Origin: Oscillospiraceae bacterium
Lineage (GTDB): Bacteria > Bacillota > Clostridia > Oscillospirales > Oscillospiraceae
Assembly (NCBI GenBank): GCA_009781855.1
Contig: WQUY01000015.1
Coordinates: 1-43,617, forward strand
Length of the DNA stretch: 43,617 nucleotides
Direction: 5' to 3'
Shown in pieces: positions 1 through 43,617 of the stretch; position 1 is the first letter of the stretch, and each line of letters starts with the position of its first letter. The translations under genes and the position numbers were made by a program. Under the pieces are notes generated by a model. The model was not told where the DNA came from. It saw only the letters and a program-made list of their open reading frames with translations, and searched no databases.

Positions 1-105
1 CATACAACCCGGTAAATCAGGATAGCAGATGAGAAAACTCTCGTCATCATCTCTTTCGATAGTGAAAGGGTATTTGAGATTCATGTAATAGTCTAAATTT
101 TTCAT
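1..105 (-). CDS. hicB: HicB-family antitoxin, N-terminal part (cut by window edge)
   Basis: Only the first 35 codons lie in the window; the gene runs off the left edge. Reading from the ATG at 105 gives a start MKNLDYYMNLKYP followed by an acidic stretch (ERDDDES) and YPDLPGC. This is the characteristic opening of HicB antitoxins, a partial RNase-H fold that binds and neutralises the HicA mRNA interferase. The start overlaps the upstream hicA stop as ATGA, which implies translational coupling and supports the pairing. The HicB C-terminal DNA-binding domain (HTH or ribbon-helix-helix) is not visible here. Family assignment rests on the N-terminal pattern and the gene order. Confidence 0.75.
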   Translation of the reverse strand, partial: MKNLDYYMNLKYPFTIERDDDESFLICYPDLPGCM

Positions 106-345
106 TTTTCTGCCTCCAATTGGTCGATAATCCGGATTACTTGCTTTATGTATATCTGATTTATAGGGGTGTCCTTTGGAATGGTGATTCTGTAAATGCC
201 TTTGTGATACGTATAGTGGCTTGAACCGCCTCTTGGAGCAGTTTCTTTGAAGCCTATAGTAGCGTAGTAATTTTCGGATTGCTTCAAAGCGTACGCTTTT
301 TGGATTGTTGCGAACGGACATCAACAATTTTTCATGCTTACTCAA
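102..345 (-). pseudogene. hicA: HicA-family mRNA interferase toxin, frameshifted
   Basis: Two reading frames join into one HicA-like protein. The first starts at a TTG (345) with GGAGG six bases upstream and reads LSKHEKLLMSVRNNPKSV, then EAIRKLLRYY. The second continues GFKETAPRGGSSHYTY and then RITIPKDTPINQ to a stop at 102. The typical HicA layout is an alpha1 helix, then G-x-S-H-x-x-Y/F-x-H with the catalytic histidine, then an ITIP-type strand. All of it is present, but one extra base near 253-258 (TAC TAT A GGC TTC) breaks the frame. HicA toxins are RNases of about 60-85 residues, and the repaired product would be about 80. Either the toxin is inactivated or the read has an indel. The ATG at 287 would give only a headless fragment. 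The ATGA overlap with hicB is intact. Confidence 0.75.
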
Positions 346-373
346 ATTGATACCTCCATCTATTACTAACAAC

Positions 374-403
374 ATTTTACCACGACGTCATATATAGCGT
401 CAA
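374..403 (-). promoter_or_regulatory. Candidate promoter of hicAB
   Basis: Reading the minus strand there is a TTGACG -35 box (398-403), an 18-base spacer and a TAAAAT -10 box (374-379). The TTG start of hicA follows about 30 bases later, behind GGAGG. The match is near consensus for the housekeeping sigma factor; function is inferred. Confidence 0.5.
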
Positions 404-429
404 GCGTGAGTTTGGAGACAGGGCAATAG

Positions 430-531
430 AATGTTGAGACACAGCGCAATGAAGTTGAGGCATTGAAAAACGTTAAGAGCGCATATTTGCCTCAAGTGCT
501 GGACTTTCTGGTTGAAGATGATCCGAAATGA
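430..531 (+). pseudogene. Short remnant resembling a Ser/Thr protein kinase N-lobe
   Basis: After an in-frame TAG (427-429) an open stretch of 33 codons reads through NEVEALKNVKSAYLPQVLDF and ends at TGA 529-531. The pattern E-V-x-x-L-K-x-x-x-x-x-x-L-P-x-V-x-D-F, followed by an acidic turn (VEDD), resembles the alphaC helix to beta4 segment of Hanks-type kinases. There is no glycine loop, no VAIK lysine and no start codon with a ribosome site, so this can only be a fragment. Nothing else is seen between 361 and 595 apart from the hicAB promoter. The assignment is tentative and rests on one short motif. Confidence 0.35.
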
Positions 532-595
532 CTGGCTGAGGTATGCCCCTAGCAACTACCCTCCCATACGTAACAAACTGTTGTGCTTTTTGTGT

Positions 596-623
596 TTCAC
601 ACCTGTGCAGATTATGGTACAAT
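596..623 (+). promoter_or_regulatory. Promoter of the glycyl-radical activase/enzyme operon
   Basis: TTCACA (596-601), a 16-base spacer ending in TGG (an extended -10 element), and TACAAT (618-623). Both boxes match sigma-A consensus at five of six positions. The first gene starts at 666 behind a G-rich Shine-Dalgarno, leaving a leader of about 35 bases. The -10 box is itself part of a set of inverted TACAAT/ATTGTA half-sites. Confidence 0.6.
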
Positions 624-643
624 CATTGTAATGCATATACAAT
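618..643 (+). promoter_or_regulatory. Cluster of TACAAT/ATTGTA inverted half-sites (candidate operator)
   Basis: TACAAT (618-623) is separated by one base from ATTGTA (625-630), which makes a perfect 13-bp palindrome over the -10 box. A third half-site TACAAT (638-643) pairs with ATTGTA across seven bases. Such a site would block RNA polymerase or sit at +1, as expected for a repressor or a substrate-responsive regulator. A related half-site (ATTGTATCACAAT) lies in the LysR-UroD intergenic region at 13397-13409. The regulator is not known. Confidence 0.4.
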
Positions 644-665
644 TTGTCATTTGGGGGGGAGCAAC

Positions 666-1625
666 ATGAGCAAACAAATTACAGGTAAGCTATATGATAT
701 TCAGGGATTCTCCGTCCATGACGGGCCGGGCATACGGCTGACGTTGTTTTTAAAAGGCTGCCCTCTGCGTTGCCCGTGGTGTCACAGTCCGGAGTCATTG
801 GCATTTCACACAGAGCTGAATTGGATGGGGATCAAATGCATTGGCATTGAAAAATGCGGGCGTTGCTTAGGCGCATGTCCTTCTGGGGCAATTTCACCCG
901 GCGGCAAGAGGCCTATCCTCGGCGGAGGCGATGAAGAGATTCAGCTTGTTACCGTTGACCGTAAAAAATGCGGCAATTGCAGTGCTTGTGCCGATGTTTG
1001 CCCCACGAAAGCGCTCTACATGTGCGGAACAGATTATACCGTCGATGAGATGATGCAGCGCGTGCATCGCGACAAGCCGTTTTTTGAAAAATCGGGCGGT
1101 GGGATTACCATTTCAGGCGGCGAATGTCTTTGTCAGCCCGAATTTGTGCTAGAGCTTCTAAAACGTTGCAAAACTGAGGGTATTCATACGGTCGTAGACA
1201 CCTCGGGATTTGTGCCATGGAAGACGATTGAATCCGTACTTCCGTATACTGATTTATTCCTCTATGACATTAAGGGCATGGACAGCGCACTGCATAAGCA
1301 AGTCATCGGCGTGCCCAATGAGCTGATACTGGAAAATGCGCGAAAGATTGCCGACAGAGGCGGGAAATTTCAAATCAGAATCCCTGTTTTGCCAATGTAT
1401 ACGGATTCTGCTGAAGTTTTTGACGCAATTGGCAAGTTTATACTTACACTTGGTGATGCAGTCCAGGTTGTGCAAATTTTGCCATATCACAACCTTGGTA
1501 CTGCAAAATGGGAGCGGCTGCAAACCTCTGCGCCGGTGTTTGCGGCGGAAGTGCCATCCGAGAATTTGATTCAGGCGCGGAAAAAACAGCTCGAAAGCAT
1601 GGGGCTGAACGTAGTTGTACATTAA
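666..1625 (+). CDS. Glycyl-radical enzyme activating protein (radical SAM, PFL-AE family)
   Basis: A radical SAM protein of 319 residues that installs the glycyl radical on the enzyme encoded just downstream. Close to the N-terminus is GPGIRLTLFLKGCPLRC and then PWC, which is the CxxxCxxC that binds the SAM cluster. It is followed by an inserted double ferredoxin domain (C-x5-CGRCLGACP, then CGNCSACADVCP), typical of activases for dehydratase- and decarboxylase-type glycyl-radical enzymes rather than of plain PFL-AE. ISGGECLCQPEF and DTSGF are further family motifs. I chose the ATG at 666 because GGGGGGA lies just before it. An open frame from 543 exists but has no ribosome site and encodes an unrelated-looking leader. 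The next gene starts 15 bases after the stop, so the two are one operon. Confidence 0.93.
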   Translation: MSKQITGKLYDIQGFSVHDGPGIRLTLFLKGCPLRCPWCHSPESLAFHTELNWMGIKCIGIEKCGRCLGACPSGAISPGGKRPILGGGDEEIQLVTVDRKKCGNCSACADVCPTKALYMCGTDYTVDEMMQRVHRDKPFFEKSGGGITISGGECLCQPEFVLELLKRCKTEGIHTVVDTSGFVPWKTIESVLPYTDLFLYDIKGMDSALHKQVIGVPNELILENARKIADRGGKFQIRIPVLPMYTDSAEVFDAIGKFILTLGDAVQVVQILPYHNLGTAKWERLQTSAPVFAAEVPSENLIQARKKQLESMGLNVVVH

Positions 1626-1640
1626 ATAGGAGGCAGTTAA

Positions 1641-4082
1641 ATGTATACGATTAAACCAATCACGGAACGTGTCCGGAAAATGCGTGAGCAGTATCGCGAG
1701 ACCCAGCCGGCGATATGCACATCGCGCTATAAGCTTATTACTGAATTTTACATGGCTAACCGGGATATGATTGGCAGTCTTAAACGTGCGAAAAATCTGC
1801 ACAACATCTTGTCGCATATAGCGATACGTATCGACAGTGGAGAAGTCATCGTCGGTGCGCAGTCAGGAACATACCGAGCCTGTGCGCTTTATCCGGAAAA
1901 CTCTGTCGCATGGCTGAAAGAAGAGGTTGAAAGTGGGTTTATCTCCACACGAGATATTGACCCATATATTCTGGCGGAGGATGACCGCGATTATATCCTT
2001 GGCACAATAGATTTCTGGATGCAAGAATGCATGAGCGCGAAGGCAGATGCGCAGCTGCTTGACGAATACAAGTCGATTGCGGGAAATGGCGTAACGCCAT
2101 TTGGTCCGGTCGGCCAGGCACAGGCCCCTGTCGGGCATTTCTGCACAGGATATAATACAGCGATACGCAAGGGCTTTGCGGCCATCAAGACAGAAGCTGA
2201 AGCGAAGATGAGAGCGCTCATTGATGATGCGCTCCCCGGTGCAACGATGGAGCAGTATCATTTCTATCGCTCGATAGCCATCGTTTGTGATGGAATTATA
2301 ATATATGCAAAGCGCTATGCCGCACTTGCCGCAGAGATGGCAGAAAATGAGCGAGATCCGGACAGAAAAGCTGAACTCATCTCAATGGCAGAATGCTTAA
2401 ATCACACCGTAGAGCAGCCCGCAAGAAATTTTCATGAGGCGGTGCAATGCTTATTTTTATACCAGACTGCGCTGTGTTTAGATGCGAACATGCACGGTAT
2501 GAGCTTTGGTCGTGTGGATCAATACTTGGGTGATTTTTATCACGCAGATATAGAGTCCGGACGCATTACCCCCGAATATGCGCAAGAACTGATGGATTTG
2601 TTTTACTTAAAGGTTGCCGAGATGAATAAACCATGGGGATATCGCCAAACCATGTCCGCCCCGGGATATACGTCGGGACAGCTGATGACACTCGGCGGGC
2701 TTGATAAGGATGGCAATGATGCGACTAATGGTGTGACTTATATGATGCTGCAATCTGCCGGAAGACTGCTCCTGCATGACCCGCCGCAGGCTCTGCGTAT
2801 TCATAAGAACACTCCGGAAGCATTGTGGGAGGCGGCGATTGAAACGACGAAACTTGCCGGAGGTGTTCCATCATTTGAAAACGATGATGTAATCATCCCG
2901 GCCTTGATGAGCCGTGGACTTTCACTTGAAGATGCGCGTGACTATTGCCTTATTGGTTGCGTTGAACCTGCAGGTTGTGGGACTGAATGGCCTGCCTGCG
3001 GTGGTGTTGGAACCGAAAGCTTTATGAATCTGGCCGCTGCGCTGATTCTTGCAATCAACGATGGACACACAGCAGTGCCTATGCTCAATGGATTTGTTCC
3101 GGCGCCCCTGGGGTCGCCGAATCCGAGAGTTGGCATCAAAACAGGCTACCTCTATGAGATGACCGATATTGACCAAGTAAAACAGGCCTTTAGAGCCCAG
3201 CTTGAATATTTCATCAAATGGCACACCATGATTATCAATAGCTTTGAATACACTGCACGAAACGTTTTGCCGCAGCCGCTGGTTTCCGCGACGATGGCGG
3301 GTTGTATGGAAAGCGGCAAAGATGTCATGTGGGGCGGGGCAAAATATAATTCCACTGGCAATGCCGGAGTGGGCATAGGCAACGTCGCCGATGCACTGAA
3401 CATCATCAATCACTGCTGCTTCCAAAAAAATATCTGTACCACGCGTGAGATGTACGATGCGGTTATGAATAACTGGGAGGGCTACGACGATTTGCGCGCA
3501 TATATTTTAAATGAAGCGCCGCACTTTGGTAACGGACTTCCCGAATGTGATGGGTATGCCGAGTTTGTAGGAAAGTGCTTCTCCGACACGGTAAATGCAC
3601 TCACGGGGCCGAGAGGGCGATATTCGGCGGGACTGTATCCTGTTACGATTAACGTCGCTTTCGGTGCGGCGACGATTGCAACCCCGGACGGGCGCATGAA
3701 AGGGGAACCACTTGCTGACGGTATCGCCGCGCCACAGGGGTATGATACAAATGGCCCGACGGCACTGATCCGCTCCGTTTCGGTCATTAACCAAGGCGAC
3801 TTCCCGAACGGTACGCTTATGAATCTTAAATTCCACCCAACCGCGCTCAAAGGGGCTGATGGATGGAAAAAGCTTTCACTACTCATGCAAACATATTTTG
3901 ATATGGGTGGCATGGAATTGCAAATCAATGTCATCAGCACAGAGACGCTGCGGGATGCGCAAAAAAACCCGGAAAAGCACAAGGACTTGGTCGTGCGCAT
4001 TGCTGGATTTTCGTCGTATTTCGTCGAGCTCCATCCATCAGGGCAGGCGGATCTTATTCGCCGCACCGAGCTTGCAATGTAA
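1641..4082 (+). CDS. Glycyl-radical enzyme (PFL/diol dehydratase family), substrate unknown
   Basis: An 813-residue glycyl-radical enzyme with AGGAGG before the ATG. The thiyl cysteine lies in IGCVEPAG (Cys440) with the general-base glutamate two residues on (Glu442). The radical glycine is Gly789 in VVRIAGFSSYF, 25 residues from the end. In known families the Cys-x-Glu motif marks eliminases (glycerol and propanediol dehydratase, choline TMA-lyase, hydroxyproline dehydratase, isethionate lyase) and the arylacetate decarboxylases. Pyruvate formate-lyase carries Cys-Cys instead, so this is not PFL. The motif after the cysteine (CGTEWPACGG) is not one I can tie to a characterised member. No microcompartment genes accompany it. 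It lies in an operon with its activase and faces an OYE/transport operon. The reaction is probably a radical elimination; the substrate is open. Confidence 0.92.
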   Translation: MYTIKPITERVRKMREQYRETQPAICTSRYKLITEFYMANRDMIGSLKRAKNLHNILSHIAIRIDSGEVIVGAQSGTYRACALYPENSVAWLKEEVESGFISTRDIDPYILAEDDRDYILGTIDFWMQECMSAKADAQLLDEYKSIAGNGVTPFGPVGQAQAPVGHFCTGYNTAIRKGFAAIKTEAEAKMRALIDDALPGATMEQYHFYRSIAIVCDGIIIYAKRYAALAAEMAENERDPDRKAELISMAECLNHTVEQPARNFHEAVQCLFLYQTALCLDANMHGMSFGRVDQYLGDFYHADIESGRITPEYAQELMDLFYLKVAEMNKPWGYRQTMSAPGYTSGQLMTLGGLDKDGNDATNGVTYMMLQSAGRLLLHDPPQALRIHKNTPEALWEAAIETTKLAGGVPSFENDDVIIPALMSRGLSLEDARDYCLIGCVEPAGCGTEWPACGGVGTESFMNLAAALILAINDGHTAVPMLNGFVPAPLGSPNPRVGIKTGYLYEMTDIDQVKQAFRAQLEYFIKWHTMIINSFEYTARNVLPQPLVSATMAGCMESGKDVMWGGAKYNSTGNAGVGIGNVADALNIINHCCFQKNICTTREMYDAVMNNWEGYDDLRAYILNEAPHFGNGLPECDGYAEFVGKCFSDTVNALTGPRGRYSAGLYPVTINVAFGAATIATPDGRMKGEPLADGIAAPQGYDTNGPTALIRSVSVINQGDFPNGTLMNLKFHPTALKGADGWKKLSLLMQTYFDMGGMELQINVISTETLRDAQKNPEKHKDLVVRIAGFSSYFVELHPSGQADLIRRTELAM

Positions 4083-4085
4083 AAA

Positions 4086-4152
4086 CTGATGGGAGTTTGG
4101 CTCCCGTCAGCTAAAAAAGGACGGCTACTCAAATAATGGGTAGTCGTCCTTT
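4086..4152 (-). terminator. Tandem terminators between convergent operons
   Basis: Two hairpins fill the gap between the glycyl-radical gene (plus) and the OYE gene (minus). The first has arms CTGATGGGAG (4086-4095) and CTCCCGTCAG (4101-4110). The second has arms of 15 bases at 4116-4130 and 4138-4152. Read on the minus strand, both are followed by T runs (TTTTTA and TTTTTT), so they are good intrinsic terminators for the minus operon. On the plus strand they have weak or no T tails but could still act as 3' ends. Confidence 0.75.
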
Positions 4153-4178
4153 CGTGATGAGCGTTGCCTTGTTAAATG

Positions 4179-6122
4179 TTACAGCCTGCCAATGTCATTT
4201 GCGATGTGAAATGCCGGACGCGTGGCTTCAGTGATATTGTTAGGAACCAGGCAGTCGCCGATTTGATGAAACTCCGGAGCCAGATAGCGCAGAGCATCGG
4301 CTTCATCTCTGAGCGGAATCTGCCCAACGGCACAGACAATAGTGTCAGACTCAATCGTCCGCTGACCATCCGAATCTTCGACCACAACGCCTCGCTCAGT
4401 TATTTCGACAGCCTTTGTGTTTAATTTCACGGATACGCCGCGCCGCTCAAGTTCAAGCCGTATTGCAAGTCCGTGAAGCATGTTGCCGCCATCATTGAGT
4501 TGTGGGTTCATTTCCACAATAGTGACATCGTGACCAAGTCCCGCGAGATATATCGCAAGTTCTGTTCCAACGAGACCGCCACCAAGTATAACGACTTTGT
4601 TACCTGCTTTTGGAGCATTGCAGTACATCTCATCCGCACTGAGCACATACTTGCGGTCTATGCCCGGGATGTTTGGAATCCATGGGCGGGCGCCGAGTGC
4701 CGCGATAATAACATCCGGTGCCAGCGACTTCACAAGTTCTGGCGTGGCTTCGGTATTTAGCCGCACATCAACACCAGCGGCGGTTGTTGCTGCCGCTTGA
4801 CGCGTGAGATATCCAGTGAGATTTTTCTTAAATGGAACATGATGCTCACAGTTTAGCACGCCGCCGAGCTTGTCCGCTTTTTCGCACAGAGTTACCTCAT
4901 GCCCGCGACTTGCCGCCGTAATCGCCGCTTGCATACCACCGACGCCGCCGCCTGCGACAAGCACTTTTTTCTTGATTACGGGAGGCAGTGCCCGGTCGCA
5001 ATCCAATTCATGCCCGACATGGGGGTTTATGGGACAGAGGAATTGACCTTTCAAAATATGACTTGAGAAACAAGACATACATCGCATACATCTGTTAATC
5101 TCATCCGCGCACCCAAGCCGTGCTTTAAGTGGTAGGTCGGGGTCAGCGATAAGACCGCGTGCGATTTGGATGACATCAGCTTGCCCGGATGCGATGATTT
5201 CTTCCATATGCGCAGGATCAACCAAAGCGCCTACGGTTGCCACCGGGGTTTTTACATGCTTTTTTATCTCTGCTGCATAGTGTACATTGACCCCATCCTG
5301 CAAAAACATGTCGGGATGCGTCACGGTAAAGACTTCCCAAACTTCGTGGCTTCCGGCAGAAACATGAATAAGGTCGAGGTGTCCGTCTAATTGCTTGGCT
5401 ATCGCGATGCCTTCATCGAGGTCATATCCTTTGGGATTGCACTCAGAGCCGGATATGCGCATTTCGATAGGGAACTTAGGGCCAACAGCTTTGCGCACAG
5501 CCTTGCATACATCCACGGCGAAGCGACAGCGGTTTTCCACTGAGCCGCCCCATCTGTCAGTGCGTCTGTTTGTAACAGGTGACATAAACTCGGTGAGCAA
5601 CCAGCCGTGACCGCCATGGATTGTCACCATGCCAAAACCGCAACGTTTTGCCCAGGCTGCTGCATCGGCGTATTGCTGTACGACCGCGGATATCTGCTCT
5701 TCGGTCATTGCCTCAGCCTCGTGCCCGTCTTTCGTTGTGTACGCCATCGGCCCATAAATTTTATGGCCATCCGCTGCTGATGAACGGGCGTTGCTTCCGC
5801 TATGCGAAAGCTCAATCGCCGCAACAGCCCCATGTCGCGTAATAGACTCCGACAGCCGTGTCATTGCGGGCAATCCTGCCGGGTTATCGAGTGCGAGATG
5901 CCCGTAATTAAACCGTCCGTGCGTTGAGCAGATTACAGCATCGCCCACACAAACGGATGCAGCCCCGCCACTGGCCTTTCGCTCATAATACGCGTTGGTT
6001 TCCGGTGTCGGGAAATGCTGTGATGTCATATAAGCAGTCCCGGTTGGAGATGCGAAAATGCGGTTTCGAAAAACGGTGTTGGCTAGAGTTATTGGTGAAA
6101 ACAAGTTAGGATATTTGATCAT
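4179..6122 (-). CDS. Old Yellow Enzyme-type FeS flavoprotein reductase (2,4-dienoyl-CoA reductase/TMADH-like)
   Basis: A 647-residue protein with three parts. An FMN-binding TIM barrel covers about 1-330 (MIKYPNLFSPITL start, LSHSGSN, HGGHGWLL followed by SPVTNRRTDRWGGS). A [4Fe-4S] site sits near 345 (CMRCMSC, then FLCP). A C-terminal FAD/NAD(P)H domain has VAGGGVGG and VILGGGLVG nucleotide-binding turns. This is the layout of 2,4-dienoyl-CoA reductase, trimethylamine dehydrogenase and enone/enoate reductases such as BaiCD/BaiH and daidzein reductase. It moves hydride from NAD(P)H through FAD, FeS and FMN to an activated C=C, or runs as a dehydrogenase. The start at 6122 is preferred over a 24-codon extension because it has GAGG upstream and the family's N-terminus. 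It begins 7 bases after the permease stop, so it is the last gene of the minus operon. The substrate is unknown. Confidence 0.9.
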   Translation of the reverse strand: MIKYPNLFSPITLANTVFRNRIFASPTGTAYMTSQHFPTPETNAYYERKASGGAASVCVGDAVICSTHGRFNYGHLALDNPAGLPAMTRLSESITRHGAVAAIELSHSGSNARSSAADGHKIYGPMAYTTKDGHEAEAMTEEQISAVVQQYADAAAWAKRCGFGMVTIHGGHGWLLTEFMSPVTNRRTDRWGGSVENRCRFAVDVCKAVRKAVGPKFPIEMRISGSECNPKGYDLDEGIAIAKQLDGHLDLIHVSAGSHEVWEVFTVTHPDMFLQDGVNVHYAAEIKKHVKTPVATVGALVDPAHMEEIIASGQADVIQIARGLIADPDLPLKARLGCADEINRCMRCMSCFSSHILKGQFLCPINPHVGHELDCDRALPPVIKKKVLVAGGGVGGMQAAITAASRGHEVTLCEKADKLGGVLNCEHHVPFKKNLTGYLTRQAAATTAAGVDVRLNTEATPELVKSLAPDVIIAALGARPWIPNIPGIDRKYVLSADEMYCNAPKAGNKVVILGGGLVGTELAIYLAGLGHDVTIVEMNPQLNDGGNMLHGLAIRLELERRGVSVKLNTKAVEITERGVVVEDSDGQRTIESDTIVCAVGQIPLRDEADALRYLAPEFHQIGDCLVPNNITEATRPAFHIANDIGRL

Positions 6123-6129
6123 GCCAAAT

Positions 6130-8175
6130 TTACCTCTTTTTGAGTTTTGGGTCGAGTGCATCACGCAAGCCATCACCCAGCAAGTTGAAAGCAAGCACCG
6201 TCAACATGATGAATATACTTGGGAAGGTCATGAGCCACGGAGATGTGCGTATAAAATCTCTGCCGGCTGAAACTAAAGTTCCCCATTCCGGTGCGGGTAC
6301 AGGAACACCAAATCCCAAGAACGACAGCGATGCACCCACGATAATCGCGATGCCCAGACTTGCGGTAATTGTAACAATGAGCGGTGCAAAGCTGTTGGGA
6401 AGAACTTGCGTAAATACAATACGAATATTGCTCAGTCCAACTGCTTTTGCCGCCTCAACAAATTCTTGGCCGCGAACTGTAAGTACGGCAGCCCTTGTTA
6501 TTCGGATGAAAATAGGTATAGCATTTACCCCGACAGCTATAATAAGGTTTTGAAGGCTTTGGCCTAGTACAATGACAATAACCATTCCGAGCAGTATGCT
6601 GGGGATTGATGCCAGGATGTCGGATGCACGCATGATAATATCATCTATAGCCCCGCCATAGAACCCTGCGACAGCACCGAAAAAGATTCCAATAAGCGCG
6701 GCGATTCCTACCGAGCCAAATCCGATGGCTATAGAGTATCGTGTTCCATAAATTGTGCGCAGGAACAGGTCACGCCCCATATTGTCGGTACCGAATAAGT
6801 TCTGTGCGCTGGGGGGATGGAAGCGTTGTGGACTGGTCGCGGTGACAGACTCAAAGCTGATAAACAGCGAGCCGATAAAAATGATGAACAAAAGCCCAAC
6901 GATGAAAAGACCTGCCATTGCACTCTTACTTTTTTTCATGTTGTGGAAAATTTCAACCACATGGCTGCGCTTCTTATATTTCTTTGAAACAAGCGTATCC
7001 CCATTATCTGTTGATTGATTGACTTGCACTGAAGCATGTGTGGTGGCGGCTTTTGGCACATCTTCGGATTGTGCTGAAACGTAAACTTGAGGCTCTGGCT
7101 CAGCCACAATAACCTCTACCTCTTGGGCAGCAGGAGTTTCAGTGATTTTTACATCCGGCACGGACGCAGGTTTGTTGAGATGGATTACAACCTGAGGCGG
7201 TGCTTTTTCCGCACGCTTCTTATTGCGCCTCTTTCTTTTAGCACCGACGACGTACTGCGCCTTGATTCTTGGGTCAACAAGCACATATGATAAATCAACG
7301 AGCAGCTGTAGCAAAACGTAAAGCACTGTCGTCATTATTACTGCGCCGGTAGCTGTTGTAACATCACGCGCCATAACCGCGTCAACGGTCATACGCCCAA
7401 CGCCCGGCCAAGCGAACACAACCTCAATGACGGCAGAACCCGCAATCGAAATGCCAAGAGAATTTCCTACTGTAGTCAGTATTGGAATCCATGCATTACC
7501 CAGTGCGTGTTTTCGAATGACAGACTTTTCCGGCACGCCTTTTGCCCGTGCTGTGCGCAAATAGTCTGAACTCAAAACCTCAAGCATACTGGAACGTGTC
7601 TGTCTTGTGGATGCAGCCATGAGCATAAGGCCACTACACACACCCGGTAGGATAAGGCTTCTAAACCCATCTCGATTTCCCGCAGCGGGAAGCCACTGGA
7701 GTTCATGAGCGAATATCAGTATCAACAAAAGCCCCAGGAAAAAGCTCGGCATAGACATGCCTATCATCGTAAACGATGTTGTCAAAGTATCTATAAGTTT
7801 TCCTGCTCGTCTTGCGGCGAGTATCCCCATCGGAATAGAAATACTCAGGCCGACAACGAGGGAGGCAAGTGTCAATATTAAGGTGTTGGGCAGTCTGTCA
7901 ATGTAAGTGTTCCACACACTGATCCCCGTGGTATCAGATACACCCAAATCTCCTTGCACAAGGTTTAGCATGTACCTCCAATACCTGTAAATCATTGGCC
8001 TATCGAGGTTAAACTGCGACCTAAGCTCTGCGATTTCCTCTTCAGTCATTACCCCGGTAATCATGTTGTCAACAATTGTTCCGGGTGCTGCCTCCATGAG
8101 CGCAAATACGATGAAAGACACGACGATAAGCAATGGAATCAGCCATAGGATACGTTTTATCACATAGCGAATCAA
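6130..8175 (-). CDS. Single-chain DppB-DppC fusion, dipeptide/oligopeptide/nickel-type ABC permease
   Basis: 681 residues that read as two complete permeases in one frame. Residues 1-310 are DppB-like: MIRYVIKRILWLIPLL opening, EAA loop at EVLSSDYLRTARAKG, end at DPRIK. A hydrophilic Lys/Arg- then Pro/Glu/Val-rich linker runs to about 400. Residues 400-681 are DppC-like: FGTDNMGRDLF, EAA loop at EFVEAAKAVGLSNIR, GDGLRDALDPK end. Normally these are separate subunits of about 310 and 280 residues. The start is TTG at 8175, behind GAGGGGG with eight bases between. The binding protein gene lies upstream, but no DppD/DppF-type ATPase occurs in the window, so the ATPase must come from elsewhere. 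The cargo is probably the substrate of the neighbouring enzymes. Confidence 0.9.
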   Translation of the reverse strand: MIRYVIKRILWLIPLLIVVSFIVFALMEAAPGTIVDNMITGVMTEEEIAELRSQFNLDRPMIYRYWRYMLNLVQGDLGVSDTTGISVWNTYIDRLPNTLILTLASLVVGLSISIPMGILAARRAGKLIDTLTTSFTMIGMSMPSFFLGLLLILIFAHELQWLPAAGNRDGFRSLILPGVCSGLMLMAASTRQTRSSMLEVLSSDYLRTARAKGVPEKSVIRKHALGNAWIPILTTVGNSLGISIAGSAVIEVVFAWPGVGRMTVDAVMARDVTTATGAVIMTTVLYVLLQLLVDLSYVLVDPRIKAQYVVGAKRKRRNKKRAEKAPPQVVIHLNKPASVPDVKITETPAAQEVEVIVAEPEPQVYVSAQSEDVPKAATTHASVQVNQSTDNGDTLVSKKYKKRSHVVEIFHNMKKSKSAMAGLFIVGLLFIIFIGSLFISFESVTATSPQRFHPPSAQNLFGTDNMGRDLFLRTIYGTRYSIAIGFGSVGIAALIGIFFGAVAGFYGGAIDDIIMRASDILASIPSILLGMVIVIVLGQSLQNLIIAVGVNAIPIFIRITRAAVLTVRGQEFVEAAKAVGLSNIRIVFTQVLPNSFAPLIVTITASLGIAIIVGASLSFLGFGVPVPAPEWGTLVSAGRDFIRTSPWLMTFPSIFIMLTVLAFNLLGDGLRDALDPKLKKR

Positions 8176-8205
8176 CTGATATGCCCCCTCTTTGTTTTTT
8201 ATTTA

Positions 8206-8237
8206 GTTTGACCGGGGCTGCACAGCCCCGGTTAAAC
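8206..8237 (-). promoter_or_regulatory. Strong intercistronic hairpin between binding-protein and permease genes
   Basis: GTTTGACCGGGGCTG (8206-8220) pairs with CAGCCCCGGTTAAAC (8223-8237) across a two-base loop, with one G-T pair. On the minus strand no T run follows. It therefore looks like an mRNA-stabilising or partial-attenuation hairpin, which would leave the binding protein in excess over the permease, a common arrangement in ABC importer operons. Confidence 0.6.
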
Positions 8238-8273
8238 TTTGTTCACAGTCAATCAGACTTCAAAAGCGAAGAC

Positions 8274-9902
8274 CTAATCCAAAACTCTGTGAATATTTCT
8301 CATGCAGGCAAAATCTCCGAACATGAAGTCGATTCCTGCAACGCCTCTTACACATGCCGCTGCGTTGACCAAGAAGAACAGGTTAAATCCCGGGGGATCC
8401 TCTGCCATAATTTCTTGCATACGGAGGTAATGAGCTCTGCGTGCATTTAAATCATCGATGCTGCGTGCATCTTCAATCATCTGTGCGATTTCAGGATTGT
8501 TGTACGAAATTCTGTTTTGGCCGCCAAATGGCAGGAATACTTGAGCTACCGAGCCTGCGTTAGGAGTGACAGCGCCGACCCATATAATCATCTGGGATTG
8601 GTTGTTATCAAACGTTACGTAAGATGCAAGGCCTGCCGGATCCATAGCATTAATCTCAATATTTAGTCCGATTTGCTGCAATTGAGCTTGGACAACCTCT
8701 GCTGCTGTGACGTTTGTGGCAATCGCTGTTGCCAGTTCAACGGTTTCACCGTTCCAGACAGAACGCTCAAGATATGCTCTGGCTGCGTCAAGGTCGAATG
8801 GAACAATCGGGATATCATTGTTTCTGAACTCTGTCAAGCCCCAAAGGGTTCCGGTTGTTTCAGGAATAGCGAAATCGCCTCTTGCAACTGCGGCAATTTC
8901 TTCTCTATCGATGGCAGAAGCCACTGCTCTTCTGAAGTACAAGCAGCTCGCAAGCTCATCCGATTGGTTGAAGCCAAGATAATTCATGACAACGGGGCTC
9001 CATCTGTACACAACAAAGTTTTCTGTGTCTGCTTCAAGTATAGGTAGGTCAACGAAAGAAATTGAGAAACATACATGACTTTCTTCATTTTGAAGCATTG
9101 TAAATCGGGTGCTTACTTCCGGAACAAAACGCAGAACTAAATCTCTCGTAATCGCAGGGCCATCCCAGTAAGCATCATTGCGTGTCAGCGCCACATAGTC
9201 GTTTGTTGAGAAAGAGCTGACTGTGTACGGGCCGGTTCCAATCCAGGAGCCGGTTTCAGCATTCTCGGTCATGGCTCTTTCGTTAAGGATTCCGGCTGAC
9301 GCAGCAGCCATCTCGAACAAGAAGTCAACATTTGCTGAATTGAGCGTTATTTCAACAGTGTGCGAATCAAGAACATTTACATTTTGAACGTCACGCCATC
9401 TGTCAAAAGCTATAGTTCCGGGATGCGCCTGCGCTATTTGCACAGTAAATGCGACGTCCTCGGCTGTGAAGTGGTCTCCGTTGTGGAAGTAAACATCATC
9501 GCGAAGATGGAATATAAATGTTTGGCTATCAGCGGTTTCCCATCTTTCCGCGAGCATTGGGCCATATTGCCCTTCGCCAAGGAAGCGAACAAGTCTGTCA
9601 TAGATGAGGTTGTACACCCAAATTGTTGATGACGGGGACCCGGCCGGAGACAGCGGATTGACAACAGCAATCGGATTGTTGTCAACGATAATGTCTAAGA
9701 AGTCGGCAAACTGTGCACCTTCAGGTGGCGGAGCAGTGGGGTCTGGTGCAGGAGCTGTAGGAGTACCTGGCGCTGCCGGCTCTGTCGAACCCGCAGGAGT
9801 ATCTGGTGCTGCGGGTCCGGCAGGCGAACAGGCAGCAATCAGCCCCAAGCACATGACTGTCACGATAAACAGGGCGAGTATGCGTGTAGTTTTCTTTTCC
9901 AT
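8274..9902 (-). CDS. Extracellular solute-binding lipoprotein, family 5 (DppA/OppA-like)
   Basis: 542 residues, starting at an ATG behind GGAG. The N-terminus is a lipoprotein signal (KKTTRILALF, hydrophobic core, lipobox LIAAC) with a lipidated Cys near residue 25, followed by a Pro/Ala/Thr-rich tether of about 40 residues. The mature part carries family 5 features such as YDRLVRFLGEGQYGPMLAE, ETADSQTFIFHLRDDV, and AVASAIDREEIA. Family 5 proteins bind di- and oligopeptides but also nickel, heme, opines and other small organics, so the sequence does not fix the ligand. It is followed by the fused permease and presumably delivers the cluster's substrate. Gly/Ala/Thr/Pro-rich low complexity is limited to the tether. 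Confidence 0.92.
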   Translation of the reverse strand: MEKKTTRILALFIVTVMCLGLIAACSPAGPAAPDTPAGSTEPAAPGTPTAPAPDPTAPPPEGAQFADFLDIIVDNNPIAVVNPLSPAGSPSSTIWVYNLIYDRLVRFLGEGQYGPMLAERWETADSQTFIFHLRDDVYFHNGDHFTAEDVAFTVQIAQAHPGTIAFDRWRDVQNVNVLDSHTVEITLNSANVDFLFEMAAASAGILNERAMTENAETGSWIGTGPYTVSSFSTNDYVALTRNDAYWDGPAITRDLVLRFVPEVSTRFTMLQNEESHVCFSISFVDLPILEADTENFVVYRWSPVVMNYLGFNQSDELASCLYFRRAVASAIDREEIAAVARGDFAIPETTGTLWGLTEFRNNDIPIVPFDLDAARAYLERSVWNGETVELATAIATNVTAAEVVQAQLQQIGLNIEINAMDPAGLASYVTFDNNQSQMIIWVGAVTPNAGSVAQVFLPFGGQNRISYNNPEIAQMIEDARSIDDLNARRAHYLRMQEIMAEDPPGFNLFFLVNAAACVRGVAGIDFMFGDFACMRNIHRVLD

Positions 9903-9992
9903 TTTACATTCTCCTTTGTTATTTATGGTGTCGTGATTCCTGAATCTGTTTTTATGAAGCGAGAAACAGATTCTTTTTCCACTTTACACTAC

Positions 9993-11147
9993 TCACTTTT
10001 GCGCATACGCGGAATGAGCGCTTAAAACAATTTCTTGAATCGGGAAACGCTTGGGGCAATGCTTGTTACACAGTCCGCACCGCAAGCAATCTATCGCTCC
10101 GTGTCGGTCTATGTTGTACTGAAGCCTTGGCATCTCTGAATTTGAGAACATCTGCTCATCGTTGACAAGCTCAATAATGCGCGGAGCATCAATCCCTGCG
10201 GCACAAGGCATACAGCAATAACACGTCGTGCAAAGATATGCTCTGTTTGCATAATACGCATCTCTGATTTTTGCTGCATCCAACGACGCCCACACATCCA
10301 GTGTTCCGGGAATAACAGCTTCGGCGTATGCAAAACATTTTTCCGCATGACCGATGGTTGGGCATTCAGATTCTATAGACAATTGTGCTGATGAGACTTC
10401 TTCAAGAGCCAACACCCACTGGATACACCGTTCATCCAGCTCTTGTTGTATGTGCACACTGTCCAGCACTTCTTTGACATTTGTGGGGATGTTCTTTAGC
10501 AGGCGACCTGCCTTCGTAACATCGGTTGCGATGACACCGTTGTGATACTCTTGCGTAAATTTAAATCCACCGACGCCAGGATGGTGCTTATAATCAAGGA
10601 GGGATAGTTCCATTTGCACAAATGCCCAATGGGGACATGTGTTGTTAATGTCTTTGAGATAATGTGGATCATCGTGAAACGCAATCCCAATATGGCTTGC
10701 AGTGCCGGTTTCTGTCACATTCTTTACCCACTGGGATATGTCAATTGCCTTCATTGCCGCCCAATTGAATCGATTGACACCATCTAAGATGCAAAAGTCA
10801 ACAGAAACAAGCTCAAACAATTCGAGCTGTGCGGCGAGCAAATCGCTGAGTTCTTGCTGTGACGACACGCCATGTGTAGGAATGTTGACGGCAAGCTTAA
10901 CCTTATCTCGATATCCGCCACTCAGTGCAGATTTAACATATGCGCAAGCTTTTTTAGGATTTTCAAACAGCAGCGGATATCCCAAGTTTATGAAGTTGAC
11001 GCCACGATCCACCATGTATCTTATCGTATCGGCACGCTCGTCGGCGCTTGTGCTTTCAGGATTTGCAATAGCCTCTTCACGGCAAAGCACACCGAGCGAT
11101 AACTCCGAAATTAACCAATCGAGGATTCCAAACTTTCGATACCTCAG
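9993..11147 (-). CDS. Aldo/keto reductase-like protein with C-terminal 4Fe-4S domain, apparent CTG start
   Basis: The aldo/keto reductase barrel opens with LRYRKFGILDWLISELSLG, continues with a DRGVNFINLGY strand, and ends in two cysteine clusters (CTTCYCCMPC and CLRCGLCNKHCP). This matches the ferredoxin-linked aldo/keto reductase-like family of anaerobes. The family N-terminus lies upstream of the first GTG (11090), with no ATG in frame back to a stop. The first usable codon is CTG at 11147, with AGGAGGG seven bases before it. An out-of-frame ATG overlaps the same site. The product from CTG would be 384 residues. The classic catalytic Tyr/Lys set is not obvious, so the reaction may differ from ordinary carbonyl reduction. 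It follows the cupin gene by about 20 bases and belongs to the same operon. Confidence 0.85.
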   Translation of the reverse strand: MRYRKFGILDWLISELSLGVLCREEAIANPESTSADERADTIRYMVDRGVNFINLGYPLLFENPKKACAYVKSALSGGYRDKVKLAVNIPTHGVSSQQELSDLLAAQLELFELVSVDFCILDGVNRFNWAAMKAIDISQWVKNVTETGTASHIGIAFHDDPHYLKDINNTCPHWAFVQMELSLLDYKHHPGVGGFKFTQEYHNGVIATDVTKAGRLLKNIPTNVKEVLDSVHIQQELDERCIQWVLALEEVSSAQLSIESECPTIGHAEKCFAYAEAVIPGTLDVWASLDAAKIRDAYYANRAYLCTTCYCCMPCAAGIDAPRIIELVNDEQMFSNSEMPRLQYNIDRHGAIDCLRCGLCNKHCPKRFPIQEIVLSAHSAYAQK

Positions 11148-11167
11148 CGCTCATCCCTCCTGCATTA

Positions 11168-12217
11168 TTAGTCTTCGTATTGTGTTTTAGAGCCGTCTCT
11201 GGATTTCCATGGGGAATCGTGTGTACCATCGAGATTTACAACGATGAATGAGAAAGGCTTATCTACCCAGCGGGTGGTTTGCGGAAGATGTGAAAATCCT
11301 CTCGGACATATGTAAACCGTCGGAACCTCACATGCATAGCGCTCATCCTCTTCACCCATAGCAATTTCAACGCATGATCCGTTGTGAAGCGGGTCATCTG
11401 CATCAAGCCCAGCAACGATAAGCAGCTCTTCACAGGGGTGACTGTGCGATTCTCCGGCGCGATGCCAAACGCCGCTACCGGTATAATGACCCCATAGGAA
11501 GTTAAGCTCAAAGCCCAGCAGGTCGCTTCCGTACAGCCATACAAGGTTGTCGGCATTGCCCGGCCCCATTTCGCCCATTTGGGCAGAATGGATAACACCC
11601 CATTCGTCAATGTAATTGTTGTAACCCATACCGCTGCCGTCTTTTGTCTCTACACGGTATTTATCTTGTACTTTCATCTTGTCAAAGCCTGTGAATTTGC
11701 CCGTCTTTGGGTCAACACTCGTGGCGAAAATGCGCGAATAAGTCTCATATTTTGTGCATCCCGCAACAGGTGGCTTAAGCTCCGATTCAGGGATTATTTT
11801 CCCACTGTATACGGGATCCATTGATATTACAAAATGCACGAAAGGACGCTTGACATTTTTTACCTTTACAGGCCCATGCGGCGTACCCTTAGGGATACAA
11901 ACGGCATAATTTCGATTGAAAGTGTGAAGCTCACGTTCTTCTCCGATTTCTATTGAAACTTCAGCCCCAAGGTCAATCATGTCGTCAAGGTTTGTTGATG
12001 CAAATACTAAAACCTCGTCATACGGGTGAACAACCATGCCCTCAATGGGGTGAAACTGTGTTTCTTCTTTGATAAAGCAGTAAGAAAAACTTCCGCCAAA
12101 GCCTTCCATATCGGCTTTGCCTTCCATCCAGAAAAGCTCAAAGGGATAGAGCCCTTCCGGACCTTTTTGCCATTTAAGCGGTTTTACCAGGTGCTGGTGC
12201 AGCGTTGATTTTGGCAT
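11168..12217 (-). CDS. Double-cupin protein of unknown function
   Basis: 349 residues starting MPKSTLHQHLVKPL behind GGAGGG; a longer open frame to 12346 has no ribosome site. Two cupin-like barrels are visible. The first has HPYDEVLVFAS and KGTPHGPVKVKN. The second has HRAGESHSHPCEELLIVAG and RGFSHLPQTTRW. The His/Glu spacing in each fits the two cupin motifs that hold a metal. I do not recognise a characterised enzyme. Cupins in catabolic operons include isomerases, decarboxylases and dioxygenase-fold lyases, and with no oxygen here an isomerase, lyase or binding role is more likely. It is the first gene of the minus operon and so probably acts early in the pathway. Confidence 0.8.
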   Translation of the reverse strand: MPKSTLHQHLVKPLKWQKGPEGLYPFELFWMEGKADMEGFGGSFSYCFIKEETQFHPIEGMVVHPYDEVLVFASTNLDDMIDLGAEVSIEIGEERELHTFNRNYAVCIPKGTPHGPVKVKNVKRPFVHFVISMDPVYSGKIIPESELKPPVAGCTKYETYSRIFATSVDPKTGKFTGFDKMKVQDKYRVETKDGSGMGYNNYIDEWGVIHSAQMGEMGPGNADNLVWLYGSDLLGFELNFLWGHYTGSGVWHRAGESHSHPCEELLIVAGLDADDPLHNGSCVEIAMGEEDERYACEVPTVYICPRGFSHLPQTTRWVDKPFSFIVVNLDGTHDSPWKSRDGSKTQYED

Positions 12218-12356
12218 TTTTAATAACCCTCCAAATACAAGAATATTTTCGATGTAATATACTGAAAAATATAGCATTGTGCTTGTGGGTTGGTAAAGAA
12301 ACAATTTGTGATGTATGTGCAATGTTGCTAATGTGTTTTGTGACAATTGTGCAAAG

Positions 12357-12387
12357 TTGGCGTGCGGTTAATCCAACCGCACGCCAA
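12357..12387. repeat. Perfect 13-bp inverted repeat downstream of the LysR gene
   Basis: TTGGCGTGCGGTT (12357-12369) and AACCGCACGCCAA (12375-12387) with a five-base loop. It lies between the LysR stop and the cupin operon start, both on the minus strand. No T run follows on either strand, so it may be a factor-assisted terminator for the LysR transcript or a structure in the cupin leader. The rest of 12218-12417 holds AT-rich sequence where the cupin operon promoter should be, including ATCACAAATTG on the minus strand, which resembles a motif in the UroD promoter. Confidence 0.55.
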
Positions 12388-12417
12388 TGAGTTTGCTTGT
12401 GTTGTAACAAGATGTTT

Positions 12418-13320
12418 TTAGTTATTTTCTTGTTTTTCCAAGTGTGAAATCAGTACGTCATACAATAGCTCCGCGTCAGGAGACAATTGCTCACCTTTTC
12501 TCTTTATAAGGTGGAGTCGCCATTGTAAAGACTCTTCCTGAAACGGTATCGCCACCAGATTTCTTTTTGAAAACGCCGCCGCCATCGGTTGGAGTGCCAT
12601 CGTCGCGATACCTACCTGAGCTTCATGGTCGGCTAATTCAAACAAAACCCTCATGCTGTCTGCCCGGTTTTCGACCCAAAGTTCGACCCCGGCATTTTCT
12701 GCCTCGCTCAGTAGCGAAGAATAGGATTTGGTATAACCATGCATGATGGTCAGTGGGGATCCTATCAAATCTTTCACACGCACGGACGGAAGCTTTGCAA
12801 GCGGATGTTTTTTTTGTACATAGATGGCGAAGTTGGACGAACATACGTTAACGGCGTCAAACAATTCGGAATCAATAGGAGCAGGGCATAGCGCAAGCTC
12901 CACAACCTTAGATTTTACGGCAATTTCGGCACCGAGGTCGCTCTCGTTTCTCAAGTCAAGGTATATATGCGGATATTTGGCTTCAAAAGTTCGTATAGGC
13001 GTTTCGGCAAATTCCTCAAAGGCACCACTGGACAATACAAATGGAACGCGCTGGTTAAGGTGTTTGCCTATATGAAAATATCGTTCACATGCGTCGATAT
13101 TATAAATAATCTGTTCGGCGATAGGTAATAAAAATTTTGCGTGCTCGGTCAGCCGCAACTCTTTCCCTCTCCGTATGAACAGCGTGTATTGCAGCTCCGA
13201 CTCAAGTCGCTGCATTGACATGCTGATGCCCTGTGGCGAAATAAAACAGTTTTCTGCTGCCCGCACAAAACTTCTGTACTTGCAAATTTCAAGAAAATAT
13301 CGTATTTGCTGAAACTCCAT
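12418..13320 (-). CDS. LysR-family transcriptional regulator
   Basis: 300 residues. The N-terminal winged helix-turn-helix is typical: MEFQQIRYFLEICKYRSF, AAENCFISPQGISMSMQRLE, LFIRRGKELRLTEHA. The C-terminal part fits the LysR effector-binding fold, with LSSGAFEEFAETPIRTFE as the first strand-helix. The start at 13320 is chosen for the family N-terminus and GAGAGGG upstream; an ATG six codons earlier lies in the ribosome site. It is divergent from the UroD-like gene and sits directly upstream of the cupin operon, a classic position for the pathway regulator. The ligand is probably the substrate or an intermediate of this cluster. Confidence 0.92.
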   Translation of the reverse strand: MEFQQIRYFLEICKYRSFVRAAENCFISPQGISMSMQRLESELQYTLFIRRGKELRLTEHAKFLLPIAEQIIYNIDACERYFHIGKHLNQRVPFVLSSGAFEEFAETPIRTFEAKYPHIYLDLRNESDLGAEIAVKSKVVELALCPAPIDSELFDAVNVCSSNFAIYVQKKHPLAKLPSVRVKDLIGSPLTIMHGYTKSYSSLLSEAENAGVELWVENRADSMRVLFELADHEAQVGIATMALQPMAAAFSKRNLVAIPFQEESLQWRLHLIKRKGEQLSPDAELLYDVLISHLEKQENN

Positions 13321-13454
13321 AAAATATGACCCTCTCATTGAACGCGAACATCACCAAATGTTGCTTGACGATTATGGCATATGAAGTGTAGGGTGAATTG
13401 TATCACAATTTACCCAGTTCTACAATTCTATTCTTTTATAACAGGAGGAGCAAT
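13321..13454. promoter_or_regulatory. Divergent LysR/UroD control region
   Basis: A weak plus-strand promoter TTGACG (13365-13370), 18 bases, TAGGGT (13389-13394) is followed by ATTGTATCACAAT (13397-13409), a short inverted repeat with ATTGT/ACAAT arms. A T-N11-A spacing suits LysR binding. The AGGAGG of the UroD-like gene is at 13443-13448. The operator role is inferred from position and symmetry only. Confidence 0.4.
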
Positions 13455-14537
13455 ATGATTCCCAAATTTGATCCGAAAGAGCTGAATGTAGTCGGAGAAA
13501 CGGTTGCGTATGTATATATGCCAAGCATAAAAATATACGACTATCCGGTTACGGAAAAAGAGGCCATCACTTCTATGTTTAAGGGCAAAGCCTATTGGCA
13601 AATGGTCGGCGCTGAGCGGTGTCCATTCGTGCCACGGCTTCTGCCTGACAATACTGTGCGCGGACTTGTTTTTGAGCACCAGCCATTTGATGTACTGACA
13701 GAAGCCGGTGGTAAGGACATGTTCGGCATTGAGTGGGAATACATCGCGCAGGTTGGCGGTTCTACAGTGCGCCCAGGTGTGCCGTTTTTGGAAGATATCA
13801 GCCAGTGGCGTGAAAAAATCGTCTGGCCGGATATTGATAGCTGGGATTGGGAAGGCTCTGCGAAAATCAACAACGACACATACCTGGCTTCTGACAAATT
13901 CAATCTTGCTTGGTTTCAAACCGGGTGGTTTGAACGGCTTATAGCGCTCATGGATTTTGAGGGTGCGCTTATGGCGATATTTGATGAGGATTCGAAAGAG
14001 GAAGTCAAAGCATTCTTTGAAAAGCTTACCGATTTGTATATTCGGATTTTCGACAAATATATTACATATTTCCCGAAAGTTGACGGCTTCTTTGTCCACG
14101 ACGACTGGGGCTCGCAGAAAGAAACGTTTTTCTCTCCTGAGCTTGTTGCAGAGATGATAGTGCCCTACATGAAAAGGGTCACGGATTTCCTACACGTTAA
14201 AGGAAAATGCTGTGAACTGCATAGTTGTGGGCAAATCTTAAAGCAAGTGCCGAACATCATTGCTGCGGGGTGGGATGCATGGAATCCTCAGCTTATAAAT
14301 GACATGGACGCGATTTATGATTTGTATGGCGACAAAATTGTTCTGGGCATCGCGCCCGAGCCTTTTGATATTGAGTCGGCGACAGAAGAGGAGCAACGTG
14401 CTGCTGCGAGGGCATATGCGGACAAGTATTGCCGCCCAGACAAACCGACATACCTGAATATGTATAGCACAGCTTTCCTTACCCCTGCCTATAGGGAAGA
14501 ACTTTATATCCGTTCTCGCGAAAACTATAGTAAGTGA
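13455..14537 (+). CDS. Uroporphyrinogen decarboxylase-family (MtaA/UroD-like) protein
   Basis: 360 residues from the ATG at 13455, six bases after AGGAGG; an in-frame extension to 13398 has no ribosome site. The protein has the UroD/MtaA barrel. Near residue 255 lies ELHSCGQ, equivalent to the H-x-C zinc motif of the corrinoid methyltransferases MtaA/MtbA. Heme-pathway UroD residues are not apparent and no other heme genes are near, so heme synthesis is unlikely. Related UroD-fold proteins act in methyl transfer from O-, N- or S-methyl compounds, usually with a corrinoid protein, but none is encoded here. Divergent from the LysR regulator, it is likely part of the same regulon. Its exact reaction is unknown. 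Confidence 0.82.
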   Translation: MIPKFDPKELNVVGETVAYVYMPSIKIYDYPVTEKEAITSMFKGKAYWQMVGAERCPFVPRLLPDNTVRGLVFEHQPFDVLTEAGGKDMFGIEWEYIAQVGGSTVRPGVPFLEDISQWREKIVWPDIDSWDWEGSAKINNDTYLASDKFNLAWFQTGWFERLIALMDFEGALMAIFDEDSKEEVKAFFEKLTDLYIRIFDKYITYFPKVDGFFVHDDWGSQKETFFSPELVAEMIVPYMKRVTDFLHVKGKCCELHSCGQILKQVPNIIAAGWDAWNPQLINDMDAIYDLYGDKIVLGIAPEPFDIESATEEEQRAAARAYADKYCRPDKPTYLNMYSTAFLTPAYREELYIRSRENYSK

Positions 14538-14573
14538 TATTTAGTGTTGGCGAGGAGTTTTGAGATCTTTAAG

Positions 14574-14906
14574 TCACGCATTCTCCCGATAATAGTTTAG
14601 TACCAACGCGCCAATCAACAAGAGTCCACTTGCGAAAAACTGATAGAATGCATCAACTCCAGCAACAACAAGCCCGTTTTGGAAGCTTGAAAGCAGCAAG
14701 ATTCCGATGAATACACCCAACATGTTTCCAACACCGCCGGAGAATGCAACACCGCCAAGCACTGCTGCAGTTATACCAAGGTGAGCGTTTATCTGCAACT
14801 CAATTTCGTCAACTCTGCTTTTGAGAGCATCTGTATTATCTTCAATACGATCCATGCGAATCCGTTTGTCTTCAAAAACTTTGATTTTGTTATTTTCATT
14901 CATCAT
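14574..14906 (-). pseudogene. Chimeric ORF: antirepressor-like start joined to sugar ABC permease tail
   Basis: 110 codons with two unrelated halves. Residues 1-40 (NNKIKVFEDKRIRMDRIEDN, then a short coiled-coil-like stretch) resemble the start of BRO/antirepressor-type phage proteins. From about residue 42 the sequence becomes HLGITAAVLGGVAFSGGVGN followed by two hydrophobic helices and a FFASGLLLIGALVLNY end. That is the C-terminus of RbsC/XylH-type sugar permeases, which are normally about 320 residues. The lost 200-plus residues and the hybrid make-up point to a deletion-fusion remnant. It may still be translated, since its ATG overlaps the stop of the regulator remnant upstream. Confidence 0.6.
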
Positions 14907-15145
14907 CGCCGCCTCTCATCATCTGCAAAATTGTCTCTTTAAGTTTCCCACTCATAGGAGAATCCGGGTCAAAACACATGTCAATGAACCTGCGCAGTTC
15001 TGCACTATATTCTATCTTGGGTTTGAATTCATACAGCTTTACCTGTGGCTTGTCTGTGCGTCCATGGATGTAAGCTAACGAAACATCAAAGTAATCAGCG
15101 CACTTGCTTTTTTAGCACTTCGTATAAAGCAACTCTTGAAATCAT
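14896..15145 (-). pseudogene. Broken XRE-family transcriptional regulator
   Basis: From an ATG at 15145 one frame reads MISRVALYEVLKKQVR and stops. The next frame picks up CADYFDVSLAYIHGRTDKPQ, continues with a charged tail and ends at 14896. The joined text matches the recognition helix and following helix of small XRE repressors (ISRxALYxxLK, then ADYFDVSLxYLxGRTDxP). A one-base shift in the A-rich run near 15105 and missing N-terminal helices show the gene is not intact. Stretches between 15145 and 15246 also look like eroded coding sequence (one frame reads KAADGKMPSSDVANALQAL) but have no clear start. Confidence 0.6.
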
Positions 15146-15246
15146 AGCGCTTGCAATGCATTTGCTACATCTGACGAAGGCATTTTGCCATCGGCTGCTT
15201 TCGTGATTTGCAAAGGGGATACAATATGCGTATCCCCTTTGACTTG

Positions 15247-16080
15247 CTAATTATTGCCTTCCCTACTCGTACTCGGTCGCAAATCAAGCGCCTGTAGGTT
15301 ATGCCCAGCACCAAGAATGACGTTTTCAAAAAACTTGTTCAGATAGGAAACATTCGGGCGGATGTTATTTTGTGCGTCAATGTGGTTGGCGCGGACAAGA
15401 GCATCTCGAAACCATTTGCTGTGTTCCTCAAAGGGTGCGTTGTCAACTTGCACTCCCATTGTGCGAAGATATTTGATTGCGAATGTCGAGATGGTTCGGG
15501 TATTGCCCTCCCGAAATGGGTGCGCCTGCCAGATGGTCGAGATGAACTTGGCAAATTTATGAACATCTTCTTCTTGGAACGGCGTGTTATACTTTGCATT
15601 CTGTTCGGTATCAAAATCGTAACGCAGATAGTCCGGAATGGCATTAAAGTCGCCATAGACCATAGAGGCATCATTTAGCACCGGTTCTTTCTTGGAAAGG
15701 TTTTCTGTGCGATACTCGCCCACCCATTTGAACGGAAGCACATCTTGAAATAACTCTCTGTGAATCACTTTCAACGAAATGGGAGACAGCTTGAAATCTT
15801 CTCTCTCTAAGCAAACAGTAATCCGTGCGGCTACGATGTCGGCTTCCTTGTGCCTATATTCTGCGCTGTCCGGGTCTATTGCAGTATAGTGGTTATAGAC
15901 CTTCTCGGCGGCTTGCTCTGTGTTGTATTTATTGGCAAGGGTATCAGCGATAACGGTTTCAAGATACGCAGAAGTTTGCAACCCATCAGTGGCCTGCAAT
16001 CCTTTTCCGATTTCCCAATATTTTTGACGTTTCTCCATGTCTTGGTTTGGCGCAAGAGGTGTGTATTCACTTTGGAACAT
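15247..16080 (-). CDS. Fic/DOC family protein (probable protein AMPylase)
   Basis: 277 residues from the ATG at 16080, with GGTGG upstream; an open frame continues to 16158 but lacks a good site. The Fic core motif HPFREGNTRT begins near residue 187 with the catalytic His, the phosphate-anchoring GN and the Arg. Upstream IHRELFQDVLPFKWVGEYR is the usual Fic helix before the beta hairpin. Fic enzymes transfer AMP (sometimes other nucleotides) from ATP to a Ser/Thr/Tyr of a target and serve as toxins, regulators or effectors. No adjacent antitoxin with the inhibitory S/T-x-x-x-E-G helix was found. Flanked by a broken XRE gene and a divergent AlbA_2 gene, it fits an accessory or defence patch. 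Confidence 0.88.
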   Translation of the reverse strand: MFQSEYTPLAPNQDMEKRQKYWEIGKGLQATDGLQTSAYLETVIADTLANKYNTEQAAEKVYNHYTAIDPDSAEYRHKEADIVAARITVCLEREDFKLSPISLKVIHRELFQDVLPFKWVGEYRTENLSKKEPVLNDASMVYGDFNAIPDYLRYDFDTEQNAKYNTPFQEEDVHKFAKFISTIWQAHPFREGNTRTISTFAIKYLRTMGVQVDNAPFEEHSKWFRDALVRANHIDAQNNIRPNVSYLNKFFENVILGAGHNLQALDLRPSTSREGNN

Positions 16081-16295
16081 GCAGGTATCCACCACCTTTC
16101 GTTGCTTTGCTATTATACGCTGTTTTAGCTTGGAAATCAATAAGCCTCTCATTGTCATAGTCAGATTGCCATAAATATTTCTGTAAACAAACTTCTATCG
16201 CTTGCGGCAGCTTCATTTGCCGTCATCTATGTATTCAGATTGTCAGAATTCCATGTCTATATGCCGAAAAATGTGGCTTCAACTACAAATTTACC

Positions 16296-16324
16296 TTTAA
16301 TTATGTACATATTCGTATTATAAT
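16296..16324 (+). promoter_or_regulatory. Candidate promoter of the AlbA_2 gene
   Basis: TATAAT (16319-16324) is a perfect -10 box. TTTAAT 17 bases upstream is a weak -35 box. The gene begins at 16361 behind AAGGAG. Confidence 0.5.
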
Positions 16325-16360
16325 TGGTTTACCGAATTATCAGCAAGGAGCTAAGGAAAT

Positions 16361-18037
16361 ATGCGCCCTCATTCTGATCAAGAAATACATGAACTGCTGA
16401 ATGCGCCGGAAGGCGACCACTTTGAGTTCAAGGAAGCAAAAAACCGATATGATTTTGAAGAAGCGGTAAAATATTGCTGTGCGCTATCTAATTGCGGCGG
16501 CGGCAAGCTCGTTCTTGGTATTAGTGATAAGCGCCCTCGTAAAGTAGTTGGCAGCAAAGCGTTTGAACAGCCTGAGCGTACCCGCAAAGGACTTATGGAG
16601 AAATTGCGCGTTCATGTAGATTTTATACTCTATGAACATTATGGCAATCGCATCCTTGTTTTTGAAATAGAAAGCCGCCCGATGGGATTGCCTATTCAAG
16701 CTGATGGCATTACTTGGTGGCGTGACGGTGACAGCCTTGTACCAATGCCGGAGGATGTTCGCCGACGAATTTACATGGAAGTTGAGCCTGACTTTTCATG
16801 TGAAATTTGTCCGGAGGCTACATTAGACGACTTGGATAGCAAGGCTATTAAGAATTTTCGCAAAAAATGGAGAGGGCATACCGGGAACAAGCGCATTACA
16901 AGCCTCACCGACGAACAGTTGCTTCGTGATTGTGGCGCAATTACTGACAAGGGCGTAACATATGCGGCGCTCATACTATTCGGCAATCGTACAATTACAA
17001 GAAGCAAGCTTCCTCATGCAGATGTAGTTTTTGAATATCGGTCAAAAGAAGCTGCCGGTCCTGCTGCGCAGCGTGAGGAATTTCAAGAAGGATTCTTTAA
17101 CTATTTCGATCGCATTTGGGAGCTAGTAAACCTTCGCAATGATGAACAGTATTACCGTGACGGCTTTTTTCGACATCCTATATCAACATTTAACGAGGAC
17201 GTTATAAGGGAGGCTGTCTTGAACGCCGTAAGTCATCGTGATTATAAGCTTGGCGGAAGCATTTTTGTCCGTCAGTATCAGAATAGATTAGTTGTCGAGA
17301 GTCCCGGCGGATTACCACATGGCATTACTGTTGAAAATATTTTGGATAGGCAAAACGCTCGCAATAAGCTTATTGCTGACATTTTTAGACTTTGCGGATT
17401 GGTTGAACGTTCCGGGCAGGGCATGAACTTGATTTATGAAATGGCAATAAAGGATGCAAAGCCTCTGCCCGATTTCAGCGGTTCGGATGCCTTTTTTGTA
17501 ATGTTGACGTTAAGAGGGAAAGTTATCAACAGCGAAATGCTTGATTTTATTAAGAAGGTTGGCGATGAACAGCTAGAGGCAATTACCCTTGACGATTACC
17601 TTTCACTAGCATCATTGTTTCTCAACAAAGGTAATGAAAGTGTTGATGTTGCAAGGTTTAATCATCTTGTCGAATTGGATATTTTGCGATTTGCAGAGCA
17701 GGGAATCGAATTAGTTAATGGCGGTATGATCTTCCCTATCGGCGATCAATCGGCAGTCAAGCGATTGCCAAGCGATTGCCAAGCGATTGTTTCAAGCGAT
17801 TGGCAGTCGCTTGATGTAAGCGATAGAAAGAAACAGATTCTCACATTTATTGATATCAACGGAAGGGCAACATCATCACAGTTAGCCACATTAACAGAGC
17901 TAACTCAAGCACGTATTCGCTCGATATTGCAAGAACTTGTGGCAGACGATTTTATCGTTAAAGTTGGCGATAATCGCCACACTAGTTATGTGATTAAATA
18001 TTCAGGTTTTGATACCGGGCGATTCAATTCGCTTTGA
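16361..18037 (+). CDS. AlbA_2 (Schlafen-type) domain ATP-binding protein
   Basis: 558 residues. Residues 15-125 form an AlbA_2/divergent AAA_4 domain (EFKEAKNRYDFEE, ALSNCGGGKLVLGISD). The middle, around 280-370, has a GHKL-like ATP-binding part (FNEDVIREAVLNAVSHRDY, ESPGGLP, RSGQGMNLI). The C-terminus, from about 490, is a winged helix (RKKQILTFI, then TSSQLATLTELTQARIRSIL). Proteins with this layout are annotated as ATP-dependent regulators or helicase-like. AlbA_2/Schlafen domains also occur in RNA-targeting and antiviral proteins, so a defence role is possible but unproven. A short DNA repeat lies inside the gene before the winged helix. It is divergent from the Fic gene. Confidence 0.85.
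   Translation: MRPHSDQEIHELLNAPEGDHFEFKEAKNRYDFEEAVKYCCALSNCGGGKLVLGISDKRPRKVVGSKAFEQPERTRKGLMEKLRVHVDFILYEHYGNRILVFEIESRPMGLPIQADGITWWRDGDSLVPMPEDVRRRIYMEVEPDFSCEICPEATLDDLDSKAIKNFRKKWRGHTGNKRITSLTDEQLLRDCGAITDKGVTYAALILFGNRTITRSKLPHADVVFEYRSKEAAGPAAQREEFQEGFFNYFDRIWELVNLRNDEQYYRDGFFRHPISTFNEDVIREAVLNAVSHRDYKLGGSIFVRQYQNRLVVESPGGLPHGITVENILDRQNARNKLIADIFRLCGLVERSGQGMNLIYEMAIKDAKPLPDFSGSDAFFVMLTLRGKVINSEMLDFIKKVGDEQLEAITLDDYLSLASLFLNKGNESVDVARFNHLVELDILRFAEQGIELVNGGMIFPIGDQSAVKRLPSDCQAIVSSDWQSLDVSDRKKQILTFIDINGRATSSQLATLTELTQARIRSILQELVADDFIVKVGDNRHTSYVIKYSGFDTGRFNSL
17758..17813 (+). repeat. Four CAAGCGATTG repeats plus an inverted copy inside a coding region
   Basis: CAAGCGATTG occurs at 17758-17767, 17769-17778, 17780-17789 and 17793-17802 (periods 11, 11 and 13). 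An inverted near-copy, CAGTCGCTTG, follows at 17804-17813, so the last units could form a hairpin. The spacing is not a multiple of three, so the units fall in different reading frames while the gene stays open. They encode a hydrophilic hinge between the ATP-binding and winged-helix parts. This looks like slippage-prone or selfish short repeats tolerated in a linker. Confidence 0.85.
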
Positions 18038-18112
18038 GATAGCATACGTCCGAAAAAGCTCAGAGAAGAGCAGGAGGTTATGCAATAGCTAAACACGGAT
18101 CAACACATAACA

Positions 18113-18262
18113 ATGGGTGTATCCATATCGGACATTCCTAAACATGAAATAGAATCGCTTGCTCGCATACTTCTTCCTGAAATTCAAAAGTTCTTTAAAG
18201 CCGAAGATGGTAGGCGTGAGTTTGAGGAATGGAAAGCTCAGCAAACTCAAGATACCGGGTAA
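18113..18262 (+). CDS. Small hypothetical protein, 49 aa
   Basis: MGVSISDIPKHEIESLARIL then LPEIQKFFKAEDGRREFEEW, ending at TAA 18260-18262. It is highly charged and probably alpha-helical. It resembles short uncharacterised proteins found in Firmicute mobile regions, though I cannot name a family. The ribosome site is weak: the best AGGAGG (18072-18077) precedes a two-codon ORF (ATG CAA TAG) rather than this ATG. The two could therefore be translationally coupled, or the start could be damaged. It lies directly downstream of the AlbA_2 gene and before its terminator. Confidence 0.5.
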   Translation: MGVSISDIPKHEIESLARILLPEIQKFFKAEDGRREFEEWKAQQTQDTG

Positions 18263-18318
18263 TGACAAAAGGCAAACGCCCAAGCCACATGGCTCGATGT
18301 TTGCCCTCTGTCATTTTC
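18262..18318 (+). terminator. Intrinsic terminator after the AlbA_2/small-ORF unit
   Basis: Nested arms ATGACA/TGTCAT (18262-18267 and 18309-18314) and GGCAAAC/GTTTGCC (18271-18277 and 18299-18305), followed by TTTT. From 18319 to the tRNA nothing further is seen. Confidence 0.65.
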
Positions 18319-18423
18319 CTCATTCAGTTTGTGTAACAATCAAAATCCATTCAAATATAGCAATAACCCGAACGATTCACCGATTACTTTAATAATCGGC
18401 GGATAGTTCGGATTACAAGCTGT

Positions 18424-18500
18424 TGGCACGCCGGAGAAGATTCGAACTCCCGACCTTCTGGTCCGTAGCCAGACGCTCTATCCAGCTGAGCTACCGGCGC
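18424..18500 (-). tRNA. tRNA-Arg (anticodon ACG)
   Basis: Read on the minus strand the sequence folds into a full cloverleaf. The acceptor arm is GCGCCGG with CCGGCGT (terminal G-U), the D-arm has AGCTCAGCTGGA, and the anticodon stem TCTGG/CCAGA encloses CTACGGA, giving anticodon ACG. The T-arm loop contains TTCGAAT, and the discriminator is G followed by an encoded CCA. ACG is modified to ICG and reads CGU, CGC and CGA. The flank 18501-18596 is AT-rich and shows nothing else. tRNA genes of this kind are frequent integration sites, and the accessory patch at 14574-18318 lies on its 3' side. Confidence 0.96.
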
Positions 18501-18596
18501 TCGTCCCTTAAATGGAACATAAAGTGCTCAGCCATACTAGCACAATTCGAAAAGAAATGCAAGCAAAATCATTATAAAAAATTTGTGTGAATTCCA

Positions 18597-18625
18597 TTGA
18601 AGAAGCGCTACGGATTCGCTATAAT
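18597..18625 (+). promoter_or_regulatory. Promoter of cheB
   Basis: TTGAAG (18597-18602), a 17-base spacer, then TATAAT (18620-18625). The cheB ATG is 48 bases downstream behind AGGAGG. Confidence 0.65.
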
Positions 18626-18672
18626 AAAGTATAGTCAAAAACCCTGCACCCGTCAGCTTTAGGAGGCTCACC

Positions 18673-19719
18673 ATGTCTAAGATACGGTTAATGATTGTGG
18701 ATGACTCCTTATTTTTCAGGACATTTCTTAATCAAAAGCTTGGGAAAAACGCATCCATAGAAATTGTTGGCAGCTTTGGAGATCCAATCGATGCCTCAAA
18801 AAACATAACGAAGCTCAGACCAGACGTTATAGCAGTGGACATGGAAATGCCGAAAATGCGCGGCAATGAATTTTTGCGCACAGTGCTTCCAAAACACCCC
18901 GGTGTTAAAGCAGTTGTCATAAGCTCGCTTTCCGGCAATGTCTTTGAAGCAATGCACGCCGGGGCAATTGACTTTGTAGGCAAACCGGGCTCGCGGCCGG
19001 GTTACGATGAAGATCAATTTATAAAAGAAATTGCTTTAAAAATCGCCATTGCATCCAAAGCGCACCCACATGCACATAACGGCGATTTCAGAGCAAAATC
19101 CACAGAAAAGCCATTGACACGTCCTGTGCTCTCCGGCACCACATCAAAGAACATTATTGCCATAGGTGCATCAACCGGGGGGACAGAAGCGATAATAGAT
19201 GTTGTTAAAAACTTTCCGGAGCGCACGCCGGGTGTGGTCATAGTTCAGCATATGCCGCCGGTGTTCACGAGAATGTATGCCGAACGCGTGGATAAAATTT
19301 GTGCAATGAGGACTCTGGAGGCGAAAAACGGCGATCGTGTTCAGCGCGGCACAATTTTAATTGCCCCCGGTGGAGATTTGCAGATGCATTTGCGTCAGGA
19401 CGCTTCCGGATACTATGTCTACCTCACTCCAGGTGGGAAAGTCAGCGGACACTGTCCATCGGTGGATGTGCTGTTTGACTCTGTTGCAAAGATTGCCGGA
19501 AGACATGCGGTGGGTGTTTTACTGACAGGTATGGGCGCAGATGGCGCGAAAGGACTTGTTCAAATGAAGAGCTTGGGCGCGCACACAATCGGGCAGGATG
19601 AAGAATCCTGTGTTGTGTATGGAATGCCGATGGAAGCCTTTAAAAGAGGCGGCGTCGTGGAGCAGTTGCCGCTAAAAGCAATTGGCGACGCAGTTTTGAG
19701 AAGATTTGGCGGAAGATAA
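18673..19719 (+). CDS. cheB: Chemotaxis protein-glutamate methylesterase CheB
   Basis: 348 residues with the two CheB parts. An N-terminal receiver domain (IRLMIVDDSLFFR, phosphoacceptor Asp in VIAVDMEMPKMRG, VISSLSG, FVGKPG) controls a C-terminal esterase. The esterase triad is in GASTGGTEA (Ser), VQHMPPVFT (His) and LTGMGADGAKG (Asp). It removes methyl groups from (and deamidates) chemoreceptors when phosphorylated by CheA. No cheA, cheR, cheW or receptor gene lies nearby, so it is an orphan here; it could serve flagellar chemotaxis encoded elsewhere or a different methyl-ester system. AGGAGG precedes the ATG. Confidence 0.95.
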   Translation: MSKIRLMIVDDSLFFRTFLNQKLGKNASIEIVGSFGDPIDASKNITKLRPDVIAVDMEMPKMRGNEFLRTVLPKHPGVKAVVISSLSGNVFEAMHAGAIDFVGKPGSRPGYDEDQFIKEIALKIAIASKAHPHAHNGDFRAKSTEKPLTRPVLSGTTSKNIIAIGASTGGTEAIIDVVKNFPERTPGVVIVQHMPPVFTRMYAERVDKICAMRTLEAKNGDRVQRGTILIAPGGDLQMHLRQDASGYYVYLTPGGKVSGHCPSVDVLFDSVAKIAGRHAVGVLLTGMGADGAKGLVQMKSLGAHTIGQDEESCVVYGMPMEAFKRGGVVEQLPLKAIGDAVLRRFGGR

Positions 19720-19799
19720 TTGAGATTCATATGGGTCGGTATTAACGCAATAAGAACAAAGATAAATATTCCGTGCCCTTTAGAAAAGAGTATAGGTTT

Positions 19800-20981
19800 A
19801 TGAATGTAACTTCAACCACAGCAAAAAAATGGTATCAAAAAATTGTTGTTCCCCGTAGCATTATCATTGCGATATGTGTTTTACCAATAATAATAACGGG
19901 GCTTTTTTATGCGCTTAGGGGCTTTCCGCTCATTATGCAATGGGCCGCGCTTTATATCTCAGCACCAGTGCGCAGCTTTTTGGGTATGCTCACCGATATA
20001 TATCCATTTTCGATGATGGAAGTTCTGATAACCGCTGTGATAATAGGCCTTATATACTACATAGCTCAGACCATACTGGTAACAGCCCGCAGACGTGAAA
20101 AATGGAAAAAAATAGGAAAGCGGCTGTTGCCGCTTCTGGTGACTGCACTGTATATCTGGGGGATATTCTGCTGGCTTTGGAACGTAGGATACCATGCACC
20201 CGGATTCGCAGAAAGAAATAGATTCACCGGACGAGGCGTAAATGTACAAAACCTCGAAGCCGTAACGAGAGTATTCGCTCAAAGGGCGAACGAGCTTTCA
20301 TTGATGGTTGCGCGGGATGAGGGTGGCAATTACGTAGGAAATCGCAGGCAAATATTTGCCGATTCTATGTATGTATTCGAAAATATCTCTCAGGAATTTC
20401 CATGCCTTTCAGGCCGAATATTCAGACCAAAACCTATGGTGTTTTCATGGCTCATGAGCCGTACCGGATATGGCGGAATCTATTTTGCACTCACCGGGGA
20501 AGCAAATATCAATGTTCAGCCGCCGTATATACTAATGCCTGCAACCATTGCGCATGAACATGCTCATACTTTAGGTGTTTTTGCAGAGGATGAGGCAAAC
20601 TTTGTTGCAATCATGGCAAGTATTACATCAGAAAATATTGTGTTTGAATATGCGGGATATCTTAAAGGCCTGACCTATTTGCTTCCGGCACTGAGAACAG
20701 CAAATGAAAGTGCTTGGTTAGAAATCAGCAGTACGCTATATGCTGAGGTAATAAGAGATTGGAATGCAGTTTACAATTTCTGGCAAGCACAAAGAACTGT
20801 GGATACAGGCCTTTTGGTTGTTGATACAGTCTTGACAACGGTCACAGAGGCGATGCGCGAATCTGTGGATATGGTATACGATGCATTTCTTAGAGCGCAT
20901 GATCAGGAATTGGGGCTGATGTCTTACGGTGCTTGTGTTGACCTCATTATCGAATATTTTGTCACCAGAAATCTAGTGTAG
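19800..20981 (+). CDS. DUF3810-like membrane protein with HExxH motif
   Basis: 393 residues from the ATG at 19800; a GTG nine codons earlier is possible but has no better site. The N-terminal third has three or more membrane segments (IIIAICVLPIIITGLFYAL, VLITAVIIGLIYYIA, LLPLLVTALYIWGIFCWLW). The outside or cytosolic part carries AHEHAHTLGV (an HExxH zinc site starting at about residue 252) followed by EDEANFVA, the spacing expected for a gluzincin-type third ligand. DUF3810 proteins show this pattern and are suspected but unproven metallopeptidases. It lies 80 bases after cheB on the same strand, but no functional link is evident. The downstream gap has only a CACTAGTG palindrome. Confidence 0.75.
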   Translation: MNVTSTTAKKWYQKIVVPRSIIIAICVLPIIITGLFYALRGFPLIMQWAALYISAPVRSFLGMLTDIYPFSMMEVLITAVIIGLIYYIAQTILVTARRREKWKKIGKRLLPLLVTALYIWGIFCWLWNVGYHAPGFAERNRFTGRGVNVQNLEAVTRVFAQRANELSLMVARDEGGNYVGNRRQIFADSMYVFENISQEFPCLSGRIFRPKPMVFSWLMSRTGYGGIYFALTGEANINVQPPYILMPATIAHEHAHTLGVFAEDEANFVAIMASITSENIVFEYAGYLKGLTYLLPALRTANESAWLEISSTLYAEVIRDWNAVYNFWQAQRTVDTGLLVVDTVLTTVTEAMRESVDMVYDAFLRAHDQELGLMSYGACVDLIIEYFVTRNLV

Positions 20982-21040
20982 CTATTTCTGAACTACTACA
21001 CTAGTGTAACGTATTCAAAGTAACACTTCTTTTTGTACTG

Positions 21041-21853
21041 TTATTGTACCAACGTTGCACCGAGTGCAGTGGCAAATTCAGCGTTTTTGGGTATTATGAA
21101 ATTCATATCGGACAGTTTCGAAAAAGGCGTTAAGATGGACGAAGCCTGTGGAAATGTGGTCAAAGTTCCTGTCAGAACAACATTTTGGATGGGGTCATTT
21201 CTCATGGCAAATACCGCAAGCATACCAATAGTTTGAAACACCATGTTAATAATGCCAAGTGCGATGTCTGATTCAGATGCCGTGCTTTTTATTTTGCCGA
21301 AATTGGCCGCAGTGAGATTTGATGCTAACGAAGGGATATCATGACCAACGATGTCCCGCACAGTCAGATCTACATTTTCAAGTTTTCCGAGCTGCGCCAA
21401 AGCCAAAATCGCATCAATATCATTTTTTCCCAGTAACTGTGACGCAAGGCCCAATATGGTTCCACCGCCGATTCCAGAGCCGCCGACCCGTTCTGCAAAA
21501 CCCTTGCCTGCGCGCACAAATGCAGTTCCGGTTCCCATGCTGACGACCAAGGCTTCGCTGAGCCCTGAAAGCAACAATGCGCCATGTCCGATTGCAGTGA
21601 ATTCATTGACTTTTAGTGTTTTTATCCCATATATTTGTTCGCTGATAAATGATGCGCCAACACCGGTCAAAGAGAAAGCCGACACCTCACCCAAATCGAC
21701 ATGATGCCCACGCAAAAAATTCCCTATAGCCCCGTAGAGTGATGTTATCTGGTCACCGGCTTTGACTTGAAGCATACCAAAAGGCTCTTTGTCTTTAAGC
21801 CCGACAACCTTGGTGGTAGAACCCCCGACATCTATGCCCAAAATTATACTCAT
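21041..21853 (-). CDS. coaW: Type II pantothenate kinase
   Basis: 270 residues of the ASKHA/Fumble fold. GIDVGGSTTKVVG is the phosphate-1 loop, VSMGTGTAF the phosphate-2 loop, and ERVGGSGIGGGTILGL the adenosine-side glycine loop typical of bacterial and eukaryotic PanK-II. VVLTGTLTTFPQ closes the fold. It phosphorylates pantothenate to start CoA synthesis. Length agrees with the staphylococcal enzyme (about 265). The ATG has GGAGA upstream and a strong promoter with a palindromic spacer lies behind it. BadF/BcrA-type activators share parts of the fold but differ in length and lack this glycine loop. Confidence 0.88.
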   Translation of the reverse strand: MSIILGIDVGGSTTKVVGLKDKEPFGMLQVKAGDQITSLYGAIGNFLRGHHVDLGEVSAFSLTGVGASFISEQIYGIKTLKVNEFTAIGHGALLLSGLSEALVVSMGTGTAFVRAGKGFAERVGGSGIGGGTILGLASQLLGKNDIDAILALAQLGKLENVDLTVRDIVGHDIPSLASNLTAANFGKIKSTASESDIALGIINMVFQTIGMLAVFAMRNDPIQNVVLTGTLTTFPQASSILTPFSKLSDMNFIIPKNAEFATALGATLVQ

Positions 21854-21892
21854 TGCATATCTCCATGAAATTTATTGTCATAACATCTGTAT

Positions 21893-21921
21893 ATTTTATT
21901 TCAGATAGTGTACACTGTCAA
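21893..21921 (-). promoter_or_regulatory. Strong promoter of coaW with palindrome in the spacer
   Basis: On the minus strand TTGACA (21916-21921), 17 bases, then TAAAAT (21893-21898). The spacer contains the perfect palindrome AGTGTACACT (21907-21916), which reaches into the -35 box. A repressor bound there would block the promoter. The divergent ruvX gene starts at 21970. Confidence 0.65.
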
Positions 21922-21969
21922 ATAATATAACTGATATGGTCACATGAAAATGCGAAATGGAGTGCTTGT

Positions 21970-22401
21970 ATGAGAATTATGGCAATTGATTTTGGAGATG
22001 CCCGCACCGGGATATCTGTTTCGGATATCTCCGGAACACTGACCGGGGAAGCGTGGGTGATTCACGAGAGAAATCTTTCCAAGGCAGCCGATACCATCGC
22101 AAGTGAAGCGGTTTTGCGTCAGGTGGGCAAAATTGTTGTGGGTTATCCAAAGAACATGAACGGAACTATTGGCCCAAGAGCAGAAAAGTCAGAGCAATTG
22201 GCTCAGTGTATTAGGGAAAACTGTGATATTGAAGTTTTGCTTTGGGATGAGAGAATGACGACTATGAGCGCGCATCGCATTCTGAGCGACACGGGCAAGC
22301 ATGGGAAAAAGAGAAAAAAAACAGTCGATGCAGTGGCGGCTTCGCTGATACTGGAAAGCTATCTTGCGTTTTTGGCTCAGCAAGAGCGACACAACTCGTA
22401 G
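21970..22401 (+). CDS. ruvX: RuvX/YqgF family Holliday-junction resolvase-like nuclease
   Basis: 143 residues with an RNase H-like fold. MAIDFGDARTGIS carries the first catalytic Asp, VGYPKNMNGTIGPRAEK is the YqgF signature, LLWDERMTT the Glu-containing strand, and TVDAVAASLILESYL the final Asp helix. The protein acts in 16S rRNA 5' end processing and/or Holliday junction cleavage. Length is normal (about 140). The start has AATGGAG upstream. It converges with the P-type ATPase gene with a gap of 56 bases. Confidence 0.93.
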   Translation: MRIMAIDFGDARTGISVSDISGTLTGEAWVIHERNLSKAADTIASEAVLRQVGKIVVGYPKNMNGTIGPRAEKSEQLAQCIRENCDIEVLLWDERMTTMSAHRILSDTGKHGKKRKKTVDAVAASLILESYLAFLAQQERHNS

Positions 22402-22457
22402 CTGTGACTCCTACGCAAGCAATACCCCTCGTCCATGGTCATCTGATGACGACACAA

Positions 22458-25136
22458 CTAATCCGGGATACTATCAAACTTCTTGGAAATCTCAAAGCCA
22501 AGCAAAGGCAAAATCACCAACCCCAAAGCAATGCCCAACTGAGCAACACTGAGCGCCACAGTTGTAAACAACATGCTCAAAGCAGGAATATACATAACTG
22601 CAAACAAAATTGCCATGGATGCAATGGTTGAAAGATTCAAAAATCTATTATCAAACATGGTTCGCTTTAAGCCTAAATATGTCTCTTTCTTTGACGGATA
22701 TGCAACCAAAAGCTCACTTGCAACAAGGGTGAAAAAACACATGCTGATGGCAACCATATAATCTCCTATGACAAAATGCCCGATCAAAAATGATGCCATA
22801 GAAGCGGCGCATATAAATGCTGCTCGAAATGCCACAGAGACCTTCATGGTTTTGTTAATGATTGGCTCAAGTGGGTCTCGAGGAGGTCTATTCATGATGC
22901 CCTTTTCCTTGCCCTCCATGCCTAGAGCAAATGCGGGAAACGCATCGGTTAGGAGATTGACAAATAAGAGCTGAGTTGCAATCAAAGGAACCGGCAACCC
23001 GAATACAATCGCCAGAAGTATAATCAGAATCTCGCCGATATTGTTTGCCAGCAAATAGCCTGTAACCTTTCTGATGTTGCCGTAGATGGTACGCCCCTGC
23101 TCAACCGCACTGACAATGCTAACAAAATTATCATCAGTCAAAATCATGTCAGCGGCCTCTTTAGAGACATCTGTTCCTGTGATACCCATAGCAATGCCGA
23201 TGTCGGCCTTTTTAAGCGAAGGTGCGTCATTAACACCATCGCCGGTCATTGCAACGATGTTATTATTTGCCTTGACGGCAGTTACGATACGCACTTTATG
23301 TTCTGGTGAAACCCGCGCATAGACATTGACTGTTTTGACCTTTTCTTGAAGTTGCTCATCAGAAAGTGCGTTTAGGTCGCTGCCGTCCAGTGCTTCATCT
23401 CCGGGGCTCATTATGCCGAGCGATTGTGCGATTGTACTGGCAGTTATTTTGTGGTCTCCGGTGATCATCTTCACATTGATGCCGGCACCGTGACACTGTG
23501 CCACAGAACCCTTTACCTCCTCACGCGGCGGGTCAATCATACACATCAGCCCGACATAGATGAGATCATCCTCCACATTATCAATATCTGCTTCGCTGGC
23601 ATACTCTTTATATGCAAACCCCAAAACACGCAGAGCCTGAGTGGCAAACTGCTCATTTTGAGCGAGCAGTTGCTGTCTTTTCTCGTCTGTCATGGGCAGA
23701 ATTTCACCATCAGCAAAAATCTTGCTGGAGCGACTGATAACACCATCGGGCGCACCCTTGGTGTTCATGACCACTTTTCCATTTTTAAGGTTGTACGTGG
23801 ACATGAGCTTTCTGTCAGAATCAAACGGAAACTCCTGCACACGCTTATGAGCCATATTGAGCTGCTCTTTATCGTTACCCAGTTTTGCACCGAAAACCAA
23901 CATAGCGCCCTCGGTTGGGTCGCCTATGATTTTGGCATGATCTTTGTCATAAACAGCATCATTGCACAAAACAGCAATCTCAGCCATAAGTGCGATGTTT
24001 TTTGTGACCGTGTGCGCACCAACGACTGTACCAGCGGACTCATAACCGACCCCGGTCACATCAAAAAGATTTTCATAATCAAAACACTTAACGACCGTCA
24101 TTTTGTTTTGCGTAAGTGTTCCGGTCTTGTCCGAGCAGATAACGGTTGTGCTGCCCAAGGTTTCGACTGCCCTGAGCTTCTTGACAATAGCATTTGCCTT
24201 GACCATCTTCTGGACACCGATTGCCAAAATGACAGTGGCAACAATTGCAACACCCTCCGGCACAGCAGCCACTGCAAGCGATACAGAAACCATCATCATA
24301 TCGATAAGGTCACGATAATCGCCGATGCCGAGCGTGTTATATAATAGGGCGATAAGAAACACGGCGGCACAAGTGATGATGCAAATGATGCCAAGTGTTT
24401 TTGCAAGTGAATTAAGCTTATCCTGAAGGGGCGTGCTGCCCTCGTCAGTGTCCTGCAAAATTGCGGCAATTTTACCCATTTCGGTATCCATACCGGTTGC
24501 ATAGACAACGCCAACACCTCTACCATAAGTAACCACAGTGCCCATAGAAGCCAAATTGATTCGGTCGCCCAGGCTTACTTCGTCATCAAAGATAACCTCT
24601 GCATTTTTTTCAACAGACAAAGACTCACCGGTCAGTGCAGATTCGTCAACTTTAAGATTCATGCTCTCGATAATTCTGATATCGGCCGGAATATAATCCC
24701 CCGCATCCAGAGTCACGATATCCCCGACGACAACTTTATCCGAATCAATTTTGTCCAGCACCCCATCCCGCTTTACCTTAGCTTTGGGGCTTGACATATT
24801 TTTGAGCTCTTTAAGCGCATTGTCGGCTTTGTTTTCTTGCGTGATTCCTATAATCATATTAACGACAAGAATCGCTAGAATAATTATCGCATCTTTAAGC
24901 CCATCTCCGGCAATTACAGAGATTACTGCCGCAATAATCAGTATGATTACAAGAAAATCTTTGAATTGTTCAAGTATCCTCAGGAAAAGAGACTTCCTCT
25001 GAGCACTGTGCAGCCGGTTCGATCCATTTTGCTCTAAACGTTTCTGAGCCTCCATCGAAGATAATCCGTTGGTAAAATCAGAATTTAGCTCAACTAAAGA
25101 CTGCTCTGCGCTTTTGCAATAAAACCCTGGGATCAT
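22458..25136 (-). CDS. P-type Ca2+-transporting ATPase (P2A/PacL-like)
   Basis: 892 residues with a full P2-type layout. There is an N-terminal cation ATPase domain, the TGES loop in LTGESLSVE, the phosphorylated Asp in CSDKTGTLTQN, nucleotide-binding KGAPD, and the hinge GDGVNDAPSLKKADIG. Ten membrane segments are expected. The Ca2+ ligands equivalent to SERCA TM5/TM6 are visible in ANNIGEI (N, E) and VNLLTD (N, D). In TM4 the usual PEGLP reads PEGVA, keeping the Glu but losing the second Pro. It pumps calcium (possibly also Mn2+) out of the cytosol. It starts at an ATG just downstream of the histidine kinase gene, which ends 28 bases before. Confidence 0.92.
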   Translation of the reverse strand: MIPGFYCKSAEQSLVELNSDFTNGLSSMEAQKRLEQNGSNRLHSAQRKSLFLRILEQFKDFLVIILIIAAVISVIAGDGLKDAIIILAILVVNMIIGITQENKADNALKELKNMSSPKAKVKRDGVLDKIDSDKVVVGDIVTLDAGDYIPADIRIIESMNLKVDESALTGESLSVEKNAEVIFDDEVSLGDRINLASMGTVVTYGRGVGVVYATGMDTEMGKIAAILQDTDEGSTPLQDKLNSLAKTLGIICIITCAAVFLIALLYNTLGIGDYRDLIDMMMVSVSLAVAAVPEGVAIVATVILAIGVQKMVKANAIVKKLRAVETLGSTTVICSDKTGTLTQNKMTVVKCFDYENLFDVTGVGYESAGTVVGAHTVTKNIALMAEIAVLCNDAVYDKDHAKIIGDPTEGAMLVFGAKLGNDKEQLNMAHKRVQEFPFDSDRKLMSTYNLKNGKVVMNTKGAPDGVISRSSKIFADGEILPMTDEKRQQLLAQNEQFATQALRVLGFAYKEYASEADIDNVEDDLIYVGLMCMIDPPREEVKGSVAQCHGAGINVKMITGDHKITASTIAQSLGIMSPGDEALDGSDLNALSDEQLQEKVKTVNVYARVSPEHKVRIVTAVKANNNIVAMTGDGVNDAPSLKKADIGIAMGITGTDVSKEAADMILTDDNFVSIVSAVEQGRTIYGNIRKVTGYLLANNIGEILIILLAIVFGLPVPLIATQLLFVNLLTDAFPAFALGMEGKEKGIMNRPPRDPLEPIINKTMKVSVAFRAAFICAASMASFLIGHFVIGDYMVAISMCFFTLVASELLVAYPSKKETYLGLKRTMFDNRFLNLSTIASMAILFAVMYIPALSMLFTTVALSVAQLGIALGLVILPLLGFEISKKFDSIPD

Positions 25137-25163
25137 GAATACACTCCTCTATTGTATAAAAAT

Positions 25164-28100
25164 CTACTTATTGAGCAGAAACCTTTCAAGGGATTCGATA
25201 ACTTTCTCAAATTGCAGCGGCTTTCCGATGTGCGCGTTCATACCGGCCTCAAGGCATTTTTCGATATCTTCTTTAAACGCATTTGCAGTCATCGCAACGA
25301 TTGGAATATCAGTGGCTCGCTCGACACCTGAGGCGCGAATCTGCTCTGTTGCAGTAAACCCATCCATTTCCGGCATTTGAATATCCATAAAAATCATGTC
25401 ATATTTAGTAGGGTTTGAAACGAACGCATCAACAGCTTCAATACCATTGACCGCGCAATCAATTTTTAACTTTGTTGGCTCAAGCAGAGCGAGTACTATT
25501 TCGCGGTTGATTTCAACATCTTCGACGAGCAGGATATGATGACCTTCAAAGCCAAGCTCTTCATTTTCCAGTGAGGGAAATTCTTCCGACACATAAAGCG
25601 TTTCGTTTATACAGTCAGCTACAGACGAGATAAACAGTGGTTTTGATATATGCTTACTGACACCTTGCTCTTTAGAAGTGTCGAGAATGCTGCTCCACTC
25701 TGCATCTGATGCCATAATGATGATTCGGTTGTCGGAGTCTTGTTTCGCAATAAGCTGTGAAAGCTCCAGGCCGGTCATGTCGCCCAAATCCCAAGCCACA
25801 AAGCACATACTATAGGCTTTGTGGTCAGCAATCAAGGCAAGCGCTTCTGGACCGGTAGATACGCAATCGACACACATGCCAATCAGCTTGGCGGTTTCTT
25901 CAAAGAAGGTACGCGTCGATTCGTCGCGATCTATCACGAGAAGCCTGATTCTGTCAAGCCGCAAGCCAGGTGAAAATAACTTCTTATGTTCATTTCTGTT
26001 ACATGCCAGATGGACTGTAAATAAGAACACCGCACCCTCGCCCAGCTCCGATTCAACCCAGATTTCACCGTCCATCATTTCAACGATGCTTTTGCATATC
26101 ACAAGCCCCAGACCGGTGCCGCCATATTTTCGGGAGGTGCTTGTTTCGGCTTGCTCAAAGGACGTGAATAACCTGCTTTGTTGCTCTTCACTTATGCCAA
26201 TTCCTGTATCACTGACACAAATCAGCAGGCAACACATGTCCTCATCCTCCGATTGAAGCGTCACATCTACGTGAATCGCGCCGCCTTCAGGTGTAAATTT
26301 GACTGCATTAGAAAGCAGGTTGGTTATAACTTGTGCAAGTCTTTGGTCATCGCCAATAAGCAGCTCCGGAATGGTAGGGTCTATATGAACAGTCAATTTT
26401 TGCTGTTTCTGTTCAACCCGGAAAATGGTTACATCAACAACCCTTTGCAGCATTTGATCCAAAACAAATTCGGTTGCCGATAAGGTGAATTTATTAGCCT
26501 CAATTTTTGAAAAATCGAGTATATCGTTAATGACGCCGAGCAAATGCTTTGAAGCATCGTGGATTTTACCCAGAGAATAGTCTTTCTTTTCAATATCATG
26601 TGCAGCCGTGCCGATAGAAGTCATGCCAATTATCGCATTGAGCGGAGTGCGGATTTCGTGGCTCATATTTGATAGGAAATTGCTTTTTGCCACACTGGCC
26701 TGCTCTGCTCTTTGCCTTGCAATCTGAATTTCTGTGACATCATTGGTCTCAATGATATAACCGGATTTTCTGCCGTAATGATCAAGCTGATAATATGCCA
26801 CGCCCTTGAAATACTGCCCGGTATCCTCTTTGAAAAGAACATCTGCGTCTCTGCCTTTATTGAGGGCGGAGATGGGGTCATATATAGAATCGGGTGGATA
26901 AACACTAATATCACGATAGTTTAAGCCTTTGACCTCTTCCATTGTTTTGCCAACGAGTTTTAGCGCCATGTCATTCATGTAAATGACATTCATATCCATA
27001 TCCACAATTGAAAGCGGCGCATTGACACTTTTGACAAGACCATCAGCCATGTCATCAAACGAATCAGCGAGCAAGCCAAACTCATCTTTGAGTGGGGAAC
27101 GCAAGCGGTACTGGCGCTCACCGGCTCTAAAGCGTGACATGCCATAGACAAGATTGTTGATATTTCCGGTTATTGAAGAAGCCAGAAGAATAGCAACCAT
27201 AACGATCAGTGCGAAGAGTGCAAGGCTTGTGAATAGAAGTTGGATTGAGCTGTAACGGGAATTTGTGGTGATGGCCATATTGAGTCTTGCCTCAGTCAGA
27301 ACGACCGGGGCTGTGAAGTCTTCTATGCCGGAACCGACAGTCACAAAAGCAAAACCGCGCATTGAACCGTTTTGCCTTTCAGGCGCAAACTGACCGGTAA
27401 AATATGGAATGGCACCCGCAGTTGTCGGTTTGTATACACCGCTCCACAGAATATAAAATGATCCGGAGCCACCGTTTTCCGTTAGATTCATCCAGCCGGT
27501 GCATTGTGGGGCGTTGTTGAGAAATCGTCCGTCAAGCCCCACAAAACCTGCTTGAGTTAGTGCTCTGGCCGGAGTTTTGGCACGAGACTGGTGGTCAAGT
27601 ATAAAGTTTCCGTTCTCATCGGTTACTTCATTGCCATATGGATCCCTCAAAATCCTCTCGCCGAATTGAGGCAAAAGCTCCCTGTCGTGGTTGTAGGCCT
27701 TATAAAACTCGCCCCAGCTGCCCGGTTTGGTTGTAAAAGCCAAATCAGTCGGGAACCATTCCCACCAATATGTTCCGGTTACAATTTTACTCAGATTGTG
27801 TAGTTCCCATGATTGGTTAAGCGAGAGCCAATCTGCACCGTTGTATGAATACCAAGCATAAAACGGAGTGTCACGTGCAGGCTGTGTGTTGCCGTCGGCA
27901 TCAAGGATGGGTATGGTCATTCCGTTTTCGTCGCGCAAGAAGCCGCCGTTAACGAAATCCCGCTCAAGCATAATTGAGCCCTCCAGCCACGGAACCTGCG
28001 GCGCTCCTGTAATAGGGCTGAAACCGACTATAGAATGATGTCTGGGATGTACGATGTTACGGCAATTGTGGTCCCAAATAAAAGCATAGTTGCCGTCGAT

Positions 28101-29186
28101 TGCATCGGATAAAACAGAATAACGCTCCCACATAGGTGTGATGAAATCGACAAATTCCATGATATGGTCATGGTTGAGCGCCATCGTCACAAAACCGATT
28201 ATCTCATTGTGTTCGTCCGTGACCGGGGTTCCCCAGCGAATAATGCCTTCAAAGCGCTGACCCAGAGGGTTTTCAGGGCCGGCGAAAGCCTGTCGCTTTG
28301 CAATCTCTAAAAATTGATCTCTGGGCAGATTTGCGATATATTGCAAACTTTCGTGATTGGGATGAGTAGGGGAGACATTCCGCAGTGCCCCAGGAGTGAA
28401 AACGCCGATGTACTTCGTGCCAACATATGCACCGATTACATCGGAAACAAATATTTCGCCCGGCTGCAAATTGCTAAGCTCCTCCCAGAAAGACTCAGAG
28501 CGGATATAAGTCTGTGCACCGTCAACGACATTGACCAGATTAGGATTCATTGGATAGTGGATTTTCCTGGAATCCGGATTTACAAATTTATAGACCTCGT
28601 AGCCGTCAAGGTTGATGAATGTGATTTCGTCATATAGCGGGAAAAGTTCTCTGTAATGGTGGAAAAACTCCGGCGGCCTGTTGTTGAAGCTACTTCCAAG
28701 CATTACATCATTATTTTCCATGTTTGTAGAAAGATTTTCCGGGCCGTCAAAAACCCAGGGGTTTTCCTCTACCCAACTCATCTCATCATCAGAAAGCACC
28801 CATTGCCCCTGTGTCATAAGCAGGCTGTTACGGTTTTCGGAAAAAACCCTGAAAGTCTCTTCAGATTGAGGCAGGCTTGCCAAAAGCAAAATATCCTGGT
28901 CGCGCTGATTAAGAAAATCCGAGATTGCCAAGGCAGTGTCGGTTGTCATTCTCTCAATGTTTTCTCTGGCACCATCATTGAGCGCTGTTGTCGAGTCCAC
29001 TACGGCAATGTCCCGCAGCAAATAGCCCAGCGAGATGATTTGCCGCCACGCAAACACGGTGAGCAAAATAATGGGTATGCACATAAGCACAGCAAATATA
29101 AGAATAAGCTTTGCGCGGAGTTTGAGGTTAAGGCGATTTAAAAGCTGCCCCAGAATGTTGATACGATTACCGGATATGTTACTCAT
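25164..29186 (-). CDS. Large hybrid sensor histidine kinase with two receiver domains
   Basis: 1340 residues from the ATG at 29186 (GGAGG six bases upstream); an in-frame ATG 13 codons earlier has no site. The order is TM1 (26-47), an extracytoplasmic sensor region of about 570 residues, TM2 near 630, HAMP, PAS (700-820), HisKA with the phospho-His in FLSNMSHEIRTPLNA, HATPase (ending VCKS-type G2 box, GGTGLGL), then REC1 and REC2. REC2 is complete (LLVEDVEINRE, MIFMDIQMPEMDG, K in HIGKPL). REC1 has Ala where the acceptor Asp should be (CFVAWDLGDMTG), so it is probably a pseudo-receiver. No cognate regulator is adjacent. The large sensor domain contains Cache-like stretches and probably binds a small extracellular ligand. 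Confidence 0.92.
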   Translation of the reverse strand: MSNISGNRINILGQLLNRLNLKLRAKLILIFAVLMCIPIILLTVFAWRQIISLGYLLRDIAVVDSTTALNDGARENIERMTTDTALAISDFLNQRDQDILLLASLPQSEETFRVFSENRNSLLMTQGQWVLSDDEMSWVEENPWVFDGPENLSTNMENNDVMLGSSFNNRPPEFFHHYRELFPLYDEITFINLDGYEVYKFVNPDSRKIHYPMNPNLVNVVDGAQTYIRSESFWEELSNLQPGEIFVSDVIGAYVGTKYIGVFTPGALRNVSPTHPNHESLQYIANLPRDQFLEIAKRQAFAGPENPLGQRFEGIIRWGTPVTDEHNEIIGFVTMALNHDHIMEFVDFITPMWERYSVLSDAIDGNYAFIWDHNCRNIVHPRHHSIVGFSPITGAPQVPWLEGSIMLERDFVNGGFLRDENGMTIPILDADGNTQPARDTPFYAWYSYNGADWLSLNQSWELHNLSKIVTGTYWWEWFPTDLAFTTKPGSWGEFYKAYNHDRELLPQFGERILRDPYGNEVTDENGNFILDHQSRAKTPARALTQAGFVGLDGRFLNNAPQCTGWMNLTENGGSGSFYILWSGVYKPTTAGAIPYFTGQFAPERQNGSMRGFAFVTVGSGIEDFTAPVVLTEARLNMAITTNSRYSSIQLLFTSLALFALIVMVAILLASSITGNINNLVYGMSRFRAGERQYRLRSPLKDEFGLLADSFDDMADGLVKSVNAPLSIVDMDMNVIYMNDMALKLVGKTMEEVKGLNYRDISVYPPDSIYDPISALNKGRDADVLFKEDTGQYFKGVAYYQLDHYGRKSGYIIETNDVTEIQIARQRAEQASVAKSNFLSNMSHEIRTPLNAIIGMTSIGTAAHDIEKKDYSLGKIHDASKHLLGVINDILDFSKIEANKFTLSATEFVLDQMLQRVVDVTIFRVEQKQQKLTVHIDPTIPELLIGDDQRLAQVITNLLSNAVKFTPEGGAIHVDVTLQSEDEDMCCLLICVSDTGIGISEEQQSRLFTSFEQAETSTSRKYGGTGLGLVICKSIVEMMDGEIWVESELGEGAVFLFTVHLACNRNEHKKLFSPGLRLDRIRLLVIDRDESTRTFFEETAKLIGMCVDCVSTGPEALALIADHKAYSMCFVAWDLGDMTGLELSQLIAKQDSDNRIIIMASDAEWSSILDTSKEQGVSKHISKPLFISSVADCINETLYVSEEFPSLENEELGFEGHHILLVEDVEINREIVLALLEPTKLKIDCAVNGIEAVDAFVSNPTKYDMIFMDIQMPEMDGFTATEQIRASGVERATDIPIVAMTANAFKEDIEKCLEAGMNAHIGKPLQFEKVIESLERFLLNK

Positions 29187-29268
29187 AATATGCCTCCATA
29201 AAAGCGACATGTACACATCATCCAAAAGTAGTGCTTACCTTGCATAAGAGATAAAAATTTATAGTTCA

Positions 29269-29297
29269 AGTATATCATAAATATTGAATATTGCCAA
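29269..29297 (-). promoter_or_regulatory. Promoter of the hybrid kinase gene
   Basis: Minus strand TTGGCA (29292-29297), 17 bases, TATACT (29269-29274). Its -35 box lies in the left arm of a 23-bp inverted repeat shared with the divergent promoter. Confidence 0.6.
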
Positions 29298-29315
29298 TGA
29301 CATATTGTCAATGGC
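29293..29315. promoter_or_regulatory. 23-bp inverted repeat between divergent promoters (candidate operator)
   Basis: Arms GCCAATGACAT (29293-29303) and TTGTCAATGGC (29305-29315) match as an inverted repeat at 9 of 11 positions about base 29304. The repeat overlaps the -35 boxes of both the kinase and deaminase promoters, so one bound protein could control both genes. No regulator gene is adjacent. Confidence 0.5.
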
Positions 29316-29333
29316 GTAATATGGATGTATAAT
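29305..29333 (+). promoter_or_regulatory. Promoter of the deaminase gene
   Basis: TTGTCA (29305-29310), a 17-base spacer, then a perfect TATAAT (29328-29333). The gene starts at 29370 behind GGGGAGG. Confidence 0.7.
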
Positions 29334-29369
29334 GTGTTCGACCAAATTATAGTATTAAGGGGAGGCTAT

Positions 29370-29867
29370 ATGGAGCGCAAGGATAAAGATAACTATTATC
29401 TGGACATAGCTGAAACAGTTCTAGTCAGATCGACATGCCGCAGACGAAGATACGGAGCGATTATAGTCCTAAATGATGAAATTATCGCCACAGGATATAA
29501 TGGTGCACCCCGTGGCAGAAAAAATTGCCTTGATCGCGGCGTTTGTATGAGAGATGAGCTGAATATTCCCAGCGGAGAACGTTATGAGCTCTGCCGTAGC
29601 GTACATGCCGAAGCAAATGCCATAATTTCTGCCGCTCGCAGAGATATGATTGGCTCTACGCTCTACCTTTCCGGACGAGATGCGAAAGAAAATAAGCTGC
29701 TTGCGGACACGACATCATGCAGTATGTGCAAGAGACTTATAATAAATGCAGGAATAAACAGGATTGTCTGTCGCGTGAAAGAGGATGAGTTTACCACGAC
29801 AAACACGCGAGATTGGGTTTTTAACGATGACTCAATTATTGACATTTCGGAACTGAATAGAGCATAA
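29370..29867 (+). CDS. Deoxycytidylate deaminase family protein (ComEB-like)
   Basis: 165 residues from the ATG at 29370, chosen for GGGGAGG upstream; the open frame to 29325 lacks a site. Zinc and catalytic motifs of the CDA superfamily are present: VHAEANAII (His ligand and proton-shuttle Glu) and TSCSMCKRLIINAG, where the usual PCxxC reads SCSMC and keeps both Cys. Insert cysteines in KNCLDRGVCMRDE agree with dCMP deaminases, which bind a second zinc there. It converts dCMP to dUMP for dTTP supply. The downstream membrane-protein gene starts one base after its stop, so they are cotranscribed. Confidence 0.9.
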   Translation: MERKDKDNYYLDIAETVLVRSTCRRRRYGAIIVLNDEIIATGYNGAPRGRKNCLDRGVCMRDELNIPSGERYELCRSVHAEANAIISAARRDMIGSTLYLSGRDAKENKLLADTTSCSMCKRLIINAGINRIVCRVKEDEFTTTNTRDWVFNDDSIIDISELNRA

Positions 29868-29868
29868 A

Positions 29869-30447
29869 ATGAAGCGGATTTTACAGGAAATAAAAAGGCA
29901 TACACCAACGGTAGATACGCACTATCGCATTGGTATGCGTGTGGTCAAAACTGCGGCAGCCGTTGGGATATGCTTGCTTTTTGCGCATTTATGGGGTGGC
30001 ATTGAGTCTATATTGATCACTGCTGTTGCAACCATTGTCACGATTCGAGCAACGCAGGAAGAGACGATATTGAGTGGCATGTTCCGTATTCTGGGGACCA
30101 TCATAGGCGCAGCCTTGGGCGGACTTACAGTGCTTATAAGTTTGCATCTGCCGTTTTACAACGAAGGTCTTTTTGTTATTGTAATTCCTCTAGTGCTTTT
30201 ATTAAATCTGTATATTTGTAATGTTTTAAACATGCAGGATTCATGTTCAATATCCTGCGTAGTCACAATCATAGTAGCAACACAAATCGCCCCTATAGCC
30301 GAGCCTATGGATGAAGCATTGGCTTTTGCTCTGCTGAGGGTGCGTGACACATTTGTTGGAGTGTTTGTTGCAACGGTTATGAACATCGCTCCGTATGCAA
30401 TATCAGGAAAAATGCATAAGCACAAGCAAAAAAAAGAGAGTGAATAG
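29869..30447 (+). CDS. FUSC/aromatic acid exporter-like membrane protein
   Basis: 192 residues with about five to six hydrophobic segments. MRVVKTAAAVGICLLFAHLW and ATIVTIRATQEETI, then a second block RILGTIIGAALGG, follow the N-terminal half pattern of ArAE_1/DUF939/FUSC transporters. These usually carry an additional soluble C-terminal domain; here only a Lys-rich tail remains, so it is a short version. The transport substrate is unknown. The start codon is two bases from the deaminase stop and no clear ribosome site precedes it, suggesting translational coupling. It converges with tcdA with a five-base gap. Confidence 0.75.
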   Translation: MKRILQEIKRHTPTVDTHYRIGMRVVKTAAAVGICLLFAHLWGGIESILITAVATIVTIRATQEETILSGMFRILGTIIGAALGGLTVLISLHLPFYNEGLFVIVIPLVLLLNLYICNVLNMQDSCSISCVVTIIVATQIAPIAEPMDEALAFALLRVRDTFVGVFVATVMNIAPYAISGKMHKHKQKKESE

Positions 30448-30452
30448 GGTAT

Positions 30453-31157
30453 CTACAGCAGCCCTTTAATCACCTCTGCCGCCAAAATAAGCCCTGCAAC
30501 CGATGGCACAAATGCGCAACTGCCAGGCACCTGCCTGTGAGACGCAGGCCGATATTCAACCTCAGTCGGCTCCACAGGCACTTCCTTTGTATAAACAACC
30601 TTCAACGCAGTAACCTTGCGCTTTCGCAGCTCACGCCGCATAATCCGTGCCATGGGACAGATAGACGTTTCGAAAATATCGGCAACCTCAAGAGCAGTTG
30701 GGTCAATCTTGTTTGCTGCACCCATTGACGATATGATTGGAACCTCCAATGCAAACGCGCGGCATACAAGCTCAAGCTTAGCCGTCATAGTATCTACAGC
30801 GTCCACAATATAGTCATAGACTGACAAATCCACCTCATCCGCAGTGTCCGGCAAATAAAACAGCTTTTTTGCATAGACTGTTGCATCAGGATTGATATCC
30901 AACAGACGCTCCTTCATAACGGTGGTCTTATCAAGCCCGATTGTTTTATGGGTCGCAATGGTTTGTCTGTTGATATTCGTTATGTCAACGATATCACCGT
31001 CAAATATATCTATATAACCCACACCGGAGCGGCAAAGCGCCTCGACCGTATGTCCGCCAACGCCGCCAATCCCAAAAACCGCCACACGGCGGTTTTTTAG
31101 TTTTTCAATATTATCCCGCCCGAACAACATAGCGGTTCGGGAAAACTGGTCACTCAC
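30453..31157 (-). CDS. tcdA: tRNA threonylcarbamoyladenosine dehydratase TcdA
   Basis: 234 residues of the E1/ThiF/MoeB fold. It opens SDQFSRTAMLFGRDNIEKLK and has the ATP-binding GIGGVGGHTVEALCRSGVG, the DGDIVDITNINRQ loop, the catalytic region DAVDTMTAKLEL, and the conserved SMGAANKIDPT that distinguishes TcdA (YgdL/CsdL) from ubiquitin-activating relatives. It cyclises ct6A from t6A at tRNA position 37. The start is GTG at 31157 with GGAG nine bases upstream. It lies 33 bases after the butyrate kinase gene and may be read from the same transcript. Confidence 0.92.
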   Translation of the reverse strand: MSDQFSRTAMLFGRDNIEKLKNRRVAVFGIGGVGGHTVEALCRSGVGYIDIFDGDIVDITNINRQTIATHKTIGLDKTTVMKERLLDINPDATVYAKKLFYLPDTADEVDLSVYDYIVDAVDTMTAKLELVCRAFALEVPIISSMGAANKIDPTALEVADIFETSICPMARIMRRELRKRKVTALKVVYTKEVPVEPTEVEYRPASHRQVPGSCAFVPSVAGLILAAEVIKGLL

Positions 31158-31190
31158 TGCGCTTCACTCCGTCCTTACCCTGCATTTTGT

Positions 31191-32297
31191 TTACTCAAAC
31201 CCACCCCAAACCGGCACGCCGGTATACTCTTTTGCCTCAACCTCACCGCGCAAAACGCGAATTGCACCAGAAGCCAGAGCCTGGAGTTCATACTCACCGG
31301 GCATTACAACGACCTCAGCAATCCAGCTTATATATTCGGTCAGATTCTTTGTAAACTCTGCATTGTTTGAAATGCCACCGGTCAAAATGATGGCATCCAC
31401 CTTGCCTTTTAACGCTGCCGCCATTGACCCGACATATTTTGCATGTTGGTAAATCATGCCATCAACGATAAGCTGAACAAATGAATCGCCATTTTTAATC
31501 AGCTCATAAACCTCATCCATGTCCGAGGTGCCAAAGTAGTCAGTAAGCCCGCCATTTCTGTTGAGCTTGTTGGTTAGCTCGGTTTTTGTATACTGGCCGC
31601 TATACGCAAGATCAAGAACTTTCATGTAAGGCAAATCGCCTGCCCTGGTCGGCGACATGGGGCCGGACCCCTTGATTATATCGTTAGAATCAATCATCTG
31701 ACCCTTTTTGTGAGCGGTAATGGAAATGCCGCCTCCGGTATGGCAGATAATGAGATTTGTTTCTTCATATTTGAGTCCTCTGGATGCACAAAACCGCGCT
31801 GCCGTCTCTTTCTGGTTGAGCGCATGTAAGTGACTTTCTCGATAAAGCCCCTTGATGCCGGTTACACGGGCAACATCACTAAACTCATCAACATCCGGCG
31901 GATTTACGATAAATGCCGGTTTTCCATATTTGTCAGCAAACTTCTTCGCAATCTGCGACCCAAGCTGCGCAGGATGATGCATACCATTCATGCCTGTTGC
32001 AGCATGTTTGGCAAGCAAATCGGTAACTGTGTATACGCCGCCCGCCACTGAACGCAGACCGCCGCCGCGACCGGCATAAACATCAACGTCTTCCATCGCA
32101 TAGCCGTGAGCGGCCATACTTTTTGCCACCATTTTGGTTCGATACTCAAGCTGATCTTGGATATCTGCAAATTTGCTAAGGTCTTGCGGGCTATGCACAA
32201 CAGCAGTGCTGAAAAGAATGTCAAAATCATCAAATAGTGCAATCTTTGTTGTGGTTGAACCCGGATTGATTGCCAAAACCCTAATCTTTTTACCCAT
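31191..32297 (-). CDS. buk: Butyrate kinase
   Basis: 368 residues from the ATG at 32297 behind GGGAG; an in-frame leader to 32387 has no site and lies in a terminator region. Motifs of the acetate/butyrate kinase (ASKHA) family are NPGSTTTKIALFDD, GRGGGLRSV, MNGMHHPAQLGSQIA, LIICHTGGGIS and LTGGISNNAEF. It converts butyryl phosphate and ADP to butyrate and ATP, the last step of butyrate fermentation. Length and motifs are typical of Buk rather than acetate kinase (about 400). The phosphotransbutyrylase gene lies directly upstream, though an intrinsic terminator sits between them. A branched-chain version (isobutyrate or isovalerate) cannot be excluded. Confidence 0.94.
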   Translation of the reverse strand: MGKKIRVLAINPGSTTTKIALFDDFDILFSTAVVHSPQDLSKFADIQDQLEYRTKMVAKSMAAHGYAMEDVDVYAGRGGGLRSVAGGVYTVTDLLAKHAATGMNGMHHPAQLGSQIAKKFADKYGKPAFIVNPPDVDEFSDVARVTGIKGLYRESHLHALNQKETAARFCASRGLKYEETNLIICHTGGGISITAHKKGQMIDSNDIIKGSGPMSPTRAGDLPYMKVLDLAYSGQYTKTELTNKLNRNGGLTDYFGTSDMDEVYELIKNGDSFVQLIVDGMIYQHAKYVGSMAAALKGKVDAIILTGGISNNAEFTKNLTEYISWIAEVVVMPGEYELQALASGAIRVLRGEVEAKEYTGVPVWGGFE

Positions 32298-32390
32298 TAA
32301 CAAACTCCCTCGTTGTGGTATGCTGGGGGTCTGACTAATGATTTTCTGTTTTGCTCGGAACGGGTCTCGTCGCCCTACACTTCGCAAAAC

Positions 32391-32419
32391 AAAAAACCAT
32401 CAGCCAGCCCCTTGATGGT
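32391..32419 (-). terminator. Intrinsic terminator between ptb and buk
   Basis: On the minus strand ACCATCA (32413-32419) pairs with TGATGGT (32396-32402), followed by TTTTTT. It lies about 70 bases after the ptb stop, in a 183-base gap that also has a perfect CCCTCGAGGG palindrome (beside the ptb stop) and GTTTTGC/GCAAAAC arms near 32348-32390 around a GC-rich core. Read-through or a second promoter is needed for buk expression. Confidence 0.7.
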
Positions 32420-32480
32420 CTGTGCTCTGTTATCTTTTCAGACTTGCGCTCTCTTAGCGCTGAAATTTCCCTCGAGGGTC

Positions 32481-33389
32481 TCAGTGTTTACCTAAAACAG
32501 CCGCCAGAGCAATTGAATGATACTTGTCTGACGGTGCGGCGCTTCTAGACGTCAGAATAACCGGAACAACTGCACCCAAAACCGTTCCGGCGGTCTGCGC
32601 CCCTGCCATTCCCGTAAGGCATTTTGCAAGAATATTACCCGCGACTAAGTCCGGAACGATGAGCAAATCAGCATCGCCCGCTATCGGACTGATATATCCC
32701 TTAATCTTTGCAGCTTCGGAGCTTGTTGCCAAATCAAATGAAATCGGCCCCTCAATGACACAATTTTTGATTTTGCCAAGCTCATTCATCTTCTTTAGCG
32801 CATCGGCATCAACTGTATCATGGATTTTTGGGTTAACCGCCTCTATCGAAGATAATATTGCGACCTTTGGACGATCTATTCCCAAGGTGTTGAGCATCCC
32901 CACTGCATTTTCAACAATTGCACGCTTGCTTTCAAAATCAGGATAAGTATTGATGGCCATATCGCTTATAGCAAAAAGCTTATGATAGGCGGATGTTTCG
33001 AAAAGACCGGCAAGCGATAAGCGGCCGCCAGCCATAAGTTCATTGCGCTCATCTATAACAGCCTTCATAAACTCGGAGGTGTTGATACTTCCTTTCATAA
33101 GCGCAGCGGCATCCCCGGAATGGATCAAATCGACCGCAAGCTTCATAGAAGATTTTGAATCATTTGAGGCTATAATCTCAAAATCCATAGGAAAGGCGCC
33201 GAATTTTTCTATTAGCGCCCTAATTTTCATGCTATCACCGATAAGGATGGGCTGAATTACACCATCGTTTGCCGCAGTGACTATTGACTGCACAGTGTGC
33301 TCATCCTGTGCCTCAACAACAGCCACAACAGGCTTGCTTTTCATTGCCTTTGCAGATTTTGCTAAATCAGCAAAACAGGTTATGTTCAT
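32481..33389 (-). CDS. ptb: Phosphate butyryltransferase
   Basis: 302 residues of the phosphate acetyl/butyryl transferase family. Features are VAVVEAQDEHTVQSI, IQPILIGD, DAAALMKGSINTSEFMKAV, FAISDMAINTYPDF and the C-terminal AGDADLLIVPDLVAGNILAK. It exchanges CoA for phosphate on butyryl-CoA and feeds butyrate kinase. Length fits Ptb (about 300) and not the larger Pta. GGGAGTGG precedes the ATG and a promoter with TTGAAA and TATTCT lies upstream. The gene order ptb then buk is as in many butyrate formers. Confidence 0.94.
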   Translation of the reverse strand: MNITCFADLAKSAKAMKSKPVVAVVEAQDEHTVQSIVTAANDGVIQPILIGDSMKIRALIEKFGAFPMDFEIIASNDSKSSMKLAVDLIHSGDAAALMKGSINTSEFMKAVIDERNELMAGGRLSLAGLFETSAYHKLFAISDMAINTYPDFESKRAIVENAVGMLNTLGIDRPKVAILSSIEAVNPKIHDTVDADALKKMNELGKIKNCVIEGPISFDLATSSEAAKIKGYISPIAGDADLLIVPDLVAGNILAKCLTGMAGAQTAGTVLGAVVPVILTSRSAAPSDKYHSIALAAVLGKH

Positions 33390-33426
33390 AAGAAAGCCAC
33401 TCCCATAACGATCCTGAATTTCACTT

Positions 33427-33455
33427 AGAATACCATTTTATGGAGCATGTTTCAA
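33427..33455 (-). promoter_or_regulatory. Promoter of ptb
   Basis: On the minus strand TTGAAA (33450-33455), 17 bases, TATTCT (33427-33432). It starts just after the hydrogenase operon terminator, supporting an independent transcript. Confidence 0.5.
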
Positions 33456-33466
33456 CAACTAAATCA

Positions 33467-33500
33467 CAAAAAAGCCAGGGAGCGACTAAAGCCGCTCCCT
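33467..33500 (-). terminator. Terminator of the hydrogenase operon
   Basis: Minus strand arms AGGGAGCG (33493-33500) and CGCTCCCT (33477-33484) with an eight-base loop, followed by GGC and a run of T residues. It lies about 40 bases after the hydA stop. Confidence 0.85.
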
Positions 33501-33538
33501 GCGCAATCAAATCGGACTATTGTCTATGCTTGCGACGG

Positions 33539-35569
33539 TTATTGAGGCAGTACAACGCCGATAGCCTCGACAGCCTTCTCCAGTGTGCAATGCTCGATAA
33601 GCTGGTCATTTACCAAAAGAACCGGACCTTTGCCGCATTTCGTTGCACAGAATCTGGCCTTAAACTCAGTGTTTGCCTCAAGGCCGTTGTCGCGAATATA
33701 CTTCATGAGATTGCCATACAAAGCCTGAGCGCCTTTTGTGAAGCAACTTCTGCCGAAACATATGGTCAAATTGAGCTTTGTTTCAGCGGTAGGCGTACTC
33801 AAAACGAAATCATCCTCTTTGATAAGGCGGCGATTACCGTACTTGGTGTGCAAAAGCTCATGGATTTTGTGTTCGTCAAAGTCCTCATCATAAAGTTTTT
33901 TGACGACTGGATTTTCGCCCGATGAATGGAATGGCAACATGCGGTCGTTGTCATACAAACCTTTAGCACGTTTGCTATTGTCCTCATCACACTGAGGAGT
34001 CGGCTGACCTGCACCGTTGACACAGCCGCCCGGACAAGCCATGACCTCTATGAGATCAAAGCTTTCTTCACCGTTTTGGACTCTGTCAATGAGCGCTCTG
34101 GCGTTCGCAAGACCGCTGACTACTGCAAGCCTCAGGGTGTTGCCGCCGATTTCGATTTCGCCTATTTTAGTGCCACTTTTGCCACGGAATTGCTTAAACT
34201 CGCGTGATGGACCCGGTTCAAGCTCTTTTGCAGCATATCGCAAGACAGACTCACAAACGCCGCCTGTTGAACCAAATATGATGGCGCCACCTGTTGCGAA
34301 ACTAAGCGGCATATCCAGAGCAGAGAAACCAAGTTTTTCAAACTCAATTCCATGCTCTTTAATCATGCGGGCAAGCTCCTCAGTGGTGATAACATGGTCT
34401 ATATCGGGGTTGCCGTCAACGGCAAACTCAGGTCTGTTTGCTTCGAATTTCTTGGCGGTGCAAGGGCCGACCATAACGATGACGATTTTATCTCGTGAAA
34501 CGCCAAGCTCCTTGGAAAGCTGCTCCTTACACACAGAGCCGAACAGCGACATCGGGCTTCTTACTGTTGAAAGATTGTTTAGAAGATTCGGATAGTATTC
34601 TTCGGCAAACTTGACCCATGCAGGGCAGCAAGAAGTGAACTGCGGAAGATTTTTTTGCTCTGTGTATCTCTGAATAAATTCATTGCCCTCTTCAACAGTG
34701 GTGAGGTCAGCAGCGAAGTTTAGGTCAAATACGCGATCAAAGCCCATAATCCGAAGTGCTGAGACAATCTTGCCAATGTTGTTGATGCCGGCTTCTTCAC
34801 CAAAGCATTCACCTATAGCCACACGGACAGCAGGTGCAACTGTAGCAACTACAATCTTATCTTTATTATGGACTTCGTTCCAGACATCGGTAAGGTTTGT
34901 TTTTATTGTAAGCGCTCCGACTGGGCAAACCTTGACACATTGACCGCAGCCTACGCACTCAACCTCGCCAATGCCCTTATTGCCACAAGTGACCACACGA
35001 GCATCAGCGCCCCTGTATGCAAAGTCCAGTGAACCGACAGACTGAATTTCATCACATACTCTGACACAGTCGCCGCACAAAATACACTTTGCGGGATCCC
35101 GTGCGATACATGGTGAGGACAAATCTTTTTCGTCTTGGGCGACCATTTGCTTGAAACGAACATCTTTTACGCCAAGTTGCGTTGCGATGTCCTGAAGCTT
35201 ACATGCGCCGCTCTTGGGGCATGTGGTACAGGAGTGATCGGAACTTGCAAGCATAAGCTCAATAATCATTTTTCTCATGTCGCGGATGGTCTTTGTGTTG
35301 GTGCGAATCACCATGCCCGGTTCCGCTTTTGTTGAGCAAGCAGGAAAGATGCCGGGATGTCTGTCTTCGATTTCAACCATACACATACGGCAAGCGCCGT
35401 AAACGCTCAAATCAGAGTGATAACAAAATGTCGGAAGCTCAATACCAGCTTTGCGGATAACTTCGAGAAGATTGGACTCATCGCCCAATGTCACAGGAAT
35501 TGAGTCAACAGTAATGGTTTTAAGATTCGAAGTTTTTGTTACATTGTTGGAATTTAAATTCGTATTCAT
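33539..35569 (-). CDS. hydA: [FeFe] hydrogenase catalytic subunit HydA (NADH/ferredoxin type)
   Basis: 676 residues from the ATG at 35569 (GGGGGA upstream; an extension to 35611 overlaps hydB). In order there are an N-terminal [2Fe-2S] domain (CYHSDLSVYGACRMC), a His-Cys cluster region (DHSCTTCPKSGACKLQ), two [4Fe-4S] sites (CILCGDCVRVC, CVGCGQCVKVCP), and H-cluster motifs L1 FTSCCPAW, L2 VGPCTAKKFEA and L3 ACPGGCVNGAGQP. The C-terminus carries an extra thioredoxin-like [2Fe-2S] domain (CFGRSC and RFCATKC). The extra domain and the hydC-hydB-hydA order match trimeric electron-bifurcating hydrogenases, which use NADH plus reduced ferredoxin to make hydrogen. Bifurcation itself is inferred. Confidence 0.95.
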   Translation of the reverse strand: MNTNLNSNNVTKTSNLKTITVDSIPVTLGDESNLLEVIRKAGIELPTFCYHSDLSVYGACRMCMVEIEDRHPGIFPACSTKAEPGMVIRTNTKTIRDMRKMIIELMLASSDHSCTTCPKSGACKLQDIATQLGVKDVRFKQMVAQDEKDLSSPCIARDPAKCILCGDCVRVCDEIQSVGSLDFAYRGADARVVTCGNKGIGEVECVGCGQCVKVCPVGALTIKTNLTDVWNEVHNKDKIVVATVAPAVRVAIGECFGEEAGINNIGKIVSALRIMGFDRVFDLNFAADLTTVEEGNEFIQRYTEQKNLPQFTSCCPAWVKFAEEYYPNLLNNLSTVRSPMSLFGSVCKEQLSKELGVSRDKIVIVMVGPCTAKKFEANRPEFAVDGNPDIDHVITTEELARMIKEHGIEFEKLGFSALDMPLSFATGGAIIFGSTGGVCESVLRYAAKELEPGPSREFKQFRGKSGTKIGEIEIGGNTLRLAVVSGLANARALIDRVQNGEESFDLIEVMACPGGCVNGAGQPTPQCDEDNSKRAKGLYDNDRMLPFHSSGENPVVKKLYDEDFDEHKIHELLHTKYGNRRLIKEDDFVLSTPTAETKLNLTICFGRSCFTKGAQALYGNLMKYIRDNGLEANTEFKARFCATKCGKGPVLLVNDQLIEHCTLEKAVEAIGVVLPQ

Positions 35570-35580
35570 ATCTGTTCCCC

Positions 35581-37500
35581 CTAACCCCTTATGATCGCAT
35601 CGAATTTGCATACATCAGCACAAACGCCGCATTTGATGCACTTCTCGCCGTCGATCACATAAGGTTTGCCTTTTTCGCCGGAAATGCATTCGATGGGACA
35701 CTTTTTGGCACAAAGTGTACATCCTTTGCATTTTTCGGGGATAACCACATAGCTGCAAAGCGCTTCGCAGTTACCTGTTGGACAACGTTTGTCTATTACA
35801 TGCGCCATAACCTCTTCGCGGAAGTACTTTAAGGACGACAGAACCGGATTCGGTGCTGTTTTACCCAATGCGCAAAGAGAGCCAACTTTTACAGTGTTTG
35901 CAAGCTCTTCAAGAAGTGTTATGGTTTCTTCTGTAGCTTCGCCATCGATGACCTGATCCAGTATGGCCAACATTTGGCGTGTGCCTTCACGGCAAACCAC
36001 ACATTTACCGCAACTTTCGTTTTGCGTAAACTGCATAAAGTAGCGAGCAATTTTTACCATACAGGTGTTTTGGTTCATAACAACAACACCGCCAGAGCCT
36101 ACCATTGCACCGACTGATGCGAGATTGTCATAATCCAAAGGTAAATCCATATGATCCTGGGTCAGACAGCCGCCCGACGGGCCACCAATTTGCACAGCTT
36201 TGTAATCGGTGGGAGCGAGATTGCCGTCTGCGTCCCTGACCAGATTGCCGTCATCATCAATGACACCGCCGCCGATGTCCTTGACTATTTCACGAAGGGT
36301 GATGCCAAATGGAACTTCAATAAGCCCTGTGTTGGCGACATGCCCTGTGAGTGCAAATGTTTTTGTGCCTTTGGCTGTTTCTGTACCAAGTTTGGCATAT
36401 TCTTTAGCGCCCATACGCATTATGAGCGGAACTGCTGCAAGGGTTTCAACATTGTTTATAACCGTGGGTTTGCCAAACAAGCCGACTTCGGCTGGATATG
36501 GAGGTTTGAGTGTTGGCATACCGCGCTTGCCTTCGATGGATGCAATGAGTGCAGTTTCTTCACCACAAACAAATGCTCCGGCACCTTCCATGATATGGAT
36601 TTCAAAGCTTTTGCCTGAGCCGAAGATATTTTTGCCCAAAACACCAGCCTCGCGAGCTTTTTTGAGTGCTATTTTCAAACGCTCACATGCCAGGGGATAT
36701 TCCATGCGCACATAAATATAACCCTCTTGCGCATTTACGGCTTGGGCTGCAATAATCATACCCTCAATAACCGAATGGGGGTTGCCCTCCAGCAGACACC
36801 TGTCCATAAAAGCACCGGGGTCGCCTTCGTCGCCGTTGCATATGACATACTTTATATCAGCTTCGTTTTGGCGTGTGATATCCCATTTTCTGCCCGTTGG
36901 GAAACCGCCGCCGCCGCGTCCGCGCAAACCGGACTCAAGCATTGCGTTGCAAATCTCGACGTCGGTCATTTTGATAACGGCTTCACGAGCCTGGAAATAA
37001 CCGCCGTGGTGGATGTATTCGTCGATGTTATTGGCGTCGATGTTACCGCAAAGTTCGAGTAAAAGACGCTTCTGACGAGCATAAAACGGGATGTGATGTT
37101 CTTCCGCAATTGCTTCGCCGGTTGAAGGTAGCCTGTAGAGCAGTCGGTCGATTATTTCATCGCCCAAAAGTGTCTTTTCGACGATCTCGTCGATATCTTC
37201 GGGTTTGACGCAGACATAAAGAACACCCTTGGGGAAACAGTGGACAAGCGGACCCATTTGGCAAAAGCCCTGACATCCGCTCATAGCCAAAGCCATATCC
37301 CCATGGCCAGCCTCTTTTTCCAGTGCTACATCGAATGTGAAGTTATGTTTCTCCGAAAGCTCAATAAAACGATCGTAGATTTTCATTGCGCCGTTGGCCA
37401 TACAGCCGGTACCCGCACAAATGATAACGCGGCTTTTATGCGTTGCTGCGGCACGCCCAAATTGTTCACTACGGGCTTCAAGCGATAAAAGATTAGGCAT
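35581..37500 (-). CDS. hydB: NADH-binding hydrogenase subunit HydB (NuoF-like)
   Basis: 639 residues. It has an N-terminal thioredoxin-like [2Fe-2S] domain (CAGTGCMANG, then SGCQGFC), the NADH/FMN domain (GRGGGGFPTGRKWD, CNGDEGDPGAFMDR, GAGAFVCGEETALI), an SLBB segment, the NuoF [4Fe-4S] motif ESCGKCVVCREGT, and a C-terminal pair of ferredoxin clusters (CKGCTLCAKKCP, CIKCGVCADVC). This long form is typical of HydB. It is the flavin subunit where NADH is handled. The start overlaps the hydC stop by eight bases with GGAGG upstream, so the genes are coupled. Confidence 0.95.
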   Translation of the reverse strand: MPNLLSLEARSEQFGRAAATHKSRVIICAGTGCMANGAMKIYDRFIELSEKHNFTFDVALEKEAGHGDMALAMSGCQGFCQMGPLVHCFPKGVLYVCVKPEDIDEIVEKTLLGDEIIDRLLYRLPSTGEAIAEEHHIPFYARQKRLLLELCGNIDANNIDEYIHHGGYFQAREAVIKMTDVEICNAMLESGLRGRGGGGFPTGRKWDITRQNEADIKYVICNGDEGDPGAFMDRCLLEGNPHSVIEGMIIAAQAVNAQEGYIYVRMEYPLACERLKIALKKAREAGVLGKNIFGSGKSFEIHIMEGAGAFVCGEETALIASIEGKRGMPTLKPPYPAEVGLFGKPTVINNVETLAAVPLIMRMGAKEYAKLGTETAKGTKTFALTGHVANTGLIEVPFGITLREIVKDIGGGVIDDDGNLVRDADGNLAPTDYKAVQIGGPSGGCLTQDHMDLPLDYDNLASVGAMVGSGGVVVMNQNTCMVKIARYFMQFTQNESCGKCVVCREGTRQMLAILDQVIDGEATEETITLLEELANTVKVGSLCALGKTAPNPVLSSLKYFREEVMAHVIDKRCPTGNCEALCSYVVIPEKCKGCTLCAKKCPIECISGEKGKPYVIDGEKCIKCGVCADVCKFDAIIRG

Positions 37501-37996
37501 TGGCAGCTTCCTCCTCTTTGTATTTTTTAACTAACTCGACAGTCTTTTCCTTAGTCATTGCACCGTAAACATCTTCATTGATGGTAATGACGGGAGCAAG
37601 GCCACATGCACCGATACATGCAACCTCTTCAAGTGTAAACAGGTTGTCTTCTGTGGTGTGCGTTTTCTCATCAAGCCCCAGTTCGGCCTGAAAAGTCTTT
37701 ATAATCTCTGTTGATTTTCTAACGTGGCACGCAGTACCGTCACAAACTCTGATGACGTACTTACCCTTTGGTTCGAGAGTGAAATGTGAGTAAAACGTTG
37801 CAACGCCAAAAACTGACCCCGGTGTGACACCCAAAGCATTTGCGACATAATTCATTACATCTTTGGGTAGGTATGAATATGCCGCCTGAATCTCCTGCAA
37901 AATTGGAACGAGCATGTGCGGATTGCACTCGTACTTTTCCAAAACGGCGCAGACGCTCTCAAACTTTGTGCCGAATTCTTGCACATTTTTTTGCAC
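37493..37996 (-). CDS. hydC: Hydrogenase subunit HydC (NuoE-like [2Fe-2S] protein)
   Basis: 167 residues with the NuoE layout: an N-terminal helical bundle (LVPILQEIQAAYSYLP, YVANALGVTPGSVFGVATFY) and a thioredoxin-like [2Fe-2S] site formed by CDGTACHVRKS and CIGACGLAPV. It relays electrons between HydB and HydA. The start is GTG at 37996, nine bases after AGGAGG; an ATG a few codons later is out of frame. It is the first gene of the operon, with a promoter at 38038-38065. Confidence 0.93.
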   Translation of the reverse strand: MQKNVQEFGTKFESVCAVLEKYECNPHMLVPILQEIQAAYSYLPKDVMNYVANALGVTPGSVFGVATFYSHFTLEPKGKYVIRVCDGTACHVRKSTEIIKTFQAELGLDEKTHTTEDNLFTLEEVACIGACGLAPVITINEDVYGAMTKEKTVELVKKYKEEEAANA

Positions 37997-38037
37997 TTCC
38001 TAATTCCTCCTATTTCCATATTTGTTGTTCGACAGTT

Positions 38038-38065
38038 ATTCTAACACACATGGAATGGCATTGAA
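38038..38065 (-). promoter_or_regulatory. Candidate promoter of hydCBA
   Basis: On the minus strand TTCAAT (38060-38065), 16 bases ending in TGT (extended element), TAGAAT (38038-38043). The hydC start lies about 40 bases downstream. Confidence 0.45.
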
Positions 38066-38150
38066 AGTAAATTGGTGACTAAAGTTTGGTAATATTTGCT
38101 ACTGTAGCTGTGGCTATTGCTTTTCGATGCACACAGCACACAAAAAAATA

Positions 38151-38179
38151 TTGACAATCACAATTTGCTGTGTTAGAGT
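38151..38179 (+). promoter_or_regulatory. Promoter of the T-box/beta-eliminating lyase gene
   Basis: A perfect TTGACA (38151-38156), a 17-base spacer ending TGT (extended -10), and TAGAGT (38174-38179). The transcript would start near 38186, just before the T-box structure. Confidence 0.7.
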
Positions 38180-38185
38180 TTACAG

Positions 38186-38485
38186 CAATAAATGCCATGA
38201 CGGAGAGAAACTCCACCATAATCGGCAAACTCGCCATGAAGCGAGCAGAGATACTGCGGTTGGTGCAAGCAGGTGCTGAGGGCTGGAAAATACACTCCCG
38301 AGCTGATGTTTTGAAAACCCGATTTATATTGGGCTACTAGAAGCATTCGTCTGCCCCACGTCACGGGGGAAAGGATTATTGGATCCTTAAGAGTGACGGC
38401 TCAGCTTGAGCCGTAATCAGGGTGGTACCGCGGGTTGTTATTCTCGTCCCTGAGTGAGTCCTAACTTGCTCAGGGACGTTTTTAT
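38186..38485 (+). ncRNA. T-box leader, apparently tyrosine-specific
   Basis: The hallmark AGGGTGGTACCGCGGG is at 38419-38434. Stem I starts near 38221 (ATCGG and CTCG pairing with CGAG and CTGAT near 38299-38307). It has the AG-bulge sequence AGAGA and the apical loop GGTGCAA. On its 3' side the specifier loop reads GGAAAATACACTCC, with UAC (Tyr) in the usual place before ACU. The acceptor-binding bulge reads UGGU, which pairs with an A discriminator as in tRNA-Tyr; tRNA-Trp, with G, would need UGGC. CAGGG in the antiterminator can pair with CCCTG, competing with the terminator at 38445-38485. Uncharged tRNA-Tyr should therefore allow read-through into the lyase gene. Confidence 0.9.
38445..38485 (+). 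terminator. Terminator of the T-box leader
   Basis: CGTCCCTGAG (38445-38454) pairs with CTCAGGGACG (38469-38478), followed by TTTTTAT. Its 5' arm overlaps the 3' arm of the antiterminator, as expected for a transcription-attenuating T-box. Confidence 0.9.
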
Positions 38486-38523
38486 TTGGGCGAGAAAACT
38501 ATTTATAATGGGAGAAAGCGAAT

Positions 38524-39972
38524 ATGAGTAACGTTAAATTCATGTCAGGAGAAAACATTCCGCTCGAAATGCACAAAGTGCGTATGGTGCAAAAGGTTAA
38601 TCTCATACCGGTCGAAGACAGATTAGAAGCAATGCAGGATGCGGGATTTAATACATTCCTGCTTCAAAACCGCGATGTATTTATGGACATGCTGACCGAT
38701 AGTGGAGTCAATGCAATGAGCCAGAACCAATACGCCGCAATGATGCAGGCAGATGACAGCTATGCTGGGTCTGAAACATATTACCGCCTGGAGGCAGTCC
38801 TTCAGGACATATTTGCAATGAAATATTTTCTGCCGGCGCACCAAGGCCGTGCATGTGAAAATATCATTGCACAAACCCTCGTTAAGCCCGGACAAGCCAC
38901 AATCATGAACTACCACTTCACAACAACAAAAGCGCACATCACACTCAATGGCGGCTCTGTCGAAGAGATACTCACTGACGAGGGCTTCAAAATCAAAAGT
39001 GACGTGCCTTTCAAAGGTGACATCGATATTGATAAACTCAAAGAGTGCATTAATAGGATTGGTACGGAAAACATCGCATTTGTGAGAATTGAAGCAGGGA
39101 CAAATCTTATCGGCGGACAACCTGTGTCCATGGGGAACATGCGTGAAGTTTCTAAAATTTGTCGTGATAAAGGCCTCAAGCTGGTGTTTGACGCAAGTCT
39201 TTTGGGCGATAATCTGTACTTTATAAAAGTGCGTGATGCGGCATATAAAGATGTCAATATTAAAGATATTACCCGCGAAATCGCTTCGCTTATGGATGTT
39301 GTATATTTTTCTGCGCGTAAACTCGGCTCGGCCAGAGGTGGCGGCATCCTGTGTTCAGACGAGCAGCTTTACCTCAAAATGCGTGAACTTGTGCCTCTTT
39401 ACGAAGGATTTTTGACCTATGGTGGTATGTCTGTGCGTGAGATGGAAGCGCTGGCTGTAGGACTGCAAGAAACAATGGACTTTGATGTGATAAACCAGAC
39501 TCCAATTATCGTTGAGGCGCTATGCAACGAGCTTCTGAAACATGATGTGCCGGTTGTAACTCCACCGGGTGGTCTTGGCTGCCATGTAGATGCTATGGAA
39601 TTTTGTGCGCATATCCCGCAAACGCAATACCCTGCCGGAGCGCTTGCTGCGTCGATTTATATTGCAAGTGGTGTGCGCTGTATGGAGCGCGGTACATTGA
39701 GCGAGCAGCGCAATGAAGATGGTAGTGAGCGGCTTGCCGAGATGGAGCTGGCGCGTATCGCTGTGCCGAGGCGCGTATTCACATTGTCGCAAGTCAAATA
39801 CACAGCCGATCGTATCAACTGGCTGTACAAGAACCGTGGGCTTATTGGCGGTCTGGAATTTGTAGAAGAACCCAAAATGTTGAGATTCTTCTTCGGGCGA
39901 CTGAAGCCAATCGGAAATTGGCCTGAGGTGCTGGCAAAGAAATTCAGAGAGGATTTTGGCGATAGTCTTTAA
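38524..39972 (+). CDS. Tryptophanase/tyrosine phenol-lyase family beta-eliminating lyase, divergent
   Basis: 482 residues, with GGGAGAAAG before the ATG. It aligns along its length with tyrosine phenol-lyase and tryptophanase: DRLEAMQDAGFNTFLL, TDSGVNAMS, YAGSETYY, HQGRACEN, FTTTK, NLIGGQPVSM, FDAS, FSARKLGSARGGG (PLP lysine), GVRCMERG (carboxylate Arg) and a final KMLRFFFGRLKPIG. Two positions differ from tyrosine phenol-lyase as I remember it: the Arg after DAT (next to the PLP oxygen) is Leu (DASLLGDN), and the phenol-binding Arg in DARRF is Met (DAMEF). The substrate is therefore uncertain. These enzymes normally degrade amino acids to pyruvate and ammonia, but here control is by a Tyr T-box. 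A synthetic or other role is possible. Confidence 0.88.
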   Translation: MSNVKFMSGENIPLEMHKVRMVQKVNLIPVEDRLEAMQDAGFNTFLLQNRDVFMDMLTDSGVNAMSQNQYAAMMQADDSYAGSETYYRLEAVLQDIFAMKYFLPAHQGRACENIIAQTLVKPGQATIMNYHFTTTKAHITLNGGSVEEILTDEGFKIKSDVPFKGDIDIDKLKECINRIGTENIAFVRIEAGTNLIGGQPVSMGNMREVSKICRDKGLKLVFDASLLGDNLYFIKVRDAAYKDVNIKDITREIASLMDVVYFSARKLGSARGGGILCSDEQLYLKMRELVPLYEGFLTYGGMSVREMEALAVGLQETMDFDVINQTPIIVEALCNELLKHDVPVVTPPGGLGCHVDAMEFCAHIPQTQYPAGALAASIYIASGVRCMERGTLSEQRNEDGSERLAEMELARIAVPRRVFTLSQVKYTADRINWLYKNRGLIGGLEFVEEPKMLRFFFGRLKPIGNWPEVLAKKFREDFGDSL

Positions 39973-39994
39973 ACAATGGTATAATTAAGGAAAG

Positions 39995-40017
39995 CGAGAG
40001 GCACTGCCTCTCGTTTT
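39995..40017 (+). terminator. Terminator of the lyase gene
   Basis: CGAGAGG (39995-40001) and CCTCTCG (40007-40013), followed by TTTT, 23 bases after the stop codon. Confidence 0.8.
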
Positions 40018-40046
40018 CTCATAACAAGCTATAAACTCGCCCAAAG

Positions 40047-40718
40047 CTACGCATCAATGCGAACCTCAATCGGCCAGATGACAAAGTGATTTGGCGAATC
40101 GGTATGATCGTGGCTTATAGCCAAATAATGCTGAATGTAGCTGCCCTGCGCAAAAAAGGTAACGCCGCGCCAAGGAAATGACCCCAGACCCATATAGTTC
40201 CTGACCACCAAGGCTTGCCCCGGCAGCAATGAATCTGTGGTGAAATAGGTGCTGCTGAGTACGTAAATAAAATCATCGGCGAGGAGATCGGGGTACATGG
40301 TCATGAGCCAAAGATCCGATAGAGGTACGTCTGTCCAGATAACAAAGCTGTCGCCTTGCTCCATTCCGTATAATTCGTAAAAATCATACCCTTCATAAAA
40401 ATCAAACTCATGAAGATATTCGAAAGCCGCCAACAAATCATCTCTTGCAGGGGCGATGTTGATGGTGAAATCGGCGTGGTAGTATGTAAAGTCGGTATCT
40501 TGTGTTGCGATGTGGAAACCAGATGCCGTTTCGTCTGTGTTGTTGCCTATAGTAGCTTCATCGTTATTCTGCGCTGCTGCCGGAGGGATTTCCGGCTCCT
40601 GCTGATGACTGCCATCACCATTTTGTATGTTGTTGCTTGTGCCATCGCTCCCATTACAAGCTGCAAGAAATATAAGCCCTAAAGCCAAAAGCATGGCAAA
40701 GAATATGCGTCTGTTCAT
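40047..40718 (-). CDS. Hypothetical lipoprotein
   Basis: 223 residues. The N-terminus is a lipoprotein signal (MNRRIFFAMLLALGLIFLAA followed by Cys at residue 21, lipobox LAAC), then an Asn/Asp/Gln/Pro-rich tether to about residue 65. The mature domain is acidic and aromatic-rich (FDFYEGYDFYELYG, WTDVPLSDLWLM) and has no cysteine or recognisable enzymatic motif. It is probably anchored to the outside of the membrane. I do not recognise the family. AAGGAG precedes the ATG. It converges with the lyase gene and appears to be transcribed alone. Confidence 0.8.
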   Translation of the reverse strand: MNRRIFFAMLLALGLIFLAACNGSDGTSNNIQNGDGSHQQEPEIPPAAAQNNDEATIGNNTDETASGFHIATQDTDFTYYHADFTINIAPARDDLLAAFEYLHEFDFYEGYDFYELYGMEQGDSFVIWTDVPLSDLWLMTMYPDLLADDFIYVLSSTYFTTDSLLPGQALVVRNYMGLGSFPWRGVTFFAQGSYIQHYLAISHDHTDSPNHFVIWPIEVRIDA

Positions 40719-40743
40719 TATTGTTTGCTCCTTAATCTACTGG

Positions 40744-40773
40744 GGACACCTTCCATCGTCTGCGGGGGTGTCC
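40744..40773. repeat. Inverted repeat upstream of the lipoprotein gene
   Basis: GGACACC (40744-40750) and GGTGTCC (40767-40773) with a 16-base loop. No T run on either strand. It could be a leader structure for the lipoprotein transcript or a second hairpin after the Rpn gene. Confidence 0.4.
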
Positions 40774-40823
40774 TTGCCTTTGTTTGTGAAGTGTGTCCAT
40801 GATATGGAAATGTAAAAACACTA

Positions 40824-40845
40824 TGCCGACCGTTAGAGGTCGGCA
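40824..40845 (-). terminator. Terminator overlapping the Rpn gene stop
   Basis: TGCCGACC and GGTCGGCA arms (40824-40831 and 40838-40845), with the stop codon TAA in the loop region. On the minus strand TAGTGTTTTTA follows. Confidence 0.55.
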
Positions 40846-41666
40846 TTTTGTAAATCTGCTATTTCATCATGTGTTAATCCAGTTGCGATTACAATGTTTT
40901 CGACTGCCATGTTCATACTCAGTAGATTTTTCGCCACTGACAGCATAGTATTTTGAGCCGCCTCACGCTCTCTTGACCAGATATCCCACTCCAACTTCTG
41001 CCTGCTCTCATAAAGCATACGAGTTCTTTCGTCTTGTGACAACTCCGCAAGGCGGACAACGGCTTTTTTGATTACAGGATTTTTTTCGGCAACCATGTCA
41101 AACTCCTCCTTGCTCTCAGCGTTCAGAAACTTCATCCACTCCCATAGGCTTGTACCATCTGCTACTTCCGGGAGCTTATTTAATTCCAACGTGTTTACTT
41201 CAATAATGTCAGTAAACTCTACGTTATTTTCACGGTCATAAAGCGTAAAGCGATGGTGATATTTTGGACTATCAGCTATCAAAATATAGTCAGTGATAAT
41301 TATGCTGATGACTTTTTTGATTTGCTGATATTTTCCACCAGAGCCGACCTGTTCCGTCACCATCTTAGAGGAATAGAACACGACACGTTCTTTCATAGAT
41401 GATGTTGGCTTGACCTGGATTTCGATGTCGATAATTTTTTTCGATTTTGTTTTTATCTTTACGTCAAGTATGCCAAGTTTATCACCATCATAATCTTGTA
41501 AAAGAAAGGGGTTTACAATTATTACTTCGCCATAATCATCTTCGGGTATCCTCAACACGGATTTTAGAAAATCTGTTAAAAATTCAACGCTTCGCTCGTC
41601 ACCGAATAGAAGTTTGAAAATTATGTCAGACTTAGGCGAAAGGATTTTGATGTTATCGTTTTCCAA
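40833..41666 (-). CDS. Rpn family recombination-promoting nuclease (PD-(D/E)XK, transposase_31-like)
   Basis: 277 residues if started at TTG 41666; the open frame continues to an ATG at 41720 that has no ribosome site. The TTG has GGTGAT six bases upstream, which fits the anti-Shine-Dalgarno, and gives the short N-terminus before ILSPKSDIIFKLLFGDE that is usual in the family. The nuclease core is visible as LGILDVKIKTKSKKIIDIEIQV (Asp then ExQ). The C-terminal third is charged and helical (QDERTRMLYESRQKLEWDI, then MAVENIVIATGLTHDEIADL). Rpn proteins cut DNA and raise RecA-independent recombination. They often occur as multiple variable copies in one genome and are also suspected phage-defence genes. 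Confidence 0.87.
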   Translation of the reverse strand: MENDNIKILSPKSDIIFKLLFGDERSVEFLTDFLKSVLRIPEDDYGEVIIVNPFLLQDYDGDKLGILDVKIKTKSKKIIDIEIQVKPTSSMKERVVFYSSKMVTEQVGSGGKYQQIKKVISIIITDYILIADSPKYHHRFTLYDRENNVEFTDIIEVNTLELNKLPEVADGTSLWEWMKFLNAESKEEFDMVAEKNPVIKKAVVRLAELSQDERTRMLYESRQKLEWDIWSREREAAQNTMLSVAKNLLSMNMAVENIVIATGLTHDEIADLQNADL

Positions 41667-41803
41667 AAGGACATCACCGCTTCTCAGTAATCTTTGTAAC
41701 CAAAGTATAGCATATTCCATATGTAAATTCTATAAAATTTTTTAGATGGCACAATGGCGGACATCAAATAGAAATGTCCGCTTTTCATTGAAAGGAGAAG
41801 CAA

Positions 41804-42097
41804 TTGGCAATTTATTTTTATGCTCGTGTAAGTGCATTTGACCAAAACCTTGACCGTCAACTTGTTGCAGCAAGCGAACGCAAAATCCCAACTGAAAACG
41901 TGTTCACCGAAAAACTATCGGGCAAGGACACAAAGCGTCCTGAACTTCATCGGCTTATGGCGATTGTTAAATCTGGTGACGACGTGATTGTGGAATCAAT
42001 TTCACGATTTGCTCGAAATACAAAAGATTTGCTTGGCCTTGTGGAGAAACTAAACGCAAAAGAGTTTAACCTTTGTCAAGTGTTTTCCGAAAATTAA
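41804..42097 (+). pseudogene. Truncated serine recombinase (resolvase/invertase N-terminus)
   Basis: 97 codons from a TTG start with GGAG upstream. The catalytic domain opens AIYFYARVSAFDQNLDRQL, with the active Ser in RVSAFDQN. It continues VFTEKLSGKDTKRPELHRL, GDDVIVESISRFARNTKDLL and VEKLNAKEF, then ends NLCQVFSEN. A full small resolvase is about 185-200 residues with a C-terminal HTH. Here the second half of the catalytic domain and the HTH are gone, so it cannot be a working recombinase. The C-terminal NLCQVFSEN does not match the family's usual continuation, which suggests an internal deletion or fusion. Confidence 0.8.
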
Positions 42098-42112
42098 TTT
42101 GTTTGAAAACGC

Positions 42113-42145
42113 AAAAAAGCCCAGAGCGGTTGATTGCTCTGGGCT
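42113..42145 (-). terminator. Intrinsic terminator downstream of the CPBP gene
   Basis: AGCCCAGAGC (42118-42127) and GCTCTGGGCT (42136-42145). On the minus strand a T run (complement of 42113-42118) follows the hairpin. It lies about 90 bases after the CPBP stop. For the plus-strand resolvase fragment no T tail is present. Confidence 0.8.
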
Positions 42146-42231
42146 GTGGGGGAGCTATTCAAAATCTACATACTCACAAGACAGGGGCGGCGTGGGCTTT
42201 AGGTTCGGAAATGCTTAATATACACGTCAAG

Positions 42232-43007
42232 TCATTGCAAAATAGCAAAATGAATATATTTTGCTCCAACCATTACAACATTCCAAATACTGTGCATTGC
42301 CATTGGGTATACAATGCTTTTGCTTTTTTGGTATGCAACGCCGTACCAAAGCCCTAAAACCATAGAAAGTGTCAATTGAACCCAACTTGCGCTAACCGAA
42401 AACGGATTAAGTGACAAACTAACATGTGCTAAAGTGAAAAGCACCGCCGCAATTACGTTTTCAAGTGAAATATTTAACCTTTCATTTTTTAGAACCATGT
42501 TTTGTTGGAAGTTGTACACCACTTTGTTTTCTCGGAAGCTGTATAACAATAGCGTTATCGGTAATGCCCGAAAGAGAATTTCTTCTGATGGACCGGTAAG
42601 CAATAACTGAAATCCTAATTGACCTGCTATATTAGTAATATTAAGCGGATAATCAGGCGTTCCGACATTGCCAAGTATCTGTGCGCCCAAATGCCAAATC
42701 AATGCAAATGCAAGTGCTATCAGGGTAAAATTTTTGACAAACTCCACGCCAGTTTTTTTATCACCAAGCCCAAAGCCGAAATCAAGTTTTAATGCCTTTG
42801 CTGTAATTGCAATTACGAACAACGCTAACAACACCTGTACGATGTGATGAATAGCAATCCAAGCAAAGCGACCATACTCATCTATTGTGTCAAATATAAA
42901 TTGGCTAGCAACAAAACGCCCTGCCGCTGGTGCTAATTTCAGAAAAGAAATAGGAGCAGAACTGTTGTGATATTATGAAAAATGCTATTTTGCTTTCTGC
43001 TCTCCAA
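42232..43007 (-). pseudogene. CPBP family intramembrane metalloprotease, frameshifted near the N-terminus
   Basis: The main frame, readable from about 42960 down to 42232, covers membrane segments and the CPBP motifs GPSEEILFRALP (EExxxR), FTLAHV and HSIWNVV. It has no ATG upstream, although clearly coding-like sequence (AAGRFVASQFIFDTIDEYG, RFAWIAIHH) extends beyond the first GTG at 42834. Another frame starts at TTG 43007, eight bases after GGAGG, and reads ESRKQNSIFHNITTVLLLFLF. The two would join at the A/T-rich run near 42940-42951 into a normal N-terminal signal/TM segment. So the gene has a one-base shift there, real or from the assembly. CPBP proteins include CAAX-like proteases and bacteriocin self-immunity proteins. 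Confidence 0.75.
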
Positions 43008-43157
43008 AATCTCAACCTCCACAAATATAAATTAAACAGTCTGCATAAGCAGACAAGCCTTGTTACTCCTAATATTTTTGCCACGATACTACGGTTACTA
43101 CTAATCTCAATACTCACGAAACGGCAGATTTTTCTACCGTTCACGGCGTTATGCTTA

Positions 43158-43617
43158 TTAAGCGAATTTCAAAAATTCCTCGACTTCTTTGCCAATGACG
43201 TCAAGGTAGTCTCGGTGATAAGCTATGTTGAGGTGGTTGCTTCCATCTATTACAACAAGTTTTGCCCTATCTCCAAGTCTTGTCATGTGGTCTTTTCGGT
43301 ATTCTTCATGCTTCACACGCTCGTCATCATCTAACTCCGCTAAACCGGAACTGAACACCAAAATCGGGATGTGATTGGGAATCGGCATGGCCAAAACCTC
43401 TTGTATATTCCCTGCCAAAGCAATGTCCTGTGCAATCAGCGTATCAGCATGATTTGGAATTTCATCAATATTCTCCAACTCCTCTTGGGTGTAACCATGC
43501 GTCAAAAACTCGGCATAGATTTCATTTATAGCTTCTTCGTCGATTGACACTTCTTCTTGATGTTCGGTTAAGGCTTGTTTATAGGCGGCACTCAATTCTT
43601 CTATTTCTTCATCAGCA
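43158..43617 (-). CDS. Alpha/beta hydrolase, C-terminal part (cut by window edge)
   Basis: The reading frame is open to the right edge, so only the last 152 codons are here. An acidic helical cap region (VSIDEEAINEIYAEFLTHGY) is followed by the core strands IPILVFSSGL and AKLVVIDGSNHLNIAYH. The last is the position of the catalytic His after a beta-strand, as in serine alpha/beta hydrolases. The nucleophile elbow would lie outside the window. The substrate cannot be guessed. Nothing recognisable lies between this gene and the CPBP start (43008-43157). Confidence 0.75.
   Translation of the reverse strand, partial: ADEEIEELSAAYKQALTEHQEEVSIDEEAINEIYAEFLTHGYTQEELENIDEIPNHADTLIAQDIALAGNIQEVLAMPIPNHIPILVFSSGLAELDDDERVKHEEYRKDHMTRLGDRAKLVVIDGSNHLNIAYHRDYLDVIGKEVEEFLKFA

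Follow-up and report, generated by a model that had tools for sequence, protein, structure and literature searches.

Do nine neighbouring genes, among them those of a glycyl-radical enzyme (GRE), an OYE-type flavoprotein, importer components and a UroD-like protein, form one catabolic module, and if so, on which compound does it act? We addressed these questions by analyzing the window (the whole stretch of DNA under study, 43,617 bases), which corresponds to bases 1–43617 of contig C15 in a draft genome of 2.4 Mb (92% complete). The host, an apparently anaerobic bacterium, has relatives that live in the gut and the rumen.

Organization of the locus

The first base of the window is also base 1 of the contig, and the first gene of the set, at position 666, is close to the contig's left end. 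A radical-SAM GRE activase gene (666..1622, plus strand; TIGR02494) and the GRE gene (1641..4079, plus strand; PFL-like and Gly_radical domains in Pfam) form a tight pair, with 15 bases between the stop of the former and the start of the latter. They are followed by six minus-strand genes running in one direction, which encode (i) an OYE-FAD ene-reductase of the BaiCD/FadH-like, Fe-S type (4182..6122; Oxidored_FMN and Pyr_redox_2), (ii) a fused DppB-DppC-type ABC permease (6133..8175; two BPD_transp_1 domains in a single 681-aa protein), (iii) a family-5 solute-binding lipoprotein (8277..9902; SBP_bac_5), (iv) an AKR-scaffold protein with a C-terminal ferredoxin (Fe-S) domain (9996..11090; weak Aldo_ket_red, Fer4_17), (v) a double-cupin protein (11171..12223; assigned from an alignment of six full-length homologues) and (vi) a LysR-type regulator (12421..13338; HTH_1 and LysR_substrate). 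The GRE and OYE operons are convergent. The gene of the UroD-fold protein, a candidate substrate methyltransferase (MT1; 13455..14534, plus strand; HDDWG and HSCG motifs), is divergent from the LysR gene.

An earlier interpretation of this DNA, made without database searches (the sequence-only reading), had placed genes of these families at these positions. This was confirmed: all nine ORFs are intact, as judged from the ORF list and family profiles, and Pfam backs every family except the cupin. Promoter-like and terminator-like sites showed no excess over shuffled sequences (24 versus 22.7 and 15 versus 16.0, respectively), so the limits of the operons rest on spacing and strand. Microcompartment genes were not seen among the ORFs of the window, which were judged by eye.

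One module or several neighbouring units

All nine genes were seen together in the window alone; no relative examined carries the complete set. Among 27 loci fetched around GRE matches (L023–L034 and L080–L094, with flanks of varying length, some of which stop at contig ends), an OYE gene was found nearby in 6, a UroD-like gene in 3 and a cupin gene in none; the first count is possibly too high, since L083 and L091 were included after the OYE gene there was already visible. In G251, a genome of the same genus, the closest GRE (80% identity), OYE (76%) and UroD (62%) genes are located on three contigs (C17, C9 and C29, respectively). Locus L080, with a GRE of 80% identity, lacks OYE and UroD genes, and L097, with an OYE of 76% identity, lacks a GRE gene.

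The set may therefore consist of two or three independent units, a GRE with its activase acting on a small diol or alcohol, and the OYE, cupin, AKR and importer genes with the LysR and UroD-like genes serving another compound. We take this alternative seriously but regard it as rather doubtful. The low counts in GRE-fetched loci, the distribution over three contigs in G251 and the convergence of the two operons are in its favour, as is a GRE paralogue (55% identical) in the window's own genome, whose surrounding ORFs look, by eye, like alcohol dehydrogenases. However, a GRE-OYE-cupin array on one strand occurs in G181 (L058), activase, LysR, GRE and OYE genes are found together in G225 (L102), and the arrangements OYE-activase-GRE and UroD-GRE-activase are present in G153 (L091) and G280 (L101), respectively.

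Other partial combinations were also observed (loci L095–L114 and L116–L127 were mostly chosen for co-located or closest matches). OYE and UroD genes are adjacent in L095, cupin and AKR genes stand side by side in L059 (41%) and L060 (20%), and in L056 a cupin gene is accompanied by ATPase-like ORFs, permeases, a binding protein and an OYE gene. The window's own genome contains a UroD-binding protein-fused permease arrangement (L109) and an OYE-binding protein-permeases arrangement (L110). The GREs adjoining UroD genes in L108 and L111 are only 30–31% identical and fall outside the subfamily.

Gene pairs were counted in genomes of the taxonomic family, with at most 5 GRE, 6 OYE and 10 UroD candidates scored per genome and the window's own contig excluded; the genomes are related and not independent, so that Fisher and Poisson values overstate certainty. 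Among the matches listed, and with corrected placement, 5 OYE-UroD pairs (0.13 expected), 2 GRE-OYE pairs (0.14 expected) and 1 GRE-UroD pair (0.13 expected) were less than 300 bases apart, while below 3 kb there were 5 GRE-UroD pairs (1.27 expected) and 4 GRE-OYE pairs (1.42 expected). Within 10 kb, GRE-OYE pairs were not above chance (7 observed versus 5.8 expected under an uncorrected null that allows overlapping placements and so overstates the expectation). The clustering of GRE and OYE genes was therefore dropped as the statistical mainstay.

The uniqueness of the full set, together with the recurring pairs and triples, indicates that the parts are reshuffled between cassettes. We lowered slightly our estimate that the genes form one functional module because of the three-contig split in G251, and we still incline, by a little, towards it. 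The sequence-only reading had proposed one regulon. Several gene types do recur adjacent to each other, and UroD-like, GRE and corrinoid protein genes share their distribution over 200 genomes, but the full set was encountered nowhere else among the loci looked at; in view of the low counts in the 27 loci and the split in G251, co-regulation of the whole set is an inference. Conservation of the neighbours in relatives, on which the same reading had made its module depend, is lacking for the complete set and present for several pairs.

The glycyl-radical enzyme and its activase

The GRE contains a Cys-x-Glu motif (C440-V-E442) and a glycyl motif (G789), both of which are conserved throughout the subfamily in an alignment of 49 GREs. 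CxE is conserved among GRE eliminases according to PMC8473560. We consider it likely that the enzyme is a 1,2-eliminase. Other GREs expel water, trimethylamine or sulfite by 1,2-elimination. The protein shares with the known eliminases (glycerol/propanediol dehydratase, CutC, HypD, IslA and HpsG) the Cys-x-Glu loop, the glycyl domain and an adjoining radical-SAM activase gene, but differs from them in scoring under every listed substrate-specific NCBIfam cut-off and in a loop signature of its own, GCVEP[AG]G..EWPACGG, which its close relatives in the alignment share together with PVGHF and DANMHG[IM]SFGR.

The GRE scores below cut-off against all NCBIfam GRE models, the top one being the general TIGR01774 (574.5 bits, cut-off 678.2). 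Scores against specific models were 542.6 bits for HpfG (cut-off 1000), 475.5 for CutC (1050), 468.6 for HypD (1100) and 462.3 for HpsG (1000), the remaining named families scoring lower still. Membership in the named families (CutC, HypD, HpfG/HpsG, PFL and the indoleacetate/HPA decarboxylases) was rejected, since the scores are far under the curated equivalog cut-offs, even in the best specific case (HpfG). The activase exceeds the cut-off of TIGR02494 (326.7 versus 174.35 bits) and stays under all substrate-specific activase cut-offs shown. The sequence-only reading had found no characterised GRE pathway that matched the locus, and these scores agree with it.

By sequence, B12-independent glycerol dehydratase (1r8w) scores best among solved structures, and H166 and H285 of the GRE align with His residues of 1r8w that we take to be active-site residues. 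This would fit an enzyme that simply dehydrates glycerol or propane-1,2-diol, in an island that handles diols or polyols. We nevertheless consider such an enzyme unlikely: the subfamily has an EWPACGG-type segment where 1r8w has the GWHD stretch, and we know of no part played by UroD, OYE or cupin proteins in diol use.

In L080 (6413–9186) the GRE gene, the closest found outside the window, is followed by a DUF169 gene, one ORF, an AKR gene and an ABM-domain gene. The paralogous GRE gene of the window's genome (L035) likewise has a member of this ABM cluster nearby.

Distribution of the GRE subfamily, UroD-like and corrinoid proteins

Of 200 genomes belonging to the taxonomic family, 38 contained matches to the GRE subfamily (E≤1e-170), and many carry several members of this subfamily, which lies outside the named GRE families. 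Twelve GRE loci belong to MAGs whose titles name Oscillospiraceae, Clostridiales, Bacillota or Candidatus Alloscillospira, and some of the titles give the source (sheep rumen, omasum or duodenum; roe deer colon).

The distribution was analyzed with the matches listed (129 GRE in 38 genomes, and 150 OYE and 150 UroD in 43 genomes each; the window's own contig excluded). The GRE subfamily is present in 35 of the 43 genomes with listed UroD matches versus 3 of the 157 others, weaker matches being counted as absent (the OYE and UroD tallies are 79 and 54 genomes). A stand-alone corrinoid protein is listed in 39 of the 43 UroD genomes compared with 34 of the 157 others; this count was made from short open frames with a limit near E 1e-43 (88 in 73 genomes) and leaves out stand-alone matches just below the cut in G307, G212 and G261, as well as longer (fused or MetH-size) frames.

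The four UroD genomes for which no stand-alone corrinoid protein is listed are G202, G207, G266 and G278. No corrinoid match at E≤1e-25 was obtained from G202 and G207, which possess several UroD and GRE genes; this counts against the corrinoid model presented below unless the assemblies miss the gene.

At first look, unconfirmed candidates numbered up to 82 of the OYE type (G203), 32 GRE (G336) and 35 UroD-like (G248), in genomes of 2.0–3.2 Mb, including G176. Neither G176 nor G203, both of which show the OYE expansion, has a GRE-subfamily match at E≤1e-170.

The UroD-like protein and a distant one-carbon hub

The UroD-like protein has the UROD fold, and true UROD enzymes are its top structural matches. 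It has no match among the NCBIfam models; against the PDB it gave two chance-level sequence matches (E 0.21), and a profile of 19 UroD-like proteins found none at E≤0.01. The motifs HSCG/HCCG and DDWG are present in 28 and 30 of 31 aligned proteins, respectively.

Relatives with 33–42% identity are encoded in operons with a pterin methyltransferase (MT2) and a corrinoid protein in eight genomes (L116–L123), and in L119 an activase-GRE pair adjoins such an operon. Among the matches listed, 14 UroD-corrinoid pairs less than 3 kb apart were observed in 11 genomes versus 0.44 expected. Of the 12 UroD-like proteins of the window's clade, none is part of an MT2-corrinoid operon; the one in L126 (51% identical) is encoded beside a corrinoid gene.

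In the genome, which is 92% complete, the sole B12-binding_2 match falls on a different contig (C83), together with MT2, FolD, FchA and Fhs genes. An Fhs-FchA-FolD-MT2-corrinoid operon is present both there (G000:C83, L115) and in G251 (C15 of that genome, L127), in neither case with a substrate methyltransferase gene beside it, and it is apparently a shared one-carbon hub. Further neighbours of the hub in L115 resemble, by eye, amino-acid genes. The sequence-only reading was right that the window contains no corrinoid protein gene, and the unlinked hub on C83 would account for this absence.

Given the UroD relatives in MT2/corrinoid operons and the separate hub without a substrate methyltransferase, the UroD-like protein is best read as a putative corrinoid-dependent methyltransferase, probably an O-demethylase, that would feed the distant hub. 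The methyl-transfer step, which had earlier been proposed as optional, is strengthened by the same operons and by the free-standing hub. MttB, another MT1 family, had no match in any of the 12 genomes tested. According to PMC13222342, the O-demethylases MtvB, OdmB, VdmB and MtoB fall in or near the UroD superfamily of CdmB. By description, the window protein resembles the Mtv, Odm, Vdm, Mto and Cdm systems in its UROD-fold MT1 and in having relatives encoded with a corrinoid protein and MT2; it differs in that its gene lies inside a GRE/OYE/importer cassette, apart from a single corrinoid/MT2/Fhs hub. A decarboxylase or other UROD-fold enzyme in place of a methyltransferase is quite unlikely, for although true UROD enzymes are the best structural matches, no NCBIfam model matches and the UroD-rich G202 and G207 lack the corrinoid match, the 33–42% identical relatives partner MT2 and corrinoid proteins in eight genomes and have the HxC and DDWG motifs in common with the window protein.

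The flavoprotein, AKR-scaffold protein, cupin and importer

The OYE protein carries the four-Cys motif CMRCMSCFSSHILKGQFLC, with a Cys spacing of 2-2-11 in the alignment. It shares a two-domain architecture and four cysteines with the OYE-FAD Fe-S flavoenzymes BaiCD and 2,4-dienoyl-CoA reductase, but differs from BaiCD in its score against the BaiCD equivalog (407.1 bits, cut-off of 825 not reached; NCBIfam) and in its spacing, which is 2-3-11 to 13 for the OYE-type family according to the review PMC11574389.

In the case of the AKR-ferredoxin protein, the cysteine clusters are retained (alignment of five). The canonical catalytic tetrad of AKRs is Asp/Tyr/Lys/His; at these positions the window protein has Asn, Phe, Asn and Asp, respectively, when aligned with the reference in L081 (just 22% identical), and the same pattern is common to both close relatives, L059 and L100. 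These substitutions make an ordinary aldo-keto reductase unlikely, and the earlier proposal that this protein reduces the product is doubtful, the tetrad being absent. The three AKR-scaffold ferredoxin proteins possibly form a family that has been repurposed for electron transfer or as Fe-S enzymes.

The cupin had no Pfam match at E≤0.001 and none in NCBIfam or among PDB sequences, and was assigned from His/Glu motifs, judged by eye, that are conserved in six homologues; its single-sequence structure model (mean pLDDT 34) was left unused. A search of 199 other genomes found five further full-length copies, confined to two genomes, and four of these copies adjoin another module gene.

The binding protein and permeases of an Opp/Dpp-type ABC importer are present (Pfam). 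The dedicated importer of the sequence-only reading is thus borne out as regards these components, but no ABC ATPase gene was seen by eye among the window's listed ORFs. In L056, two ORFs of an ABC-ATPase-like cluster, considered ATPases by cluster and position, lie beside the permeases. Fused DppB-DppC permeases of about 680–690 aa occur three times in the window's genome (window 6133–8175, L109 11927–13999 and L110 17018–19060), and the two halves are separate genes in L056 and, in the same genome as the window, at L110 4564–6479.

A possible pathway

From the gene families, active-site motifs, recurring pairs, MT2/corrinoid operons of the UroD relatives and genomic hub described above, we infer the substrate, the order of steps, the co-regulation and every reaction in this organism. 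Our tentative proposal, to which we give somewhat less than even weight, is that the genes form an anaerobic catabolic island, which imports and breaks down a small organic compound with a methyl group, most likely a methoxylated plant aromatic or a compound of the phenylpropanoid type. The identification of the substrate as a methoxylated plant compound is equally tentative. None of the genes points to one particular compound.

The compound would be imported by the family-5 binding protein and the fused permease, with ATPases encoded elsewhere. The UroD-like protein would move its methyl group to the corrinoid protein encoded on another contig, and the hub operon (MT2, FolD, FchA and Fhs) would transfer it to tetrahydrofolate and oxidise it to formate, with a gain of ATP. 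The activated GRE would abstract hydrogen at a hydroxyl-bearing carbon, and loss of a leaving group from the neighbouring carbon would yield a carbonyl compound. The OYE flavoprotein may reduce the C=C bond of an unsaturated intermediate, and the cupin and AKR-scaffold ferredoxin proteins may act on, or give electrons to, intermediates. The LysR regulator, divergent from the UroD-like gene, would control the set.

Taken together with the one-carbon hub elsewhere in the genome, the UroD connection provides a testable hint at methylated substrates and at energy drawn from the methyl group. If the proposal is true, a group of radical enzymes with no assigned function in plant-fibre ecosystems becomes accessible, and the anaerobic degradation of methoxylated plant compounds can be tested directly.

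A far more specific and very improbable version is that the GRE subfamily is a radical ether/C-O lyase, which would cleave lignin- or lignan-type Ar-CH(OH)-CH(OAr)- units anaerobically. Hydrogen would be taken from the carbinol carbon and the phenol expelled by 1,2-elimination, while UroD-type demethylases would take methoxy groups and OYE proteins would reduce the resulting enone. The expanded, reshuffled GRE/OYE/UroD sets would then amount to a combinatorial system that handles methoxylated plant phenolics anaerobically. To our knowledge, no GRE takes part in the gut lignan pathway. That pathway (benzyl ether reductase and guaiacol lignan methyltransferase; PMC9560768) resembles our proposal, by description, in that demethylation by a methyltransferase is paired with reductive steps, likewise on plant compounds that carry methoxy groups.

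In CC-licensed PMC text we found no paper linking a GRE to beta-aryl ethers or lignin and, mostly from listings, no title or abstract opening that joins the GRE subfamily with UroD methyltransferases and a distant hub. The consulted sections of PMC11574389 treat GREs and OYE-type flavoenzymes separately, and PMC9888536 and PMC10805028, represented here by search matches, contain the searched terms in their text, where such a link is possible. Each single part of the locus is of a known kind; what stands out in these data is that a GRE subfamily without a name, and much expanded, is connected through its genome distribution and, in some cases, gene order with hub-unlinked UroD-type methyltransferases.

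A T-box leader elsewhere in the window

A T-box leader (window 38188–38454; 94.4 bits, gathering score 93) was detected directly before a gene of the tryptophanase/tyrosine phenol-lyase family (38524–39972). T-box control is typical of biosynthesis or tRNA-charging genes, and here it precedes a member of a degradative family.
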